This document shows positions 1 to 56,230 of a stretch of DNA of 56,230 nucleotides, piece by piece. The notes under the pieces were generated by a model. The model was not told the DNA's origin. It saw only the letters and a list, made by a program, of their open reading frames with translations, and searched no databases. A program made the translations under genes and the position numbers. Origin of the DNA: a virus; the IMG/VR virus record IMGVR_UViG_3300043464_001636, positions 1 through 56,230 of that record, one strand, 5' to 3'. The first letter of the stretch is position 1; every line of letters begins with the position of its first letter.

Positions 1-127
1 GGCGCGGCCAGGCGGACGGCGCGGCCAGGCGGACGGCGCGGCCAGGCGGACGGCGCGGCCAGGCGGACGGCGCGGCCAGGCGGACGGCGCGGCCAGGCGG
101 ACGGCGCGGCCAGGCGGACGGCGCGGC
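1..127. repeat. Tandem 17-bp repeat array (left end)
   Basis: Seven perfect copies of the 17-bp unit GGCGCGGCCAGGCGGAC occupy 1-119, followed by 8 bases of an eighth copy. The array runs off the left edge, so its true length is unknown. It has no spacers and no convincing coding potential. The CGGCCAGG core also occurs in each unit of the right-end array, which has the same period. Confidence 0.95.
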
Positions 128-155
128 GCACCACCGCGGCGGCTGTCCATACATA

Positions 156-240
156 GACCCCGCTGTGGCAAAGACCCGCCCGTGATAAAGACCCGCCCGT
201 GATAAAGACCCGCCCGTGATAAAGACCCGCCCGTAGCAAA
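156..240. repeat. Second 17-bp direct-repeat array, iteron-like
   Basis: Five head-to-tail 17-bp units. Units 2-4 (173-223) are identical, GACCCGCCCGTGATAAA. The first (156-172, GACCCCGCTGTGGCAAA) and last (224-240, GACCCGCCCGTAGCAAA) have diverged. The array ends 12 bp before a sigma-54-like promoter and covers about -122 to -38 of its predicted start site, so it may bind an activator or repressor. Iteron-type origin function is an alternative, but no Rep protein was recognised. Confidence 0.9.
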
Positions 241-251
241 TTCTTGAGCTT

Positions 252-267
252 TGGCACGACTTGTGCA
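252..267 (+). promoter_or_regulatory. Sigma-54 (RpoN)-type promoter for the early operon
   Basis: TGGCACG at 252-258, four bases, then GTGCA at 263-267. The GG and GC dinucleotides have the 12-base offset required of -24/-12 elements, and only one base departs from the TGGCACG-N4-TTGCW consensus. Transcription would start near 278, upstream of the first ATG with a Shine-Dalgarno site (308). Activator dependence is expected for this promoter class but was not tested. Confidence 0.6.
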
Positions 268-307
268 GTAGATGAAATCCAGACTCGAAACCCTGGAGAT
301 CAAACCA

Positions 308-691
308 ATGACCAAACGAACCATCGAGATCGACGACGTACTCCCCGGCTGTGTTGAGAACGCCATCGAGGAAACCGAGCGCCTGCTGCGCGGGTATCTC
401 GCGGACAACCCCGACATCGACGAGCCGCCGTGCCTGTCGAACGACCTCGATTACGACGGCAGGTTCCACGAAATCATCGACGGGTGCGTGCCTATTTGGA
501 CTAGCCAAATCGAGGCGGCGTGGTTTCTTCACGGCCGCGCGCTGGAAATGGCCTATGAGAACGCCGGCGTGGGCGATAACCCGCGAGAGAACGGCGGCAT
601 GGCGGCGATCTATTACTACATCTACGAGAAAGCCGCCGAGTGGTATCAGCGGAACGTCGATCGGATTTTTGACCAAGTGCGCAATTCATAA
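308..691 (+). CDS. Hypothetical acidic early protein
   Basis: 127 residues, first gene of the rightward operon; not recognised. It is acidic, with a C-terminal helical, tyrosine-rich segment (GMAAIYYYIYEKAAEWYQRN). The ATG at 308 is preferred over an in-frame ATG at 272 because GGAG lies nine bases upstream of it and because the predicted sigma-54 start site near 278 would exclude 272. No signal peptide or membrane segment. Confidence 0.75.
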   Translation: MTKRTIEIDDVLPGCVENAIEETERLLRGYLADNPDIDEPPCLSNDLDYDGRFHEIIDGCVPIWTSQIEAAWFLHGRALEMAYENAGVGDNPRENGGMAAIYYYIYEKAAEWYQRNVDRIFDQVRNS

Positions 692-724
692 CCCCGTCCG
701 AGCAAACACAAGGAGACCAGTCCG

Positions 725-1120
725 ATGAAAACTTTTCGCGTAGTGCGGTGCTGGCCAGTGGATTACTCCTCGACTGTTGAGGTGGAGGCCGAGACTGTTG
801 AGGAAGCCTGCAGGCTGGCCCTTGAGGACGATGACTATTCCGACGCCGAGTCGTGCGACGGCAGCGACGGCCCGACAGAAATCGACGCCGTGTACGAAGT
901 GGACGAGGACGGTTTCGAGACGAGGTGCGAACTAGAGCCGGAGCCAGCCGGGCCGGACCTGCTGTCGGAACTGAAAACCGTCGTTGACTATCTGGAGCAG
1001 TTGACTGTCTACGAGCGAATCAACTTTGGCGATGACAGCGAACTGATAGCCATAAATGACCGGATCTTGATAAACGCTGCCGCGGCCATTCGGCACGCGA
1101 CTTGCACTGATAACAAGTAG
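725..1120 (+). CDS. Hypothetical acidic early protein
   Basis: 131 residues, very acidic in the middle (Asp/Glu-rich, about residues 34-80). The N-terminal strand-strand-helix pattern (MKTFRVVRCWPV, then VEVEAETVEEACRLAL) resembles the 68-residue protein at 21870, suggesting a shared small alpha/beta fold. Strong AGGAGA site inside a 17-base leader that is repeated exactly before the next gene. Function unknown. Confidence 0.8.
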   Translation: MKTFRVVRCWPVDYSSTVEVEAETVEEACRLALEDDDYSDAESCDGSDGPTEIDAVYEVDEDGFETRCELEPEPAGPDLLSELKTVVDYLEQLTVYERINFGDDSELIAINDRILINAAAAIRHATCTDNK

Positions 1121-1154
1121 ACCCGAACGACGCAAACACAAGGAGACCCGAACG

Positions 1155-1451
1155 ATGAAAACACGAGTAGACGCAAGCGGTACGAGTTTTTTCGACACGA
1201 CGATCGACGCAACCATTGAACAGATGGTCGCGGCCATCGGGCCGGCGGATTGCAGCGACAACGGCGGCGGCGGAAAAACAAACTTCGATTGGGCGCGACA
1301 GACTCCGAGCGGCACGGTGTTCACTGTGTACGACTGGAAATACTACCGCCGGCTGCGATCCAAAGAGATCGTGAACTGGCATATCGGCGGGTTCGATAAG
1401 GAATCGACCGAGCAAGCCAGGCGTGAATTGGAACGGCTGTTGCAGAAGTAA
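1155..1451 (+). CDS. Hypothetical early protein
   Basis: 98 residues, not recognised. It reads as mixed alpha/beta with a glycine-rich turn (DNGGGGKTNFDW) and a charged C-terminal helix ending ARRELERLLQK. Its leader (GCAAACACAAGGAGACC at 1132-1148) and first codons (ATGAAAAC) copy those of the preceding gene although the proteins differ, which points to duplication of the translation start region only. Confidence 0.75.
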   Translation: MKTRVDASGTSFFDTTIDATIEQMVAAIGPADCSDNGGGGKTNFDWARQTPSGTVFTVYDWKYYRRLRSKEIVNWHIGGFDKESTEQARRELERLLQK

Positions 1452-1475
1452 ACAAACCAGAAGGAGAACACAGCG

Positions 1476-1718
1476 ATGACCTACGAAGAATGGCTAACGA
1501 CCGAAAAGAGACACGCAAATTTCGCGGTTGCCGAAAACGCACTCGGCTACAAGCCGGAAGGTTGCGTCGAGGTAATCGAGTATTCGCCCGGCGTGATTCT
1601 GCGGCTTCAGGATGGATCGTACTTCACGCACGTTGGCCGCGACGATTACGAGGGGACTCTCGATGAAGTGCGCGTCGCGCTTTGGCGAGAGTACGCAAGC
1701 CCGGATTCGGGGTATTGA
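1476..1718 (+). CDS. Hypothetical early protein
   Basis: 80 residues, not recognised. Contains alternating strands around EVIEYSPGVILRLQDGSYFTHVG. It is preceded by AGAAGGAGAACACAGCG, a good ribosome-binding site in a leader partly resembling those of the two genes before it. Ends two bases before the next start, so the pair is probably translationally coupled. Confidence 0.75.
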   Translation: MTYEEWLTTEKRHANFAVAENALGYKPEGCVEVIEYSPGVILRLQDGSYFTHVGRDDYEGTLDEVRVALWREYASPDSGY

Positions 1719-1720
1719 CC

Positions 1721-1912
1721 ATGACAATCATCCCGGCCTGGATACGCAAGCGAGACGAAACCGGAGTGTGGGCGATTCTCGGCAGTGAGCCGCCAATCGA
1801 CGCGCAGGAAGTGTTTGTTCCAGAGTCGCGTATCGAGTCAGTGGTGATGCACGACCAAGAGGTAAACGGCAGGAAGTTCGGAATACTCGTACTCAAGGAG
1901 ACCCCTACATGA
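1721..1912 (+). CDS. Hypothetical small early protein
   Basis: 63 residues. The ATG at 1721 is chosen over an upstream TTG at 1682 because it lies just after the previous stop and the extension would overlap that gene. Predominantly beta, with short strands around GVWAILGSEPPI and KFGILVLKE. It overlaps the next gene by ATGA. Not recognised. Confidence 0.65.
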   Translation: MTIIPAWIRKRDETGVWAILGSEPPIDAQEVFVPESRIESVVMHDQEVNGRKFGILVLKETPT

Positions 1913-2178
1913 CAACGAGCGGATTCACGCAGGACGTTATCGCGCTGTTTCAGCACGCACCGATCGGGCGAACTCTCGCTCGCCACGCAATCGGCCTTCT
2001 GCAACAAGAGGGCAGCGACCCGGCAGAAACCATGAGGCAAGGAATTGTCGAGGCGCTATCGACAGAAATGCAGGCGGCAAACCCCCTGGTCGCGCAGATC
2101 GTGGCACGCGCTTTGCTCGAACACGTTGATTGGGAGCAGGTTGTCGTGGCTGTGGCGACTGATGAGAAACTCAACTGA
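1909..2178 (+). CDS. Hypothetical helical early protein
   Basis: 89 residues, almost wholly alpha-helical by eye, with alternating Ala/Leu/Val helices and no Cys. The start is an ATGA overlap with the preceding gene, and AAGGAGACC lies seven bases upstream. No membrane segment or known motif. Confidence 0.7.
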   Translation: MTTSGFTQDVIALFQHAPIGRTLARHAIGLLQQEGSDPAETMRQGIVEALSTEMQAANPLVAQIVARALLEHVDWEQVVVAVATDEKLN

Positions 2179-2188
2179 GGGGCAAACC

Positions 2189-2392
2189 ATGCGAGAGTCT
2201 GACTATCCAGAAGGTGTATATGACAAGTTCACCATCGAGGTCGCCCTAGATGGTGAGACAGGGAATTACATGATCTGGTGCGGCGAGTGGAAGTGCGAAC
2301 TTGCTGGCGGCAAGTGGCCAGGCGCTACGGTGGCAAAGCTCGTTGACGAGATCGCGGCGCACAACAAGTGCGAACTAGAGGAGTCACGGTAA
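2189..2392 (+). CDS. Hypothetical small early protein
   Basis: 67 residues beginning at the ATG after GAGGGGCAAACC. It has a compact beta then alpha pattern: EVALDGETGNYMIWCGEW, then a helix VAKLVDEIAAHNKCELEE. The stop overlaps the next ATG as TAATG. Function unknown. Confidence 0.65.
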   Translation: MRESDYPEGVYDKFTIEVALDGETGNYMIWCGEWKCELAGGKWPGATVAKLVDEIAAHNKCELEESR

Positions 2393-2856
2393 TGCAAACT
2401 TTTTTGCCTTGCCCCTCGTTTCTCGACTCGGCCCGCTGCCTCGACTACCGCAGGCTCGGCAAGCAGCGCGTCGAGTGCAAGCAGATCCTTCAGGCGCTCG
2501 GCGTTCCGGTCGGCGGCCCCCTTCGTGACAAGCCAAGCAGTTGGCGCAATCATCCCGCCACCCGTATGTGGCAAGGACACGAATACTCGCTGTGTCTTTA
2601 CGCCATCGCCATCTGCCGGGAGTGGCGCGACCGCGGCTACAAAGACACGCTGCTGCCGCAATTCATGTACGCGGCATCGTGTTGCATGGTGGACGGCGAC
2701 ACTTCGCCGCCGGAGTGGCTGGGGTGTGGCGAGTTCCATTCGTCGCACAGAAGCAACCTCCTGCGCAAACTTCCTTCGCACTACTCGGCGTTCGGGTGGA
2801 GCGAGCCAGACAACCTTGAATATGTCTGGCCGATTGGCACGGCAGTTGCTCTTTAG
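2392..2856 (+). CDS. Pyrimidine-dimer DNA glycosylase-like protein (Pyr_excise / MSMEG_6728-like)
   Basis: 154 residues. The opening MQTFLPCPSFLDSARCLDYR, then RLGKQRVECKQILQAL, NHPATRMWQGHEYSLCLYAI and a late HSSHRSNLLRKLP...YVWP region match the layout I recall for bacterial MSMEG_6728-type proteins, related to T4 endonuclease V (DenV). That family cleaves UV photoproducts or acts as a small glycosylase. The ATG at 2392 has GAGGAG seven bases upstream. Catalytic activity is inferred from resemblance only. Confidence 0.75.
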   Translation: MQTFLPCPSFLDSARCLDYRRLGKQRVECKQILQALGVPVGGPLRDKPSSWRNHPATRMWQGHEYSLCLYAIAICREWRDRGYKDTLLPQFMYAASCCMVDGDTSPPEWLGCGEFHSSHRSNLLRKLPSHYSAFGWSEPDNLEYVWPIGTAVAL

Positions 2857-2877
2857 TAATTCCGAAAGGAGATCGTG

Positions 2878-3072
2878 ATGAGAAAGCAAACCCCAGTGTT
2901 TCTGACGAAGCGGGAAGCCAACTCGGTGATGGCGGCCCTCGACCAGTTGTTCAGTGTGTACCCAGGCGGGCCGGATTGCCCGAAGTGTGCAAAGGCGCTG
3001 TGGAGCGCGATCGAAAAGATCGACACGGCGTTCGGCATGAAGATCCTTCAAGAGGAGACTAGTGATGAGTGA
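2878..3072 (+). CDS. Hypothetical small protein with CPKC motif
   Basis: 64 residues. A CxxC pair (PDCPKCAKALW) sits in an otherwise helical chain, so metal binding is possible but a second Cys pair is missing. The ATG at 2878 is preferred over GTG at 2875 because AAAGGAGATC is correctly spaced for it. Overlaps the next gene by eight bases. Confidence 0.65.
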   Translation: MRKQTPVFLTKREANSVMAALDQLFSVYPGGPDCPKCAKALWSAIEKIDTAFGMKILQEETSDE

Positions 3073-3532
3073 CTTTCTTTCTACATATCGTGACTACGCA
3101 GCAGCCCAACGCAGGGAGGCGGAAGCCGCCCGCGCCACACTGATGCGAGTGCTAAAGGCGGAAGGCGTGACTCGGGTTGAGGTTGAGTTCGACGGCAGCG
3201 GAGACAGCGGAAGCATCGAGGCGCCGGTTTTTTTCAAGCGTCGCGGCAAGGGTTACGCGACGGGGACGGAATTTGCTGGGAAGGAAGTCCCGGGCAGTGA
3301 GTTCGAGGCGAGCGATTGGTCGGGTGGCAAGTGCAAGAAAGTGACTCGCCAAAAAACGATCGGAGAACTCATCGAAGACGTTTGTTACGGCATCCTTGGA
3401 TCAGAACACGGCGGCTGGGAGATCAACGAGGGTAGTTTTGGGACGTTCATTTTCAGAGTTGACGATGACAAGGTTCTCGTGACCTTCAATCAGCGTATCG
3501 AGAGTGTCGAATCCTACGACGAGGAGTATTGA
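3065..3532 (+). CDS. DUF6878-like protein
   Basis: 155 residues. Two segments look like the DUF6878 family: GVTRVEVEFDGSGDSGSIEA near residues 36-55, and GGWEINEGSFGTFIFRVDDD with following strand VLVTFNQRIESVES near the C-terminus. Such proteins occur widely on mobile elements and no biochemical role is known to me. The ATG at 3065 is used rather than the adjacent GTG. Immediately followed by a DUF6915-like gene, a pairing that suggests shared mobile-element origin. Confidence 0.7.
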   Translation: MSDFLSTYRDYAAAQRREAEAARATLMRVLKAEGVTRVEVEFDGSGDSGSIEAPVFFKRRGKGYATGTEFAGKEVPGSEFEASDWSGGKCKKVTRQKTIGELIEDVCYGILGSEHGGWEINEGSFGTFIFRVDDDKVLVTFNQRIESVESYDEEY

Positions 3533-3534
3533 AA

Positions 3535-3900
3535 ATGGCCAATCCATACCATCACGCGGTTAGTTCACAGCGGAAGTGGGGCGGAAGCATCGAAGACTAT
3601 CAACCAATCCACGACTGGTTCGATGAATCCAAGATGATGATGGCTGACTTCCGCCACCGGGCGCTGCGGCATCACGCGGAGGGGATCTTTATGGCCGAGC
3701 GCATTTTCGGCCACACGATCACAAATTCTGACGGCCGGGTTGTGCCTGTGCGTTTCATCGGAGAGCAGCACGTTCGGGAGGACTTGGGGTTCATTCCGTC
3801 GATGCAGGATTGGTTGCGGCATATCCGGCCGCAGAAATGGATGGGCGAGCCGCCCGTCAAGTTGGAGGAGATTCTTGAACCATCAGTAGTGGAGGTATGA
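3535..3900 (+). CDS. DUF6915-like protein
   Basis: 121 residues. The motifs ANPYHHAVSSQRKWGG, DYQPIHDWFDESK, RHRALRHHAEGIF, NSDGRVVPVRFIGEQHVRED and GFIPSMQDWL read as a full-length, highly conserved DUF6915 protein. The many conserved His, Asp and Arg residues suggest an enzyme or metal-binding protein, but I know of no demonstrated function. GAGGAG lies nine bases before the ATG; the in-frame TTG at 3529 is less likely. Confidence 0.8.
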   Translation: MANPYHHAVSSQRKWGGSIEDYQPIHDWFDESKMMMADFRHRALRHHAEGIFMAERIFGHTITNSDGRVVPVRFIGEQHVREDLGFIPSMQDWLRHIRPQKWMGEPPVKLEEILEPSVVEV

Positions 3901-3902
3901 CC

Positions 3903-4040
3903 ATGCCGATCGAATTAGACCTCAAGCGAGAAGAAGTAGACGAGGCGATGGCAGAGCTGGAGCGGCTTTTGATCCAGGCCGAAGAAGCATACGAATTCAT
4001 GGTGTGGGAACATGAAAGCGAAAACCGAGATTCTGACTGA
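3903..4040 (+). CDS. Very small acidic helical protein
   Basis: 45 residues (MPIELDLKREEVDEAMAEL, then a single Glu-rich helix). Supported by a textbook GGAGGT six bases before the ATG and by tight packing between neighbours, although it overlaps the next start by 29 bases. Probably a small regulatory or coiled-coil peptide; unknown. Confidence 0.55.
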   Translation: MPIELDLKREEVDEAMAELERLLIQAEEAYEFMVWEHESENRDSD

Positions 4041-4329
4041 ATACCGCGTGTCGCCGCGCGTCGTTCTTCGCACTGGCGACAAGTTCCGCGTCACGGGCGG
4101 GCCATACGTCCGTGACGCGGAGGGTGAGAAGATTGCTATGGCATACCGTGGGGTCTGCACGTTCGTTCGCGCCGAAAAGACCGGAGCGCGAGTGCATATC
4201 TACGCAACCAATAAAACTGGAACAGTCCTGCTGCACGTTGCCGGCCGTCGCAGGAACGAGTATGTGCCGGATCTGGTTTGCCGTCCCTACAAAATCAAGG
4301 GGCGGGTCAGGAAGGGGGTTCGTAAGTGA
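4012..4329 (+). CDS. Hypothetical basic beta-rich protein
   Basis: 105 residues, strongly basic. The strand pattern GDKFRVTGGPYV...YRGVCTFVRAEKTGARVHIYAT resembles small beta-barrel (SH3- or KOW-like) nucleic-acid-binding folds, but no family was recognised. GGGAAC precedes the ATG. Joined to the next gene by a GTGA overlap. Confidence 0.65.
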   Translation: MKAKTEILTEYRVSPRVVLRTGDKFRVTGGPYVRDAEGEKIAMAYRGVCTFVRAEKTGARVHIYATNKTGTVLLHVAGRRRNEYVPDLVCRPYKIKGRVRKGVRK

Positions 4330-4580
4330 AGAAGAACGCAGAGAACCAAAAGCCGTTCACGACGTTCGTTCGTGAATACATGGCCGGCTTCGTGGCCGGC
4401 GAAGATGCGGACGCTATCGCCAAGCGGCTGGAGACAACTCCGGCGGCGTTGCTGGTGTACGCGTCCGATCTGCGGAAGCGTGGCGTCGCGCTGCCGCGGC
4501 TCAACGAGCGGTTCGACGCAGGGCATCTCAACAGCATGATCCGAAACGCGAAAAGAAAGGCGAAGTCATGGGCGCAGTGA
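4326..4580 (+). CDS. Small helix-turn-helix-like protein
   Basis: 84 residues with a GTG start inside GTGA and AGGAAGG upstream. Residues 24-52 (GEDADAIAKRLETTPAALLV, then ASDLRKRGV) read like a helix-turn-helix that counts on a threonine/alanine-rich turn, so DNA binding is likely. C-terminus is basic. Confidence 0.55.
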   Translation: MKKNAENQKPFTTFVREYMAGFVAGEDADAIAKRLETTPAALLVYASDLRKRGVALPRLNERFDAGHLNSMIRNAKRKAKSWAQ

Positions 4581-4843
4581 AAGAAGCGATGATGGAGTGT
4601 CACGAAGCCGGATTGGTCTGGGTGAACGAGGATTTCGGTATCCCGTTCATGGAAAACCAAGCGGCACGCGACTTGCTTGCAGGTATGCCACTCAGGCACA
4701 CTATCACGAATCGCTGGGGCGAGCCGTGCGAACTGCCGGTAATCCCTGTGGCTGTGGCTGTGCGTCTGGAGAGATTGTTTCCCGAAGAACTAAACGACAC
4801 GATCGGATGGCAACTCGACATGATTGCGGAGACCCTAACATGA
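4568..4843 (+). CDS. Hypothetical early protein
   Basis: 91 residues, not recognised; acidic N-terminus and a hydrophobic stretch (ELPVIPVAVAVRLERLF) that is too short and too interrupted by charge to be a transmembrane helix. Overlaps both neighbours (13 bases upstream, ATGA downstream). Confidence 0.6.
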   Translation: MGAVKEAMMECHEAGLVWVNEDFGIPFMENQAARDLLAGMPLRHTITNRWGEPCELPVIPVAVAVRLERLFPEELNDTIGWQLDMIAETLT

Positions 4844-5004
4844 CAAACAGAATCCAGAAATACGACGCCCTCGAATGGCTGGCGTTTCTCGTTGAGCACG
4901 GGCTCATCGAGTACGGCGAGCCAGTGGTGGCAACTCACGAAGCGATGATGAACAGTCCAGAGATCTGCAGCCTGGAAGGAGGCGACGATGAATCGGAAGG
5001 ATAA
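4840..5004 (+). CDS. Small early protein, paralogue of the gene at 5376
   Basis: 54 residues. The central pattern YDALEWLAFLVEHGLIEYGEPV is shared, position by position, with YDVRAWLELLVEIKVIREDSV in the last gene of this operon, so the two are probably diverged copies. Start is an ATGA overlap. Function unknown. Confidence 0.55.
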   Translation: MTNRIQKYDALEWLAFLVEHGLIEYGEPVVATHEAMMNSPEICSLEGGDDESEG

Positions 5005-5434
5005 TCTTGTCGATGCCGACTATGTTGCAGACCTCCACGGCGTAAGCCGAAGGACTGTGCTGCGAGCGGCCATGAAGCAAAACGCGGCCACGAAACTTGG
5101 GAACAAGTATTTCGTTCAGCCTGACGTTCTTGGCAAAGACCCGTCCGTGGCAAAAGCGGCGCAGCCGCTGGTCGGTGCCATCACACTGCAGGAGGCGGCT
5201 CGCCGGCTGGGGTGCTCGCGGTCTACAGTCCTTCGCGTCTGCGAGCGGACGAAGTTGGGCATCAAGGTTGGTAGCCGAAGGTATGTCCTCGAACGCAAAC
5301 TCGAAGACATCAAGTTCAACATCCTCAAGCCAGGTTTGCCGCTACGATTCCACGACCCCGCGGAGATGAAGGCCCATGCGTCACGAATGGCTCGAAGACT
5401 GTGGCGAGTGCGGAAATCGGCTAAAGCGGTATGA
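4988..5434 (+). CDS. Double helix-turn-helix DNA-binding regulator
   Basis: 148 residues with two MerR/excisionase-like helix-turn-helix units: residues 7-40 (VDADYVADLHGVSRRTVLRA) and 59-92 (ITLQEAARRLGCSRSTVLRV), each followed by a short beta wing ending in a tyrosine- or phenylalanine-containing strand. The C-terminus is basic. GGAAGGAGG gives a very strong start. It may control the early operon or act with the integrase. Its coding sequence contains, at 5138-5154, a near-copy of the 17-bp unit of the array at 156-240. Confidence 0.75.
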   Translation: MNRKDNLVDADYVADLHGVSRRTVLRAAMKQNAATKLGNKYFVQPDVLGKDPSVAKAAQPLVGAITLQEAARRLGCSRSTVLRVCERTKLGIKVGSRRYVLERKLEDIKFNILKPGLPLRFHDPAEMKAHASRMARRLWRVRKSAKAV

Positions 5435-5564
5435 CGTTCGCGCTTGGCTGGAACTGCTCGTCGAGATAAAAGTCATCCGAGAAGATAGCGTCGGCGAGGT
5501 CGCCCACTCGATCCGCCGGCGCTTCCTCGATGGCTACTATCCTTGGCAGCCCAAAGAAGAGTGA
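5376..5564 (+). CDS. Small early protein, paralogue of the gene at 4840
   Basis: 62 residues; starts inside the preceding gene (59-base overlap) with AAGG upstream. Shares the YDxxxWLxxLVE core with the gene at 4840. Last rightward gene; its final 28 bases overlap the end of the convergent HNH gene. Function unknown. Confidence 0.5.
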   Translation: MRHEWLEDCGECGNRLKRYDVRAWLELLVEIKVIREDSVGEVAHSIRRRFLDGYYPWQPKEE

Positions 5565-5815
5565 CGCTTTGAGTGGCAGGATCGGCAGAGCACGCGCAGG
5601 TTGTTCATCGCGTCAGTTCCGTGAGGCTTCTCGATGATATGGTCAACGTGCGCCTCGCGGCCTGACACGATCGCCTTGCACATTCTGCACTGCGATCCAT
5701 CGCGGGCAATGACAGCCAGGCGTGTGCGACGCCACGCGGCAGAGCAGTAGCCGCGCTGCGCTGCGTTCGGCCTAGTCTTTACCGCCGGCGTGTAGGGCTT
5801 CAGCCTCTTTGGCAC
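5537..5815 (-). CDS. HNH endonuclease
   Basis: 92 residues. Contains a complete Zn-bound HNH signature: C43xxC46, the catalytic HVDHI (H56, D58, H59), NNL at 71-73 and C77xxC80. Start is GTG at 5815, overlapping the upstream gene. Small stand-alone HNH proteins of phages usually nick or cut DNA and often assist terminase, but here the gene lies far from terminase at the end of the leftward operon, so a role in recombination, host DNA cutting or homing is equally possible. Confidence 0.85.
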   Translation of the reverse strand: MPKRLKPYTPAVKTRPNAAQRGYCSAAWRRTRLAVIARDGSQCRMCKAIVSGREAHVDHIIEKPHGTDAMNNLRVLCRSCHSKRHSSLGCQG

Positions 5816-6113
5816 GAATGTTCCATCCCGTCATGAGAACTCGATGCGAGTCACGTTCCATCCACCAGTCGATCACGATGCGAACCAGGGCGTTGATGAA
5901 CGCAGACAGCAGGATTACGGCGATCACGCTGCCGTACTTCTTGCGGGCTCGGATGCGGAGTCTGGCGGAGAGTACGTCGAAAATCTTGTCGGCATCGCAC
6001 CCGGCGGGCCATTCGAGCACCGCGGCCTCGGTGAGCTGGTCGCGGAGCTGCGGGTGCATGGCAAGCCGAATTCCGCCTACTTTGCGGACTCGTTCTTTCA
6101 GTGGTTGGTACAT
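5772..6113 (-). CDS. Membrane protein, possible holin or lysis accessory
   Basis: 113 residues from the ATG at 6113, which overlaps the stop of the upstream gene. A hydrophobic segment near residues 67-85 (SVIAVILLSAFINALVRIVI) could span the membrane once, with a basic, Arg-rich stretch before it. A longer 183-residue reading of the same frame is rejected because its extra N-terminus lies over another gene. Lysis role is inferred from the neighbourhood only. Confidence 0.6.
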   Translation of the reverse strand: MYQPLKERVRKVGGIRLAMHPQLRDQLTEAAVLEWPAGCDADKIFDVLSARLRIRARKKYGSVIAVILLSAFINALVRIVIDWWMERDSHRVLMTGWNIRAKEAEALHAGGKD

Positions 6114-6367
6114 TACTTCAGCACCGACTTCGCCTTGCAAGCGCATGTCTCTGGGCAGCGGCAGTTCACGATCGAAATGCCGTCGCCGCTCTTCTCTTTG
6201 CCGGTGCCGTTGCACTTGCAGCCCTCGGCGCAGCCTTTGCTTGGCTGCGGGGGTTCGTGGCAAATCAAGGAGTAATGCCCGGTGACGGAGAGCCACGGCT
6301 GCAGATTCGGCGTCGTATCGCAACCGTGGAAAGCAAGCACCGTGGAAAGCAGCACAGTCTTATACAT
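6113..6367 (-). CDS. Small Cys-rich exported protein
   Basis: 84 residues. A short hydrophobic N-terminus (MYKTVLLSTVLAFHGCDTT) resembles a signal or lipoprotein leader, although the FHGC box is a poor lipobox. The rest carries many Cys, including CAEGCKCNG and NCRCPETCACK, suggesting metal binding or disulfides outside the cytoplasm. GAAGGA precedes the ATG at unusually short distance; overlaps the protease gene by eight bases. Unknown family. Confidence 0.6.
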   Translation of the reverse strand: MYKTVLLSTVLAFHGCDTTPNLQPWLSVTGHYSLICHEPPQPSKGCAEGCKCNGTGKEKSGDGISIVNCRCPETCACKAKSVLK

Positions 6368-7358
6368 TTCCTTCGGCCCCGTAGGAGGGAAGAACACGAA
6401 GCGGCCAGCCGGCCACGCTCGACAGGGCGATGCAGTTGCAGCGGTCGATCGTGCTGGCCAACGCCCAAAATGCGCCATGCGGAAGTTCGTAGTTCGTGCC
6501 AAGGACGCGGCGAGGGCCGGAGTTCCAGTTCCCCCATTGGTTGAGCCACGCCACAAGCGGCTGGCCGTACTTCCTGACGGTCTCTGGTCGGTCGTCGTAG
6601 CCGATGAAACTCTGGGCGTGCGCCCAGGTTCCGCGCTGCTGCGAAACGCCGTCTTCGTTTCTCGAGTCCGAAAAGCCCATGCTCGAGCAGTTGAAGACGC
6701 CGTAGCCGGCTGCCAGGAAGTCTCGCACCTGCTCTCGTCCGCGCAAAACAGTCGCGGTTCGCGCCCTGTGCTGCTTGGACTCGGCCAGCCATTTGTCGCT
6801 CGGGCGCTTCGAGCCGCCGATCCGGATAGTGCGGTCGGTGTATTTCGTGAGGTCGATCGAGAGATCTGGATAGTTCTTCCGTATCAAGAAGCCCTTCTCG
6901 GTCGCAACCTGCGCCGCCTCGGAACACACCCACCCGTCCTGGTCGTAGCCCCTCCACGCCCAAAGAGACTCGGATGCGACGGGGATATTCTTAATGCCTT
7001 CCTTGGAGAGTTCAGGCACGCCCTCGACTTTGCCGGTTACTTCGTCTGGCTTGGCCTCGACGATCTCGCAGCAGGTGGTGGTCAGCAGGCAGTTCGCCGC
7101 TGCTTTGGCCACGCAGTCGCCCCACAGCTGTGGCGGCCCAGGCCAGCAGCCGGGGAAAACGTGCTCAACGTGCAGCCACAGCATCGTGAGTTTGCCGGCG
7201 CCACTTCCAGCGAGTTCCCACTCGTGCGCGACTTCGGCGCCGATGGGGTTGCCGCCGGCGCGAACGATGCTGTCTTCAAACAGTTCGTCCGCTCGCGGGT
7301 CTTTGCGGCACCCGACAAGCCCGGCGTCGTAGGCGACTTTCGGATCAAAGTCATTCAT
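6360..7358 (-). CDS. Papain-like cysteine protease (peptidase C1 type)
   Basis: 332 residues from the ATG at 7358, which overlaps the upstream stop. The papain catalytic set is readable in order: Q77 and C82 in QLWGDCVAKAAAN, H247 in GTWAHAQSFIGY, and N273 in WLNQWGNW, equivalent to the NSWG box of papain. No signal peptide is seen. It sits among several membrane-segment proteins and no lysozyme, amidase or transglycosylase was found elsewhere, so it may be the lysis enzyme or may act on surface proteins. Protease fold is well supported; the lysis role is inference. Confidence 0.75.
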   Translation of the reverse strand: MNDFDPKVAYDAGLVGCRKDPRADELFEDSIVRAGGNPIGAEVAHEWELAGSGAGKLTMLWLHVEHVFPGCWPGPPQLWGDCVAKAAANCLLTTTCCEIVEAKPDEVTGKVEGVPELSKEGIKNIPVASESLWAWRGYDQDGWVCSEAAQVATEKGFLIRKNYPDLSIDLTKYTDRTIRIGGSKRPSDKWLAESKQHRARTATVLRGREQVRDFLAAGYGVFNCSSMGFSDSRNEDGVSQQRGTWAHAQSFIGYDDRPETVRKYGQPLVAWLNQWGNWNSGPRRVLGTNYELPHGAFWALASTIDRCNCIALSSVAGWPLRVLPSYGAEGNV

Positions 7359-7836
7359 CGGACGGGATGCCGAAAGTCCATGCGAGTAAAGCACAGGCGC
7401 CGACAAGCCGATCACGAAGATCCGGCGTCATCTGCCTCACCTCTGGCCCGATGGCGTTCACAAACACTTGGTCGATTGCTGGGCCGAGACCGTCGTACTT
7501 GCCAACGTCTTTGCGATCGACCGCCAACTGCAGGCTGCCGCCGTGGAAAGCAGCGAACTTCTCGGTGTCGGTGATAAGCGGCGCCGACCGCTGCGAGTCC
7601 CTGGTGAGGATGAACCCCATAGCGTCGTAAAAGTTCGACAGGAAGAGCCGGTCGGTGTGGGTCATTCGTGGCAAGACGCCGCGGACGGGCTCCGCGAACT
7701 TCATAACCTCCAGCGGCGGCTTGGGGATCGACCTCGCCGACGCGTTCGGGATCGGCCACTTGAAGTCAAGAACAGACCCCTTCCATGCAAAAAACAGGAG
7801 CACGGCCACGAGAATGATCCTTGCGTAATTGCTCAT
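7351..7836 (-). CDS. Membrane-anchored protein of the lysis-like group
   Basis: 161 residues with one N-terminal hydrophobic anchor (YARIILVAVLLFFAWKGSVL) followed by a soluble domain predicted to be outside the cytoplasm. Its C-terminal half (GPEVRQMTPDLRDRLVGACA) is helical. Overlaps both neighbours by a few bases, as expected for coupled translation with the protease. Could be a spanin-like or protease-partner protein; not recognised. Confidence 0.65.
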   Translation of the reverse strand: MSNYARIILVAVLLFFAWKGSVLDFKWPIPNASARSIPKPPLEVMKFAEPVRGVLPRMTHTDRLFLSNFYDAMGFILTRDSQRSAPLITDTEKFAAFHGGSLQLAVDRKDVGKYDGLGPAIDQVFVNAIGPEVRQMTPDLRDRLVGACALLAWTFGIPSDE

Positions 7837-8051
7837 TTGTCGGATCCAGCAACCAGGGCCAGCGTGAGCGCGTCAATGGCCTTCTTCTGCTCGTCGGCAA
7901 GATTCTCCGTCGCAAGCAGGCGAGCGCGGACGAGCGCAAGGTTCGCAATCGCTTCTTGGTACGTTGGCCCTACCTTCGGAATTACCTTCAGTTGCGGCCA
8001 CAGGCCGACCGCCACTGCGGCCACTGCGGCCGCTATCTGCGCCCAGTTCAT
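7833..8051 (-). CDS. Small membrane protein, holin-like
   Basis: 72 residues. The ATG at 8051 is chosen because AAAGGTGAG lies just upstream. One Ala/Val-rich segment (WAQIAAAVAAVAVGLWPQL) then a helical soluble tail. Size and topology fit a single-span holin or antiholin; there is no family evidence. Confidence 0.6.
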   Translation of the reverse strand: MNWAQIAAAVAAVAVGLWPQLKVIPKVGPTYQEAIANLALVRARLLATENLADEQKKAIDALTLALVAGSDK

Positions 8052-8320
8052 GTGCTCACCTTTGCGACAACCCAATCAAACGCCGCCTTGCCCTCGTTGC
8101 TCTTCAGGATCGCCTCGATATGAAAAAGAGCCTCGTCGTCGAGTTCCGTATTTGACTTGCCAGCAGCCCACTGCAGAGCGTCGACGATAGCCGTCGCTCT
8201 TTCCATCGGCTCCCTGGCCTCGAAGATCACCTGAAGGCGCGCAATCAGCGGAGCCCACTCAGTCAGAAGCTTGATCTTCTCCAGAAAGCTCAGATTGCTG
8301 CCGTAAACTTCCTCGTCCAT
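8048..8320 (-). CDS. Hypothetical helical protein
   Basis: 90 residues, all-helical and acidic, preceded by a perfect AAGGAGG. Not membrane-embedded. ATGA overlap with the downstream membrane protein suggests the two act together. No family recognised. Confidence 0.7.
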   Translation of the reverse strand: MDEEVYGSNLSFLEKIKLLTEWAPLIARLQVIFEAREPMERATAIVDALQWAAGKSNTELDDEALFHIEAILKSNEGKAAFDWVVAKVST

Positions 8321-8486
8321 CTTTTTGCGCCTCCTTGCGCTCGTGCTTTGCTCGAAACAAAAGGTAAGACACGCTGTCCGTGCGTCGTCTGCTTGTAAGC
8401 TTGCCCCAGTGGCTCGGCGGCGGCTCCGGGACGCTGGCCATCAGCGGCGGCTCGTCGTTGCCGTAAGCCAATGGGTTGTCATTCAT
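8259..8486 (-). CDS. Hypothetical small Pro/Arg-rich protein
   Basis: 75 residues. The proline-rich first half is followed by a strongly charged tail. It overlaps the upstream gene by eight bases (coupled start) but also overlaps the next gene by 62 bases, which lowers confidence. No domain seen. Confidence 0.5.
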   Translation of the reverse strand: MNDNPLAYGNDEPPLMASVPEPPPSHWGKLTSRRRTDSVSYLLFRAKHERKEAQKDGRGSLRQQSELSGEDQASD

Positions 8487-8667
8487 TGACCACCGCGTTC
8501 ATGAAGTCGTAGAGGTCGTCGAACGACACGCGGGCCGCTTCAGCCGCCTCGGAAGAGGAGACCTTTGCGTCGAACTTCCAGATCTCGTCGTCAATCACCT
8601 CGCCGCCGTTGATCAGCATGAGGCGGGCCTCACGGGCGGCTATCAGCAGGCGCACTTCCGCCAGCAT
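8479..8667 (-). CDS. Hypothetical small acidic protein
   Basis: 62 residues, helical, acidic, ending in VSFDDLYDFMNAVVNE. GGAGGAC stands seven bases before the ATG at 8667. Not recognised. Confidence 0.65.
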   Translation of the reverse strand: MLAEVRLLIAAREARLMLINGGEVIDDEIWKFDAKVSSSEAAEAARVSFDDLYDFMNAVVNE

Positions 8668-8995
8668 GATTATGTCCTCCGGTAGCCTCTTTCATTCTAC
8701 CGAAGTCAGCGCCCCCAATGCGGGCTTCCCGCTCCGCCGGTGTCCACGATTGGCGTATCTCTGCGCACGCCAGCCGTATCTCGGCGGGCGTCGGAATGTA
8801 GTCGTTCGGCTCGACGCGCTCTGGTAATTGCATGTGCTCGGCGATGTCGAGCACCATCGCAGTCGTGAAATCCACGATCTCGCAATCGCCGAAATCGACA
8901 GACGAGATAGAAAGCTCTTCTGCGACCTCATCAAGAGTCAGCCCTCCTCGCCACAGCCTTCGCATGGCACGCTTCTGATTTGGCGTCAATCTCAT
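8630..8995 (-). CDS. Helix-turn-helix regulator with TPxEI motif
   Basis: 121 residues from the ATG overlapping the glycosyltransferase stop. N-terminus (TPNQKRAMRRLWRGGLTLDE, then VAEELSIS) looks like a helix-turn-helix. The C-terminal PTPAEIRLACAEIRQSWTPA is shared with the protein at 11356 (PTPEEIEARSAEIRASWT). The family is unnamed to me, but two copies in one operon suggest paired transcription regulators. Confidence 0.65.
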   Translation of the reverse strand: MRLTPNQKRAMRRLWRGGLTLDEVAEELSISSVDFGDCEIVDFTTAMVLDIAEHMQLPERVEPNDYIPTPAEIRLACAEIRQSWTPAEREARIGGADFGRMKEATGGHNHAGGSAPADSRP

Positions 8996-9846
8996 TGCCA
9001 GATGGCGACGTAGCGGCAGCCTGGGTTGAGGTACAGTTGGTAGCCTGCCCTTCGCAAACTCTGATGAAAAGGAACGTGCTCGCAGTCCTCGCCGTCGTAC
9101 TGCCCATCCAGGTAGGCGCGAGTCGGATAGACGCAGAGTCCGCCAAATGCCGAGTTCATCGGGATGGGCGGCGAACCCACCGGCGGAAGGAGCGTCGAGA
9201 ACCAGGCGAAGCCGACTTCCTCCTTCCGGTCGTGCCACCAGTTGAGTCTTGCGGCCCACGAGTCGTACTGCGCGATGTCTTTGCCGCCTCGTTCGTTTGT
9301 CGTTCCGTAGAGACTGAAGCTCGCCATTGCGCCGGGTGCTAGAACCGCCGGCTGCGCCTGCAGTGCGCATAGGCAGGCGATCGAGTGAAACACGCCGTCG
9401 ACGCTGAAGCCGTGATGCGGATCAACGTCAAGCACGATCGTCCAGGAAGTGTTGAAGGCGTTGCGCCGCACCCACTCTTGGCATTTTGTCCTGCAGGCGG
9501 CGAGGCGCCTGGTTCTTTCTTTCTCGAACCCGCGGCCGTCGCAGACACCGAGAGTTTCGTGTTCGACGGTGGCCCACTGCCTCGTGGCGGCGTGGGCGTC
9601 GAGCACGCGGGCCGTATCGTCGGCGGAGTCGTTCTCATAGACGTAGAGGCGGCAGTCATTGAATCCACGCTGCAACTCGTCGACCAACTCCAGCGTGTTT
9701 TGCAGGTGAGGCATCGCGTTCCTTGCGATCGTCACGATCACGGCGTCGAGATTGCTGGCCGTCTGCCGGCCGATTCGCACCTTTGCCTCGTAGTCTTCGG
9801 CGTACTCTTGATCGACGGGCCAGATGTTTTCAGGTCGCAGCGGCAC
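8992..9846 (-). CDS. Glycosyltransferase (GT-A fold, Anp1/GT2-like)
   Basis: 284 residues. Features of a GT-A enzyme: an N-terminal Rossmann-like strand AVIVTIARNA, a chain segment YVYENDSADDTARVL, the metal-binding DVD in VLDVDPHHGFS, an acceptor-side MNSAFGGLCVYP and a late GEDCEHVPFHQSLRRAGY. Soluble, so it would act in the cytoplasm on sugar nucleotides. With the next two genes it may build or attach a glycan to virion protein or DNA. Overlaps the downstream regulator by ATGA. Confidence 0.75.
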   Translation of the reverse strand: MPLRPENIWPVDQEYAEDYEAKVRIGRQTASNLDAVIVTIARNAMPHLQNTLELVDELQRGFNDCRLYVYENDSADDTARVLDAHAATRQWATVEHETLGVCDGRGFEKERTRRLAACRTKCQEWVRRNAFNTSWTIVLDVDPHHGFSVDGVFHSIACLCALQAQPAVLAPGAMASFSLYGTTNERGGKDIAQYDSWAARLNWWHDRKEEVGFAWFSTLLPPVGSPPIPMNSAFGGLCVYPTRAYLDGQYDGEDCEHVPFHQSLRRAGYQLYLNPGCRYVAIWQ

Positions 9847-10474
9847 AGAGCCTCCTGACTTCGCCGATACGATCTTCGTACATGGTCACATGGACGAAAT
9901 TCGGCTCCGGCACCTTCCCGGAGTCGTAGGGGTGGTGGTTCCACTTCGCGTCCAGGAATGTCGTGGCCGAGAGCAGCGGCGTTTCGGCGATTCGTCTCGT
10001 CTGCGTGCAGCCGTTTGTGTGGGCAACCGAGTAGCCAAGCTGCTCCAAAAACGCGGCCTGCTCCCACCACGGGTGGTTGAGGTACTTCTGGAGCGACTCT
10101 CGCCAAATCTTGTCGAGCGTCGGGGCAAGCGACTTTCTCGCCACCCATACGCCGAAGTTTGGGACGTCTCCGCACGGTGTATGGTGCTCGACAACCGCCA
10201 GCGACGAACTCTCTGCGACGTCTGCGAATATGCTGTCGAGGCTACGAAACACCACGACGTCGGCGTCGATCCACAACACCTCGTCGAACTGCTCGAGCGC
10301 CTTGAGAACGTATGGCACCTTGACCCAAGAAGCCGGTACTCCGGCCATCTGGAGGTTGACGCACGAAAACTCAGCGCCGTGCGTGTGGGCGTAGGAGTGA
10401 ATCAGCGGCGCCGTGTGAGAAGCCATCATCCCAAACGGCGTCCCTGTCCAGCCGGTCATTACGAGGCGACTCAT
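9830..10474 (-). CDS. Glycosyltransferase (galactosyltransferase GMA12/GT8-like)
   Basis: 214 residues from the ATG within ATGA at 10474; a longer frame is rejected. The central VLWIDADVVVFRSLDSIF carries the DxD motif, and NHPWWEQAAFLEQLGY plus a late NFVHVTMY match the acceptor region of GMA12-like transferases. The second of two consecutive glycosyltransferases, so the enzymes probably act in sequence. Confidence 0.75.
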   Translation of the reverse strand: MSRLVMTGWTGTPFGMMASHTAPLIHSYAHTHGAEFSCVNLQMAGVPASWVKVPYVLKALEQFDEVLWIDADVVVFRSLDSIFADVAESSSLAVVEHHTPCGDVPNFGVWVARKSLAPTLDKIWRESLQKYLNHPWWEQAAFLEQLGYSVAHTNGCTQTRRIAETPLLSATTFLDAKWNHHPYDSGKVPEPNFVHVTMYEDRIGEVRRLCAAAT

Positions 10475-11037
10475 TTCTTGATGATGAACGACGTGTACCC
10501 GTCCATCGCCATGCCGTAGATCATCAGATCGTGCTCGTCCAGGAACTCGTCGACAGCTCGCTTGACGCCGAAGTTTGCGTAATGCGAAGCGTCGACACAC
10601 TTCTCGGCGTTGATCGAGTAATCGTGGCCGGCGATGAAGCCGCCGTAGCGGACGAGCCGCCACGCCTGCGCGAGGTCGTTCTTGACGCCTTCGTATGAGT
10701 GGTCTGCGTCCAGATAAATGAAGTCGAGCGAGTGGTCGGAGAGCGTCGGCAGAACCTGCGACGATGGGCCGGAGTAGACCTCGACGCCCTGGCGGGTGGC
10801 TGCCAGAGCCTTAGAAGCGTCCAGCATAAAGTCGCCCGAAAGCGTCCTGCCGTTGCCGCCGTGCTCGTCACCCGAGAATGTCCATGCCTGAAATAAGTCC
10901 ACGAGCACAAGCCTCGCCGGGTCGCAGATGGCCGCGATCTGCCGCGAGAAGTCTCCGGCGAACACGCCGACCTCGCAGCACTCGCCGCCCTGCGGAATCT
11001 CGTGGAGCATCTCTGTTCTGCTCTCAAATCGAATCAT
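10471..11037 (-). CDS. SAM-dependent methyltransferase (Methyltransf_24-like)
   Basis: 188 residues. Motif I CCEVGVFAGDFSRQIA binds SAM; LDFIYLDADHSYEGVKNDL is the acidic loop typical of Methyltransf_24/macrocin O-methyltransferase-like enzymes; FIAGHDYS follows. Such enzymes often methylate sugars, which fits its place next to two glycosyltransferases. No DNA-methylase motif is present. Confidence 0.75.
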   Translation of the reverse strand: MIRFESRTEMLHEIPQGGECCEVGVFAGDFSRQIAAICDPARLVLVDLFQAWTFSGDEHGGNGRTLSGDFMLDASKALAATRQGVEVYSGPSSQVLPTLSDHSLDFIYLDADHSYEGVKNDLAQAWRLVRYGGFIAGHDYSINAEKCVDASHYANFGVKRAVDEFLDEHDLMIYGMAMDGYTSFIIKK

Positions 11038-11324
11038 TCGATTCCCTCCAGAAATTGCCTCGCCTCAGCGGCAGAGTAGGCAACTGTCACGGGACACCCA
11101 GCCGTGGCTAGTTCTTGCATCCGATGCTCTTGGATCCTTGAGGGGGCATTGCCCTCGACCTTGACCTCGATCCAGGCGGCTTTGCCGCCCTTGATGGCCA
11201 AGACGTCTGGCAGGCCGGCCAACTGGAAGGCATTGCCGTGGATCTTGACCGCGTACCACCCGAGAGAACGCGCGGCGGCCATGACTTTGGCTACCACGGT
11301 TCTCTCGAGTGGTTTTTTCTTCAC
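11034..11324 (-). CDS. VRR-NUC domain nuclease
   Basis: 96 residues, a complete stand-alone VRR-NUC domain: E7 near the start, GLPDVLAI with D40, WIEVK with E53 and K55, then a helix with Q and R. This PD-(D/E)xK family cuts branched or structured DNA and is common in phage replication or recombination modules. Start ATG at 11324. The gene ends by ATGA over the methyltransferase start. Confidence 0.85.
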   Translation of the reverse strand: MKKKPLERTVVAKVMAAARSLGWYAVKIHGNAFQLAGLPDVLAIKGGKAAWIEVKVEGNAPSRIQEHRMQELATAGCPVTVAYSAAEARQFLEGIE

Positions 11325-11355
11325 AGGCTGATTGTGTCGGCCTGTAGAAAACGCG

Positions 11356-11646
11356 TCAAGACTGAATCATGCGGCACACCGGCGGTCGCCAGCGGTGTGC
11401 CGGAGTCCTGTTTCTGACCTGACTGCGAGTCCACGAGGCGCGGATCTCTGCAGATCTGGCCTCGATCTCCTCTGGGGTCGGGTCGAGTTCGCCTGCCATG
11501 CGCTTGCCGCCTTCGCGCTTGGGCAACTTCAGCCGCTTCGCCTCACGGTAAAGCGGCGTCAAAGTAGTCCCAAGCAGAGCGGCGACCTCTCGCGTGCGCA
11601 GGGAATCGTCGGCCCAGAGTTCTCGCAGTTTCTGCTCGTCGATCAT
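11356..11646 (-). CDS. Helix-turn-helix regulator with TPxEI motif
   Basis: 96 residues. The N-terminal DEQKLRELWADDSLRTREVA, then ALLGTTLTPLYREAKRL, is a clear helix-turn-helix; PTPEEIEARSAEIRASWT follows, matching the protein at 8630. The ATG at 11646 is chosen over 11664 because GAGG is correctly spaced and it overlaps the upstream stop as TGATG. Likely DNA-binding regulator of the operon. Confidence 0.7.
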   Translation of the reverse strand: MIDEQKLRELWADDSLRTREVAALLGTTLTPLYREAKRLKLPKREGGKRMAGELDPTPEEIEARSAEIRASWTRSQVRNRTPAHRWRPPVCRMIQS

Positions 11647-11930
11647 CACTCGTACCTCACGCACGCGTACCAGCCGCGAACGCCGCGGGCTACGCCGACC
11701 TCGCGGACGCGGTAGCGTCCCCAGAAGCAGCAGTTCTTGATGGCCGCATCGGCCGAAACTGCCGAGAATCCGACACCCTCACGCCGCCCGCCGGCACCGC
11801 CGCAGTGGCCCAAGATCCCTCTTCGGGCCATCGTTTCGGCCGACTGCTGGGCCGTCACAATTACTGTGACAGTCTGGGCAGAAGCAACCGACGCGAACAG
11901 CAGGCACAGGGACAAAACAACCGTCTTCAT
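11646..11930 (-). CDS. Small secreted CAP-like protein
   Basis: 94 residues with a clean signal peptide (MKTVVLSLCLLFASVASA, cleavage before QTV). The mature part pairs AQQSAETMARRGILGHCG with a C-terminal YRVREVGVARGVRGWYACVR. These resemble the first and last elements of CAP/SCP domains, where a helix precedes a conserved His and the final strand reads EIGVG. The middle is far shorter than in true CAP domains and several Cys are added, so the assignment is tentative. GGAGGT supports the ATG at 11930. Confidence 0.6.
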   Translation of the reverse strand: MKTVVLSLCLLFASVASAQTVTVIVTAQQSAETMARRGILGHCGGAGGRREGVGFSAVSADAAIKNCCFWGRYRVREVGVARGVRGWYACVRYE

Positions 11931-11944
11931 CAAGACCTCCGTTT

Positions 11945-12157
11945 CTAAGGAACAGCTCTCTCAACCACAAACCGAGTCATTTCTTCACGAAACGACTCGA
12001 CCGACTCAACCATCATCTGTGCCGCAAACGCCAGCGCCGGTGCTTCGCACCGCTTGGCGGCGTCGGCCATTTGTTTCGTCATCTCGATCATGGAAGACAG
12101 GGCGTCTCGCATCTCTGCGAGTAGCGTGTATGCCTCGGAGATGTTGTCTTCATCCAT
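11945..12157 (-). CDS. Hypothetical helical protein
   Basis: 70 residues, a long amphipathic helix rich in Met and Glu, possibly coiled coil. Start chosen at the TGATG overlap with the upstream gene. Unknown. Confidence 0.6.
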   Translation of the reverse strand: MDEDNISEAYTLLAEMRDALSSMIEMTKQMADAAKRCEAPALAFAAQMMVESVESFREEMTRFVVERAVP

Positions 12158-12591
12158 CAGACTCGCTCCCATCGCTGGACGTTCTTGCGCTCAAAGAGTT
12201 GCGGATAGACTCCTGCCCTGCGGGCGACGAGCAGCATGTGCGGATGAAACACGGCGATATTTCCGCTGCCGTAAAGCGGCCCAGCCGTCAGCGCGCTCAC
12301 GGCAAGCGTGGCCAGCCCCCGGTTGCGGAGTTGCGGGCTGACGAAGGCTTCGAGCGTGTCCCACGAACAGGCTGGGTTTTCCTCCCAGCGCTCACTTCTC
12401 GCCCAGCCGACGATCTCGCCGTCGAGTTTCACGACCGCCAGATAGCCGTCGTCTTCGTGCGGCGTGTCTCCGGCCCTGTAACGACGCAACTTCTTCTGAA
12501 AGTCGCTTCCGGTGTGACACAGGTGTTCGGAGATCTCGCGGAAATACTTCTGGAACGCGCCGATCTCATCGAGAACAAGTTTCAGCCTCAC
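12157..12591 (-). CDS. GNAT-like acetyltransferase
   Basis: 144 residues from GTG at 12591, immediately after AAAGGAGG. The order YLAVVKLDGEIVGWARSERW, a strand LEAFVSP, then QLRNRGLATLAVSAL is the beta4-loop-alpha3 arrangement of GNAT enzymes, with a degenerate acetyl-CoA loop (RNRGLA for the usual Q/RxxGxG/A). C-terminal region is basic. Substrate unknown; next to two DNA methylases, a role in DNA or protein modification is possible. Confidence 0.55.
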   Translation of the reverse strand: MRLKLVLDEIGAFQKYFREISEHLCHTGSDFQKKLRRYRAGDTPHEDDGYLAVVKLDGEIVGWARSERWEENPACSWDTLEAFVSPQLRNRGLATLAVSALTAGPLYGSGNIAVFHPHMLLVARRAGVYPQLFERKNVQRWERV

Positions 12592-13303
12592 GCAGCCTCC
12601 TTTGTGCAATCGCGGCGTACTCTGGATTCAGTTCGATGCCGATGCCGTCGCGGTACATTTCTTGTGCCACGGCGAGCGTTGTGCCAGACCCCAGAAACGG
12701 ATCGAGCACGACGTCGCCTGGGTTGCTCGAGACGCCGATGATGCGACGCACGAGTTCAGACGGCAGTTGCGTCGGCACGCCCTTGACGCGTTCCTTGAAC
12801 GTCCCGCACACGCGGCTGATCTTCCAGACGTCGCCCATGATCTTGCCGCCGGCGGCTGCCCGCTTGTCGCCGTAGACTTCTTGGCGGGCCGAAGGAACAG
12901 TCACGACTTCAGAATTGAAGGTGAAGTTCTTATCGTCCTTGACGGCGTAATAGATCGGCCTGCTCGTTCGGGCGAACTTCTTCCGACACTGGACGCCAAA
13001 GGTCTCGTGCCAAGTGATGCGGTTGCGGATGGCGAAATCACAGTTCTGCAGGGCGATGTCGATGTCGGCCCCGTGCTCTTGGCCGCTGATGATCCAGATG
13101 GAGCCGTGAGGCTTGAGCGCTCGGTAGCACCAGTTGATCCATCGCTCGCACCAAATGTCGTAGTCGGCTCGCCTGTCGGCTCGCTGTCCAGATCCGTAGT
13201 CGATTCCGATGTTGTACGGCGGGTCGGCAACAATGAGGTCGACGCTATCGCGGGGGAGTTCAGACAGCACTTTGCAGCAGTCGCCGACGATGATGTTGGT
13301 CAT
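12566..13303 (-). CDS. DNA N6-adenine or N4-cytosine methyltransferase, beta type
   Basis: 245 residues from the ATG overlapping the upstream stop. Catalytic motif IV DPPY at 27-30 comes first and the SAM-binding FLGSGTT lies near the C-terminus, the order of beta-class methylases; GDCCKVLSELP and HGSIWIISG also fit. No target-recognition restriction partner is encoded beside it, so it is probably an orphan methylase protecting phage DNA from host restriction. Confidence 0.9.
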   Translation of the reverse strand: MTNIIVGDCCKVLSELPRDSVDLIVADPPYNIGIDYGSGQRADRRADYDIWCERWINWCYRALKPHGSIWIISGQEHGADIDIALQNCDFAIRNRITWHETFGVQCRKKFARTSRPIYYAVKDDKNFTFNSEVVTVPSARQEVYGDKRAAAGGKIMGDVWKISRVCGTFKERVKGVPTQLPSELVRRIIGVSSNPGDVVLDPFLGSGTTLAVAQEMYRDGIGIELNPEYAAIAQRRLREAETCSR

Positions 13304-14232
13304 AGGGCGAGAATCCTTTCTCCAATCCATCGCATCACCGGCACGGCCATCGAGTTGCCTACGGCGCCGTAGCGGGCCGTGTCTGATGCAGGTTTCCCTT
13401 TGAACAAGATGTCTGTGTGAGAGCCAGAGAATCCCTGAAGTCTCTCGAACTCAGATGGCGTAAGCCTGCGTGGCCGGCCGTCTGGCTCGACGATGATCGT
13501 TGTTGCACGAGAGTCGCCGCAGTCGAACAGCGTTGCCGTCGGCGAAATGTCGCCTCGAACCCAGGTCTCGCAGTCTGTTTTGCTCTGCGCCCGGCGGGAC
13601 TTCGTGAACACTAGACGGCCATCAGTGCCGCCTGAAGTTCCGGTGGTAGCGACTTCCCTTTCCTCGAACCCCTCTCCAAAATCCCCCGACAGGTCTTTCG
13701 GCTCAAAAAGAACTTCTGCGGCACGCTCTGAACCTCGAGAATTTCCGACAAGGAACAAGCGACGGCGCCGCTGTGGAACTCCGAAGTATTTAGCGTCGAG
13801 TATCCGGTACGCGAACCCATAGCCGAACTCATCCAGCGCCCCGAGGATGGCGCCAAAGTCCCGTCCTCCGTTCGCAGTAAGGACGCCTGGGACGTTTTCC
13901 CAGACGACCCACTGCGGCTGCATTTGCCCGACGAGCTGCATGAACCGCATGGCGAGGTTCCCTCGCGGGTCTGACAGCCCCTCGCGGACGCAGGCCGCAA
14001 CGCTAAATGACTGGCAGGGGGTTCCTCCGACAAGAATGTCAACTGCTCCTCTTTCATGGATCGCCTCCGGCCGGATGGCCGTCATATCTCCCAGGTTGGT
14101 GACTCCGTACCGCTGTTCGCAGACACTCGCCGCGAACGCGTCGATTTCACTCACCCATGCACATTCCATGCCAAGCGGCATCCATGCTTCGTGAACTGCG
14201 CCGATTCCATCGCACACGCTGGCGTATCTCAC
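13300..14232 (-). CDS. DNA (cytosine-5) methyltransferase
   Basis: 310 residues. All major C5 methylase motifs are present: motif I SVCDGIGAVHEAW, motif IV GGTPCQSFS with catalytic C73, motif VI ENVPG, motif VIII PQRRRRLF, motif IX RRLTPSEFERLQGF and motif X YGAVGNSMAVPV. The region between VIII and IX, which sets target specificity, is short. GTG start within GTGA. Coupled to the second methylase by ATGA; together they probably give dual modification of phage DNA. Confidence 0.95.
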   Translation of the reverse strand: MRYASVCDGIGAVHEAWMPLGMECAWVSEIDAFAASVCEQRYGVTNLGDMTAIRPEAIHERGAVDILVGGTPCQSFSVAACVREGLSDPRGNLAMRFMQLVGQMQPQWVVWENVPGVLTANGGRDFGAILGALDEFGYGFAYRILDAKYFGVPQRRRRLFLVGNSRGSERAAEVLFEPKDLSGDFGEGFEEREVATTGTSGGTDGRLVFTKSRRAQSKTDCETWVRGDISPTATLFDCGDSRATTIIVEPDGRPRRLTPSEFERLQGFSGSHTDILFKGKPASDTARYGAVGNSMAVPVMRWIGERILAL

Positions 14233-14327
14233 TCCTCACCGCCCGTCATGTACGGCCAGATGGACAAATAGAAAACGAGGCCGGCGAGCGCCAGGATGGC
14301 GCCGGCGTTGGCTAGGTCGTGATTCAT
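14229..14327 (-). CDS. Tiny single-span membrane protein
   Basis: 32 residues: a short polar start, then one hydrophobic helix AGAILALAGLVFYLSIWPYM and an acidic end. It begins inside csrA by ATGA and ends inside the C5 methylase start by GTGA, so its place in the translation chain supports it. A 142-residue reading of the same frame is rejected because it crosses csrA. Function unknown. Confidence 0.55.
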   Translation of the reverse strand: MNHDLANAGAILALAGLVFYLSIWPYMTGGEE

Positions 14328-14497
14328 TGCTTCGCCGGCTTCTCTGCGAGAAGCTCCTCGCGGAGTACGCGAATCTGCTCCGGCGCCTTGATGCCAAGCC
14401 GCACCCGGCCGTTTGGCAGCACTGCCGCGATCACGATCTCGACGTTCAACTCTGGGAGAACGACCTTCTCTCCCTCTTTTCTCGTCACAACAAGCAT
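14324..14497 (-). CDS. csrA: Carbon storage regulator CsrA/RsmA-like
   Basis: 57 residues. The start MLVVTRKEGEKVVL, the core GRVRLGIKAPEQI and the RNA-binding RVLREELL (R46, equivalent to R44 of E. coli CsrA) give a complete CsrA, with a two-residue longer first half. CsrA binds GGA-bearing leaders and changes translation or stability of mRNA. AAAGGAG precedes the ATG and a strong promoter lies 33 bases further upstream. It is the first gene of the long leftward operon. Targets, host or phage, cannot be read from sequence. Confidence 0.9.
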   Translation of the reverse strand: MLVVTRKEGEKVVLPELNVEIVIAAVLPNGRVRLGIKAPEQIRVLREELLAEKPAKQ

Positions 14498-14529
14498 CGT
14501 CCGACTCCTTTCGGAATATGTGCTTTGGT

Positions 14530-14558
14530 AGCCTATGACCGACCCGCACGAGAGTCAA
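14530..14558 (-). promoter_or_regulatory. Sigma-70-type promoter driving csrA operon
   Basis: On the minus strand: TTGACT (14558-14553), a 17-base spacer, then TAGGCT (14535-14530). Five of six -35 bases match consensus. It overlaps the end of the upstream gene and would start transcription near 14523, leaving a leader of about 26 bases with the csrA ribosome-binding site. Confidence 0.6.
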
Positions 14559-15009
14559 GCCACGTTCTGCACGCTTTCTGAACCGCGGCTCTTTTATGAG
14601 AACAAGCCGCCCACTCGATGTAGTCCATGCCGTTCTCTTCTTTTGCCGCATCGTCAATCGTGCGTCCCTCGAATATGCCGTCGCGGAAGGTGAAGGTCTG
14701 TCCCTGTGATTCTGGAAGAATCCCGGGAACAGACGTCACCCACTGACCAGTCCCGCAGATCATGCACTCCAGTTTCCATTCGTCCTTGTAGTCGTCGATG
14801 ATGTCGAACTGCTGCGATTTGCATCGCGTATCTGCACACTCATGCAAATCGCGTACCTGTCCGAGAATTTCGGCTGTGTAGATCGGAGGAGGGAAATCAG
14901 TCGTGGCTTCGGACGAAGCCACGACCTGCTCTCCCATTCTCCGACTAGACCTGCCCTTCTTTTTGACTGGCTCGTCGTCAGAGATGTCGAACAGAAGGCT
15001 CTGGTTCAC
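14533..15009 (-). CDS. Putative zinc-binding protein next to helicase
   Basis: 158 residues from GTG within the GTGA overlap with the helicase gene. Two Cys pairs (C58, C63 and C82, C85 in LECMICGTGQW) suggest one zinc ribbon. The N-terminus NQSLLFDISDDEPVKKKGR looks like a short disordered peptide that could serve as an interaction motif. C-terminal helix contains a WxxCSHKR segment. Tight coupling to the helicase suggests a replication or repair role; family unknown. Confidence 0.65.
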   Translation of the reverse strand: MNQSLLFDISDDEPVKKKGRSSRRMGEQVVASSEATTDFPPPIYTAEILGQVRDLHECADTRCKSQQFDIIDDYKDEWKLECMICGTGQWVTSVPGILPESQGQTFTFRDGIFEGRTIDDAAKEENGMDYIEWAACSHKRAAVQKACRTWLDSRAGRS

Positions 15010-16640
15010 AGCATCATCCTGTAATCGCACGGCTCCGAGCACAAAATCAGTTTCCTCCTGGCCCTCGTCACGGCGACGTATTCGACGCGGCGCTCTTCGT
15101 CGTACTGCTCTGGATCAAGCTGCTGCGACTCCTGAACGCGACGGCTTGTGGCCGTGGCGAGGCAAACCGTATCAGCCTCCATGCCCTTTGCTGCATGAAT
15201 CGTGCCAATGCGAATCTGTGGCTTGGTAGCCAATTCGGGGCCATACTTTACTGCGGCCAGCCGCCAGCGCTCGCCGCCTGTGATGAGTTCGGCCCAGGTG
15301 CCGTCCATCGTTCTGGCCGCGAAGTACGGCGTCATGCCGGTCTGTTCGAGCATCGACGGATAGACGCGATCCCACCTGTCTCTGGTGGCGTCTCGCTCCC
15401 AGGCGGCCTTCGCCCCACGCACCATGAGCGGCCCGTCGGCGCCACGCACTGGAATCTCGGACACGGCGCAGGCGAAGTCATCGCCGTTGACGGGCCTGCC
15501 GTGCTCGAGATCCCACATGGCCTTGATGCCGCGCTTGAGCGCCGTGTTGTCTTTGGACTTAAGCTTCGAGAACGGCACGCCGCGTTTTTGCATGGCGCCT
15601 GCCCAGTCGTCGAGCGTGTAGTTGCAGCGGGCGATAATCAGTGTGGATTCTGTGGGGTCGAGCTTTGGGACGATCGCCGACGGGCCGCCGCCGGCTTTGA
15701 TCTCGCCGTCGTGGTCGGCCGGAGCGACCTCTCGGTCCCAGTAGCCCTTCCGCATCCGCTTCAGGCAGCGCTCGCCCAGATCCAGAATGGGTTTCGGGCA
15801 GCGCCATGATTTTTTCATGACGCGCTGCTTGTCGGCCTTCCAGTCCATGAAGTGCGAGGCGTCGGAGCCTCCGAATCCGAACACGGCCTGGAACGGGTCG
15901 CCAGCGAGGTAGACCCACTGCACCTGCTCGCCGCTGGCGAGACGCCTGCAGACGAGATCAACCAACTTGGAGGCGTCCTGGGCTTCGTCGAAGATCCAGG
16001 CTTTGACTCCTGGGGGTAGACCGCCGTCAGGCCCGACGTCATAGATTGAATCGGGTTCAAACTTCAAGCCAACGTATCGGGCGAGTAGATCTGCGTAATC
16101 GCAGCGCTCTTCGAGACGCTTGGCCTGTTCGTATCGCGTTATGAACTGCCTACACTCGGCAAACGTCGGAGGCGACTGCCCCGTGCGGGACATGCGCTTG
16201 ATCGTTTCGCAGAGCGGCTCGACTCTCGACCGGCTGAGATCCCAGCAGTTGAGGGCCGCCGCCGCGGCAGTGTCCCCAGTATACAGGGAATATCCGCTGT
16301 CGTCGTCAAACATCACCCGAACGTCGACCTTGAGGGCGTCTGCGACCCACTTCTGGTCGGCCTTCGAGTCCCCGATGAGTTGCCCCTTCTCGATCTTGAG
16401 CATCCGGTGGGCGACCCCGTGGACGGTCTTGAACCAGCCGTCCTTCGACAGGACGTCGGCCGGCACGTTCCAGGCCGCCGCCGCCCGACCCACTGCCTCG
16501 GCCCGAGCCGCCCGCGTGAACGAAGCGAACCCGATGGAGAAAGGGTCTCCACCTAGCCCAGCCTTCGCAGATTCCATAACCCGCAGAAGTTCCGTAGTCT
16601 TCCCAGACCCCGCAGACCCAATCAGTTTAGCGATGAGCAT
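15006..16640 (-). CDS. UvrD/Rep-like superfamily 1 DNA helicase
   Basis: 544 residues. Walker A GSAGSGKTT (8-16), a TVHGVAHRML motif, Walker B as FDEAQDAS (about residue 220), motif III LAGDPFQAVFGF, motif IV-like SWRCPKPI, motif V IRIGTIHAAKGMEAD and motif VI VEYVAVTRARRKL. This is a complete 3'-5' SF1A helicase core without accessory nuclease. It probably unwinds DNA in replication or recombination with the primase encoded upstream. Start ATG at 16640 has only a weak GGAAAAG site. Confidence 0.9.
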   Translation of the reverse strand: MLIAKLIGSAGSGKTTELLRVMESAKAGLGGDPFSIGFASFTRAARAEAVGRAAAAWNVPADVLSKDGWFKTVHGVAHRMLKIEKGQLIGDSKADQKWVADALKVDVRVMFDDDSGYSLYTGDTAAAAALNCWDLSRSRVEPLCETIKRMSRTGQSPPTFAECRQFITRYEQAKRLEERCDYADLLARYVGLKFEPDSIYDVGPDGGLPPGVKAWIFDEAQDASKLVDLVCRRLASGEQVQWVYLAGDPFQAVFGFGGSDASHFMDWKADKQRVMKKSWRCPKPILDLGERCLKRMRKGYWDREVAPADHDGEIKAGGGPSAIVPKLDPTESTLIIARCNYTLDDWAGAMQKRGVPFSKLKSKDNTALKRGIKAMWDLEHGRPVNGDDFACAVSEIPVRGADGPLMVRGAKAAWERDATRDRWDRVYPSMLEQTGMTPYFAARTMDGTWAELITGGERWRLAAVKYGPELATKPQIRIGTIHAAKGMEADTVCLATATSRRVQESQQLDPEQYDEERRVEYVAVTRARRKLILCSEPCDYRMML

Positions 16641-16656
16641 ACCACTTTTCCATAAA

Positions 16657-16708
16657 CAAGTCTAGACTTGACCAAAGTTTGGTATCACTTAAAGTGTTGC
16701 ACAGCAAC
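16657..16708. promoter_or_regulatory. Cluster of palindromes between primase and helicase genes
   Basis: In the 114-base AT-rich gap: a perfect 14-bp palindrome CAAGTCTAGACTTG (16657-16670), an inverted repeat CACTT-A-AAGTG (16686-16696) and GTTGC-ACA-GCAAC (16696-16708). Next to these, ACCACAAA is repeated three times (about 16723-16746). The group looks like operator or origin sequence; no good -10/-35 pair was found. Confidence 0.5.
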
Positions 16709-16754
16709 GACTTGCGACTCAAAAAACCACAAAACCACAAAACCACGCCCATTT

Positions 16755-18431
16755 TCAACTCGATGCCCCAATTCCGCGTGTATAACTGGGGATTTGGGCA
16801 GCCTCGCCCGTAGCAATTCGCTCCAGTGCGCGCAAGTGCTTGCTGGCAAAGCGGATATAGCGTTTCGACGACCCGCCGTCCCCTCGGTGCCTCCCGACGA
16901 CGAACTCCGCGTCGCCCGACTCGGCCAAGATCAGCCGCTTCATCATCTGCTGGTCGCCCCCTAGGAGCTTCCTGCGGCCCCGATCGACGTCCTCCCAGGC
17001 CCGAGCCCAGGCGAACCACAACTCCCACTCTCCGGCCCCATTACGAACCCAGGAGGGGCGTCCTCCGGCGTCGGGCGTCCCGTCGTCGGACTCCTCGTCC
17101 CCTGGCTCTGGCGTGAGGCTGAGAACGTCTAGGAGCCAACCAGCGACGGTGGCGTACCTCAGATCCTCGACCGCCGCCTCCTCCTCAAGGGCGGCGTCCA
17201 TCAGCTTGGCCTTGAGCCCACGCACGGCCGGCTGGCCGCGACGAGCACCCCGGCCGCACCAGATCATCGACCACGCCTCTGGGATCTCGTCCAGAATGAC
17301 CGTGTGGGCGGCCTCCAAGACGGCGTGGGCAACCAGGGCTGCAGACCGATACTGCTCTGCGTTGAGGGTGACGTCGACCACCTTGTCCTCGCCCTTCTGG
17401 TGGACGGGGATCGACAGAACGTAGGACACAGGGTCGTTGTGGATGACCCGCAGCCGCCACCGCCCCGGGAACCACTCACCGTCCCGGTACTCCAGGCCGG
17501 TCAGCGTGAACGGCGTGTCGGCAGTCTCCTCTTCGCAGGTCTCCTCTTCACCGGCCAGATGGGACTCGAGCCGCTCCCGCAAAAACGCCGGCCCCTCTCC
17601 GGCCGCCCGCACCTTGATCGCCCACTTGAGTTGCCCCTGCCAGATGGAGGTGACTTCCTGGTCGTCCAGGGGCGGCCGGCACATGGTCTGGTTGATGGCC
17701 CTCGCCATCGCCAGCGTGTCTTGCTGCTCTCGCGGGTCGTGAGGGTCGAGCATCTGGATGCAAGCCCGCGAGATATAGCGGCACATCTCGGAGTTGCGCT
17801 CCCCTTGGCCGGCGCCCTTGTGCAGAATCTCAGTGGCGGGCCGCTTCGAGAGCATCTTCTCGCCACCGGTGTTCACGACAGCCTGCAGAAAACTCTCTGG
17901 AATCGGCGCGACGTCGACCTCGTCTGGCGTGAAGCCGTACTTCCACCTGTAGCGAACGCCGCTGGCGTGGGCCGACGGCGGAAAGACAGATTGCGAGCCG
18001 CGTGCGCCGCCGCCGATGCGCACTTCTAGGCCGCCAACCTTGATGACGGCCTGGGCCGGGAGCCTGGAGTCGAACTTGAAAAGTCTGTGCTCGCTGCGGT
18101 GCGAGATATAGGTCGGCGTCTCGATCGACGTCAGGCCGTACTTTTCGGCCGTGGCCTTGCCAGCCTCGTCGTCCCACTCGATGTCGATGATCCCAGACTG
18201 CTCGCCGAGAGCCACGCCGAGATTGTGGTCGGTGCCGTCAAACCACTCAGCCAGCGTGGTCTCGTCCGTTGTGGCCGCCCGCTGCCAGCCGGCAATGACA
18301 GGGTGCTTGCCAGGTGTGCCGCAGGCGGGATTCTTGCAGGCGCATCGCCCGTCCTCCCGCAGGCCGTAGACCGGGATGACTCGCCACCCACGCGCGGCGT
18401 AGTCAGCCGCACACTTGAAAACGTCTTCCAT
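16755..18431 (-). CDS. Bifunctional DNA primase-polymerase (Prim-Pol)
   Basis: 558 residues. N-terminal Prim-Pol domain: CACKNPACGTPGKHPVIAGW (zinc-like Cys plus conserved HP and W), IIDIEWDD (catalytic D83, E85), SHRSEHRLFKF and the GSQSVFPPSAHASGVRYRW segment. The C-terminal half (about 250-558) has no recognised helicase Walker motif, so unwinding is probably supplied by the UvrD-like or SNF2-like proteins encoded nearby. It is likely the phage replication initiator or primase. A strong intrinsic terminator lies just before its start codon. Confidence 0.85.
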   Translation of the reverse strand: MEDVFKCAADYAARGWRVIPVYGLREDGRCACKNPACGTPGKHPVIAGWQRAATTDETTLAEWFDGTDHNLGVALGEQSGIIDIEWDDEAGKATAEKYGLTSIETPTYISHRSEHRLFKFDSRLPAQAVIKVGGLEVRIGGGARGSQSVFPPSAHASGVRYRWKYGFTPDEVDVAPIPESFLQAVVNTGGEKMLSKRPATEILHKGAGQGERNSEMCRYISRACIQMLDPHDPREQQDTLAMARAINQTMCRPPLDDQEVTSIWQGQLKWAIKVRAAGEGPAFLRERLESHLAGEEETCEEETADTPFTLTGLEYRDGEWFPGRWRLRVIHNDPVSYVLSIPVHQKGEDKVVDVTLNAEQYRSAALVAHAVLEAAHTVILDEIPEAWSMIWCGRGARRGQPAVRGLKAKLMDAALEEEAAVEDLRYATVAGWLLDVLSLTPEPGDEESDDGTPDAGGRPSWVRNGAGEWELWFAWARAWEDVDRGRRKLLGGDQQMMKRLILAESGDAEFVVGRHRGDGGSSKRYIRFASKHLRALERIATGEAAQIPSYTRGIGASS

Positions 18432-18448
18432 GAGATCCTCCGTGAATG

Positions 18449-18491
18449 AAAAAAGCCGCTGGGTGGCGGGTGTGTGGCGCCACCCAGCGGC
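18449..18491 (-). terminator. Intrinsic terminator upstream of the primase gene
   Basis: A 13-bp perfect stem, GCCGCTGGGTGGC (18455-18467) with GCCACCCAGCGGC (18479-18491), extendable to 14 bp with a 9-base loop. On the minus strand it is followed by six U (complement of 18449-18454). It stands 18 bases before the primase ATG, so it probably limits read-through from the highly placed upstream gene. Confidence 0.85.
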
Positions 18492-18623
18492 AAACGCTCG
18501 CCGTGCGCTAGGCGTGGAGAAGGTCGCTGCGCAAGGCCGAACTTCCGGTGTTACAAAGCCACGGCCGGCTGGGCTGGCGGCCGGCGAAAGTGCCGGTTTG
18601 GGCCGCCGCCCCAGCCGCTGTGC

Positions 18624-19397
18624 CTACTCCTCGTCCTCGATCTCCACGGTGCCGCCACCAATCGGCGGGGTCGTGAACATCGCGCGGATCGGATCCGCGT
18701 AGGTGCGCCGAGCCACCTCTCCCTGCTCCTCGGACAACTGCCCGACGAGCCGCGGAACGATCTGGCTGTAGGGCTGACCGCCCTTGCCCTTCGCCCGCGT
18801 CAACTTCAGGCCGACGACAGCCTCGTGCGGGAAGCACGGCAACCGCTTGAGGAACGGGATGATGTTCCGCAGGCTGCCTGGGCCGACCGTCACGAGGATC
18901 GGCCACGTTTCGTTCTGACGAAGAATCGCCAAAACACGCGCCTCCTTGCACCGCTTGCCGCTGCCAGACCGCGACGTCCCGTAGCCGAACTCGACAGAGC
19001 TGGCCAGGGCCGCCCAGTCGTACTTCCGATCCCCGATCCTGTAGCGCTCGAGCGCGTCCGGGTTGATCGTTCCCAGATCGTCCGACACCCGGTAGCCGAT
19101 CTGCAGATCGTTCGACACGAGCACCGGACGAGACTCCGACGGGTCTTCCGCCGGCCACAAGATCCCCTTCTTGCCGACGCCGACGAGCAGCCCGACGATC
19201 TCGTCGGTCGTCTCGACGTTGCCGTCGACGTCAATCGACCACTGCGTCGCACCGCCCAGAGGCGTCTTGACGCGAACGAGATCCGTCTCGTTCATCTGCT
19301 CGCCTTCCAGATTGGCAGAAATGATCTGCATCTGGCGGCTGTTCGGCGCGAGCGCCGGGTAGTCGACCGTCTTGGTCGACAAGGCCGTAGTGACCAT
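18624..19397 (-). CDS. Phage replication protein, possible ssDNA-binding protein
   Basis: 257 residues. No strong family motif, but it has a beta-rich core, a late conserved-looking VGLKLTRAKGKGGQPYSQIV and a very acidic C-terminal tail ending VEIEDEE, which is typical of ssDNA-binding proteins that recruit partners by an acidic tip. Lies between the coiled-coil protein and the primase, and its transcript ends in a strong terminator, as for an abundant protein. The function is inference from tail and context. Confidence 0.5.
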   Translation of the reverse strand: MVTTALSTKTVDYPALAPNSRQMQIISANLEGEQMNETDLVRVKTPLGGATQWSIDVDGNVETTDEIVGLLVGVGKKGILWPAEDPSESRPVLVSNDLQIGYRVSDDLGTINPDALERYRIGDRKYDWAALASSVEFGYGTSRSGSGKRCKEARVLAILRQNETWPILVTVGPGSLRNIIPFLKRLPCFPHEAVVGLKLTRAKGKGGQPYSQIVPRLVGQLSEEQGEVARRTYADPIRAMFTTPPIGGGTVEIEDEE

Positions 19398-19441
19398 AAA
19401 TCAACTCCTTCTTCTTCTGTAGTTAATCAACCGTACCAGCG

Positions 19442-19882
19442 TCAGCCAACCGTGACATGACGCAACTTCATCTCCACGAACTCGCCCACGACGCCCTCGA
19501 AGGGCGTCCCTGCGGCGAACGACCGGCCGGCCTCCCTGCCGGCTTCTTTGGCACGTTCGACCAGCCACGCCTTGAGCGTAGGCGTGGCTACCGTCGTGAT
19601 CGCATCCTCGATCCCGATGGCTCGCGCTGCCTCCAGCACCGCGTCGCGCCGATCCTTCGGCACCGACAGGTGAAGGGACTCCTCCACCCGCCAACTCCTC
19701 CCTGCGACTCGAACTCCGTCGAGCCGTTGTGTTTTCATTTCTTCCACTGCCAGACCTTCCAAGTCAGCGCGTTGACGCTTCAGTTCGTCCGCCTGTGCAG
19801 ATAGCGTGCCAATCGTTTTGTCGAGCTGCGTGATTTTCTCAAGCAGCGACGACAGTTCTTCTGTACCCGTCAATGATGGCAT
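19442..19882 (-). CDS. Coiled-coil protein, Gp157-like
   Basis: 146 residues from the ATG at 19882 with GGAGGT upstream. Residues 8-50 form a coiled coil (LSSLLEKITQLDKTIGTLSA and continuation), followed by RVAGRSWRVEESLHLSVPKD and a C-terminal KLRHVTV. This arrangement recalls phage Gp157-type proteins linked to ssDNA-binding proteins. It overlaps the SNF2-like gene. Confidence 0.55.
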   Translation of the reverse strand: MPSLTGTEELSSLLEKITQLDKTIGTLSAQADELKRQRADLEGLAVEEMKTQRLDGVRVAGRSWRVEESLHLSVPKDRRDAVLEAARAIGIEDAITTVATPTLKAWLVERAKEAGREAGRSFAAGTPFEGVVGEFVEMKLRHVTVG

Positions 19883-21203
19883 TGATGACCTCCTGTCTCT
19901 CCGAAAGTGCCTTATAAACTCCACCGTCCACCGTCATGCCGCCGCCAACGGTGGCGACGAGCGAATAAAAATGAGTTGTCTTGGCCTGCCCTGGCCGATG
20001 TAGCCGCGCAATGGCCTGCAGGTATTCGCTGAGTGAGTGGCCGAGCGAATAGAAAACCCCATACGACGCCCGCGTGAGGTCTATTCCGATGCCGCCGCTG
20101 GCTGTGTTGGCCACAAGGACGTTTGTCTTGCCTTCCTGCCAGTCGGCCAGTTCGTTCTTGCTGCCCGACAGTTCGCTGGCCGCGCGGCCGCATTTCTTGC
20201 ACTCGGCCAGAATCGCCTCCAGATCTGCGCGGTACTTGCAGAACACGACCACAGGCTCTTCAGGCGGCAGATCTTCGAGGATCTCACGCAACGCCGCGGC
20301 CTTGCTCGGCGTCTCGGTGAGTTTCGTGGCCTGCCTGTTACCGTCTTTATGGACGCTGCCGCCGCAGACCTCGAGCAGGCGGATCAACTGCACGAGCACG
20401 TTGGCCGGCGTCACCTCGCCGTCCTCCATGACTGCGCAGAAATCCTTCTCGATCTCTCGATAAAGTTTGGCCTCGGTGTCGTTCAGTTCAACGTCGACTT
20501 GTTCGTGCATGATGGGCGGCAGATCCAGAACGTCTTCAGACCGACGATGGAATGTCGTCTCTGCAATCTTCGTGCCAAACTGCGATGTGTTTCTGTACCC
20601 TATCACCATGCCCGGTATCCGCGGGTTCGTGATGGCATAGGTGCTTTTGAACGTCGTGTAGGACGTTCCGAACGTCTGGCAAACCGGCGCCTCGATGGCC
20701 CGGTAGACCCCGTAGGCGTCCAGCGGCGAGTGGGCGAGCAGCGTCCCAGACAGCCCGATGCGTCGCGCCGCGGGGTTTTTCTTCCCCATGCGGGCCGCCC
20801 AGCGGCTTGTTGTGCCGCTGGGCGCCTTGAGCCTGTGGCACTCGTCGTAGCAAAGGGCGTCCCAGGGTGTTTTTTCGAGCGTCGGCAGCCGCCATGCGGT
20901 CTCATAATTGACCACCACGACGAGCGGCGAGTTGTCCGCCAGCGCGGCCGCGAGGGCTTTTTCTTTCTGGGCAGACGTTCCCTTCGTCAAAAGCAGCACG
21001 CGGTAGCCGGCCAGCCACAGGCCGGCCTGCTTCCCCCACGCCGGCACGACGGCTTTCGGGCAGCACACGAGCGCGCGCCTGGCGCCGCTGCGCATCAGAA
21101 TCTCAAGCAGACAGCGGCTCTTTCCCGTCCCCATCCCCATGTGCAGGATGGCGCAGAGCCTTCCCAGCGCCCACTCGACAGCTTCCTGCTGATGCCTCCA
21201 CAT
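19839..21203 (-). CDS. SNF2-like superfamily 2 helicase/translocase
   Basis: 454 residues. Walker A HMGMGTGKSR near residue 25, motif Ia ALVCCPKAVV, DECH in LCYDECHRLK, motif III GLSGTLLAHSP, then the second RecA lobe with VVVFCKYRADLEAIL, NTASGGIGIDLT and motif VI QAIARLHRPGQ. Size and motif order match the compact SNF2-type proteins common in phage replication modules. It probably remodels protein-DNA complexes or helps start replication. Confidence 0.9.
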   Translation of the reverse strand: MWRHQQEAVEWALGRLCAILHMGMGTGKSRCLLEILMRSGARRALVCCPKAVVPAWGKQAGLWLAGYRVLLLTKGTSAQKEKALAAALADNSPLVVVVNYETAWRLPTLEKTPWDALCYDECHRLKAPSGTTSRWAARMGKKNPAARRIGLSGTLLAHSPLDAYGVYRAIEAPVCQTFGTSYTTFKSTYAITNPRIPGMVIGYRNTSQFGTKIAETTFHRRSEDVLDLPPIMHEQVDVELNDTEAKLYREIEKDFCAVMEDGEVTPANVLVQLIRLLEVCGGSVHKDGNRQATKLTETPSKAAALREILEDLPPEEPVVVFCKYRADLEAILAECKKCGRAASELSGSKNELADWQEGKTNVLVANTASGGIGIDLTRASYGVFYSLGHSLSEYLQAIARLHRPGQAKTTHFYSLVATVGGGMTVDGGVYKALSERQEVINAIIDGYRRTVVAA

Positions 21204-21229
21204 GGCGCGGCATGATACGCATCTATTTT

Positions 21230-21751
21230 CTACAGGTCAACAGAAGATCTGGGCCGGCCTTTTTTCGTCCCAGACTCCTCTTGTCGCCTGACTTCAGAAG
21301 CCCATGCCTCGACAGAGGTGCGTGAGAAAATCCACAACCGCGACCGGCTGGCTCGCTGCGACCAGAGGATTCTGCCGACGATCTTCCCATCGCCGACCAT
21401 TCGAGGCACGAGCGTCCAGAACACCCCCAGGACTCTCGCGGCCTCCTCGACGCCGATGGCGTCCCCGAACTCGATAGCCGGCTTGCTCTTGGCGGCAAGC
21501 TGCCTGAGAGTCTCGGCCCGCGACGCCACGGCCACCCGTGGCCTGCCCGCCTTGCCGGAACTGCGCCCGCGCTCGTATTCACGAAAGTTCTCGTCGCATT
21601 CGCGGGCCGAGTAAACCGCGAAAGATCTGCCGGCTGTGCCGGCAATCTCGCGGGACGAGATCACCCCGTCTTCGGCGAGTTTCCTGGGGCGCGTAAAGTG
21701 GACGCCTAGCAGTCCCGCGGCCTCGTAGGCTCCGACAGCCTCGTTTCTCAT
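21230..21751 (-). CDS. Double helix-turn-helix regulator, repressor candidate
   Basis: 173 residues. Two winged helix-turn-helix-like units: residues 5-45 (AVGAYEAAGLLGVHFTRPRK, then wing GRSFAVYSARE) and about 98-150 (AIGVEEAARVLGVFWTLVPR, then wing SRLWIFSRTSVEAW). Same layout as the regulator at 4988 but clearly diverged. The ATG at 21751 has no ribosome-binding site and lies seven bases from a predicted -10, so a leaderless message is likely, as for lambda cI transcribed from PRM. Divergent from the integrase operon; a lysogeny regulator is my inference. Confidence 0.65.
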   Translation of the reverse strand: MRNEAVGAYEAAGLLGVHFTRPRKLAEDGVISSREIAGTAGRSFAVYSARECDENFREYERGRSSGKAGRPRVAVASRAETLRQLAAKSKPAIEFGDAIGVEEAARVLGVFWTLVPRMVGDGKIVGRILWSQRASRSRLWIFSRTSVEAWASEVRRQEESGTKKGRPRSSVDL

Positions 21752-21757
21752 GCCGGA

Positions 21758-21786
21758 ATAATCCCGTGCTGCCCGGCGCTTGACAA
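21758..21786 (-). promoter_or_regulatory. Leftward promoter for the HTH regulator
   Basis: Minus strand TTGTCA (21786-21781), 17-base spacer, GATTAT (21763-21758). The start site would fall at or next to the ATG at 21751, predicting a leaderless transcript. The -35 box shares five bases with the -35 of the divergent rightward promoter. Confidence 0.5.
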
Positions 21787-21809
21787 GTAAGTCTCGAGTG
21801 GAGGATAGT
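21780..21809 (+). promoter_or_regulatory. Rightward promoter for the integrase operon
   Basis: TTGACA (21780-21785, perfect consensus), 18-base spacer, GATAGT (21804-21809). The -35 lies in the 9-bp palindrome CTTGACAAG (21779-21787), an obvious place for one protein to block both promoters. The leader to the ATG at 21870 is about 54 bases. Confidence 0.6.
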
Positions 21810-21869
21810 TTACTCGAATCCCAGCCACCCACGGCCGGGGCCGAAAGCACGCATTTCAAGGAGGAAAGC

Positions 21870-22076
21870 ATGGCAAGGCGGTACGCCGTAATTGTGGACT
21901 GGACAGATGGCGAGGTTGTCGATGCCGACGAGGTTGTCGTTTACGCAGACTCTGCGGCAGAGGCAATCAGGAAGGCCAGAAGTAAGTGGAGGATTACGGT
22001 CGGCGCCGTGTGGCCGCATTGTCGACTGGATCGTGCCTGGATTCTCACTCCCAGCAGGCGGCTGGGGGTTGTGTAG
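21870..22076 (+). CDS. Small protein preceding the integrase
   Basis: 68 residues behind a perfect AAGGAGG. Pattern of strand-strand-helix (YAVIVDWTDG, DEVVVYADSAAEAIRKARSK), resembling the N-terminus of the protein at 725, then a basic tail. No helix-turn-helix, so not a typical excisionase. First gene of the rightward pair with integrase; possibly a directionality or regulatory factor. Confidence 0.7.
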   Translation: MARRYAVIVDWTDGEVVDADEVVVYADSAAEAIRKARSKWRITVGAVWPHCRLDRAWILTPSRRLGVV

Positions 22077-22115
22077 ACGCATGGAGGTGGTACACCCGTC
22101 AGCCTGGGGACCACC

Positions 22116-22985
22116 GTGATTTGCAACAACGATAGCTTGACCCTCCGCGGGTGCTGCCGCGACGTATACGCACCGCTACGCGCCATCTCGCCGCGGACGC
22201 TGAAGCTCTACCTGTTCACGATCGACGCCTTCGGCGCATTCATCGGCCACGAGCCGACGACCGCCGATCTTGAGGAACTGGTCGTAGCTCAGTTCTTGGC
22301 CCACCGCACGCGCACCCGCGCAGCGGCCACAGCCGCGAAGGATCGGGCGTGCCTCCATGCCCTGTGGGAGTTCCTAGCGCGCCGCAAGGCGGTCAGCACA
22401 TGGCCGACGATTCCTACCGTCAACGTGCCTGAGCGAGTCCCAGAGGCGTGGCTGACCGAGGAGTTCGCCAGGCTCCTGGCTGCGGCTCGGGCCGAGAAGA
22501 CGACGATCGCGGGCGTCCCCGGTGGCCTCTGGTGGCGCGCACTTTTACTGCTGGCCTACGATACGGGCGAGCGCATCGCTGCACTGACGGCGGTGCGTTG
22601 GGCCGACGTCCGCCCCGGCTTCGTACTGTTTAGGGCCGAGACGCGCAAGGGCCGCCGCCGCGACATCGTCCGCGAGGTCGGCGAGGAGACACAGGCGGCG
22701 CTCGAGGCGATCCGCGGCGATCGTGACCTCGTTTTCCCTTGGCCTTATTGCCACACATACCTCTGGACGAGGCTGTCTATCATCCTACGGCGCGCGAACC
22801 TGCCCGCTGGTCGCCGCGACAAGTTTCACCGGATAAGAAGGACGACCGCGAGCTACTACGAAGCCGCCGGCCATTCGGCCCAGCGGCTGCTCGATCATGC
22901 CTCGCCGGCCACAACCCGCCGATATCTCGATCCGCGGGTTGTGCAGACCGTTGCGGCGCCGTCGGTCATTCCAAAGGTGAGCTGA
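22116..22985 (+). CDS. int: Tyrosine-family site-specific integrase
   Basis: 289 residues from GTG with GGGGA upstream. A complete catalytic set: R153 in TGERIAAL, K178 in TRKGRRRD, H238 and R241 in FHRIRRTTAS, H261 in LLDHASPATTRRY and nucleophile Y270. Residues 20-95 form the core-binding domain; there is no obvious N-terminal arm-binding domain, so it is a short XerC/D-like enzyme. It shows that the phage is temperate. The attachment site was not identified. Confidence 0.9.
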   Translation: MICNNDSLTLRGCCRDVYAPLRAISPRTLKLYLFTIDAFGAFIGHEPTTADLEELVVAQFLAHRTRTRAAATAAKDRACLHALWEFLARRKAVSTWPTIPTVNVPERVPEAWLTEEFARLLAAARAEKTTIAGVPGGLWWRALLLLAYDTGERIAALTAVRWADVRPGFVLFRAETRKGRRRDIVREVGEETQAALEAIRGDRDLVFPWPYCHTYLWTRLSIILRRANLPAGRRDKFHRIRRTTASYYEAAGHSAQRLLDHASPATTRRYLDPRVVQTVAAPSVIPKVS

Positions 22986-23006
22986 CCTGCCCCAGTCGAT
23001 GTATGC

Positions 23007-23297
23007 CTACTCCTCGCGGAGGAGCGTGACTCCGAACGAGCCAGGAGCGGCCGGCGGAATGGTGTCTGTCGCCACAAACTCGAAGGCCGCCGGCTCTGAC
23101 ACATTCGCGGCGTCGTCGACGTCGACGAGCGTCAGCACGACCGAGTCGCTGTCGGCAAACCCAAACTCGCCGAAACTAGTCGTGTCAGCCTCGTAGGAAG
23201 TCTCACCGCGAACCTCGCCGTTCACGGTCACGGTGAGCTTGCGCGAAACGACATCAGCATCGACGACGGGGGCAGCGGTAACGGCATAGATCAGCAT
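23007..23297 (-). CDS. Small Ig-like beta-sandwich protein
   Basis: 96 residues from the ATG at 23297 with TAGGAGC upstream. All-beta chain with VSRKLTVTVNGEVRGETSYE, DSVVLTLVDVDDAANVS and AFEFVATDTIPPAAPGSFGV: the last part reads like the linker and start of fibronectin/Ig-type repeats. No signal peptide. Probably a virion surface or decoration protein; convergent with integrase. Confidence 0.55.
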   Translation of the reverse strand: MLIYAVTAAPVVDADVVSRKLTVTVNGEVRGETSYEADTTSFGEFGFADSDSVVLTLVDVDDAANVSEPAAFEFVATDTIPPAAPGSFGVTLLREE

Positions 23298-23405
23298 GGA
23301 TTTGCTCCTACGTTTTTGGCGAGCATGAAGGCAGTACGGCCGTGTCTGTTTGCGGACGAGCCTCGCCAATTGTTGCTCGATGCCGCGAAAAGGCCACATA
23401 CCAAC

Positions 23406-23414
23406 ACTATACCA
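23406..23414 (-). promoter_or_regulatory. Extended -10 promoter for the Ig-like gene
   Basis: Minus strand TGGTATAGT (23414-23406), an extended -10 element with five of six TATAAT bases and the upstream TG. No good -35 is present, which extended -10 promoters do not require. It lies in the 173-base gap between 23297 and 23471 and would give a leader of roughly 100 bases. No gene was found in the gap. Confidence 0.45.
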
Positions 23415-23470
23415 TTCCACGCCTTGCAGCCCGCTCAATGGACGGGCGGCGTTCTCTCGCCGCAAGAGCG

Positions 23471-23836
23471 TCATTCGCCTTCTGGGATTTCAATTCCATA
23501 AGACGCCAGCCTGTCCATGATCTCGTTTTGGGTCGTCGGCCCGAGATTGGTGCAGCACTCCAAGTCCAACCGCGTCAGCCCGGCGAGCGACTTCCCGTCC
23601 ACAAACCCCATTCGACGGAGCAGCTTGTTCGCTCGTGGGCCAAGCCCAGACATGAACTCCTCAAAGTCTATCGCCTCGCAAGCCTCCCGCATTGCATCCC
23701 AGTCTACATCAACGTCCAGGCGAAGACGCTCAATCGCCTTTGTAATGCTTTCTGCGCTTTGCTGTAACGTCCTCAAATCCTTGGCTATCGAGTTGAGCCG
23801 CAGCCGAACCTGTCTGACCGTTGGTTTGTTCTTCAT
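23471..23836 (-). CDS. Protein with RNA polymerase alpha C-terminal-domain-like fold
   Basis: 121 residues with AAGGAGG before the ATG at 23836. Residues 10-58 are a helical coiled-coil-like region. Residues 62-117 (GLGPRANKLLRRMGFVDGKS, then LAGLTRLDLECCTNLGPTTQ, then NEIMDRLASYGIEI) follow the alpha-CTD pattern of L..RA.N.L, L..LT..DL, N.G..T..EI...L...G. The alpha-CTD contacts UP elements and activators, so a mimic could redirect host RNA polymerase or bind DNA itself. Fold resemblance is good; activity is inference. Confidence 0.6.
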   Translation of the reverse strand: MKNKPTVRQVRLRLNSIAKDLRTLQQSAESITKAIERLRLDVDVDWDAMREACEAIDFEEFMSGLGPRANKLLRRMGFVDGKSLAGLTRLDLECCTNLGPTTQNEIMDRLASYGIEIPEGE

Positions 23837-23948
23837 TGTCGCCTCCTTGTGGCAACCAACCCTACCGGGTTTTTTTGCGGCGGCAAGCAACAAAATGAAG
23901 ATCAACCAAGATCAATCAACATCAATCAACGGGCGTCTCTCCCTTCGC

Positions 23949-24116
23949 TCAGTAGCGCAATAGTTCGATCTGCCGCCGCAGGTCGCGTGCCAGCCCACGC
24001 AAGGCCGGAGCGTTCCCGGCGCTGGTCTTGGCGGCTGCGAGACAGGCATCACGCTGCCTCTCTAGCCGCTGCATTTCCTTGTCGCGCCGACGCTTCCATT
24101 CTGCTTCGGAGAGCAT
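23949..24116 (-). CDS. Small basic helical protein
   Basis: 55 residues beginning at the ATG after GAGAGGGACGG. A single Arg/Lys/Glu-rich helix (SEAEWKRRRDKEMQRLERQR) that could be a coiled coil, ending in QIELLRY. Longer readings start in the upstream regulatory repeats and are rejected. Unknown. Confidence 0.5.
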   Translation of the reverse strand: MLSEAEWKRRRDKEMQRLERQRDACLAAAKTSAGNAPALRGLARDLRRQIELLRY

Positions 24117-24148
24117 CCGTCCCTCTCTGATTTCAGTACGGCACAATG

Positions 24149-24209
24149 CCGCATGTGCGGAGTGTGCAAAAACTGTCACTTTTCGCCAGTGTGTGTATCA
24201 AAAATGACA
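24149..24209. promoter_or_regulatory. Inverted and direct repeats in a short intergenic gap
   Basis: CCGCA-TG-TGCGG (24149-24160), then TGTCACTTTT (24174-24183) facing AAAAATGACA (24200-24209), an imperfect inverted repeat with one mismatch. On the minus strand the same stretch also gives two near-direct repeats, GTGTCATTTTTG and GTGACAGTTTTTG. Looks like a protein-binding region between two small genes. Confidence 0.4.
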
Positions 24210-24210
24210 C

Positions 24211-24414
24211 TTATCGCTCCAGCAGTTCCGCCGGGATCAGCCGCCGAATTTCCTCCGCTAGTTCGCGTTCCGGCTGCGTCGGGCTGCCGTGCTTCAGCAA
24301 TCCGCGACAACGCTGGTCGATCTCCCAGAGCGTGGCGAGCGCCTCGCTCCCAAGCCGGGCGGCGTCGAACTCTGATTGTTCGTCGGGCAGGCGGAATCGG
24401 AGGGTGGCGATCAT
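24211..24414 (-). CDS. Small conserved phage protein
   Basis: 67 residues: MIATLRFRLPDEQSEFDAAR, then ALATLWEIDQRCRGLLKHGS. Short proteins with a TLxFxLPEExxEF start and a W-D-x-D helix are frequent in phages of many hosts, usually near structural or replication genes, with no known function. The 177 bases upstream of it hold two related GGCCGGTT repeats but no gene. Confidence 0.65.
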   Translation of the reverse strand: MIATLRFRLPDEQSEFDAARLGSEALATLWEIDQRCRGLLKHGSPTQPERELAEEIRRLIPAELLER

Positions 24415-24591
24415 GGGTCAGATTGTACCGCCTCGCCTAACGGGCGCAATGCTGCTTTGTGGCCGGTTTGCTGGCCGTTACAAAACCTCTGCCGGAAGCG
24501 TTGCAAGGCATAGGTTTCGTGACAGGCGTGGCCGGTTGCGTGGCCGTACTCTGGTGCAAGAGCGCACATTCACAACATAAGGTGAAGAGCG

Positions 24592-24909
24592 TCACACCAG
24601 CGGCGGATCGGGCGGCAGCAACGCTAGTCCGTCAGCAATCGGCACCACTTCGACTCCCGGCAGCAGCACCGATTGGTCGGCCGCCTGCCACATAGAGTGC
24701 AGATACCCACCGGGCTCCACCATCGTCAGGATGTCAGCCGTCAAGAACCAGCGGTTGTCGGTGGTGCGGCGCGGCATGATTTGGCAATCCGCCCTGCCAT
24801 GCTCGGCGTGCAGTTCCGCAAGCCTCTGGGCGAGAGCGTCGGGAAAAAGCAGGGCGTGAGCGCAGCCCCATTCGTAGGTGATTGGAAGCGTAACGTCTGC
24901 GAGTGTCAT
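24592..24909 (-). CDS. Hypothetical protein coupled to the fibre gene
   Basis: 105 residues starting in an ATGA overlap with the LamG-like fibre gene. Contains a His/Cys-bearing stretch (HAEHGRADCQIMPRR) and a proline-rich end. Possibly a fibre chaperone or small tail protein by position; sequence not recognised. Confidence 0.6.
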   Translation of the reverse strand: MTLADVTLPITYEWGCAHALLFPDALAQRLAELHAEHGRADCQIMPRRTTDNRWFLTADILTMVEPGGYLHSMWQAADQSVLLPGVEVVPIADGLALLPPDPPLV

Positions 24910-26558
24910 ACATTCCGCCCTAGTGCCGTCTGGAAAGCCTGCATCGCCGCGTCATAGGCTGCGATCTGCGTGGCGTCTAGGCCGATGCCGATAGAGTACG
25001 CCGCAAGGGTTTGATTGCTAAACAGGTTTGTTGAGTATGCGTTAGTGTCGGTGCTTTGGTCGTTGCGCGCAAAGACGGCAAACGGAATAGACGTTCCAGT
25101 GACCGATGCACTCGCTGCGTTTGCTGTTGCCAGCGATGTGCGGCGAAAAGAAACAAGATCGGTTGAGTTAGTGCGCGTAATGCCAATCAAGGAATCATGC
25201 GTTGACGGCACTGGAAAACTTCCTGTACCCCCGCCCAGCAAGTTTCCACCAGCCCCAAACTCCCATGTGTTCCCAAGCGTGGTAGACCTCGCACTGAGGA
25301 GGACGCCGCTGTTGGTTGACGTTCGCTTATACACAGCGAGGTGCGACCGGGCATTTCCGCCAGTGATAAACGCAGACGATGCCAGCCCGGTCTGCAAATA
25401 CTTGCTTGATCCGTTGCCCGTCAGGCCGTTGCCCTCGCTGTAATCGGCTGGAGCAAAAAGGTTGCCTGCGTTTACATCGGTAAGGTTTCCGAACTGCGTC
25501 CCGCCCAGCGACTGCCCCCGATAGAGCGGCGTGCGCACGGCGGCGAGCGCGGAGTCGGAGTTGCCGCAGAACAGGTTGAGTCTGAAGAAACGGTCGCGGA
25601 TTCCGGCCGCGTCGATGTCATCGCAGAACGTATTCACCGCCGCCGCAGTGCTGGTGCTGACGGTGCCGCCGTTGGAATACACGCGGTTGATCCAATCCTG
25701 TGCGTCGGCGTTGGAAACTTGCGGGGCGAGGGTGATGCCCCACTTGGAGGCGAGGTAGCGTTCGACGCGCTGGCGTTCAGCGACTGGGAGATTGCGCTCA
25801 TAAAGCACAATCTCGCATATCTGGCCGTCCATGAAAACACTGCCGGTGGCGACGGTAGCCGAGTTGCGCCTGCTGGCGAGTGACACGGCAGACCACGCGC
25901 CGCCATTGAATCTGGTGGTTTCAGAAAGAGATGCGCCGTCCACTCCTCCGTATCTCCCGGTCGTTACGGCACCGAAGGATGCCGACAGGGATGAGAGCGC
26001 TACGCGGCCCGCAGCATACGCGGAGGTAGCCGACGAGCGGGCAGTCTGATCACTTACAAACGCGCGAGTAGAGTCTAGGCGATGAAGAATCGACCCCACG
26101 CCAGCCACTTGCAGACCAAGAGAGTTCAAGAACCCAGACGATTCCGTGCGGATGGCGTTAGTGATGTCGCCTTGATGCGTGAAGTCAAAGGCAATCCCGC
26201 CCAGCGTGTCGTACCGATAGACGCACAACGCAGTCAGGTTGTCGCTCGTCGGCCCTGGTGCTGCCCAGATGTTGTCGCTAGTGCCGTCAAAGTCGATGCA
26301 ACGTCGGCCATTTACGCTCACAGCCGCGACGGTCGGCCTGTCGCCCGCCGTCGCCTGCGTGACGTGCCGGTTGTTGCCAGACTTGTCGCCCCAGTACCCC
26401 ACCGGAGCGCCGGTTGCGGTGGCTGGAACAGTGCCGTCGCTGTTCTGAAACAAAGTTGATCCGTCGCTGGCGTCCAGCCACAGGGCGAGGCCGGAGATGG
26501 AGCGGGGGTTGAAGCCGCCTGCGGCTCTGGGCCTCAACAGTCTCGGTGACATTGGCAT
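24906..26558 (-). CDS. LamG/concanavalin-like tail fibre protein
   Basis: 550 residues. The N-terminal part (GGFNPRSISGLALWLDASDG, GYWGDKSGNNRHVTQATAGD, CIDFDGTSDN) has the typical start of a LamG/jelly-roll domain as found in phage fibres and host surface-binding proteins; a second similar region with NGLTGNGSSKYLQTGLASSA lies near residue 390. Low Cys, Ser/Thr-rich, no signal peptide. Probably recognises host-surface glycans. Start at 26558 has only a weak ribosome-binding site. Confidence 0.7.
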   Translation of the reverse strand: MPMSPRLLRPRAAGGFNPRSISGLALWLDASDGSTLFQNSDGTVPATATGAPVGYWGDKSGNNRHVTQATAGDRPTVAAVSVNGRRCIDFDGTSDNIWAAPGPTSDNLTALCVYRYDTLGGIAFDFTHQGDITNAIRTESSGFLNSLGLQVAGVGSILHRLDSTRAFVSDQTARSSATSAYAAGRVALSSLSASFGAVTTGRYGGVDGASLSETTRFNGGAWSAVSLASRRNSATVATGSVFMDGQICEIVLYERNLPVAERQRVERYLASKWGITLAPQVSNADAQDWINRVYSNGGTVSTSTAAAVNTFCDDIDAAGIRDRFFRLNLFCGNSDSALAAVRTPLYRGQSLGGTQFGNLTDVNAGNLFAPADYSEGNGLTGNGSSKYLQTGLASSAFITGGNARSHLAVYKRTSTNSGVLLSARSTTLGNTWEFGAGGNLLGGGTGSFPVPSTHDSLIGITRTNSTDLVSFRRTSLATANAASASVTGTSIPFAVFARNDQSTDTNAYSTNLFSNQTLAAYSIGIGLDATQIAAYDAAMQAFQTALGRNV

Positions 26559-26591
26559 GGGCGCGACGCTCTTGTGGTGAGAGAGGGAAAT

Positions 26592-26915
26592 TCAGTTCTG
26601 CGGCTCTGAGCCTGACGTTATGACCTTCACCGTCCGCAACCGCTCGCCAATGTCCCTCTGGCCGGCGGCGATCTCCTGAAGCGTCTGGGCCTGCTTCTCT
26701 TGCGTGTGGCCGATCTCTGTCAGTGTCTCGCGAGTCGCATCGAGGAACTCGATATGGCTCTCCACAACCGGCTTGATGAGCGTCGAGTGCAGCGTGATCG
26801 CGGCCTCGCGGCCAAACCAAATCAGCACCGCCAGGATGACGCACGGGACGCCGAACCTGTCGGCGATCCGAAACATCGTCTCGACCAGCCCCGCTTTCAG
26901 CTCTTCCGCAGTCAT
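26592..26915 (-). CDS. Membrane-anchored coiled-coil protein, holin/spanin-like
   Basis: 107 residues from the ATG after CTTGAGGCAGCG. One transmembrane segment (VPCVILAVLIWFGREAAITL) is followed by a long helical, Gln/Glu-rich tail (LTEIGHTQEKQAQTLQEIAA). Similar small proteins occur beside phage fibres and lysis genes. It could be a holin or spanin-like protein, separate from the membrane proteins at 5772-8051. Confidence 0.6.
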   Translation of the reverse strand: MTAEELKAGLVETMFRIADRFGVPCVILAVLIWFGREAAITLHSTLIKPVVESHIEFLDATRETLTEIGHTQEKQAQTLQEIAAGQRDIGERLRTVKVITSGSEPQN

Positions 26916-26922
26916 CGCTGCC

Positions 26923-27279
26923 TCAAGTCTTGAGGGTGACGAAAGCGACGGCGGCCGTGGAGTGCGTGTTGGCCGAGACGAGCTTAATCGCCCCGCAACC
27001 GTAAACGGCATCTGGAAGGGCGTACATGCGGAATTCGGTCGTCGACGGTGCGAGAGTGATGTCGGCGGCCGAACCGTCGGAATTGTATAGCCGACCGAAC
27101 GAGGTCGTCACGCCGTCGCTGGCCCACACCTGGATCGTGGCGGCGTTGGTGCTGACGGTCCCCATCTCGAGGGCGCCGCCGGCAACGTCGTCCCACCGCA
27201 GCGTGGTAGCAGACGCGGTGACCGTCGCCATCGTCACGGCGACGGTCTTAAACTTGCGACGAATCTTCGGCTCAGACAT
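26923..27279 (-). CDS. Small beta-rich virion protein
   Basis: 118 residues from the ATG at 27279 with AAGGAGGTGC upstream. All-beta, Thr/Ala-rich (VAVTMATVTASATTLRWDDV, then STNAATIQVWASDGV), resembling small capsid decoration or tail proteins. No membrane segment. Not assigned to a family. Confidence 0.6.
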   Translation of the reverse strand: MSEPKIRRKFKTVAVTMATVTASATTLRWDDVAGGALEMGTVSTNAATIQVWASDGVTTSFGRLYNSDGSAADITLAPSTTEFRMYALPDAVYGCGAIKLVSANTHSTAAVAFVTLKT

Positions 27280-27327
27280 ATGCACCTCCTTGTGCGTTGC
27301 GGGCCTCTAGGGGCCGCTCGTGGCGTG

Positions 27328-27918
27328 TCACAGGCTATCTGCCATTGTATCATTGAGCAGCCAATCGAGGGCTTTATCGACGCGCTCCAGCAGGCCGGCG
27401 ACGTCGGTGTCGTTGACAATGCTGACGTCGATGAGTTCATTTGGCACTCCTGCCTCCGAGGAGTGCCGGCGAGCCTCGTCGGGGACGCCGGAGAGTGGCG
27501 TCGGCCGCACGATCTCAATGATGTGGCCGCCGCGCTCTCGAATGGCCTGGGCTTCGTTGGCGAAGCGGACGTCGGTAACGACGAAGCTTGCCTTGTCGCT
27601 CCACCTCCCCATTGCGTGAGAGTAGGCGTCGATACGCCGGAAAAGGTTCTTGATCCAGATGTCGTCGCCCAGCGTTCCCCTGCCCCATTCGGTGCCGAGG
27701 GTCTGAAGCAACCGCCGCGGCGAGGTGCCGATCCACGCGATGTCGGCCTCCTTCACCTTGCGGTCGCCCATCTTCTCGACCGGCAGGCCCGTCATGGCCG
27801 CGACCATGGCGTAGAGCGGGTCGGCCAGAGCGAGTTTCAGGCAGCCGTGGGCTTTGAATAGGTGCGACGCCACAGTGTCTTTGCCAGCCCCAGCGGCGCC
27901 GGTGAGTCCGATCAGCAT
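27328..27918 (-). CDS. Deoxynucleoside monophosphate kinase-like
   Basis: 196 residues. Walker A GAAGAGKDT (7-15), LALADPLYAMVAAM, RRLLQTLGTEWGRG, SFVVTDVRFANEAQAIRERG and a C-terminal helical lid follow the layout of phage dNMP kinases. It would phosphorylate dNMPs for DNA synthesis in the infected cell. Coupled to a 57-residue protein upstream. Confidence 0.8.
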   Translation of the reverse strand: MLIGLTGAAGAGKDTVASHLFKAHGCLKLALADPLYAMVAAMTGLPVEKMGDRKVKEADIAWIGTSPRRLLQTLGTEWGRGTLGDDIWIKNLFRRIDAYSHAMGRWSDKASFVVTDVRFANEAQAIRERGGHIIEIVRPTPLSGVPDEARRHSSEAGVPNELIDVSIVNDTDVAGLLERVDKALDWLLNDTMADSL

Positions 27919-27919
27919 T

Positions 27920-28093
27920 TCATTTCTCCTGGTGGCGTTCTTCCATCACTGCAATTCGGTAGGTGAGCCGCTCAATCTCCTCAAGCGCCCGGCCGAGGGC
28001 CGCGGCCAGCGTCCCGTTGGCGGCCGTCCAGGCGTTCGGCGGACCGTATTTGTTCACAAGGATCCAGGCGCGTTGGATTTCGTCGTGGGTCAT
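27920..28093 (-). CDS. Small helical protein between phosphoesterase and kinase
   Basis: 57 residues (MTHDEIQRAWILVNKYGPPN, then a helix ALGRALEEIERLTYRIAVME). It overlaps the upstream stop by ATGA and lies one base before the kinase start, closing an otherwise empty 171-base gap. Coiled-coil-like; unknown function. Confidence 0.6.
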   Translation of the reverse strand: MTHDEIQRAWILVNKYGPPNAWTAANGTLAAALGRALEEIERLTYRIAVMEERHQEK

Positions 28094-29139
28094 TTGCAGA
28101 AGATCGGCAGTACCTTCGTGACTCTGCCGTGCTCGTGGTCGATGATGATGAGCGACTGGCTGGGGGGCTGATACTCAGCCTTGATCCTGTCAGCGAATGC
28201 GTTGTGGCCGATAAGGCAGCCGTTCGCGACGAAGCGATACGGGAGCCAACTAAAACAGTGCCAGTGGCCGAAGATGTCGAGATCAGCCCGCTGGGCCTGG
28301 TTCCAGTTGCTGATGGCCTTGTTGGCAGGGATCGTCAGCCCGCCGACGCCCCCGCCGAATCGAATGGCGTGGCCGTGGTGCGCCCGCACGATGAAGCCGT
28401 CAAGGTTGATGTTGTTGAGATAGCCCTCGCCCACCTGCCACTCAACATTCGCCCGCCGCTCCTCCGCGGCCATCGTCAGATACAGGTCTTGCTCAAACGA
28501 GTGGTCGTTTTCCGTTGCCATGCGAGGAAACTTTGTTGACCGACCGTGGTTGCCGCTGGCCGTGGCGACGAGCACTGGGGCGATCTCGCTCATGGCGTCG
28601 ATGACGCCGTTGAGTCTTTTTCCCGCCCACCGCTTCGCGGCCAGAGGGGCTAGTTGCGTCACCTCAACGAGGTCGTCATGGATATGCCCGGTTATAAAAT
28701 CACCAAGAGCGGCCACGACGATCCTGCGGATGCCGGTCAGCGACTTCTCATGCTCGATCAGCATCGACGCTTTTTGCACGAGCTGGGCAATGCGGCGGTC
28801 GGCGATGTCGAGCGTGTATTCGTTGAGTTTCCGGCACGTTGCGGGGTCGACCCGCTCCTCGCAGTGCCAGTCCGAGAGCACAAGCACAGCCGTCGCCTCC
28901 GGCCGGTCGCCGGCGGGCCGCTTGCGGCTGATCTTCTTCGTACCGACGCCAGAGAGGGCCGTCAGCCGGTCGTTGCGCTGCCGCGCAGCATCAAGCTGCT
29001 TGAGCGCGCTATCGTACTTCCGCTTGAGCGATGACAGTTCGTCACGCAGCCTGGAGTTGTCGGCGTCGCGGGCGACTTCTAGGTGTCGCTCGAACGCAGC
29101 CAGCGGCTGATCGTGTTTGGGCTTTTTGGTACGGGCCAC
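28090..29139 (-). CDS. Calcineurin-like metallophosphoesterase
   Basis: 349 residues from GTG at 29139 with AAGGAG upstream. Residues 17-60 form a coiled coil. The phosphoesterase motifs are all readable: LSDWH (D90, H92), LGDFITGHIHDDL, ASGNHGRSTKF, HHGHAIRF and IFGHWH. These coordinate two metals. In phages such enzymes act as DNA ends processors (SbcD-like) or phosphodiesterases, but no SbcC partner is present. Cytoplasmic. Confidence 0.85.
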   Translation of the reverse strand: MARTKKPKHDQPLAAFERHLEVARDADNSRLRDELSSLKRKYDSALKQLDAARQRNDRLTALSGVGTKKISRKRPAGDRPEATAVLVLSDWHCEERVDPATCRKLNEYTLDIADRRIAQLVQKASMLIEHEKSLTGIRRIVVAALGDFITGHIHDDLVEVTQLAPLAAKRWAGKRLNGVIDAMSEIAPVLVATASGNHGRSTKFPRMATENDHSFEQDLYLTMAAEERRANVEWQVGEGYLNNINLDGFIVRAHHGHAIRFGGGVGGLTIPANKAISNWNQAQRADLDIFGHWHCFSWLPYRFVANGCLIGHNAFADRIKAEYQPPSQSLIIIDHEHGRVTKVLPIFCK

Positions 29140-29342
29140 GATTGCTCCTTCAACAGTGCCTCGACTGCCTGACATACGGCCGCCAGCGTGATGCCAGCAA
29201 ACTGCCCTGCGGCGAACGCCTCTTTGATTGCCGAGAGTCGCTTCTTCGCGTCTGCCGGCAACTTGGAGAACCACGACTTCCTGTGGTCGCGGCTCATGGC
29301 GGCCCCGGCGATCTTCATCACGAATTCCAGGTCTTTCGCCAT
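29079..29342 (-). CDS. Putative DNA-binding protein (HTH-like)
   Basis: 87 residues from the ATG in a TGATG overlap. The C-terminal KEQSWPVPKSPNTISRWLRS and the middle KEAFAAGQFAGITLAAVCQA read as a small helix-turn-helix, with the WL recognition helix typical of terminase-small or regulator proteins. Its end overlaps the phosphoesterase gene by 60 bases. Role unknown. Confidence 0.6.
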   Translation of the reverse strand: MAKDLEFVMKIAGAAMSRDHRKSWFSKLPADAKKRLSAIKEAFAAGQFAGITLAAVCQAVEALLKEQSWPVPKSPNTISRWLRSSDT

Positions 29343-29632
29343 CACTCAATCTCCCGGTAGCCAAGTGACCAGAGAACCCTCGCCAGATCGCGTGCCGATT
29401 CTGTGATGTGCTCTTCGCTCACGGTTGGATAGAGAACGTGCAAGCACTCGTGGATCACAACCTCGAGACGCCGGCGGTGCTTCAGGCGGCTGTCGATCAA
29501 AATCTTGCGCTCAGAGCGATTGGGATCTTTGGTGTCTGGCAGATATGCCCAGCCGTCGGCACCGCCGCGGAGGCGGGAGAATCTCAAGAGCCAGCGCAGG
29601 CCGGCGAGCGTGAAATGGTGGTCTTCCGGCAT
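29342..29632 (-). CDS. Zincin-like metallopeptidase domain
   Basis: 96 residues. The helix VVIHECLHVLYP is an HExxH zinc site, and SEEHITESARDL follows, with an E that may be the third ligand. This is the minimal phage zincin found in many uncharacterised phage proteins. Soluble, no signal peptide. Substrate unknown. Confidence 0.7.
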   Translation of the reverse strand: MPEDHHFTLAGLRWLLRFSRLRGGADGWAYLPDTKDPNRSERKILIDSRLKHRRRLEVVIHECLHVLYPTVSEEHITESARDLARVLWSLGYREIE

Positions 29633-29654
29633 CTCTAAAGTGTCGGCCGGTAGC

Positions 29655-30101
29655 CTAGGATGTCAAGGTGGATTTTCGCTTGGCGTTGGCGATCGCACGG
29701 CGTACTAGCAGGCGGCCAGCGGCGTCGATGAACGGAAGTTTTCGTTTCGTCGCTTCCTCACGCAGCCAGCCGACGATCTCGTCAATTCGCTTTTCGCTTT
29801 CGTCCGCGCCCCATGCGTTCATTTGCGCGGCGCGAGCGTTGCATGAGCAGTTTGCCGAGGCTGTGATTCCGACCTTGGAGAGCAGTTTTTTTAGTTCAGT
29901 ACCAGGGCCATCTTGCACCTCCTGCGGCTCTGGCTGAAACCGCATTTTCAGAACGTCTTCGAGGGTTGTGTTTTCCCTCTTGATGCCAACCATGCAGGCA
30001 GAGAAGGGCTTTTCTGGCACAACGCTCTTTGGCACGACGGCCTTGCACTGGCCGCATACCCACGACTTGTCAAGCTCCTCCCACTGACACCAGATCGACA
30101 T
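29655..30101 (-). CDS. Cys-containing tail-region protein
   Basis: 148 residues, ATG after AGGAGGTAAT. C16xxC19 (VCGQC) and a later NCSCNARAAQM point to metal binding. The C-terminal ATKRKLPFIDAAGRLLVRRA is highly conserved-looking and basic. Starts one base from the stop of the giant Cys-rich protein, so both are probably made together for the tail tip. Confidence 0.65.
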   Translation of the reverse strand: MSIWCQWEELDKSWVCGQCKAVVPKSVVPEKPFSACMVGIKRENTTLEDVLKMRFQPEPQEVQDGPGTELKKLLSKVGITASANCSCNARAAQMNAWGADESEKRIDEIVGWLREEATKRKLPFIDAAGRLLVRRAIANAKRKSTLTS

Positions 30102-30102
30102 A

Positions 30103-33100
30103 TTACCTCCTGTACGGCGTGCCGTTGGCGTGGTCGGGGCAGCTCGCTGGAGTTTCGGCAGACAGCGAAAGCGTCGGGCCGTACTCAATCACCGTGTATT
30201 CGTAGGAGTACGGAATATCTGCGGGAGTTCTTTCGGGATTTTTTCTTTCGAGCAGTGCGTACCCCGTCGTCGGCGGCGCGTCTCTGTTTGATGGGCTGTC
30301 TGGAAAGGCATAGTCAAACGGCGCGCCTGCCCCGAAAAAGCAACCAGCCCCCCAGACTTTCGCAAGGGGGTAAGTCTTGTTTAGCAAAGAGTGATAGCAG
30401 TCCGAGAAAGCGCACACACTGCTTCTCGGAACAAATGACGGCATTTCGCCAGAAAATACGTTGTGTGTTGAGAATGTCTCGTGATTGAAATTTCTCGGCA
30501 CAAGCGGCTCCGCAGCGGGCTGGCCGGGGGCGTGTCCGTGCCATCCCAAGTGAGCCTGAAGGAACCACTGCTGGTCGAGGACAGGCCCGCCGACGTATGT
30601 ATTTTCCAGCATCCAAAAATACCCCGCCGATTGGTCAGCGTAGTCGCGGCCTCCAAGTGGCATCGACGACGGCGCCTCAATCCACCCGTTGTTTGCGTCT
30701 GGCACGCCAACCCCCGCCGTCGAGATGCCGGGGTGCTTTGGGTCAACCGTGATCGACGGGTCTGCGATTATTGAAACCGACAGCAACTCTCCAAACGTGC
30801 TGCTTTCATAGTTTACGTCAAACGCTCCAGTCGCGAGCGCGCCATATCCAAGCGTTGAAGTCAACACGACCTGCGCGTCTGGATTTTTCTTGCCTGACGA
30901 TAGCACGGTCTTAAACATCATGCCGCCATGCACGACTTCAAGCCCAGTGATTCCGCCGCTTTCGTTTACCGAAGAAACCCGAAGAACGCACACAGGATGC
31001 GGAGACGAAACAGGCTCGCCATATTGCCCCGTTTCCTGGTTTACAATCAAAGAGAAGTATCCGCTTGCGTTGATCCCAGTAGCCCTCGGGCCTCCGTACC
31101 ACGCGCCGTTTGGGCAAACGTCAGGCGAGTCGCCGCCGGTGGCCTTCCACATATCGGTAACGGCGCGGCCGCCTTCAGGCTTTACCTCAAACTCCTGTCC
31201 AACTGAGTACCCGCTCCCTCTGTGCGACGAGTTGATTGTTGCGCCGGTCACCGGAAAATAAGAAAACCGATTTGACGCAGGTGGATCGACGCCCCATGCC
31301 ACGGCTGGGTTTGGAAAGTTATTTATTGCACCAAACCCAAACGACGCTATTTTTGCGCCTGAGCCAGCGCCAATGCCAGGAACATCAAGCGGTAATGTTG
31401 GGGCGATGTGGTACTTGTCGCGAAAGCAGTAGCCTCCGCCACCAGCGCGCACTATGCCGCCGTTTATTGAACTACCCCAGTCAGACTCGTTGGCTCCAGC
31501 CGCGCCAAAAACGGGAGTAATAACTGCTCCGCCGCCCGCGCACTCTGGATACGGGGGCCACAAGTTTCGAGCGCGGTCGTTGATCGACGTTGAGTTCGCT
31601 ATCTGTTCCCCAAACGGCCAAGCGTAAACGTAAACCTCGATGGCGGTTTCGCATTGACGTCGTGTAATTTGAAGCGACAGGTTTGTAAAGTTGCTCTGAT
31701 TTTCCCCGGTGTTGCAAAGCGATCTGATTTCCACGCTGCTTCGGACTTTCCTGACAGGAACCCCAACGGCCTCCCACCGCAGGTCGCACAGCACCTTCGC
31801 CTTCCACTCGTAGTGCCCGCGGTCGTCAAACTGATCCGGCGGGTTCAGGGGTCGCTGGCTGCAAAACGCTAGGCAGTTTCCGCTTGAGTCGGTTTCGTCG
31901 CACACGTTGACGGTCGCGTACCCCGCCGGGAAGTCTGATCCTCGAATGCGCCAGTCTAAGATTCCGCCTTCGTCGTCGACGTCTGACACAACTGCCGTGG
32001 CTACCTCAATCTCGTCGCAGTCCGGGTTATCGCAGTGCCATTGAATTTCGTCGCCGACTGTGTAGCCAATGCCGGGCATAGCAACGGAAATTGGGTGGCA
32101 AAGCACGCGACCGTAGCCTGTGTAAAACTTTGTTCTCTGGTCACCGATTCGCTCGACGTTGCAAAACGGCGGGTCTTTATACTCTGGCGTTTTGAAGATC
32201 GGAACAACTTCAAGAGAAACGATTGAACCCGGCCCCGCAACTTCGGAGATGCGGATTCTTTGGTAGAGCAACACGCCGCCTTCTACGTTCTGGCCTGAAT
32301 ATCCATACTTGTCTATGTAATTGGGGAAATACTGAGGAAAGCAGGTTGCGTCTGGTCTTGGGAAAAAACTTATTCGCTCACCGCCGAGCGGCGGACGCGA
32401 GTTGTCGAAGTTGACGTAGAAGAACTCGCCAACCTCATACCCATACCCGCCGTCTTTTATGTCTACGCCGATCACCTTCCAGCTGTCGGGAAATCGGCCG
32501 TTGGGGTCTGGTTCGTGGCTTGCAGGCCCAAGCCGCAAATACAACTGAGCGGTGTGATTTAGCGATTGGTGGTACGGAGCGAGGTGCGGCTTCACGATGC
32601 CCTGGTTTAGTCCTTGGCACTTGCCGCGAGAACAAATCTGGCCGCCCTCAAAAGCGTACCACGGGTTTCGTTTTCCGCAGCGGTAGTCGACGATGAAGTG
32701 GTCGCCTTCGGGGGGGAACAGGATGTCGGTGCATTCGTCTGGAGGAGGCTGAAAAACCCACGTTCGGTACTCGGCGACGTTGTAGAGCAGCGTCGCCTCT
32801 GTGACGCCTGGGTATTGCGAGATACGCTCTGGCGCGAGCGGCACCTGTCGCGTGATCGTTGCCTTCAGTTGCGGACGGACGAACTGGTTTGGGCGGTGGC
32901 ATATATAAGTGCCATTCAAGTCCTCTTGGTTTGTATAGAGTATGCCTTGGTTGGGGTTGCATGGGCCTGCCTGAAAAGGCCCAAACTCCGGACGCTCGCA
33001 AAACTTTGGATGCCCCGGTGGAGTTGCGTCTGGGTCGCACTTTGCTTCGTTTACGGAAATCCTAGTGACAATTGCAGCGGGGCAGTTGTCGCATGTGTCG

Positions 33101-33558
33101 CCTGGGGCTGAGCATGTAGAACTGTCAAAGTATGCGGCAAAATTTTGGCCGCACATCGGGTCTTCGTTGTCCCTGCCTTGCCCCTCACCAAGCCTAAAAT
33201 ATGGAACTTGAGGCGGAAAAAACTGGCGCGACCACGCTAGATTTTCAAAGTCTCCGAAATTATAAGTCCAGCCAAGGATATTTCCGCTTACATTTAAAGG
33301 GATTACACATCCAAGGTGCTCTTCGGCAAGAATAATGTCTGCGAAAGACCCGCGGGGGTCGCCCAAAAAGGCATAGGTTTCTTCGCACTCTTGATCGCAC
33401 TCAAAGAACCGGCTCTCGTGAAATGCAACAATAACACTCTCCACGCCATAGGAAACTATCTGCCCAGACATTCCATCAACGCTCGCCGTCACCGTCTCCG
33501 GTGTGCAGCACCGCATCTCGGGGCAGCAGTTGCACGAGTCCTTGCTGTTGACGAGCAT
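30103..33558 (-). CDS. Giant Cys-rich tail-tip or host-contact protein with GxGYxVG repeats
   Basis: 1151 residues from the ATG in a TGATG overlap. Begins with CNCCPEMRCC and keeps Cys-rich patches to about residue 560. Three copies of the module GxGYxVGxxF/I (near residues 369, 493 and 779) are each followed by an xVSxVxxxGxI strand, as in beta-rich phage baseplate proteins. No enzyme motif was found. Size and place after the tape measure suggest a central tail-tip or receptor-contact protein. Disulfides or zinc might stabilise it. Confidence 0.65.
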   Translation of the reverse strand: MLVNSKDSCNCCPEMRCCTPETVTASVDGMSGQIVSYGVESVIVAFHESRFFECDQECEETYAFLGDPRGSFADIILAEEHLGCVIPLNVSGNILGWTYNFGDFENLAWSRQFFPPQVPYFRLGEGQGRDNEDPMCGQNFAAYFDSSTCSAPGDTCDNCPAAIVTRISVNEAKCDPDATPPGHPKFCERPEFGPFQAGPCNPNQGILYTNQEDLNGTYICHRPNQFVRPQLKATITRQVPLAPERISQYPGVTEATLLYNVAEYRTWVFQPPPDECTDILFPPEGDHFIVDYRCGKRNPWYAFEGGQICSRGKCQGLNQGIVKPHLAPYHQSLNHTAQLYLRLGPASHEPDPNGRFPDSWKVIGVDIKDGGYGYEVGEFFYVNFDNSRPPLGGERISFFPRPDATCFPQYFPNYIDKYGYSGQNVEGGVLLYQRIRISEVAGPGSIVSLEVVPIFKTPEYKDPPFCNVERIGDQRTKFYTGYGRVLCHPISVAMPGIGYTVGDEIQWHCDNPDCDEIEVATAVVSDVDDEGGILDWRIRGSDFPAGYATVNVCDETDSSGNCLAFCSQRPLNPPDQFDDRGHYEWKAKVLCDLRWEAVGVPVRKVRSSVEIRSLCNTGENQSNFTNLSLQITRRQCETAIEVYVYAWPFGEQIANSTSINDRARNLWPPYPECAGGGAVITPVFGAAGANESDWGSSINGGIVRAGGGGYCFRDKYHIAPTLPLDVPGIGAGSGAKIASFGFGAINNFPNPAVAWGVDPPASNRFSYFPVTGATINSSHRGSGYSVGQEFEVKPEGGRAVTDMWKATGGDSPDVCPNGAWYGGPRATGINASGYFSLIVNQETGQYGEPVSSPHPVCVLRVSSVNESGGITGLEVVHGGMMFKTVLSSGKKNPDAQVVLTSTLGYGALATGAFDVNYESSTFGELLSVSIIADPSITVDPKHPGISTAGVGVPDANNGWIEAPSSMPLGGRDYADQSAGYFWMLENTYVGGPVLDQQWFLQAHLGWHGHAPGQPAAEPLVPRNFNHETFSTHNVFSGEMPSFVPRSSVCAFSDCYHSLLNKTYPLAKVWGAGCFFGAGAPFDYAFPDSPSNRDAPPTTGYALLERKNPERTPADIPYSYEYTVIEYGPTLSLSAETPASCPDHANGTPYRR

Positions 33559-34046
33559 CAGCACTCCACCGCGATCAAGAGCCACAGCTTGCTGTACGGA
33601 CGCAAAATTGGAATTTCCTGCTGGTCTTCGTATGTCACTTGGCCCGTGTCATAACTTCCTGCCAAATCACTGATCGGCACGACTGCACACCACTTCAAAA
33701 GGTCGCCCTGTCCAACTGGAATATGCGTGAACCAGTTGATCGTGACGGCGAACACTGGGTCGCCGAATGAATCCGTCTCGGGAATCCAGTCGGCTGGGCC
33801 GGTTGGGTTATCTGGCTGCTTGAATAGGCGAACAACTCGGACGTTGAGCGGCGGCTCGTTGGGCCACGGGCCTTCGCATTGGCCGAGGCGGATCGTGGAG
33901 ATGCCGCCACCGCCGCGGCGCTTGAACCCTTCCTCAAACCGCGCCTCCATACGCGGCACGCTCATTGACGTTACGCCATTTTTGCGCTCCGCGACAATGT
34001 CACGCAGTTCATCGCGCAGCCCTGGACCGATCAGAAATCCGCTCAT
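33558..34046 (-). CDS. Tail-tip protein
   Basis: 162 residues, ATGA and TGATG overlaps with both neighbours. Glycine-rich GFKRRGGGGISTIR near residue 45 and a beta-rich remainder (FAVTINWFTHIPVGQGDLLK). By position between two tail proteins it is probably part of the distal tail; no family recognised. Confidence 0.6.
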   Translation of the reverse strand: MSGFLIGPGLRDELRDIVAERKNGVTSMSVPRMEARFEEGFKRRGGGGISTIRLGQCEGPWPNEPPLNVRVVRLFKQPDNPTGPADWIPETDSFGDPVFAVTINWFTHIPVGQGDLLKWCAVVPISDLAGSYDTGQVTYEDQQEIPILRPYSKLWLLIAVEC

Positions 34047-35179
34047 CGGAATCGCAGCCCAAGAATTGTCATGTTGAAAGTCTTATACATCTGAAACCTG
34101 CGGACGAGCACCGGGTCTTTCATTTGAACGCCGTTAACCACCCGCGTTGCCTCTGGGTCGCGAGGCGTGCCGTCCTCGTTGAGCGGAACCGGCGACGCCG
34201 ACGGGCGCTGCGATGCGCGGGTTCCGCTTGAAGTGGGAGTTGTTATGAGCACATTTGCCCGCATCTTTTTTCCGTTCGTGTTTGGCGCGATAGTTGGATT
34301 CGGCCAATCCTTGATCGCCCCTGTGTCGTCGTTTTCGAGGGTTAGGTGGCACGCTCCCTTGTCGACGTCGTTGCCAAATTTATTGATTATGTTGTACCCG
34401 CTGAGAGGGATTGCGATGTCCCAGCCAATAAACTCTTGCAAGTAGTTATTGTAGTTGGCCTTGTACGAAAACTCGAAAGTGCCAATCCAGCCGCGCCACT
34501 TTCGCCGCCCAAAACTTTCCACATGCGGCTTGAACGAAACGCTGCGAAACAACACGCTGCGCGGGAACAGGTTTAGCGACCCAAGCTTGCCCTGGTTCTC
34601 GTTGACCATTCCGACGTATTGAGAAAACACGGTCTGGTCGCCGGCGCAATACTGCTCCACGCTAATGTTTACGATTGGCTGCAGGATCGTCAGGCCGTCG
34701 ACAATATCGCCGGCTGGATTGAAGGCCGGAAACGGTGTGCCGGCGTTGGCGCCAAACTGCGGAATCCACCACCATGACGGCACCTCGATTGTTGTGGTGG
34801 AAGTCGACCAATTTGCTGGTCGCAGGTCTGGTGGCTGTTCTCTCGGGTCTGGGTCGTTGTTGTTGTCACCGCCCTGGTCAAGTGACACTGAATCGCCAGA
34901 TGGCTTGTATTGAACCGTGATCGTGTACGAAAGACGACTGTCGCCGTCAGGGGAGATCGAAACGCTGTCGCACGTTGCAAAATTGTCGAGCGGGTGCGGG
35001 GTGCCAATGCCGAGAAATCCGCCGTCGAGATTTGCAATGGCACCGATGACGTCGAACGACTGTATTTCGGCCGGGGTATCCAGCAATACTTTGAAAGTCC
35101 GTGTGTACGAAACCCCAGACTGCCCGCTGGCAAGCGTGGCCCCCTGCCCCTGAACCATTTCCTTGAACATTTTTGCCAT
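34043..35179 (-). CDS. Distal tail or tail-tip structural protein
   Basis: 378 residues immediately after the tape measure in transcription order. Beta-rich, with WSTSTTTIEVPSWWWIPQFG and KYKANYNN-like segments, Asn/Thr/Pro-rich and no signal. This position in siphophage genomes normally encodes the distal tail protein, which fits; sequence identity to known Dit proteins is not apparent. Confidence 0.6.
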   Translation of the reverse strand: MAKMFKEMVQGQGATLASGQSGVSYTRTFKVLLDTPAEIQSFDVIGAIANLDGGFLGIGTPHPLDNFATCDSVSISPDGDSRLSYTITVQYKPSGDSVSLDQGGDNNNDPDPREQPPDLRPANWSTSTTTIEVPSWWWIPQFGANAGTPFPAFNPAGDIVDGLTILQPIVNISVEQYCAGDQTVFSQYVGMVNENQGKLGSLNLFPRSVLFRSVSFKPHVESFGRRKWRGWIGTFEFSYKANYNNYLQEFIGWDIAIPLSGYNIINKFGNDVDKGACHLTLENDDTGAIKDWPNPTIAPNTNGKKMRANVLITTPTSSGTRASQRPSASPVPLNEDGTPRDPEATRVVNGVQMKDPVLVRRFQMYKTFNMTILGLRFR

Positions 35180-35181
35180 GA

Positions 35182-38100
35182 CTACAAATCCACCACAACG
35201 CCTGTCTGGGCCTTGATTGCGTTCTCGATCGCCTGAAGAAGCTCCGACTGCTTTCTTAGTTCAAGAATGTTGACGTCTTTCGAGGCGTCGTCTCCGCGCA
35301 AGAGTCGATTCAACTCCCTCGCGCCTTCGGTCGTCTGAACGTCCTGGGCGTTGAGGGCCGCCCGCGAAGGGCCAGCGAGGCGAGCGTTCATAACCTCGTC
35401 GGCGAAGCCGGCCAGCATCGGCGCTGCCTGACGGCCAAGATTGTTGGCAGCAGTCTGCGTGGCGTCCTGAATCTGTTGTCTTCCGGCGCCTTCGTCGCGC
35501 ATGTCTTTGACGGCGTTGGCAATGTCTCCAGCGCTGGCCTTCACGGCTTCTTCAGCACGCTGCCGCTCCGTCTTCATGAGTTCGCGGCCACGGGCTGCCG
35601 AGTCTTTGCGAGCACGCTCCCGGTCGGCTTCGTCGGCCCTGCGACGCTCGGCCTGAACCTCTGGGCGGTTCTCGAACTCTCGCTCCTGCTCGCGCCGCAG
35701 CCTGTCTGCCTCGGCCCTGGCTGCTTCGCGATCGGCTGCTGTCTTCCGCTCGTCGGCCGCGTCGGCCTCGAGCTGGCGGATCTTTTCTGCCCGCGCAGCA
35801 GCAGCGGGGTTTGCCCCATTGGCGATCTCATTCTCGAACTTCACGCGCTCCTCGGCGATCCGCTTTCTTGCCCTCGCAGCCTCGTCGTCGGCGGCTCTTG
35901 CTGCGTCCTCGCGGCGCTTCTGCTCTGCGCGAGCCTCGCGTGCTTGAGGCGACTTTTCGCCAAAGATTGCCTCGGCTTCGTTGGCCCGCCGGCGGGCAGC
36001 CTCCGCGGCCCCCTGCGATTCGGAAGCGACCTTGTTCTGTAGATCGAGGGCTGCCTTGTTGGCGGCTGCCTGGAACGCACCGACGGCAATTGCGGCAGCG
36101 TTGAGTTGCTCGGCGTGGGCATCCATTGCGTTGATGTCGTTCTGAATGGTAGCCGCAAGCTCGCCAAAGTTTTGCTGCAGCGCCTCGTCACGTTTTTTCT
36201 CGAGCGACTGCCTTTGCACTTCGAGCGCAGTAAGCTCGCCCTCAATGTTAGAAGCAAACCCCTGAACTTCGTCGCGGGCGCGCTTGGACTGGGCGTCGAA
36301 GCCGCCGGCTCTGTTTTGCGCTCTGTCCGTGGTTTGCTTTACGAAGTCTTGTCGCTGTGCCTCGATTTCTTTAGCAAGTTCTTTAATCCGATCCCTGAGT
36401 TCATCTGGAATGTCGGCTCCGGCTTGCGCGGCGTCGTCGACCTTCCTCTTGGCCTCTTCCATCGCAAGCGACAATTCTGCCGCTGCTTTTATGGCGTCGC
36501 CGCCAAGGGCAGCCGCCATCTGCTTGTTGCCGCCCTGTATTCCGCTGGCAACTCCTACCCCCGCAACCGTGCGCTCATTCCGCCGCCGAGATTCCTCAAT
36601 TTCTGCCTGCCGCGTGCGGTCGCGTGCGTTGGCGGCCTCCTCAAACGGTTTCAGGCGATCCCTGAGAAGCCTTTGGAGTTGAGCCTCGGCCTCGTCGGCC
36701 CGCTGCTTGCCGGCAAGCTGCTCGCCAACGCCAAGCGTTTTGTCCTCCTGGGCGCGGCGTCCTTCCTGAACTGCGCGTGCCAGATCGCCGACACGGCCGT
36801 CCCCAGACTTCTCGCGCTCGAACTTGAGCCGCTCGTTCTCAAGTTCACGCTGCAGTTGTCGGTCGCTGTCTTCCTGCTCGCGCCTGCGTCGCTCGGCCTC
36901 CGCAGCGTCTCGACGCGCTCCTGGCCCAAGCTCTGCGTCGCCGGCCACGCGATTCGCACGCCTGCGGGCTCGCTCGACGTCCGACTGCGCCTCGTTGACC
37001 AGGGTTCTGGACAGGTTCAGGGCCGCTTCTTCGGCGGCACGCTGGAACGCCGCCACAGCGATGGCGGCCTTGCCGACCTCGTCGGCCAGCAGGCGGATCT
37101 TCTCAAGTTCTTTGTCGATGGCAGCAACGTCGGCTGCGCCTGCTGGGCCGCGCAACTCAGCGCGTCGCCGGCGGTTCCCTAGTTCTTGGCGATCGGCCTC
37201 GAATCTCGCGGCGTTCGAGCCTGCGATCGTTTGGCCGCCGGCGAGCTGGGCGGCAGACGATAGCTTGTCGGCCGTCGGGATGAGTTTTCCGAGCGCGGCG
37301 TCGCGAGCGATCTTGTCGGCCTGCTGATAAAGAGCCTCAAGAGATTTTCCTGCAGCCCCTGCCTCTGCCTTAAGCGCCGAAATGTCTGCGTTAGGATCGA
37401 GCCGCAGCGCTTCTTCGATCTTCTTTACGGCATCAGCGAGGCCGGCTGCCGGAGCCTTGAACTGCTCCTCGAACCGCCCCTGAACGTCGCCGTCGAGGCG
37501 AAGGGCGGCCAGATCCTTGAATACGCCCTTAATTTCTTCTTGAGCGATCAGTGCTTGCTCGGCAAAGCCAGCGGCGATGTCGTCGGCGCCGCTTTTGATG
37601 ACTTCCTTGAGTCGCTCAAGTTCGGCGTTCAGATCAGCAATCGTTTTTTCGTTCTGCTGAAATGCGTTGACGGCGTCGAATCGCCCAGGCATCGCAACTC
37701 GGAAGCCTCCTAGTGCGTCTGTGAGCTGCGCTGAAAGTTTGTCGATTGGGTCAGCGGTCTGCTGGGTCTTGATTAACTCATCGAGCCTCGACTCAATGGC
37801 CTTGACAGCTTCCTGCTGAGTCGTCGGCGCTGAAATGCGCTCGGCGCGAAGGCCGGCGAGCCTCTCGCTTCGCCGCTGCTCACCAAACGGCACGATGGCG
37901 GCGGTCTCTCTCCTGTTGAGCGTAAGTATTTCCGCCTGCCTTGCCTTCTCAAGAAGATCGCGAACTCCGGTCAGCGGCCCTCTCGGCGTTCTGCCATCAA
38001 GCGGAGTTGTCGATCTTGCAATCGCGTCGCGCTCACGCTTTCGGAGTTGCTCAAGCTCTCGGGCGATTCGCACTCGATCGCTGCCGGTGGCTTGAGAAAG

Positions 38101-40425
38101 ACGCTCTTCGGCGGCAGCGCGGGCGCCGGCCGCGCTTGAAACCTCTGGCGACGCGCTGCGAACCTGAGCTTCTCGAGACTTCTTTTGCTCCTCGCGAAGA
38201 TCCCGCACTCTCTGCTCAATATCGCCACGCGGCCCAGACGACGTTGATGTTCTTAGTGCCTTCGCAAGATCTTCAAATGCCTTCGTTGTCTGCTCGGCAA
38301 GGTTCCTCGACTTCTCAAGTTCGTCGTTCATGAACTTGAGCGCGCCTTCGGCCTCTTTTGAAGCCTTACCGATTCCTCCAAATTGAATCAACAACTGAAC
38401 CGCAGACGTTGCCGCAACGGCAGCCATCAACCCTTTCGTGCCACCAAGCACGAAGCCAAACTGCGAGATGTTGTTGCTGATCGCCCGCAGCTTGTATTCA
38501 AAGCCGCCAGTGGACGAGAAGAAGTCGTCTACCGCGAACGTCAACTGCTGCAAAGCAAGCTGGCCTGCCTGCGCAGAGCCGCGAAGACCTGAGATGTCGC
38601 CTCGCAGCCTGCGGTTGGCAGACAGAAGCCGGTTGAGTTGCTTTTCGGTGAACCTCGTCGGGTCCAGGCCGGCGAGTTCCGTCGCCAAGGCCTTGCTCTC
38701 AGCGCGAATCTGTGCCAGCAGCCGCTCGGCGTTGGCGTTGCCTTCTGGCGTTCGCGGCTGGGCGGCAATCTGCTGATAGAGCGACTTGACCTTCGCCCGC
38801 GAAGCCTCCAGGGAGGCGCCGAACTTCGTTCCAAGTTCTTCGTTCAGGTTGCCGCCAAGGTTCAGGAGCAACTGAAAATCGTTGATGTAGTCCTTGACAG
38901 CACGAGGCTGCAAGTTGATGGCCGTCGACGAGTCGAACTCGTTCAGTAGCTGCTGCTGCTTGTTTGCAGCATTGATGTCTTTTTCGAGGCCGGAAATCTG
39001 ATTCCGCAGAGCAACGATTTGAGAGATCGCCGGCGTTGCGTCTGTGCTGACGAGCTTCTGCAGGCTTTTCGTTGCGGCGTCGAGTTGAGCCTGCAGCTTT
39101 TTCCCAGCCTCGCCTTCAATGCCTGAGACCTTGCCCTGCAGATTCTGAATACGGCCGCCGATCTCGTTGCTGAGAAAGTCGCGCCTTCTGGCGGCAGTCA
39201 CGCCCTCCGGAGGCACGCCAGCCGCCGTGGCCTCATCGAGGGTCTCTTTGACTCGCACGCGCCTCGAAGTGAGGGCGTCGGCTCGCTTTCTTGAGTCTTG
39301 ATCCAGGCTTCTGATCGAGTCCGTGGCGCCTGCAAGCCGTATGCCGGCCGCGGCTTGGCTGTTGAGCTTTGCGAGCGCGGCAGCCGCAGCGTCACTGCCC
39401 TGCGCCAGCGTCGAGGCAGCCTCGGCCGTGGTTCTAATCTGCTCTGCGTAGCTGTCGAGGCCGGCGGAGCGTAGAGCCTGAATGGCCTGGGCGGCCTTCT
39501 CAGCAGTCCTCTCTGTCTCGGTGGCGGCCGCCGGCGCACGCAAGCCGGCCACAGCGGATAAGGTCGTGGCGTTGGCGAGCCGTTGATTGCGCAGCCGCTG
39601 CGCGTCGGTCTCGCGGTCAAGCTGCGTCTGGGCGCGGCGCTGTTCTTCGGTTGCCGTGGCGGCGTTGCGGAGCGCGATGGGGCTTGTCGGATTGCGCGAA
39701 AGCACCGACTCGGCGAGCGCGGCCTTGAGTTTCGCCTTCTCAATCTTGCTGACAAGCGCCTCGATGCGCTCGCCTGCGGCGCTTGCGTCCCGAATGATGC
39801 CCTGAAAGAACGGGTTCTCGCGCTGATCGGCGGGAAGCTGGGCCGCCTTGTCTCGCAGGGCGATGAACTTCTGCAGTTCTTCGAGGGCGCGAGGTTGAAC
39901 AAACTTCGCTCCGACGCTGTCCGTGGACAGGCTGCCGGTGAGTTTCGCAAAGTCGGCGACGACGGCCGTGCTGGCCTTGAGTCGCTCGATCTGTCGAGTC
40001 AGCGAATTGATTCTGCCCTGCGCGGCGTCGAACGTCGTCGTGCCGGCCTTGATCTCGTTGAAGAGGTTCTGAAACCCCTTCTGGGCGCGCTCGAGGGCCG
40101 GATACAAGTACGCCTGTGTCGAATTCGACAGCGACTCGATCTGATTCTTGACCTTTGTCAGCGGCTTGCCGACGTCCTCAAAGACCTTGTAGAGATCCTG
40201 AAGAGCGCCGACGTCAATCTTCTTGCCGAGCGCCTCCTGAAGAGTCCTCCTGAAGAGTTGGACTTTCGTCAGGGTCTTGTCGAGGGCCGCCGTCTCCAGG
40301 TTGAGTCGGTAGCCCTGAACTTTTTTTTGGAGCGAGTTAAGCTCCGACTTCACGTTCCCGATGGTGCGGGTGAAGTCTGTGGCGTTCGCCGTGATGACTG
40401 CAGAGATTTTGCCTAGAAGAGCCAT
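35182..40425 (-). CDS. Tail tape measure protein
   Basis: 1747 residues. It opens MALLGKISAVITANATDFTR, typical of tape measures, and is dominated by long Ala/Glu/Lys/Arg coiled coils. One hydrophobic segment (GFVLGGTKGLMAAVAATSAV and onward, about 652-682) could insert into the host membrane. Charged DRERQ-type repeats occupy residues 1200-1650. At about 1.5 angstroms per residue the tail would be about 260 nm long. Located directly after the tail chaperones. Confidence 0.9.
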   Translation of the reverse strand: MALLGKISAVITANATDFTRTIGNVKSELNSLQKKVQGYRLNLETAALDKTLTKVQLFRRTLQEALGKKIDVGALQDLYKVFEDVGKPLTKVKNQIESLSNSTQAYLYPALERAQKGFQNLFNEIKAGTTTFDAAQGRINSLTRQIERLKASTAVVADFAKLTGSLSTDSVGAKFVQPRALEELQKFIALRDKAAQLPADQRENPFFQGIIRDASAAGERIEALVSKIEKAKLKAALAESVLSRNPTSPIALRNAATATEEQRRAQTQLDRETDAQRLRNQRLANATTLSAVAGLRAPAAATETERTAEKAAQAIQALRSAGLDSYAEQIRTTAEAASTLAQGSDAAAAALAKLNSQAAAGIRLAGATDSIRSLDQDSRKRADALTSRRVRVKETLDEATAAGVPPEGVTAARRRDFLSNEIGGRIQNLQGKVSGIEGEAGKKLQAQLDAATKSLQKLVSTDATPAISQIVALRNQISGLEKDINAANKQQQLLNEFDSSTAINLQPRAVKDYINDFQLLLNLGGNLNEELGTKFGASLEASRAKVKSLYQQIAAQPRTPEGNANAERLLAQIRAESKALATELAGLDPTRFTEKQLNRLLSANRRLRGDISGLRGSAQAGQLALQQLTFAVDDFFSSTGGFEYKLRAISNNISQFGFVLGGTKGLMAAVAATSAVQLLIQFGGIGKASKEAEGALKFMNDELEKSRNLAEQTTKAFEDLAKALRTSTSSGPRGDIEQRVRDLREEQKKSREAQVRSASPEVSSAAGARAAAEERLSQATGSDRVRIARELEQLRKRERDAIARSTTPLDGRTPRGPLTGVRDLLEKARQAEILTLNRRETAAIVPFGEQRRSERLAGLRAERISAPTTQQEAVKAIESRLDELIKTQQTADPIDKLSAQLTDALGGFRVAMPGRFDAVNAFQQNEKTIADLNAELERLKEVIKSGADDIAAGFAEQALIAQEEIKGVFKDLAALRLDGDVQGRFEEQFKAPAAGLADAVKKIEEALRLDPNADISALKAEAGAAGKSLEALYQQADKIARDAALGKLIPTADKLSSAAQLAGGQTIAGSNAARFEADRQELGNRRRRAELRGPAGAADVAAIDKELEKIRLLADEVGKAAIAVAAFQRAAEEAALNLSRTLVNEAQSDVERARRRANRVAGDAELGPGARRDAAEAERRRREQEDSDRQLQRELENERLKFEREKSGDGRVGDLARAVQEGRRAQEDKTLGVGEQLAGKQRADEAEAQLQRLLRDRLKPFEEAANARDRTRQAEIEESRRRNERTVAGVGVASGIQGGNKQMAAALGGDAIKAAAELSLAMEEAKRKVDDAAQAGADIPDELRDRIKELAKEIEAQRQDFVKQTTDRAQNRAGGFDAQSKRARDEVQGFASNIEGELTALEVQRQSLEKKRDEALQQNFGELAATIQNDINAMDAHAEQLNAAAIAVGAFQAAANKAALDLQNKVASESQGAAEAARRRANEAEAIFGEKSPQAREARAEQKRREDAARAADDEAARARKRIAEERVKFENEIANGANPAAAARAEKIRQLEADAADERKTAADREAARAEADRLRREQEREFENRPEVQAERRRADEADRERARKDSAARGRELMKTERQRAEEAVKASAGDIANAVKDMRDEGAGRQQIQDATQTAANNLGRQAAPMLAGFADEVMNARLAGPSRAALNAQDVQTTEGARELNRLLRGDDASKDVNILELRKQSELLQAIENAIKAQTGVVVDL

Positions 40426-40429
40426 TGCC

Positions 40430-40747
40430 TCATCCTTGAGGTGCCTGCAGTTTCATCAATTCCGTAATGATTTCTTCCTGGCTTTGCCTTGGCGCCACCG
40501 CCGCCGGGATGAACACGTTTTCGTCCGGAACTTTCTTATAGTTGCCGCTCGCCGCCATGACGATCCGGCAAAGTCTCGCCGTTTGCGCCCAGTGGTTTGG
40601 CAGTGGCCATCTCTGGTCGAAGGCATACCACTCCGAAAGCTCTTCGCTGTCCAGTTCAGACAGCAGTTGCTTGACGGTTTTGCCCAACGCCAGCGCTAGG
40701 CGGAAGTAGAACCTCCGCTCTGGTCGGTCGGTAAATCTTTTCCCAGG
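40430..40747 (-). CDS. Tail assembly chaperone T part (expressed by -1 frameshift)
   Basis: Second half of the lambda G/GT-type pair. The reading frame is open from 40747 and its product begins, after the slip, RFTDRPERRFYFRLALALGK. The FYFRLALALG piece is the usual start of T domains, followed by TVKQLLSELDSEELSEWYAF. No ribosome-binding site precedes the only internal start (TTG at 40687). Joined to the G protein it gives a predicted 212-residue fusion. It guides tape-measure folding and tail tube polymerisation. Confidence 0.75.
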   Translation of the reverse strand, partial: PGKRFTDRPERRFYFRLALALGKTVKQLLSELDSEELSEWYAFDQRWPLPNHWAQTARLCRIVMAASGNYKKVPDENVFIPAAVAPRQSQEEIITELMKLQAPQG

Positions 40748-41067
40748 GCATCAACGTCCTCCGAGCGGAAGGCATTGTGAGCCCACGCCTTTTCAAACAG
40801 CCGCGAGATCACAGTTGCAGACTTCTTGCCAAGATCGTCGGCCTCTGCGTCAGAGAACAGGCGATCCCCCTTGTTGTCGCACAGCGTCAGGATCAGAAAA
40901 CGAACCCGGAAGTTCTTCATCTTGTCCGTGCTATACGCGTCCTCGAACGCATCGCGCTCAGTGCCGGAAAGTGTCTTGATATAGACGTCGCCGCCCCACT
41001 CAGGGACAGGAATCGCCTCCGTCTTGACGTCATCAGCCGCGAGAATCTTTGCCTTACTCAGAGCCAT
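40696..41067 (-). CDS. Tail assembly chaperone G part
   Basis: 123 residues. Start MALSKAKILAADDVKTEAIP and PEWGGDVYIKTLSGTERDAF, then a helical domain with FLILTLCDNKGDRLFSD, match phage tail assembly chaperone (lambda gpG-like) proteins. The C-terminal DLPTDQSGGSTSA is the non-shifted end. GGGAAAA near its end directs some ribosomes into the T frame. Confidence 0.8.
   Translation of the reverse strand: MALSKAKILAADDVKTEAIPVPEWGGDVYIKTLSGTERDAFEDAYSTDKMKNFRVRFLILTLCDNKGDRLFSDAEADDLGKKSATVISRLFEKAWAHNAFRSEDVDALGKDLPTDQSGGSTSA
40738..40744 (-). promoter_or_regulatory. Programmed -1 frameshift slippery site GGGAAAA
   Basis: On the mRNA the zero-frame codons are CTG GGA AAA GAT, so the heptamer is read G GGA AAA. 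Slipping back one base moves the ribosome from the G frame to the T frame. It matches the classic X XXY YYZ pattern used for lambda-type G/GT synthesis, where lambda itself has GGGAAAG. Confidence 0.75.
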
Positions 41068-41089
41068 CGGTTATGTTCCTGTGGAGCCT

Positions 41090-41449
41090 TTACGGTAAAT
41101 AATCAGTCAAGCGAAACTTCATCGTACCTCGCACCAGATCTCCAGTGCGCGCCTCAATAGAGGCGTTTTCGAGAATGCAGCGGCGAGTCAGGTTGACCCC
41201 CGTGCTGTTGGCAAAAGAAAGCGGCCCAATCGTTCCGATTGTTGCCGGCGTTGCCTGCCCGATGAACTCGACAGTCACAGTCCCGCCGGAGAATGCGCCG
41301 GTCGGGACTAGGATCTGATGACCCGTATTGTCAAACATTCCGGTCATGTCGACGACCTCTGCAGTCGGCTCCTCGACTTGAACGGAGACGACGGTTGCGC
41401 GCACGTTGTTAAACGTGAAGGTCGCCCCTTGCGCCGTGAACCCTGCCAT
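41090..41449 (-). CDS. Tail tube protein, copy 1
   Basis: 119 residues. Beta-rich with MAGFTAQGATFTFNN at the start and VVSVQVEEPTAEVVDMTGMF. The start pattern MAG-x3-QG-x-TF-x-F recurs in the protein at 41456, so the two are tandem paralogues. The gene lies directly before the chaperones, the normal place of the tail tube gene. Confidence 0.65.
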   Translation of the reverse strand: MAGFTAQGATFTFNNVRATVVSVQVEEPTAEVVDMTGMFDNTGHQILVPTGAFSGGTVTVEFIGQATPATIGTIGPLSFANSTGVNLTRRCILENASIEARTGDLVRGTMKFRLTDYLP

Positions 41450-41455
41450 GTCGCT

Positions 41456-41791
41456 TTACGCGACGCGGAAGGTCGCGCTCCCGCTGATGAGGGCACCCAC
41501 AGAACCGCCGATCGAGGCCGATGAGCAGGTCGCGGTGCCGCCGAATGAAATCGGCCCGGAGATTGAGAGGTTGCCGCTAATGCCGGCCGCGAGAATGTTC
41601 GTCGAGATGTAGTCGATGGTGACTTCGCGGTCAGTCGCGAAGCCGCCCACGAACTCACGGCGGGAGTTCGGAGCGATGCCGAGGTGCGAGCCGTCGATGA
41701 GATCCTGGGTGTCATTGACCTGCACCGACGTAACCGTGAGAGTGGTGCCGCCGAAAACAAAGGTGAGTCCCTGGGACGAAACGCCTGCCAT
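41456..41791 (-). CDS. Tail tube protein, copy 2
   Basis: 111 residues. Starts MAGVSSQGLTFVFGGTTLTV, paralogous to the downstream gene. Contains FVGGFATDREVTIDYISTN and a glycine/serine-rich C-terminus. Two adjacent tube-like genes suggest either a tube made of two subunits or one tube protein and one tail terminator or decoration variant. AAGGAGG precedes the ATG. Confidence 0.6.
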   Translation of the reverse strand: MAGVSSQGLTFVFGGTTLTVTSVQVNDTQDLIDGSHLGIAPNSRREFVGGFATDREVTIDYISTNILAAGISGNLSISGPISFGGTATCSSASIGGSVGALISGSATFRVA

Positions 41792-41811
41792 GTTGCTGCG
41801 CCTCCTTGCGC

Positions 41812-42240
41812 CTACCCGGTAGCCTCAGACCACCGAATTGAGTAAAGCTGTCGAACTTCGTATGCCGGTGGAAGTTGTGCGCCCACTTCTGTTGGGTCGA
41901 TGTAGTCATCGACCTCAGAAACGAGCCTCATATCACTGATTGTAACTCCAGCAAGCGTGCCTGTGTGGCCATCCAAGGCCAGGCGAACCTCGTCGGCAAG
42001 GTCGCGGACGGCGTCGTATGACATCGACCAGCACGAGATCTGCAGGCTGACGACGGGCTGAAAAAGCGGCCCAGACAGGGCCGACTCACGCTGGATATTT
42101 ACCCTTCTGTAGGCAATTAGCGGCATGGCCGCGCCGGACTTCGGCACAGCGATTGGATAGATCTGGAAGCCCACCATCCTCGCCACCCCAGGCGTCGAGG
42201 CCAGCTTGGAGTAAACGTGTTTTTCTGGCGAGATGAGCAT
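41812..42240 (-). CDS. Tail completion protein (DUF3168-like)
   Basis: 142 residues. The order MLISPEKHVYSKLASTPGVA, YPIAVPKSGAAMPLIAYRRV, VSLQISCWSMSYDAVRDLAD and a final YSIRWSE matches DUF3168 tail terminator/completion proteins, which cap the tube and join it to the neck. Confidence 0.8.
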   Translation of the reverse strand: MLISPEKHVYSKLASTPGVARMVGFQIYPIAVPKSGAAMPLIAYRRVNIQRESALSGPLFQPVVSLQISCWSMSYDAVRDLADEVRLALDGHTGTLAGVTISDMRLVSEVDDYIDPTEVGAQLPPAYEVRQLYSIRWSEATG

Positions 42241-42953
42241 TACTTGATGGCCCCGTTGATGGCCTCGATGATTCCAGACCGCAGAATGCCCTGAACCTTC
42301 GACCGCTGGCTCTTGATGGTGTTTTCCATCAAGTGATACCCAGGCATGGCGCCGTAGGTCTCGCCGGGGTGGAGAGTGAACACGCGCGGCCCCTTGCCGA
42401 GGTCTGGCAGGAAGTCGTGGGTATACCCCTTGCCGCGGCGAGGCTGCCTCGTCGGCTCAAACCAAGACGACATCAGAAAGTAGTAGCCGCGGCTGCGTTT
42501 GGCGAACTTCTCGCTGTCTTCAAGCCGTGCGTGAACCGTCATTTTGCGGTTCACCATCTTGTGTACGTTGACGTAGGTCTTCTTGTTGCGCGTGCTCGGG
42601 CGCCTTCGGCCGTCGCTGCCGAACTCAAGAAGCCAGCTATGATTTCCGCTGGCTTTCGATCCAGTCGCGCCCACAGAGCCGGTATGCCGCGGGCCGGCGA
42701 TAGCAACGGCGATGCCGCTTGGATACGTCTTGGTCTTGATCGTCGTGCTTTTGGCCAGATTGCCAGTGGCGTCGTGCTTGAGCACCCGCGTTTTGTATTC
42801 GTCACGAATCGGAATAGCCGCTTCGTGCAGGGCTTTCTCGAGGACGCCCTTTTTGCCAAATGATCCGATGAGCAGGTCGAGGATGTCCAGCATGGGGCCG
42901 ACGCCAGTCAGGCTGACCCGAATGAACGCTTCCGCGGAAGAAAGATTCGACAT
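42240..42953 (-). CDS. Minor tail component, HK97 gp10-like
   Basis: 237 residues, TGATG start at 42953. HK97-gp10 features are ALHEAAIPIRDEYKTRVLKH, TGNLAKSTTIKT, NHSWLLEFGSDG and a final GYHLMENTIKSQ helix. About 100 residues longer than the usual domain, with an insertion near 120-190 (RNKKTYVNVHKMVNRKM). Acts at the head-tail joint. Confidence 0.75.
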   Translation of the reverse strand: MSNLSSAEAFIRVSLTGVGPMLDILDLLIGSFGKKGVLEKALHEAAIPIRDEYKTRVLKHDATGNLAKSTTIKTKTYPSGIAVAIAGPRHTGSVGATGSKASGNHSWLLEFGSDGRRRPSTRNKKTYVNVHKMVNRKMTVHARLEDSEKFAKRSRGYYFLMSSWFEPTRQPRRGKGYTHDFLPDLGKGPRVFTLHPGETYGAMPGYHLMENTIKSQRSKVQGILRSGIIEAINGAIK

Positions 42954-43270
42954 CACTGCACCTCTCGGGCCAGAATTTCGTGCATCGTGCGGTTCTCGCG
43001 CTCAACGACGCTCGCTATTTCCATTGTGCGCCCCCGCCAGACGATGCGGTGGGTATGCAAGAGCCCAGGCAGAAAACGGATGCGGATCTTGTGGGAGGCG
43101 ATGGAGTTGGCCTGCTGGGCCTGCAGCATCTCGCGGCTCGACAGCCCATCAACGCTGGCCCAGGCTGTTGCGAACGTGGCCCACGACAGCGTGGCCTCGC
43201 CGAGCGGGCTTCGCGACTCCGTCGGCGCCTCGATCGCTATTCGCTCGCGCATCGAGCCAGACTTAATCAC
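42953..43270 (-). CDS. Head-tail joining protein (Phage_H_T_join)
   Basis: 105 residues from GTG in GTGA at 43270. RERIAIEAPTESRSPLGEAT, WATFATAWASVDGLSSRE and a final strand pair with RIVWRGRTMEIASVVE and REVQ match SPP1 gp16-like stoppers. The longer ATG reading is rejected because its extra residues lie over the upstream gene. Confidence 0.8.
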   Translation of the reverse strand: MIKSGSMRERIAIEAPTESRSPLGEATLSWATFATAWASVDGLSSREMLQAQQANSIASHKIRIRFLPGLLHTHRIVWRGRTMEIASVVERENRTMHEILAREVQ

Positions 43271-43746
43271 GAGATGGTTCCCTCGCCGATGAGGACGACT
43301 TGAGCGCTGGCGACGGGACTGTCGTCGCCAGCATTTAGGCCAAACGCATAATCCGCGTTTGCGGGCCATCCATTCGCGTCCGGGCACACAAACAGCGCCG
43401 CCGCGCCTGGCCTAAAGAAGGCCGAGCCGTTTTCAGATATGGGGCCGTCGGGCCACCCGCTCACATAAAAGTCAATGCTCCCCGTGTTCTTGATATAGAT
43501 GGCCTTGAGTGCAGAAAAATCAACAGTCCCGCGGTTGTCGCTGAAGACGAGTCCGTTGGAGCCGAGGACATATTCGCCATCAAACGTCCCCTCAAAGCTC
43601 CACACGACCTGCGCCTGATTCGCCCCGGTGCCGTCGGAGAGCGTGGCCGCATATGACACCGGCGTCGCCCGCAGGGTCTTCGACAAGTCGCCAGCGCTCG
43701 TCTCGTGAGCCAGGATGGATAGAAGAATCTGTGCGTTCAGTGGCAT
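43267..43746 (-). CDS. Small virion protein, neck-region
   Basis: 159 residues. Beta-rich with repeated short Gly/Asp turns (GSNGLVFSDNRGTVDFSALK, NTGSIDFYVSGWPDG). With the two genes upstream it forms a run of three similar beta proteins between the head-tail joining proteins, perhaps head decoration or short fibres. Confidence 0.55.
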   Translation of the reverse strand: MPLNAQILLSILAHETSAGDLSKTLRATPVSYAATLSDGTGANQAQVVWSFEGTFDGEYVLGSNGLVFSDNRGTVDFSALKAIYIKNTGSIDFYVSGWPDGPISENGSAFFRPGAAALFVCPDANGWPANADYAFGLNAGDDSPVASAQVVLIGEGTIS

Positions 43747-43749
43747 TAT

Positions 43750-44118
43750 TTAGCCCTCTGTGATGTCTACGCGGAGGCGGCTGCCGGCGGTGCCAGTGGC
43801 AAAGTAGTTCTGGCCGGCAGAGAGCCGGTAGATCGCCGGCTCGCCGGCCCGCAGCGTGTTGAAGCCCAGGAACGAGCCGCCGGCGTCGATGCCGACCGTC
43901 ACGGTCGCGGCCGTCGCCGTGGACAGGTTCCGCATGAACGCGAGGCCGACGCTCGACAGATTCGCCGTCGTGATCTGCACGGCGTTCGTCGAGAGCGTGA
44001 GCGTGAAGCTCTGCATACCAACTTGATTCATGTTGGCGGTAGCGTTGCCAACGCTGACAGAGTTGCTGAGAAATTCCTTATCTACCTTGAGGCTGACCGC
44101 GTAGGAAATGTCAGGCAT
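43750..44118 (-). CDS. Small virion protein, paralogue of the gene at 44120
   Basis: 122 residues. VSLKVDKEFLSNSVSVGNAT, SVGLAFMRNLSTATAATVTV and GEPAIYRLSAGQNYFATGTA correspond to segments of the next protein upstream (44120), suggesting a gene duplication. All-beta, no enzyme motif. Confidence 0.55.
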   Translation of the reverse strand: MPDISYAVSLKVDKEFLSNSVSVGNATANMNQVGMQSFTLTLSTNAVQITTANLSSVGLAFMRNLSTATAATVTVGIDAGGSFLGFNTLRAGEPAIYRLSAGQNYFATGTAGSRLRVDITEG

Positions 44119-44119
44119 T

Positions 44120-44608
44120 TTATGCTCCCATTACATAGATTTCGTATTCTTGACCGCTCGTGCCGCCGATGCGGAGAATGCTGCCGCCGCTGGTCGTCGC
44201 GAATCCGGCTGTATTTGGGCTCGACGCCATGAAGCAGCCACGCTCGCGGATTGGATAGCCCCGCAGCGTCAGGCTGCCGAGGTTGATCATGGGGCTAAAG
44301 TTCCAACTCGTGACGTCCTGCCGGAAGACGCTGAATTGCGAGCCTGTCCAGCCAGCCGAGAGGGCGATCTGGCTCGTGCCGGAGAGGTTCCGCACAAAGA
44401 TCAGTTTTACGACGCTCATTCCGATCGTCGCGAAGTCGATGTCGTCAAAGCCAGCGGACGGGAACGTCCTCTTGTCGCTGAACACCTTTGTGCAGTCGCC
44501 CACCGACACCGAGAAGTCGAAGGAGTGGGCGGAGATCGACTGAGCCAGGCCAGAGGTCTGGGAGAGCGCGGCGTCGGCTTTTGCGACGACCGTCGCCGTC
44601 ATGCTCAT
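44120..44608 (-). CDS. Small virion protein, paralogue of the gene at 43750
   Basis: 162 residues from the ATG in the ATGA overlap with the connector gene; a 299-residue reading is rejected. HSFDFSVSVGDCTKVFSDKR, SVVKLIFVRNLSGTSQIALS and GGSILRIGGTSGQEYEIYVM parallel the 43750 protein. Position suggests a virion surface protein. Confidence 0.6.
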   Translation of the reverse strand: MSMTATVVAKADAALSQTSGLAQSISAHSFDFSVSVGDCTKVFSDKRTFPSAGFDDIDFATIGMSVVKLIFVRNLSGTSQIALSAGWTGSQFSVFRQDVTSWNFSPMINLGSLTLRGYPIRERGCFMASSPNTAGFATTSGGSILRIGGTSGQEYEIYVMGA

Positions 44609-45243
44609 CGGTATCCACCCCAGCCACTCGCGGCCATCAACGTCTCGAACGTCATCGGTACTTCCATCATCTGCCCAGACGTCACGGCCTCGCGATTGGC
44701 GTACCAGTGGCCGACGAGCAGAAGAACACCGTGGCGGATCGTTTGCGGCACGCTCGTGCCAGACGCACCGTAGCCAGCGCTCCACTGCACGGTGACGCTG
44801 TTCTCGTCGCCGCGAGTCGGCGGCCATGCCTCGAGGTACTTCGGATAGATCCGCCCAGGGATGACGTTCGAGTCGACCTGAAACGCCCCAGTCGCGCTCG
44901 ACATCGACACGCTCTGGCCATCTGGATTGCGATACGTCACCGTGACCGTGCCGGCCAGCATCGGCGGCCTCGGCAGAACGACCTCCCACGATGGGAAGTT
45001 GTCGTAGCGGGCAGTCCACGTTGTCGTGATGAGCGTGACGTCCAAGCGGCCCTCGACGTACTCGCGAGCGCCAGCGATGAGTGCCGAAATCAGCGCGTCG
45101 TCGGTGGAGTGGTCAACCCTGCAGTGCGCCTTGGCTTCAGCGAGCGTCACCGGCTCGACGGCTGGCCCGGACGTCCGCACGAGGCTCCGGTAGGGCGTGA
45201 GGGCGACATCTGGATTTTCTGGGGCCGGAAATACAAGTGTCAT
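44605..45243 (-). CDS. Head-tail connector, HK97 gp6-like
   Basis: 212 residues. TLAEAKAHCRVDHSTDDALI, then SALIAGAREYVEGRLD, is the helical core of gp6-like connectors; TIRHGVLLLVGHWYANREAV follows near the C-terminus. It forms the ring under the portal. The gene order portal to capsid to gp6 to joining proteins is typical of HK97-like phages. Confidence 0.85.
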   Translation of the reverse strand: MTLVFPAPENPDVALTPYRSLVRTSGPAVEPVTLAEAKAHCRVDHSTDDALISALIAGAREYVEGRLDVTLITTTWTARYDNFPSWEVVLPRPPMLAGTVTVTYRNPDGQSVSMSSATGAFQVDSNVIPGRIYPKYLEAWPPTRGDENSVTVQWSAGYGASGTSVPQTIRHGVLLLVGHWYANREAVTSGQMMEVPMTFETLMAASGWGGYR

Positions 45244-45434
45244 GGCTTCTTCTTCTTTGGCCTGTTGTCAATGAACGCCCTCTCGCACCGCTCTTCGACG
45301 GCAGCCGCCTCCGGCTCTTCGCGCACTTCCTCGATCATGCCGCGGCCGATGAAAATCCGGCACATGCCGTCTGCCCAGTCGAAGACTTGGCCGACCTTGT
45401 AGCCTCGAAATGCCTTGGCGATGCGAATCTTCAT
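45240..45434 (-). CDS. Small basic-tailed head protein
   Basis: 64 residues (MKIRIAKAFRGYKVGQVFDW, ending NRPKKKKP). ATGA overlaps on both sides. Small proteins of this type often lie upstream of gp6-like connectors. Function unknown. Confidence 0.65.
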   Translation of the reverse strand: MKIRIAKAFRGYKVGQVFDWADGMCRIFIGRGMIEEVREEPEAAAVEERCERAFIDNRPKKKKP

Positions 45435-46159
45435 GCCACGAACCCCCAGGCGTCGGCCGGCGGCTTCTGGCCGTCATTCCAGAACGTCGTCGTGTGCTGC
45501 TGCACCTTGCCGCCGTCGACCGTTCGCGAGGGCCAGGTAATCATCAGTTCGCAGTGGCCGACGCTGACGTTCGTTGCGATGCCGAGTTTGTTGCCGGCGG
45601 CCGAGAACGACTTCCAGAACGCTATGTCTTCATCCAAATGGCCGCCGTTGTATTCACCATTCTCGTTGGCGCGCCCCTCAAACCACGGCTTCTTCATCTT
45701 CTTGATCGCCGCGGTGCGAATGAACGTGCAGCCGAAGTGGGCAGTCTCGGCGATCTGAACTGGCTTGCTGAACCAGTCCTGGTCGACGCTCGTCTTCTCG
45801 TCCACGCTGACTCCGGGGAGGGCGAACATGACAGCGTTGCTCTCCCGCTTTGTCTGGAGCGGTGCGATGGCGTCCACGCCGGCGTGCATCATCAAGGCCA
45901 GAAGCGCCTCGACAGTCTTGGCCGTGAACACGGTGTCGTAGTCGATGCACAGCACGACGTCGTGCGTGTCGATGACAGTCTCCATGCTCCTTTGGAGGCA
46001 TTGCCCCCAGAACGCGCCGGTGTATTTGATCGGAGAAATCCGATGCGGCGCGAGGGCTGCGGAGACGCAGAAGAAGTTATCAGTGAAGCCGAGGCGGGGT
46101 GTGCTCATAAGAGCAGCAACCTTCACCTCGGCTTCACAATTACCAATTCGCAAAAACAT
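45431..46159 (-). CDS. Glycosyltransferase-like protein inside the capsid cluster
   Basis: 242 residues. VVLCIDYDTVFTAKTVEALL carries an Asp-rich DxD-like site, HFGCTFIRTAAIKKMKKPWF an acceptor-side segment, and GHLDEDIAFWKSFSAAGNKL the late ED-containing helix of GT2-type enzymes. AGGAGCAGG precedes the ATG. A sugar transferase between the decoration protein and the connector genes is unusual and suggests glycosylation of the capsid. Confidence 0.65.
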   Translation of the reverse strand: MFLRIGNCEAEVKVAALMSTPRLGFTDNFFCVSAALAPHRISPIKYTGAFWGQCLQRSMETVIDTHDVVLCIDYDTVFTAKTVEALLALMMHAGVDAIAPLQTKRESNAVMFALPGVSVDEKTSVDQDWFSKPVQIAETAHFGCTFIRTAAIKKMKKPWFEGRANENGEYNGGHLDEDIAFWKSFSAAGNKLGIATNVSVGHCELMITWPSRTVDGGKVQQHTTTFWNDGQKPPADAWGFVA

Positions 46160-46239
46160 TCACCTGCTCCTGTTGTGAGGAGCGGGCGCGCGTCCTTGCG
46201 CCTTTGTCGGCCGTCGTGGCCGTCCCGCTTGTATCGGGA

Positions 46240-46689
46240 CTAGCCACGCACCCAGCCGCTGACGCACGCGCCGGCCTCGGAGGCGGTAGCCGGAGCAACT
46301 TCGGGCCGCGAGAGGCGGGCCGAGATGCCGCAGGTGGCGCTCACGCCGGGCGTGTAGGACAGCTTCAGGTAACGCTTGCGAGCCTTCGTGTCGACGTCGA
46401 GCTTCACGATGGCCGCACTGGCCGTCGCAGAAGCAGCAATCGTCGGCATCGTGAACCCGCCGGTGCCGCCACCGACGAGCGCGGTCACGTTGGCGTAAGA
46501 CGAGTTGTCGTCAGACTCCTCGATCTTCAGCACGTTCGCGAACGCAGTGCTGGCGTTGTTAGCGCGAATCACCGTGAACGACGCGTAGTCGTAGCCGAGC
46601 GTGTCGACCGTCAGCGTCGCCGTGGCAGTTGCGCCGACGGCAGCGGTGGGGACATCACCAACAATCTTTTCGTTCTGAGCCTTGAGCAT
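46240..46689 (-). CDS. Putative capsid decoration protein
   Basis: 149 residues directly after the major capsid gene, with AAGGAG before the ATG. Ala/Thr-rich and beta-patterned (VGATATATLTVDTLGYDYAS, then KLDVDTKARKRYLKLSYTPG). Position and composition resemble head decoration or minor capsid proteins. An 80-base gap after it holds a 6-bp hairpin (46222-46240) without a U tract, so it is not a clear terminator. Confidence 0.6.
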   Translation of the reverse strand: MLKAQNEKIVGDVPTAAVGATATATLTVDTLGYDYASFTVIRANNASTAFANVLKIEESDDNSSYANVTALVGGGTGGFTMPTIAASATASAAIVKLDVDTKARKRYLKLSYTPGVSATCGISARLSRPEVAPATASEAGACVSGWVRG

Positions 46690-46707
46690 TTCTAGGAAAC
46701 TCCTTTA

Positions 46708-48060
46708 TCAAGCGGCCGGCGTGCGGAGGGCGACCACAGGGCCGACCTCGCTCGTCGATCCGAGAGAGTGGTGATTGATGTCGAACCGCATCGTGCCTTG
46801 GAGCAGCAACTGATCCGTGGTGGCGTACACCTGGTCGTACAGCCGCACGGAGAAGTCACGGCGACGGGCATAGATGGACGACAGGCCCATGTTCCCGAAC
46901 AGCACCTTGACCTTGCTGGCGTCGGCGCCCAGGGTGCTGTTCATCACATGCACCACAGAAACCGGATAGCCGAGCCAAGTGTCCGAAGACCCGCCGGCAA
47001 CGGTGTCGGCCGTGTTTCCGCCAGCCGCGTACTTCAGGCGGTCGATCGAGGCAGCCTTGCCGGCCGGCGAGATGTACCACCGAGCGCCCTGACGGGCGTA
47101 GATGGGCAGCTTGCCGATGACGCCGAGGAAATCCTCGATGTCGAGGGTCTCGAAGGCCGTGTTGCCGGCCGCGCCCGTCACAACCGAGGCGGTGTGGTCT
47201 CCACTGTTGATCTTGGACACGATGCCGCGGATGCCGCCGAAATCGGAGGTGCCGTCGCCGAGCCAGCCGCAGAGGTCGATCTTGTAGGCCAGCGACGTTG
47301 CGAATTCTTGGCCAACTGCGTCGGCCAGACCCACCACGCCAGCGGAATCCTCGACCACCTCCGAGCTCATCCGGCAGCTCACGGCCAGCTTCTTGGCCAC
47401 GAGTTGCACGTTGCCGTAGGTCGGCTCGCTCTCGGTGATGCTCGAGCCTTCACCCACGAAGTACGCCGTCGTGCCGGTGAGGCGCTTCGGAATCACCATC
47501 GTGTCGCGGCTCATGCTCACGTTCTCGGCGGTGCCGGGGAACGTGCCGTATGTCTCGACGAGCCGGATCACCCGGTTCGCGAACTCTTCGGGAACCAAGG
47601 CGCCACCGGCAGCGTTGCTGCCTTCGTTCAGGGCGCGGGCCTCGACGCCGTGGTCGCGGCACCACCGCATATCGTCGGCACTCTTGAACACCGTCGCCCG
47701 CAGCCAGCGGCCGCAGCGGTAGGCGCTCTCGACGGCATCGGGGCCGTCGTTGAAGGCCCGAAGCTGGGTGTGATGCGGCAGGATATGCCGGATCTCGAGC
47801 TTCTTCTCTTCGGCAGCCGGGGTAGCAACGGGGGCCGGAGCGGGGGCAGCCCGCTCGACCACAGCCCGAAGTTCGGCTTCCTTGGCGGCGAGCTTCTGCT
47901 CGAACTCGAGGTCGGACTGAACCTTGTCAGCCTCGTCGGTCAGCTTGCGGAGTTCCGCGTTTTGATCTTCCGACCGCTCTTCGCAATCGGCGAGTTCGTT
48001 GAGGCGGGCCGCAATCGCTGCCGCACGATCCTGAAGACGCTTGAGGTTGCTCGCTGCCAT
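46708..48060 (-). CDS. Major capsid protein, HK97 fold
   Basis: 450 residues. Residues 1-90 form the coiled-coil scaffold or delta domain (NLKRLQDRAAAIAARLNELA and on). The remaining part has the HK97 features LVPEEFANRVIRLVETYGTF, VPKRLTGT-like strands, GYPVSVVHVMNSTLG and a late LFGNMGLSSIYARRRDF. The scaffold is presumably removed by the protease encoded two genes upstream. AGGAG precedes the ATG, and a promoter may lie at 48206-48235. Confidence 0.95.
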   Translation of the reverse strand: MAASNLKRLQDRAAAIAARLNELADCEERSEDQNAELRKLTDEADKVQSDLEFEQKLAAKEAELRAVVERAAPAPAPVATPAAEEKKLEIRHILPHHTQLRAFNDGPDAVESAYRCGRWLRATVFKSADDMRWCRDHGVEARALNEGSNAAGGALVPEEFANRVIRLVETYGTFPGTAENVSMSRDTMVIPKRLTGTTAYFVGEGSSITESEPTYGNVQLVAKKLAVSCRMSSEVVEDSAGVVGLADAVGQEFATSLAYKIDLCGWLGDGTSDFGGIRGIVSKINSGDHTASVVTGAAGNTAFETLDIEDFLGVIGKLPIYARQGARWYISPAGKAASIDRLKYAAGGNTADTVAGGSSDTWLGYPVSVVHVMNSTLGADASKVKVLFGNMGLSSIYARRRDFSVRLYDQVYATTDQLLLQGTMRFDINHHSLGSTSEVGPVVALRTPAA

Positions 48061-48205
48061 TTTCGACTGACTCCTGTTGAGCCGGCCAAAAACGCAAACG
48101 CGACGGCCGGCGGGTAAAAGTCCCGCAAGGGCGCCGCGCCTTGAATCCTCAAAGCACTCGCACTATCTCCTGACGAAATCCTCGTCCGGAGTTGTGTATG
48201 CCTGT

Positions 48206-48235
48206 AGCCTAGCAGATGGAGAGGGTGGCGTGCAA
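48206..48235 (-). promoter_or_regulatory. Possible promoter upstream of the capsid gene
   Basis: Minus strand TTGCAC (48235-48230), 18-base spacer, TAGGCT (48211-48206), followed by ACA. Only three -35 bases match consensus, but the TAGGCTAC element recurs at the csrA promoter. The message would have a leader of about 140 bases with a GCCGGCC/GGCCGGC hairpin (48081-48111). No gene lies in this 176-base gap. Confidence 0.4.
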
Positions 48236-48236
48236 C

Positions 48237-48428
48237 CTAGTCGACGATCCACTCCCTGCCCTCGGACGCCAGCCAATCCGAAAACTCTTCCGGCGTCATC
48301 TCGCTTTTCCATTGCTCGGCGAGTTTCGCAATCTCTTCCTCGAAGGCGTCGAACTCTTCTTTTCCGTAGTGGTTGTTTCGCTGCTCTCTTTCTGGGATGG
48401 AGTCCCAGGTCTTCTTTTTTAAGGGCAT
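48237..48428 (-). CDS. Small acidic protein before the capsid gene
   Basis: 63 residues, mostly helical, acidic (MPLKKKTWDSIPEREQRNNH, then FEEEIAKLAEQWKSEMTPEE). By position it may be a scaffold or capsid-assembly helper, or an antitoxin-like partner of the large upstream ART protein; neither is shown. Confidence 0.6.
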   Translation of the reverse strand: MPLKKKTWDSIPEREQRNNHYGKEEFDAFEEEIAKLAEQWKSEMTPEEFSDWLASEGREWIVD

Positions 48429-48436
48429 GCGGTTTC

Positions 48437-50749
48437 CTATTTCTTCTTTGGCTTTGCCTTGCCAGCGGCAACAAGCGCGTCTTCGTCAACCACCAAGACA
48501 AAAACAGCGCTTGGCTTTTTTGACTGATCCCAAGAGCCGCCCATCAATTTCGTCAAATCATCGTCCCGCACCCTGTCGCCCGGCTTTGCGCTTCCGTTTT
48601 TTACCGCCGGATGGTTTTTATCCAGCAGCCAATAGTGCTCTGACGCTTTGTATTGAGAGGAGGTCGCAGGCGGAATTATAACCTCACTCTCGGCGGCATG
48701 GTGCGGAAGCCTTTTCCCCGTGTCGGCGCCCCTTGTGTTGTTTCTCACTACGACAACGACCGTACCGCTGGGGAAGCTGCTTCCGGATTTTATGGATGAT
48801 TCGATCTCCGACGCTTTGTCGATCTTGCTAAACGAGGCGTGCGTCGGGCTGCCGGGGGCGCTGGGGTATTCGGTATTCCATCTGCCGGTCTTTAGCCACG
48901 TTTTTATCTGCTCTCCAGAAATCGCATCCAGCCGGCGAGTGACTTTGCCGTGGTACTTTGGCAGCTTTGACACGGCGCTTGCGAATGTTTGGGCTTTTTG
49001 GCTATTGGCCACCGCCTGAGCGCCTTGCTTCTCTATGTGGTGAATTTCTTTCCACTGCGACCCTCCCCACGCAAGCGCTTCGTTTCGCTCCTTTGCTGAC
49101 AGGCTGTGATTCCACACCGCGCTTACTGCCGCGTCTTGGTCGCTCGACGACATCATTGACGATGTCTTGCCTGTCGCGACCGAGTTTTTAACGGCCTCGC
49201 TCTTCTGTGAAACAGACTCCACCGCTTTCTTAAGCCCGGCGCCGTTGGCTTCTTGATACCCTTTACCGGCGACGGGCTTGCTCTTGAGCGACTTCTTGTA
49301 CGACTTCTGCCAAGCGGAGAGGCTGTCCAGTCGCTTTGACAGCGTGGCGCGAAGCTCATCTGTCTTGGCGGCCGCAAGGATCTGCTCTTTGCGCTTCAAA
49401 ACCTGCGTGATCTGCGAACTGATCTCTTTGTTGCTGAGAGAGCCAAAAACGCTGGCAGACGCCGAGTTGATCGAGGCGTCTCGAAGGCTGGATATTTCCG
49501 TCACCTCGGGGCCGAATTCCTTGTTTTTGCCTTGAGCGCGGAACGTGAGCGACCCTCCGTTGTCGACGCGAAACACTTTGCCGCCTTTTCCAACGACAAT
49601 GTTGTCGAGGTTCGCGCCCACAACGTCGTAGTTTCCGAGCAGCGCGTCGGCGACAAAATGCTTCTTGATCTTTGCGACTGCCGCTTCGTACTGCTTCGGA
49701 TTTGACGTCTTGAGTTCGCCGAGCGTTTTTCCGTCGATGAATTCCGCGACTTTTGCGGACGTTCCGTCTGCGTTCTTGTGGAGTTGCTGCTTGGGGACAT
49801 CTGCTCCTGCGGCTCGGTACAGATCGTCGGCCTGAGACTCGCTTTCAATGTGGCCCTTTGTCTTCCCAGATTTGATGACGTACTTTTTGCCGCTGGCGTC
49901 GACTGCAAGCTGGGCGCCTGTGGTGCCGCCAAGATTCTTCTCTACCTTGAGCGATGCGGGCGCCGGCGTCGTGTCTGGGTTCTCGACTGCTGCGAGGGCT
50001 TTCTCGTGCTCGTCGCCGACCTTCTTGACCGGCGCTGGCTTGCCCTTCCTTGCCGTGTCGGCTTGGGCGTCAAGCATCGCTTTTTGCTTGGCGGACGCCT
50101 CTTCTGCGGCGTTCTTCTGGGCCTCAGCGAGCGCTTTTGCCTTTGCCTCGTCGATTTCTTGCTTGATGCTCTTGGGCGTTCCGGAGACGGTCAGTTGCTT
50201 TGAAGCCTCTGCCGTCTTCGTCTTCATTGCAGCCTTGGCTTCGTCAAGCTGCTCCTTCACGCTCTTTGGAGTGCCGACGACCTCAAGCTTTTCATTCGCC
50301 TTCTTGACGCGAATCTTCTGGAGCATGGCCTCGCGCTTCTTAGCACGGGCGGCGTCGAGTGCCTGTTTTTCCTCGGCGTCTTTGGACTGCTTCTCCTTCT
50401 TACGAACAGCGGCCTTCTTGCGCGCGGACGAGATCTTTGCGTCCTTGGCAGCGACTTTGAGGGCGGCCGCTTTTGCAGCCAGCGCTTCCTTCGTCGCCGG
50501 GAGGCTTGCCGCTACGGCCTGCTTGCCCTTCTGAGCAAACGACTTCGGAAGATTGGGGCGGCCGTCTTCTTTTGCGCAGTTGTTTCCAACACCGAACCCG
50601 CCAGCGCCGGTCCCGCAGCCGGTCTTGCGGCCGGTCTTTGCCGGCCGCCCTGGCGCGCGCACCTTCTTCTTCTTTTGGGCCTTGCGGCCGCCTCCCATGC
50701 GCGCTCTCGCCTCTGCGATTGCGCGAAGAAGTTCAGCGCGAATGTCCAC
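48437..50749 (-). CDS. Capsid-cluster protein with HipA-like kinase and R-S-E ADP-ribosyltransferase domains
   Basis: 770 residues, GTG start with GGAG. Residues 1-60 are Lys-rich, with CGTGAGGFGVGNNCAKE, a motif I recall near the N-terminus of minor head proteins. Residues 80-250 hold Ala/Lys coiled coil and two copies of GTPKS[VI]K. Residues 270-405 look like a kinase: GGTTG loop, VIK293, E304, AEFIDG, GNYDVVGANLDN (D375, N380, equivalent to the HipA NTDDHLKN site) and VDNGG (D396). Residues 594-710 look like an ART: R605, S639 in THASFSK, and E687/E689 in AAESEVIIPP. Likely packaged and injected; activity is inference. Confidence 0.65.
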   Translation of the reverse strand: MDIRAELLRAIAEARARMGGGRKAQKKKKVRAPGRPAKTGRKTGCGTGAGGFGVGNNCAKEDGRPNLPKSFAQKGKQAVAASLPATKEALAAKAAALKVAAKDAKISSARKKAAVRKKEKQSKDAEEKQALDAARAKKREAMLQKIRVKKANEKLEVVGTPKSVKEQLDEAKAAMKTKTAEASKQLTVSGTPKSIKQEIDEAKAKALAEAQKNAAEEASAKQKAMLDAQADTARKGKPAPVKKVGDEHEKALAAVENPDTTPAPASLKVEKNLGGTTGAQLAVDASGKKYVIKSGKTKGHIESESQADDLYRAAGADVPKQQLHKNADGTSAKVAEFIDGKTLGELKTSNPKQYEAAVAKIKKHFVADALLGNYDVVGANLDNIVVGKGGKVFRVDNGGSLTFRAQGKNKEFGPEVTEISSLRDASINSASASVFGSLSNKEISSQITQVLKRKEQILAAAKTDELRATLSKRLDSLSAWQKSYKKSLKSKPVAGKGYQEANGAGLKKAVESVSQKSEAVKNSVATGKTSSMMSSSDQDAAVSAVWNHSLSAKERNEALAWGGSQWKEIHHIEKQGAQAVANSQKAQTFASAVSKLPKYHGKVTRRLDAISGEQIKTWLKTGRWNTEYPSAPGSPTHASFSKIDKASEIESSIKSGSSFPSGTVVVVVRNNTRGADTGKRLPHHAAESEVIIPPATSSQYKASEHYWLLDKNHPAVKNGSAKPGDRVRDDDLTKLMGGSWDQSKKPSAVFVLVVDEDALVAAGKAKPKKK

Positions 50750-52304
50750 GAGAGAGAGACTCCAGGGTTTTTGCCTTGAGTCGCGCCGCCGCGCTCCGCG
50801 GCTCCTCGTCAGGCTCGCCGATTGCTGAAATCGGGTCTTCCATCGAGAGCTTCTCCTCTGGAATGATCCAGAGCTTGCACAGCCCCTTCTCTTCGATCTG
50901 GCCCTCCACGACGTCGCACGAGCCGCCCTCGTTGAAGAAGACGCAGTTCGAGCACATCATGCCCTGCCCCTGGAACGGGCTTCGCTTCATGTAGTGGGAG
51001 CCGTCTGGGCCTTCCTGCGGCCACATGCCCTCGGTGTCGGCGATGGTGTTCAGCGCCTCGTAGAGGGCGTAGTTTGCAGCGGACAACGAGCCGGCAGTGG
51101 GCTGTGCGTCCATCTCTTCCGCCCTGACCTCGACGGCCTGCTCGTCAACGCTCCGCTCCATTGCGGCAGACTTGCGTTTCGACCAGTTCTTCGCCGGCGT
51201 GCCGCCCCACAGGAGCCACGCCACGAAGCCGGGTTTTTCCTCGCCGGCCTTGTCCCAGCCTGGTGACTTGCTCGCCGTCTCGTGGCGGGCGAACCACGCA
51301 TTCATCTCCTTAACGTGATCCTCGGCCAGCGACTCGCGGCGGGCGATCTTGTTGGCGCGGGCCACGGTCTCGGGCTTGAGGCCGTCGCCAGACTTCCCCT
51401 CTTCGTGCAGACGCAGGCCGCGCTTGGCCGCGGCGGCCATGCCGGCCGTCGGCTTGAGGTCTACGGCCCGCTCGTCTGGCATCGAGTCGATGAACGCAGG
51501 AACCTCGCCCATGACGTTGCTGGCGGCGACGAGTTCCGACATCATTTTGGCCACGAATTCGTCGGTCTCTTCCCAGTAGCCTTCCTCGAACTCGTACTTG
51601 CGGACGAGCACGATCGGATCGCCAGGCTTGGCCTCCATCGGCTCGGAGAGGTATTCGCCAAGCTGGCCCTCTTCCATGACGTATTCGATCTGACCGACGC
51701 CGCCGTCCCAGGCCACGAACGCGCCCTGCGAATACATCGTCGCGGCGGCGCGAGTGTGAACGACGTCGAGGGCGCGGCGGCTCACGAACGACTCAGTGGC
51801 GCTGTAGGCCGGCTTAAGGACCGGCCCGACATCGAAGAGGCCGTCGATCGTGCGAATCTCACGCAACTGCCGGCCGTCGGCTGTGCGACTCCAGGCTTCA
51901 CCGGATCCTTTCACGCGGAACGCGAAGCTCGAGCCTCGCACATCAGAGCGCTCGATGGCTTCAACGACGTCAGCACGAGATTCCGGTGGGTCGATCTCGT
52001 ATCGCAATCCGCGTTCGTCCACGAACAGGCGCAGCGTGCCGGAGGACTCTCGTCCCAGCAAAAACATCGGATCGTGGTTGTAGAGGGCCACGACGTCGGT
52101 GCCGCGCTTCATGACCTCGTCGAACGCGCCTGGGGAGATTCTTTCCACGAACCCGCCCAAGTCCTGCGAGTCGGAATTAAATAATGCCGCATAGCCGCGG
52201 ATGACCGGCTTTTTCTTGCCCGTCTTCTCGCACATGCACCGTTCGACGACCGCCTCGGTCTCGATCAGCCGGCGTTCAACGTCTTCTCGACTCTCTCCGT
52301 CCAT
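50733..52304 (-). CDS. HK97-type prohead protease with long C-terminal extension
   Basis: 523 residues from the ATG at 52304 with AGGAGG. The first 180 residues are the serine protease: RGYAALFNSDSQDLGGFVER, ALYNHDP with H77, and RGSSFAF with the Ser at 125-126. The extension contains GLRLHEEGKSGDGLKPETVA and GFVAWLLWGGTPAKNW, seen in other phage head proteins, and a late CSNCVFFNEGGSCDVVEG cysteine patch. It cleaves scaffold from the capsid protein. Confidence 0.85.
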   Translation of the reverse strand: MDGESREDVERRLIETEAVVERCMCEKTGKKKPVIRGYAALFNSDSQDLGGFVERISPGAFDEVMKRGTDVVALYNHDPMFLLGRESSGTLRLFVDERGLRYEIDPPESRADVVEAIERSDVRGSSFAFRVKGSGEAWSRTADGRQLREIRTIDGLFDVGPVLKPAYSATESFVSRRALDVVHTRAAATMYSQGAFVAWDGGVGQIEYVMEEGQLGEYLSEPMEAKPGDPIVLVRKYEFEEGYWEETDEFVAKMMSELVAASNVMGEVPAFIDSMPDERAVDLKPTAGMAAAAKRGLRLHEEGKSGDGLKPETVARANKIARRESLAEDHVKEMNAWFARHETASKSPGWDKAGEEKPGFVAWLLWGGTPAKNWSKRKSAAMERSVDEQAVEVRAEEMDAQPTAGSLSAANYALYEALNTIADTEGMWPQEGPDGSHYMKRSPFQGQGMMCSNCVFFNEGGSCDVVEGQIEEKGLCKLWIIPEEKLSMEDPISAIGEPDEEPRSAAARLKAKTLESLSRGHSR

Positions 52305-53866
52305 GTTCCCGTAACCTCCTCGTAGGGCTTTCCGCTGCGGTGGCATTCCAGCAGCAGGTCTCGCGTCTCATTCATCCATGCGGCCGCAAACTCGTCTATC
52401 TGTCGGCCTGTAGCCTTCGCGGCGTCGCATAGTTCTGTCTTCATGCGGCCCTCGTGGGCCTCAAGCCACGCGGCCAGCTTGGCCGGCTTCTTGCGACGCT
52501 CGAGGATTCCGTCGGCTTCGATCGACGCCAGCTTTCGCAGCGTCTGGGCGAAGAGCACCTCGGAGGCGCTGCGGGCGGCGTCCACTGGAGGTGGCGGAGC
52601 CTCCTCAGCCTGCGTCGCCTCCGCTTCGAGTGCGGGCGGTGGCTCTTCCTCGGGTGGCACAGGCTCCTCCACTGGCGGCGCCACCACAAACGACTCCAGA
52701 AGGGCCATGTTCACCTGCACGAACCGCTTGTCGCCTTCGTCGATCGGGTTCAGCCCTTCGCTCGTTCTGATCTCATTTATCGAAAGAACGCCAAGCTGCC
52801 AGAGTTCTTTGTAGTAGCTGGCCCTTCCGGCGTTGTCACCGCGCATCAAGCCTCGGACGTCGAACTCTGCAAAGTAGTTCTCGTCGTCCATGATGAGGTC
52901 GCGACGGCAGGCTGATTCCCAGCGGCGCAGCCACGGTACGAGCGAGAACGTCACAAAGTCCAGCCCCTGCTGCTCTACTGAACTGTAGGAACTCTTCGTC
53001 AAATCCCCGATCATGTAGGCCGGCACACGGTAGATGCGAGCTATGTCTTCGACTTGGTAGCGCCTGGTCTCGATGAGCTGGGCAGACTCATTCGTGCCGG
53101 AAAGTTCTTTGACTTTGATGCCGTGCGGGAGGACGGCCGTTCGCCCGTTTTGGTTTGGGCCGCGGTGCATATCCTCCCAGGACTGCCGGAGTCTCTGCGC
53201 AGTCTCAGGCTTCAGCGGCTGATCGCTCTCCAAGACCACCCCAGGGCGCGCGCCGTTGCCGAAGTACGCGCTCGAGTGCAGTTCAGTGGCCCGCGCCAGC
53301 CCGATGGCTTCGCGGGAAAGCATCGTCGGAATGTATCCCTTCACGCCGTCCTGGGTGAGCCACCGCAGGTGAAAGATCTGATCCTGCGTGTACGCGGTCG
53401 GATCCATTTTGTCTGGCTCTTGGTACAGATACCGGAGCCTTCCAGACTTCAGGCGCTCGACTTTCATCCTGCTTGGGTGCAGCGGCCAGAGTTCTGTGAC
53501 GGCGCCAAACTTGCCAGGGCGGATCTCTGCGTAGGCGTTGCCCCACAAAAGAAGCCAGCTTTGCATGAGTTCCCGAAACTCAAACGACGTCATCCAGCCG
53601 TTTGGCTGTTCTGACAGAATTAGATGCAGCGGCATCCCGGCAGCGACTTCTTTGCCGCCAGTCGGGATCCGGTGGAACAGGTTGAATGGAAGCGTCGCGA
53701 CCGACTCCGAGATCACCCGCACGCAGGCCAGAACGGCGCTGCACTGCAGGGCTGTTTCCGGCGTGAGTGCGATGCCAGCGACGGTTTTGCGGTCTTCCGA
53801 CAGTTCCTCGAATACGCGGGAGATGCTCCGCATTTCAACGATGTCTTCGATCGCCGCTTCTTCCAT
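52265..53866 (-). CDS. Portal protein, HK97 family
   Basis: 533 residues, TGATG overlap with terminase. Typical portal pieces: LTPETALQCSAVLACVRVIS, LPFNLFHR, SFEFRELMQSWLLLWGNAYA, IFHLRWLTQDG, RRYQVEDIARIYRVPAYMIG and VEQQGLDFVTFSLVPWLRRW. The C-terminal 140 residues are a Pro/Glu-rich linker (VEEPVPPEEEPPP) and a helical tail. Forms the dodecameric DNA gate at the capsid vertex. Confidence 0.95.
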   Translation of the reverse strand: MEEAAIEDIVEMRSISRVFEELSEDRKTVAGIALTPETALQCSAVLACVRVISESVATLPFNLFHRIPTGGKEVAAGMPLHLILSEQPNGWMTSFEFRELMQSWLLLWGNAYAEIRPGKFGAVTELWPLHPSRMKVERLKSGRLRYLYQEPDKMDPTAYTQDQIFHLRWLTQDGVKGYIPTMLSREAIGLARATELHSSAYFGNGARPGVVLESDQPLKPETAQRLRQSWEDMHRGPNQNGRTAVLPHGIKVKELSGTNESAQLIETRRYQVEDIARIYRVPAYMIGDLTKSSYSSVEQQGLDFVTFSLVPWLRRWESACRRDLIMDDENYFAEFDVRGLMRGDNAGRASYYKELWQLGVLSINEIRTSEGLNPIDEGDKRFVQVNMALLESFVVAPPVEEPVPPEEEPPPALEAEATQAEEAPPPPVDAARSASEVLFAQTLRKLASIEADGILERRKKPAKLAAWLEAHEGRMKTELCDAAKATGRQIDEFAAAWMNETRDLLLECHRSGKPYEEVTGTWTERVEKTLNAG

Positions 53867-55383
53867 CAGATCACCAGAAGTTCGGGTTCGGACTGCGGCC
53901 CATACGTTTCGCCGCTCGAGAGTGCGAGGGCCATGATGCAGGCGACGATTCCGTCGATGCGGCCTAGGTCGTGCGAAGACTTCTTGACGGGCTTGATGAG
54001 CCCTTCGTCGTTAGTCTTTATCTGCACGTTGCTTGCCTGCCACGAAAGCACGGGGTTTCCGGCGTGTCGCAGCCGGCCGGAAATTACAAGATTTTCGAGC
54101 AGACGCGTCGGCGCGTTCAGGGGGCCAAAACCCTGTCCGAACGGGTGGACGGCCTGCCCCTCGGCAGATAGTTGTGTCATCAAGTGAATCGCATTCCAGC
54201 GATCCACAGCGATGCCCTTTACCCAGTTTTTCTCGCAGAATTCGAGAATGTAATCCCGAATCTGGTCGTAATCTGTAACGTCTCCATCTGTAAGTCTAAC
54301 AAATCCATCCTTTACCCACTGTTTATACGGGACTCTGTCCTGCTTATCTCTGCGGTCGGCGTTCTCATCTGGGATCCAGAACATCGCCTGAATGTCAAAC
54401 GTGCCGTCGGCATCTGGCCACGCGGCCACAAACGCCGTCGTGTCGTAGGTGCTCGCAAGGTCGAGGCCGCAGTAGCATGGCCGCCCCGCCGTGCTGCGAA
54501 GCGGGGCGTCGCAGCCCTCCCACGCACCATGCCGGAAGAACTTCTCTTCTGAGGTCGTCCACTGGTTCAAGTGGAGGCGGCGAAAGGTCATTTCGTCGGC
54601 CGTCGACTCCTTGGCCTTCGCAGACATCTGCGTAAAGTAGTCTTCCTTAATCGTTACGCCGTAGTTTGGGTTGGCGTCGCGCCAGGTCTGGGGCTCAAAC
54701 GGGTCTGCGTCGGGCGCAGCCGCAAAGATGCAGGGCAGGAAGGTGTCGTCCTTGAGGACACCGTCGCGGATCTTCTCGGCCCGCTCCCAGGTCTTGAAGC
54801 ATGGCGACTGCCGGTCGTACCCCGCTGTGGTCAAAAAGATAGTCAGCGGCTGCCGGCGGGCGCCGGTGGCTGTCTCGAGCACATCGACCAGCTCTCGGTC
54901 TTTCTGAACGTGATACTCGTCCACGAGGATGCACGATGGGTTGTAGCCGTGCTTGGTCGCCGCCTCGCTAGAAATTGTTTTCATCACGGCGTTGGTGTCG
55001 GGAACTGCAATGCTGTTCCTGTAGAGTTTGCAACGGGAGAGCAGCGTCGGGTTGCTCTCGACCATCTGCTTGGCGGCGTCGTGAAGAAGGGCGGCCTGCT
55101 GCCGGTCGCCGGCTGCCACGATCACCTCGGCCCCGATGTCGTCGCAGAACAACATATAGAGGCCAATGGCTGCGCAAAGCTGAGTCTTTCCATTTTTGCG
55201 CGGAATCGCAAGCAGGCTGGAGCGATATAAGCGAAGGCCGTCGTCGCGCTTGGTGTTGAACAGCTTGTCCAGGTACGCGGCCTGCCACGGGAACAGCTCG
55301 AACGGCTTCCCGGCGTGCTCGCCGCGGGTGTGCCGCAGGCAGGAGATGAAATCGCGTATGTCAACCACCGGCCAGCAGCGCAC
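53866..55383 (-). CDS. terL: Terminase large subunit
   Basis: 505 residues. N-terminal ATPase: adenine site FELFPWQ, Walker A AIPRKNGKTQ (59-68), Walker B CILVDEYH with D155/E156, and the coupling ITLTTAGY-like segment. C-terminal RNase H-type nuclease: YCGLDLASTYDTTAFVA, GIAVDRWNA and GRIDGIVACIMAL hold the acidic metal ligands. It packages DNA into the prohead. The GTG at 55383 is the longest start; GTG at 55365 is also possible. Confidence 0.95.
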   Translation of the reverse strand: MRCWPVVDIRDFISCLRHTRGEHAGKPFELFPWQAAYLDKLFNTKRDDGLRLYRSSLLAIPRKNGKTQLCAAIGLYMLFCDDIGAEVIVAAGDRQQAALLHDAAKQMVESNPTLLSRCKLYRNSIAVPDTNAVMKTISSEAATKHGYNPSCILVDEYHVQKDRELVDVLETATGARRQPLTIFLTTAGYDRQSPCFKTWERAEKIRDGVLKDDTFLPCIFAAAPDADPFEPQTWRDANPNYGVTIKEDYFTQMSAKAKESTADEMTFRRLHLNQWTTSEEKFFRHGAWEGCDAPLRSTAGRPCYCGLDLASTYDTTAFVAAWPDADGTFDIQAMFWIPDENADRRDKQDRVPYKQWVKDGFVRLTDGDVTDYDQIRDYILEFCEKNWVKGIAVDRWNAIHLMTQLSAEGQAVHPFGQGFGPLNAPTRLLENLVISGRLRHAGNPVLSWQASNVQIKTNDEGLIKPVKKSSHDLGRIDGIVACIMALALSSGETYGPQSEPELLVI

Positions 55384-55849
55384 TCATTGGGTCTGCCGAT
55401 TTTCCCTGGCGGTCGATCACTGCCATCCCCAGACGCGTCCTGTCTGCAGGGGTGAAGCCGAGCACGGCCTCGAGTTGGCGAAGTTGCTCGTGACACGCCG
55501 TCGCCTGGGCGAACGCCGGAGTCGGCTTCGCGGCCTTCTCCTCGCCGGAGCGGCCGGTCATCGAGTGATAGTGGATGGCGTTCTTGGAGAGTTCCTCCTC
55601 GGCCGAATACCATCGGTCGAGCGTTGCGGCATACCGAATAACGGTGTGCTTGTCCGTCTTCGCAAGAACGCCCATCGCATCAAGGTTGCGGGCTGCCTCC
55701 CGAAAGAAGTCGGCGGCCCGCTCCCGCAGAAACGTCGGCGGCTCCGGGAGAGTCTCATAGAACTCGCCAAGCTCCTCCCGATGGTCGGCGCGCCATGAAC
55801 CCTTGAGGGCCAGAACGTGCTTCGGTTGTGGAGGTGGGCCGCGTCGCAC
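55361..55849 (-). CDS. terS: Terminase small subunit, P27-like
   Basis: 162 residues from GTG at 55849 with GGGAGA upstream. RRGPPPQPKHVLALKGSWRA is the typical opening of P27-type small terminases, followed by helical AADFFREAARNLDAMGVL and a late C-terminal helix. The ATG at 55888 is less likely because no ribosome-binding site precedes it. Recognises the packaging site and recruits the large subunit. Confidence 0.8.
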   Translation of the reverse strand: MRRGPPPQPKHVLALKGSWRADHREELGEFYETLPEPPTFLRERAADFFREAARNLDAMGVLAKTDKHTVIRYAATLDRWYSAEEELSKNAIHYHSMTGRSGEEKAAKPTPAFAQATACHEQLRQLEAVLGFTPADRTRLGMAVIDRQGKSADPMSALLAGG

Positions 55850-55862
55850 TTGACAATCTCCC

Positions 55863-55878
55863 GTATTCCTTAGAATAC
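55863..55878. promoter_or_regulatory. Inverted repeat upstream of terS
   Basis: GTATTC-CTTA-GAATAC, a perfect 6-bp inverted repeat 14 bases before the GTG start. On the minus strand it includes TATTCT, which could be part of a -10. It may be an operator or leader hairpin for the structural operon. From 55889 to 56055 no gene was found; there is a GC-rich run with a poly-C stretch near 56015-56030. Confidence 0.45.
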
Positions 55879-56055
55879 AGGCCAACATGAAGGCGCTGCA
55901 GGTTATGCACGAAACCGGGGGAGTTACGAACCGGAGCCATTTTTGGCTAAACCCGTGAACGCGTGCGAGACGTTAGCATGCGGTCTGCCGCGGGGGGCGA
56001 AAAAATTGCCCTACCCCCCCTCCCCCGCCGCAAAATTTCGAGCGCGGTTTTCGAG

Positions 56056-56230
56056 GGCATCGAGCCGGCCAGGGCATCGAGCCGGCCAGGGCATCGAGCC
56101 GGCCAGGGCATCGAGCCGGCCAGGGCATCGAGCCGGCCAGGGCGTCGAGCCGGCCAGGGCATCGAGCCGGCCAGGGCATCGAGCCGGCCAGGGCATCGAG
56201 CCGGCCAGGGCATCGAGCCGGCCAGGGCAT
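56056..56230. repeat. Tandem 17-bp repeat array (right end)
   Basis: Ten copies of GGCATCGAGCCGGCCAG (56056-56225), one of them with a single change (GGCGTCG at 56141), and five bases of an eleventh. It runs off the window edge. Same period as both left arrays and with the CGGCCAGG core of the first one. Long ORFs through it are products of the repeat and are not called as genes. Confidence 0.95.

What the first reader, a model, noticed from the sequence alone, without database searches (positions are those of the whole stretch)
48437..50749. Predicted kinase plus ADP-ribosyltransferase effector encoded between prohead protease and capsid genes
One protein carries a HipA/PI-kinase-like core (lysine in VIK293, D375/N380, D396) and an R-S-ExE ADP-ribosyltransferase core (R605, S639, E687/E689). 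It also has a minor-head-like N-terminal motif, and its gene sits inside the head cluster. Phage T4 Alt is a known injected ART, so this could be an injected dual modifier of host proteins. A kinase and ART in one virion protein is, to my knowledge, not well described. A downstream 63-residue gene could be a partner.
Basis: partly seen in the sequence, partly recalled or inferred. Interest (0 to 1): 0.8.

Follow-up and report, generated by a model that had tools for sequence, protein, structure and literature searches.

The report
Phage head-cluster kinase–ADP-ribosyltransferase fusion protein
A phage gene lying among the genes for its capsid encodes one protein with two predicted enzymes, a HipA/CtkA-type protein kinase and a VIP2-type ADP-ribosyltransferase, and it belongs to a widespread, mostly unannotated family of phage head-linked effectors whose rear enzyme and small neighbouring gene are exchanged together.

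Summary
The 770-aa ORF (48437-50749, minus strand) lies between a prohead protease and the major capsid gene and contains both enzyme cores. Residues 255-500 fold with high confidence (pLDDT 94.7) into a HipA/CtkA-like kinase (CtkA Z 14.6, HipA 11.7). Residues 554-770 form a divergent R-S-E ADP-ribosyltransferase: all 50 top structural matches are ARTs, and R605, S639, E687 and E689 are kept. Both domains are under strong purifying selection. At least 549 viral-contig loci carry this kinase domain, often fused to MuF or portal head proteins and, in about a third of sampled proteins, to an ART in the same order. One cultured relative is annotated as particle-associated. The C-terminal effector varies while the kinase stays constant, and a short coupled downstream gene (here 63 aa) changes with the effector, so it is a plausible cognate partner. 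Best reading: a virion-packaged, probably injected dual modifier of host proteins. Injection, catalysis and targets are untested. It is a new variant of the known head-packaged (Alt / MuF / polyvalent) effector theme.

The parts
48437..50749 (-). 770-aa kinase-ART fusion gene
   Evidence: ORF list and translation; syntenic in L002, L003, L013; dN/dS 0.04-0.05 in both enzyme domains against L003
50564..50617 (-). residues 45-62, CGTGAGGFGVGNNCAKEDG-type junction motif
   Evidence: same motif repeats 2-3 times between domains in portal/ART relatives
49970..50554 (-). residues 66-260, Lys/Ala/Glu-rich linker, probably helical (20% K, 24% A)
   Evidence: composition; role not tested
49250..49987 (-). 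residues 255-500, HipA/CtkA-like kinase domain; K293, E304, D375, D382-N383, R394, D396 invariant
   Evidence: AlphaFold2 pLDDT 94.7, pTM 0.90; CtkA Z 14.6, PI4KII alpha 11.9, HipA 11.7; 63-sequence alignment; hhalign with HipA_2
48440..49090 (-). residues 554-770, R-S-E ADP-ribosyltransferase domain (R605, S639, E687, E689)
   Evidence: hhalign to independent ART profile with controls; AlphaFold2 pLDDT 75.5; all 50 listed structural matches are ARTs, best Z 10.9
48237..48428 (-). 63-aa downstream ORF, candidate cognate partner of the C-terminal domain
   Evidence: 92% identical in L003, 52% in L013, diverged homologue in L016, replaced in L017; effector-type covariation of such ORFs
50733..52346 (-). 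prohead protease (Peptidase_S78), upstream neighbour
   Evidence: Pfam 8.6e-37
46708..48060 (-). major capsid protein, downstream neighbour
   Evidence: Pfam Phage_capsid 1.8e-31
52265..53866 (-). portal protein
   Evidence: Pfam 1.4e-101

Best explanation
The protein is a head-packaged phage effector made late with the capsid genes, carried in the virion and most likely delivered into the next host with the DNA. There its kinase phosphorylates and its ART mono-ADP-ribosylates host proteins, to favour early phage takeover or blunt defence. The kinase is the constant core of a family in which the C-terminal effector is exchanged together with a small coupled gene. That small protein probably keeps the effector inactive in the producing cell or escorts it into the head. 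Shown here: both folds and catalytic residues, purifying selection, synteny, head-protein fusions in relatives, effector/small-gene covariation. Inferred: catalysis, packaging of this protein, injection, targets and the partner's role.
For: Kinase fold and invariant catalytic residues. ART fold and R-S-ExE. dN/dS 0.036 for the kinase and 0.051 for the ART. Gene set between protease and capsid, conserved in relatives. Kinase domain fused to MuF in 24 and to portal in 5 of 60 non-redundant viral proteins; all 5 portal fusions also carry the ART. An independent portal-kinase protein heads the BFVD matches. Yersinia phage fHe-Yen8-01 homologue annotated as ART toxin, 'phage particle associated protein'. 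Same kinase-then-ART order in cultured phages, with PF03496 at the C-terminus. In Gordonia phage Sixama the kinase and the ART are separate nearby genes just after the portal.
Against: No MuF or portal domain in this particular protein. No proteomics for this phage; particle association in the Yersinia phage is a depositor's note whose data I could not read. ART model confidence is moderate, and the window protein alone misses the Pfam ART cut-off. Nothing shows kinase activity or injection.
Confidence: 0.6

Rival explanations
1. Cis-regulation: the kinase mainly phosphorylates its own chain or its ART/partner to hold the ART inactive until delivery, and only the ART acts on the host.
For: The kinase is constant while the C-terminal effectors vary (NUDIX, inorganic pyrophosphatase, SNF2, 2H-like, several ART types), as expected of a core that handles whatever effector is attached; kinase 67-68% identical while the C-terminus falls to 18-23%.
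Against: In Gordonia phage Sixama the kinase sits in a protein separate from the ART; no conserved acceptor site identified.
Confidence: 0.2
2. The kinase acts during late infection or in lysogens, for superinfection exclusion or head morphogenesis, and is not an injected effector. This is the reading given for HipA-family kinases of 'Gratiaviridae' by Benler et al. 2021 (PMC8008677).
For: That paper reports HipA-family kinases encoded between portal and capsid genes in five gut phages and argues from late expression; this gene has the same position.
Against: Direct fusion to portal and MuF in related proteins fits packaging; late expression is also what a packaged protein needs.
Confidence: 0.13
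3. One or both domains are catalytically dead and serve as binding or structural modules of the head.
For: ART is divergent, with a roughly 50-residue insertion after the ExE motif.
Against: All catalytic residues are kept in 63 kinases and in the window-clade ARTs; dN/dS 0.04-0.05.
Confidence: 0.07

Closest known systems
CtkA (Helicobacter pylori) / HipA_2 / HipA kinases
   Same: Same fold over 205-213 residues (CtkA Z 14.6; HipA Z 11.7 over 194 residues) and colinear K, E, D, N, D active site with HipA_2 proteins
   Different: About 16% identity in the structure alignment; fused to an ART and set in a phage head cluster; no match to a HipB antitoxin or to the HipA N-terminal domain found
Phage T4 Alt and VIP2-type ARTs
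   Same: R-S-ExE ART fold; head-linked gene; cultured relatives match the Alt-like PHROG 802
   Different: Alt carries no such kinase (own knowledge); the window ART is divergent with a C-terminal insertion, and its packaging is unproven
MuF-toxin and polyvalent proteins (Zhang 2012 PMC3482391; Iyer 2017 PMC5512222; Iyer 2022 PMC9503650)
   Same: Head-linked proteins with exchangeable enzymatic C-termini predicted to be injected; ART fusions to MuF and portal reported
   Different: The polyvalent kinases of Iyer 2017 are described as having a conserved His-Asp pair and lacking the C-terminal subdomain; this family has N-W/Y-D without that His and a HipA/CtkA fold
HipA-family kinase of 'Gratiaviridae' phages (Benler 2021, PMC8008677)
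   Same: HipA-like kinase gene between portal and capsid genes
   Different: No ART, MuF or portal fusion reported in that text; interpreted as superinfection immunity. Sequence relationship not tested here

Membership tests
HipA/CtkA-like kinase superfamily | HipA/PI-kinase-like fold | tested here: met
   Model pLDDT 94.7; CtkA Z 14.6 over 213 residues, PI4KII alpha 11.9, HipA 11.7, actin-fragmin kinase 10.8
HipA/CtkA-like kinase superfamily | Catalytic Lys, Glu, Asp...Asn, metal-binding Asp | tested here: met
   K293, E304, D375, N383, D396 invariant in 63 sequences and colinear with HipA_2
HipA/CtkA-like kinase superfamily | Ser/Thr kinase activity | not testable with these tools
   no assay
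HipBA toxin-antitoxin | HipB-type DNA-binding antitoxin beside the kinase | tested here: not met
   Neighbours are protease and a 63-aa ORF with no Pfam HTH match
VIP2/Alt-type R-S-E ADP-ribosyltransferase | ART fold | tested here: met
   All 50 listed structural matches are ARTs, best Z 10.9; model confidence moderate, pLDDT 75.5
VIP2/Alt-type R-S-E ADP-ribosyltransferase | R, STS-like Ser, ExE residues | tested here: met
   R605, S639, E687/E689 aligned and kept in L003, L013, L015
VIP2/Alt-type R-S-E ADP-ribosyltransferase | Pfam PF03496 score over the curated cut-off | tested here: not met
   No Pfam hit for the window protein; four of five cultured relatives with a PF03496 hit exceed the cut-off
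MuF-type head effector | MuF domain in the same protein | tested here: not met
   Absent here; present in 24 of 60 non-redundant relatives
Head-packaged, injected effector (Alt-like) | Presence in the virion and delivery to the host | not testable with these tools
   Indirect only: head fusions, annotation of Yersinia phage homologue
Polyvalent-protein kinase (Iyer 2017) | His-Asp pair with insert and loss of the C-terminal subdomain | tested here: inconclusive
   No such His in the catalytic loop, but the published alignment could not be read

The most novel reading that the evidence does not exclude
A phage counterpart of polymorphic toxin systems: a constant HipA/CtkA-like kinase, anchored to portal, MuF or other head proteins, forms the delivery or activation core, and each exchangeable C-terminal effector travels with its own small translationally coupled immunity or packaging protein. 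This protein and its 63-aa neighbour are one kinase-ART example.
Probability: 0.35. Interest if true: 0.82.

Novelty: new variant of a known kind. Interest (0 to 1): 0.66.

Why it matters
Phages were known to pack ARTs in their heads, but protein kinases studied in phages are few. If this family works as proposed, hundreds of phages carry a ready-made kinase plus a second enzyme into the cell before any phage gene is expressed. Many members are annotated only as portal, ART or hypothetical protein, so a large set of early host-takeover or counter-defence enzymes is being missed. The matched small genes offer a direct handle: test whether each neutralises or escorts its effector.

Tried and rejected
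Single-sequence searches of Pfam, PHROGs and PDB sequences found nothing, so profiles and structures were needed. A plain hmmsearch of the window ART with the independent ART profile barely beat shuffles (9.7 against 8.6 bits); only profile-profile comparison and structure settled it. N380 as catalytic Asn rejected (variable; N383 invariant). 'Minor-head N-terminal motif' rejected (junction repeat). A first genome-contig scan with the window protein found no relative. The common C-terminal type with RTE / ESTS / GDxENEF motifs looks ART-like by eye, but gave no ART match by profile, Pfam or PDB, so it is not counted as ART. L017's C-terminus is only weakly ART-like (score 29 against a shuffled maximum of 22.7) and is not counted. 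HipA proper aligned to the kinase profile only over the Lys-Glu region; HipA_2 and the structure gave the full match. No paper on fHe-Yen8-01 is held in the library. The literature searches cover only open papers, so the novelty claim is limited by that.

Full report
What is there. The ORF at 48437-50749 (minus) encodes 770 aa, starts with GTG and overlaps the end of the S78 prohead protease gene by 17 bases. The order on this strand is TerL, portal, protease, this gene, a 63-aa ORF, major capsid protein. The same order, with the 63-aa ORF, recurs in IMG/VR contigs L002 (identical), L003 (91% for this protein) and L013 (62%). The protein alone matches nothing in Pfam, PHROGs or PDB sequences.

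Kinase domain. tblastn against phage genomes hit 19 records, all in residues 264-497. An 11-sequence alignment and a 63-sequence alignment show the invariant residues K293, E304, D375, D382-N383, R394, D396, G398 and G399. Among the 63 members, the Pfam families matched most often are HipA_2 (11) and HipA_C (9), with phosphotransferase and actin-fragmin kinase matches behind. Each is weak alone, but together they point to the protein-kinase-like clan. A profile comparison with HipA_2 proteins aligns the Lys, Glu, Asp-Asn and Asp motifs in order, score 55 against a maximum of 26 in 50 shuffles. AlphaFold2 gives pLDDT 94.7 and pTM 0.90. The best structural matches are CtkA (Z 14.6, 213 residues, 3.9 A), PI4KII alpha (11.9), HipA (11.7), HipT (11.3) and actin-fragmin kinase (10.8).

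ART domain. The C-terminal profile of the window clade matches an ART profile built only from other phage proteins (score 60, 95% probability; without the most divergent member 50, 92%). One hundred shuffles reach at most 17, and other parts of the protein at most 22. The merged profile matches solved ARTs such as Certhrax, Vis, CdtA and Vip2 (E down to 2.6e-24); most of its rows are the clear ARTs, so the comparison above is the independent test. The model is of moderate confidence (pLDDT 75.5), but all 50 listed structural matches are ARTs, led by an ART toxin of a toxin/immunity pair (Z 10.9) and Vis (9.7). R605, S639, E687 and E689 sit at the R-S-ExE positions. A roughly 50-residue insertion follows the ExE motif.

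Function is maintained. Against L003, dN/dS is 0.036 for the kinase and 0.051 for the ART.

A wide family. A scan of viral contigs with the kinase profile confirmed 549 loci, of which 80 were kept. A scan of one genome per species gave 37 loci, many in Verrucomicrobia and relatives, with more distant ones in other phyla. In 60 non-redundant viral proteins a MuF domain is fused in 24 and a portal protein in at least 5. An ART of the VIP2/Alt type is found by profile in 16, plus the four members of the window clade. All five portal fusions carry portal, kinase and ART in one chain. Other partners by Pfam are NUDIX, inorganic pyrophosphatase, SNF2 helicase, a 2'-5' RNA ligase-like domain and, weakly, the anti-CBASS protein Acb1. 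Independent evidence comes from BFVD, where the best viral match to the model is a 1201-aa 'phage portal protein' (44% identity) and a protein annotated as ADP ribosyltransferase is also listed. In cultured phages of Pseudomonas, Yersinia, Morganella and Aeromonas the kinase precedes a C-terminal PF03496 domain. The Enterobacter phage protein also matches the local ART profile. The Yersinia record labels the protein and the genes just downstream as particle-associated. In Gordonia phage Sixama the kinase protein follows the portal gene and a separate ART gene lies two genes on.

Exchangeable effector and matched small gene. Within the window clade the kinase stays 67-95% identical, while the C-terminal region drops from 94% (L003) to 60% (L013), 23% (L015) and 18% (L017). 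The 63-aa gene follows the C-terminus: 92% in L003, 52% in L013, a diverged homologue in L016 (hhalign 86%), and an unrelated 50-aa ORF in L017. Across 71 complete proteins, 63 are followed at once by an ORF of at least 40 codons. In 33 the start lies at -4 or -1 to the stop, against 2.2% at random positions. Of 123 pairs with the same small-gene family, 116 share the C-terminal family; no permutation of 2000 reaches this, and the other seven all involve one protein (L020). At kinase identity 0.55-0.7, 49 of 111 same-effector pairs share the small family, against 1 of 41 different-effector pairs. Shared ancestry is therefore not the whole explanation, though it is not fully excluded. The choice of the longest ORF is a crude gene call.

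Mechanism. Shown: folds, residues, selection, synteny, fusions and covariation. Inferred: catalysis, virion packaging of this protein, injection, and the small protein as inhibitor or packaging partner. The annotation of the small gene's counterpart as particle-associated in the Yersinia phage argues for a packaging role at least there. The main rival is that the kinase acts on its own chain to control the ART. Benler et al. 2021 read HipA-family kinases between portal and capsid genes as superinfection immunity; direct fusion to portal and MuF fits packaging better.

Known or new. Head-packaged ARTs, MuF fusions and polyvalent proteins are known. A HipA-like kinase in the head cluster has been reported once in the open literature I could search. 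I found no report of its fusion to portal, MuF and ART, or of the effector-matched small genes. I therefore rate it a new variant of a known kind.

Noticed in passing
L052:8874-9452 and 17 relatives (alignment A8): The most common C-terminal domain attached to the kinase has RTE, ESTS and GDxENEF motifs and matches no Pfam family or solved structure by sequence; it resembles an ART by motif only.
   Followed up: partly
window 50564-50617; L027 residues 806, 1113, 1233; L024 residues 67, 326, 516: A CGTGxGGFxxGNxC motif recurs between domains of these proteins, as if marking module junctions (two conserved Cys).
   Followed up: partly
L004, L005, L009, L010 proteins: Cultured-phage homologues share another inter-domain repeat, roughly GPxxGDTKxGADGxLVFxNGRWHK.
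   Followed up: no
L004, L009, L010 downstream of the kinase-ART gene: A nucleotide phosphatase or NUDIX hydrolase gene lies two genes downstream in Dolphis, ST4 and Mecenats66, which suggests ADP-ribose processing linked to the effector.
   Followed up: no
window 50733-51470: The protease carries a long C-terminal extension matching phrog_2859 and a Cys-rich end (CSNC...C...C) with a weak high-potential iron-sulfur match; an Actinomycetia phage has a gene so annotated beside its kinase protein.
   Followed up: no
window 55947-56230: Overlapping short ORFs made of a repeated PWPARCPGRLDALAGSM unit at the contig end, a tandem repeat or assembly edge.
   Followed up: no
L110:5374-11436: A 2021-aa ORF in a Legionella longbeachae genome contig holds a distant relative (27%) of the kinase domain.
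   Followed up: no
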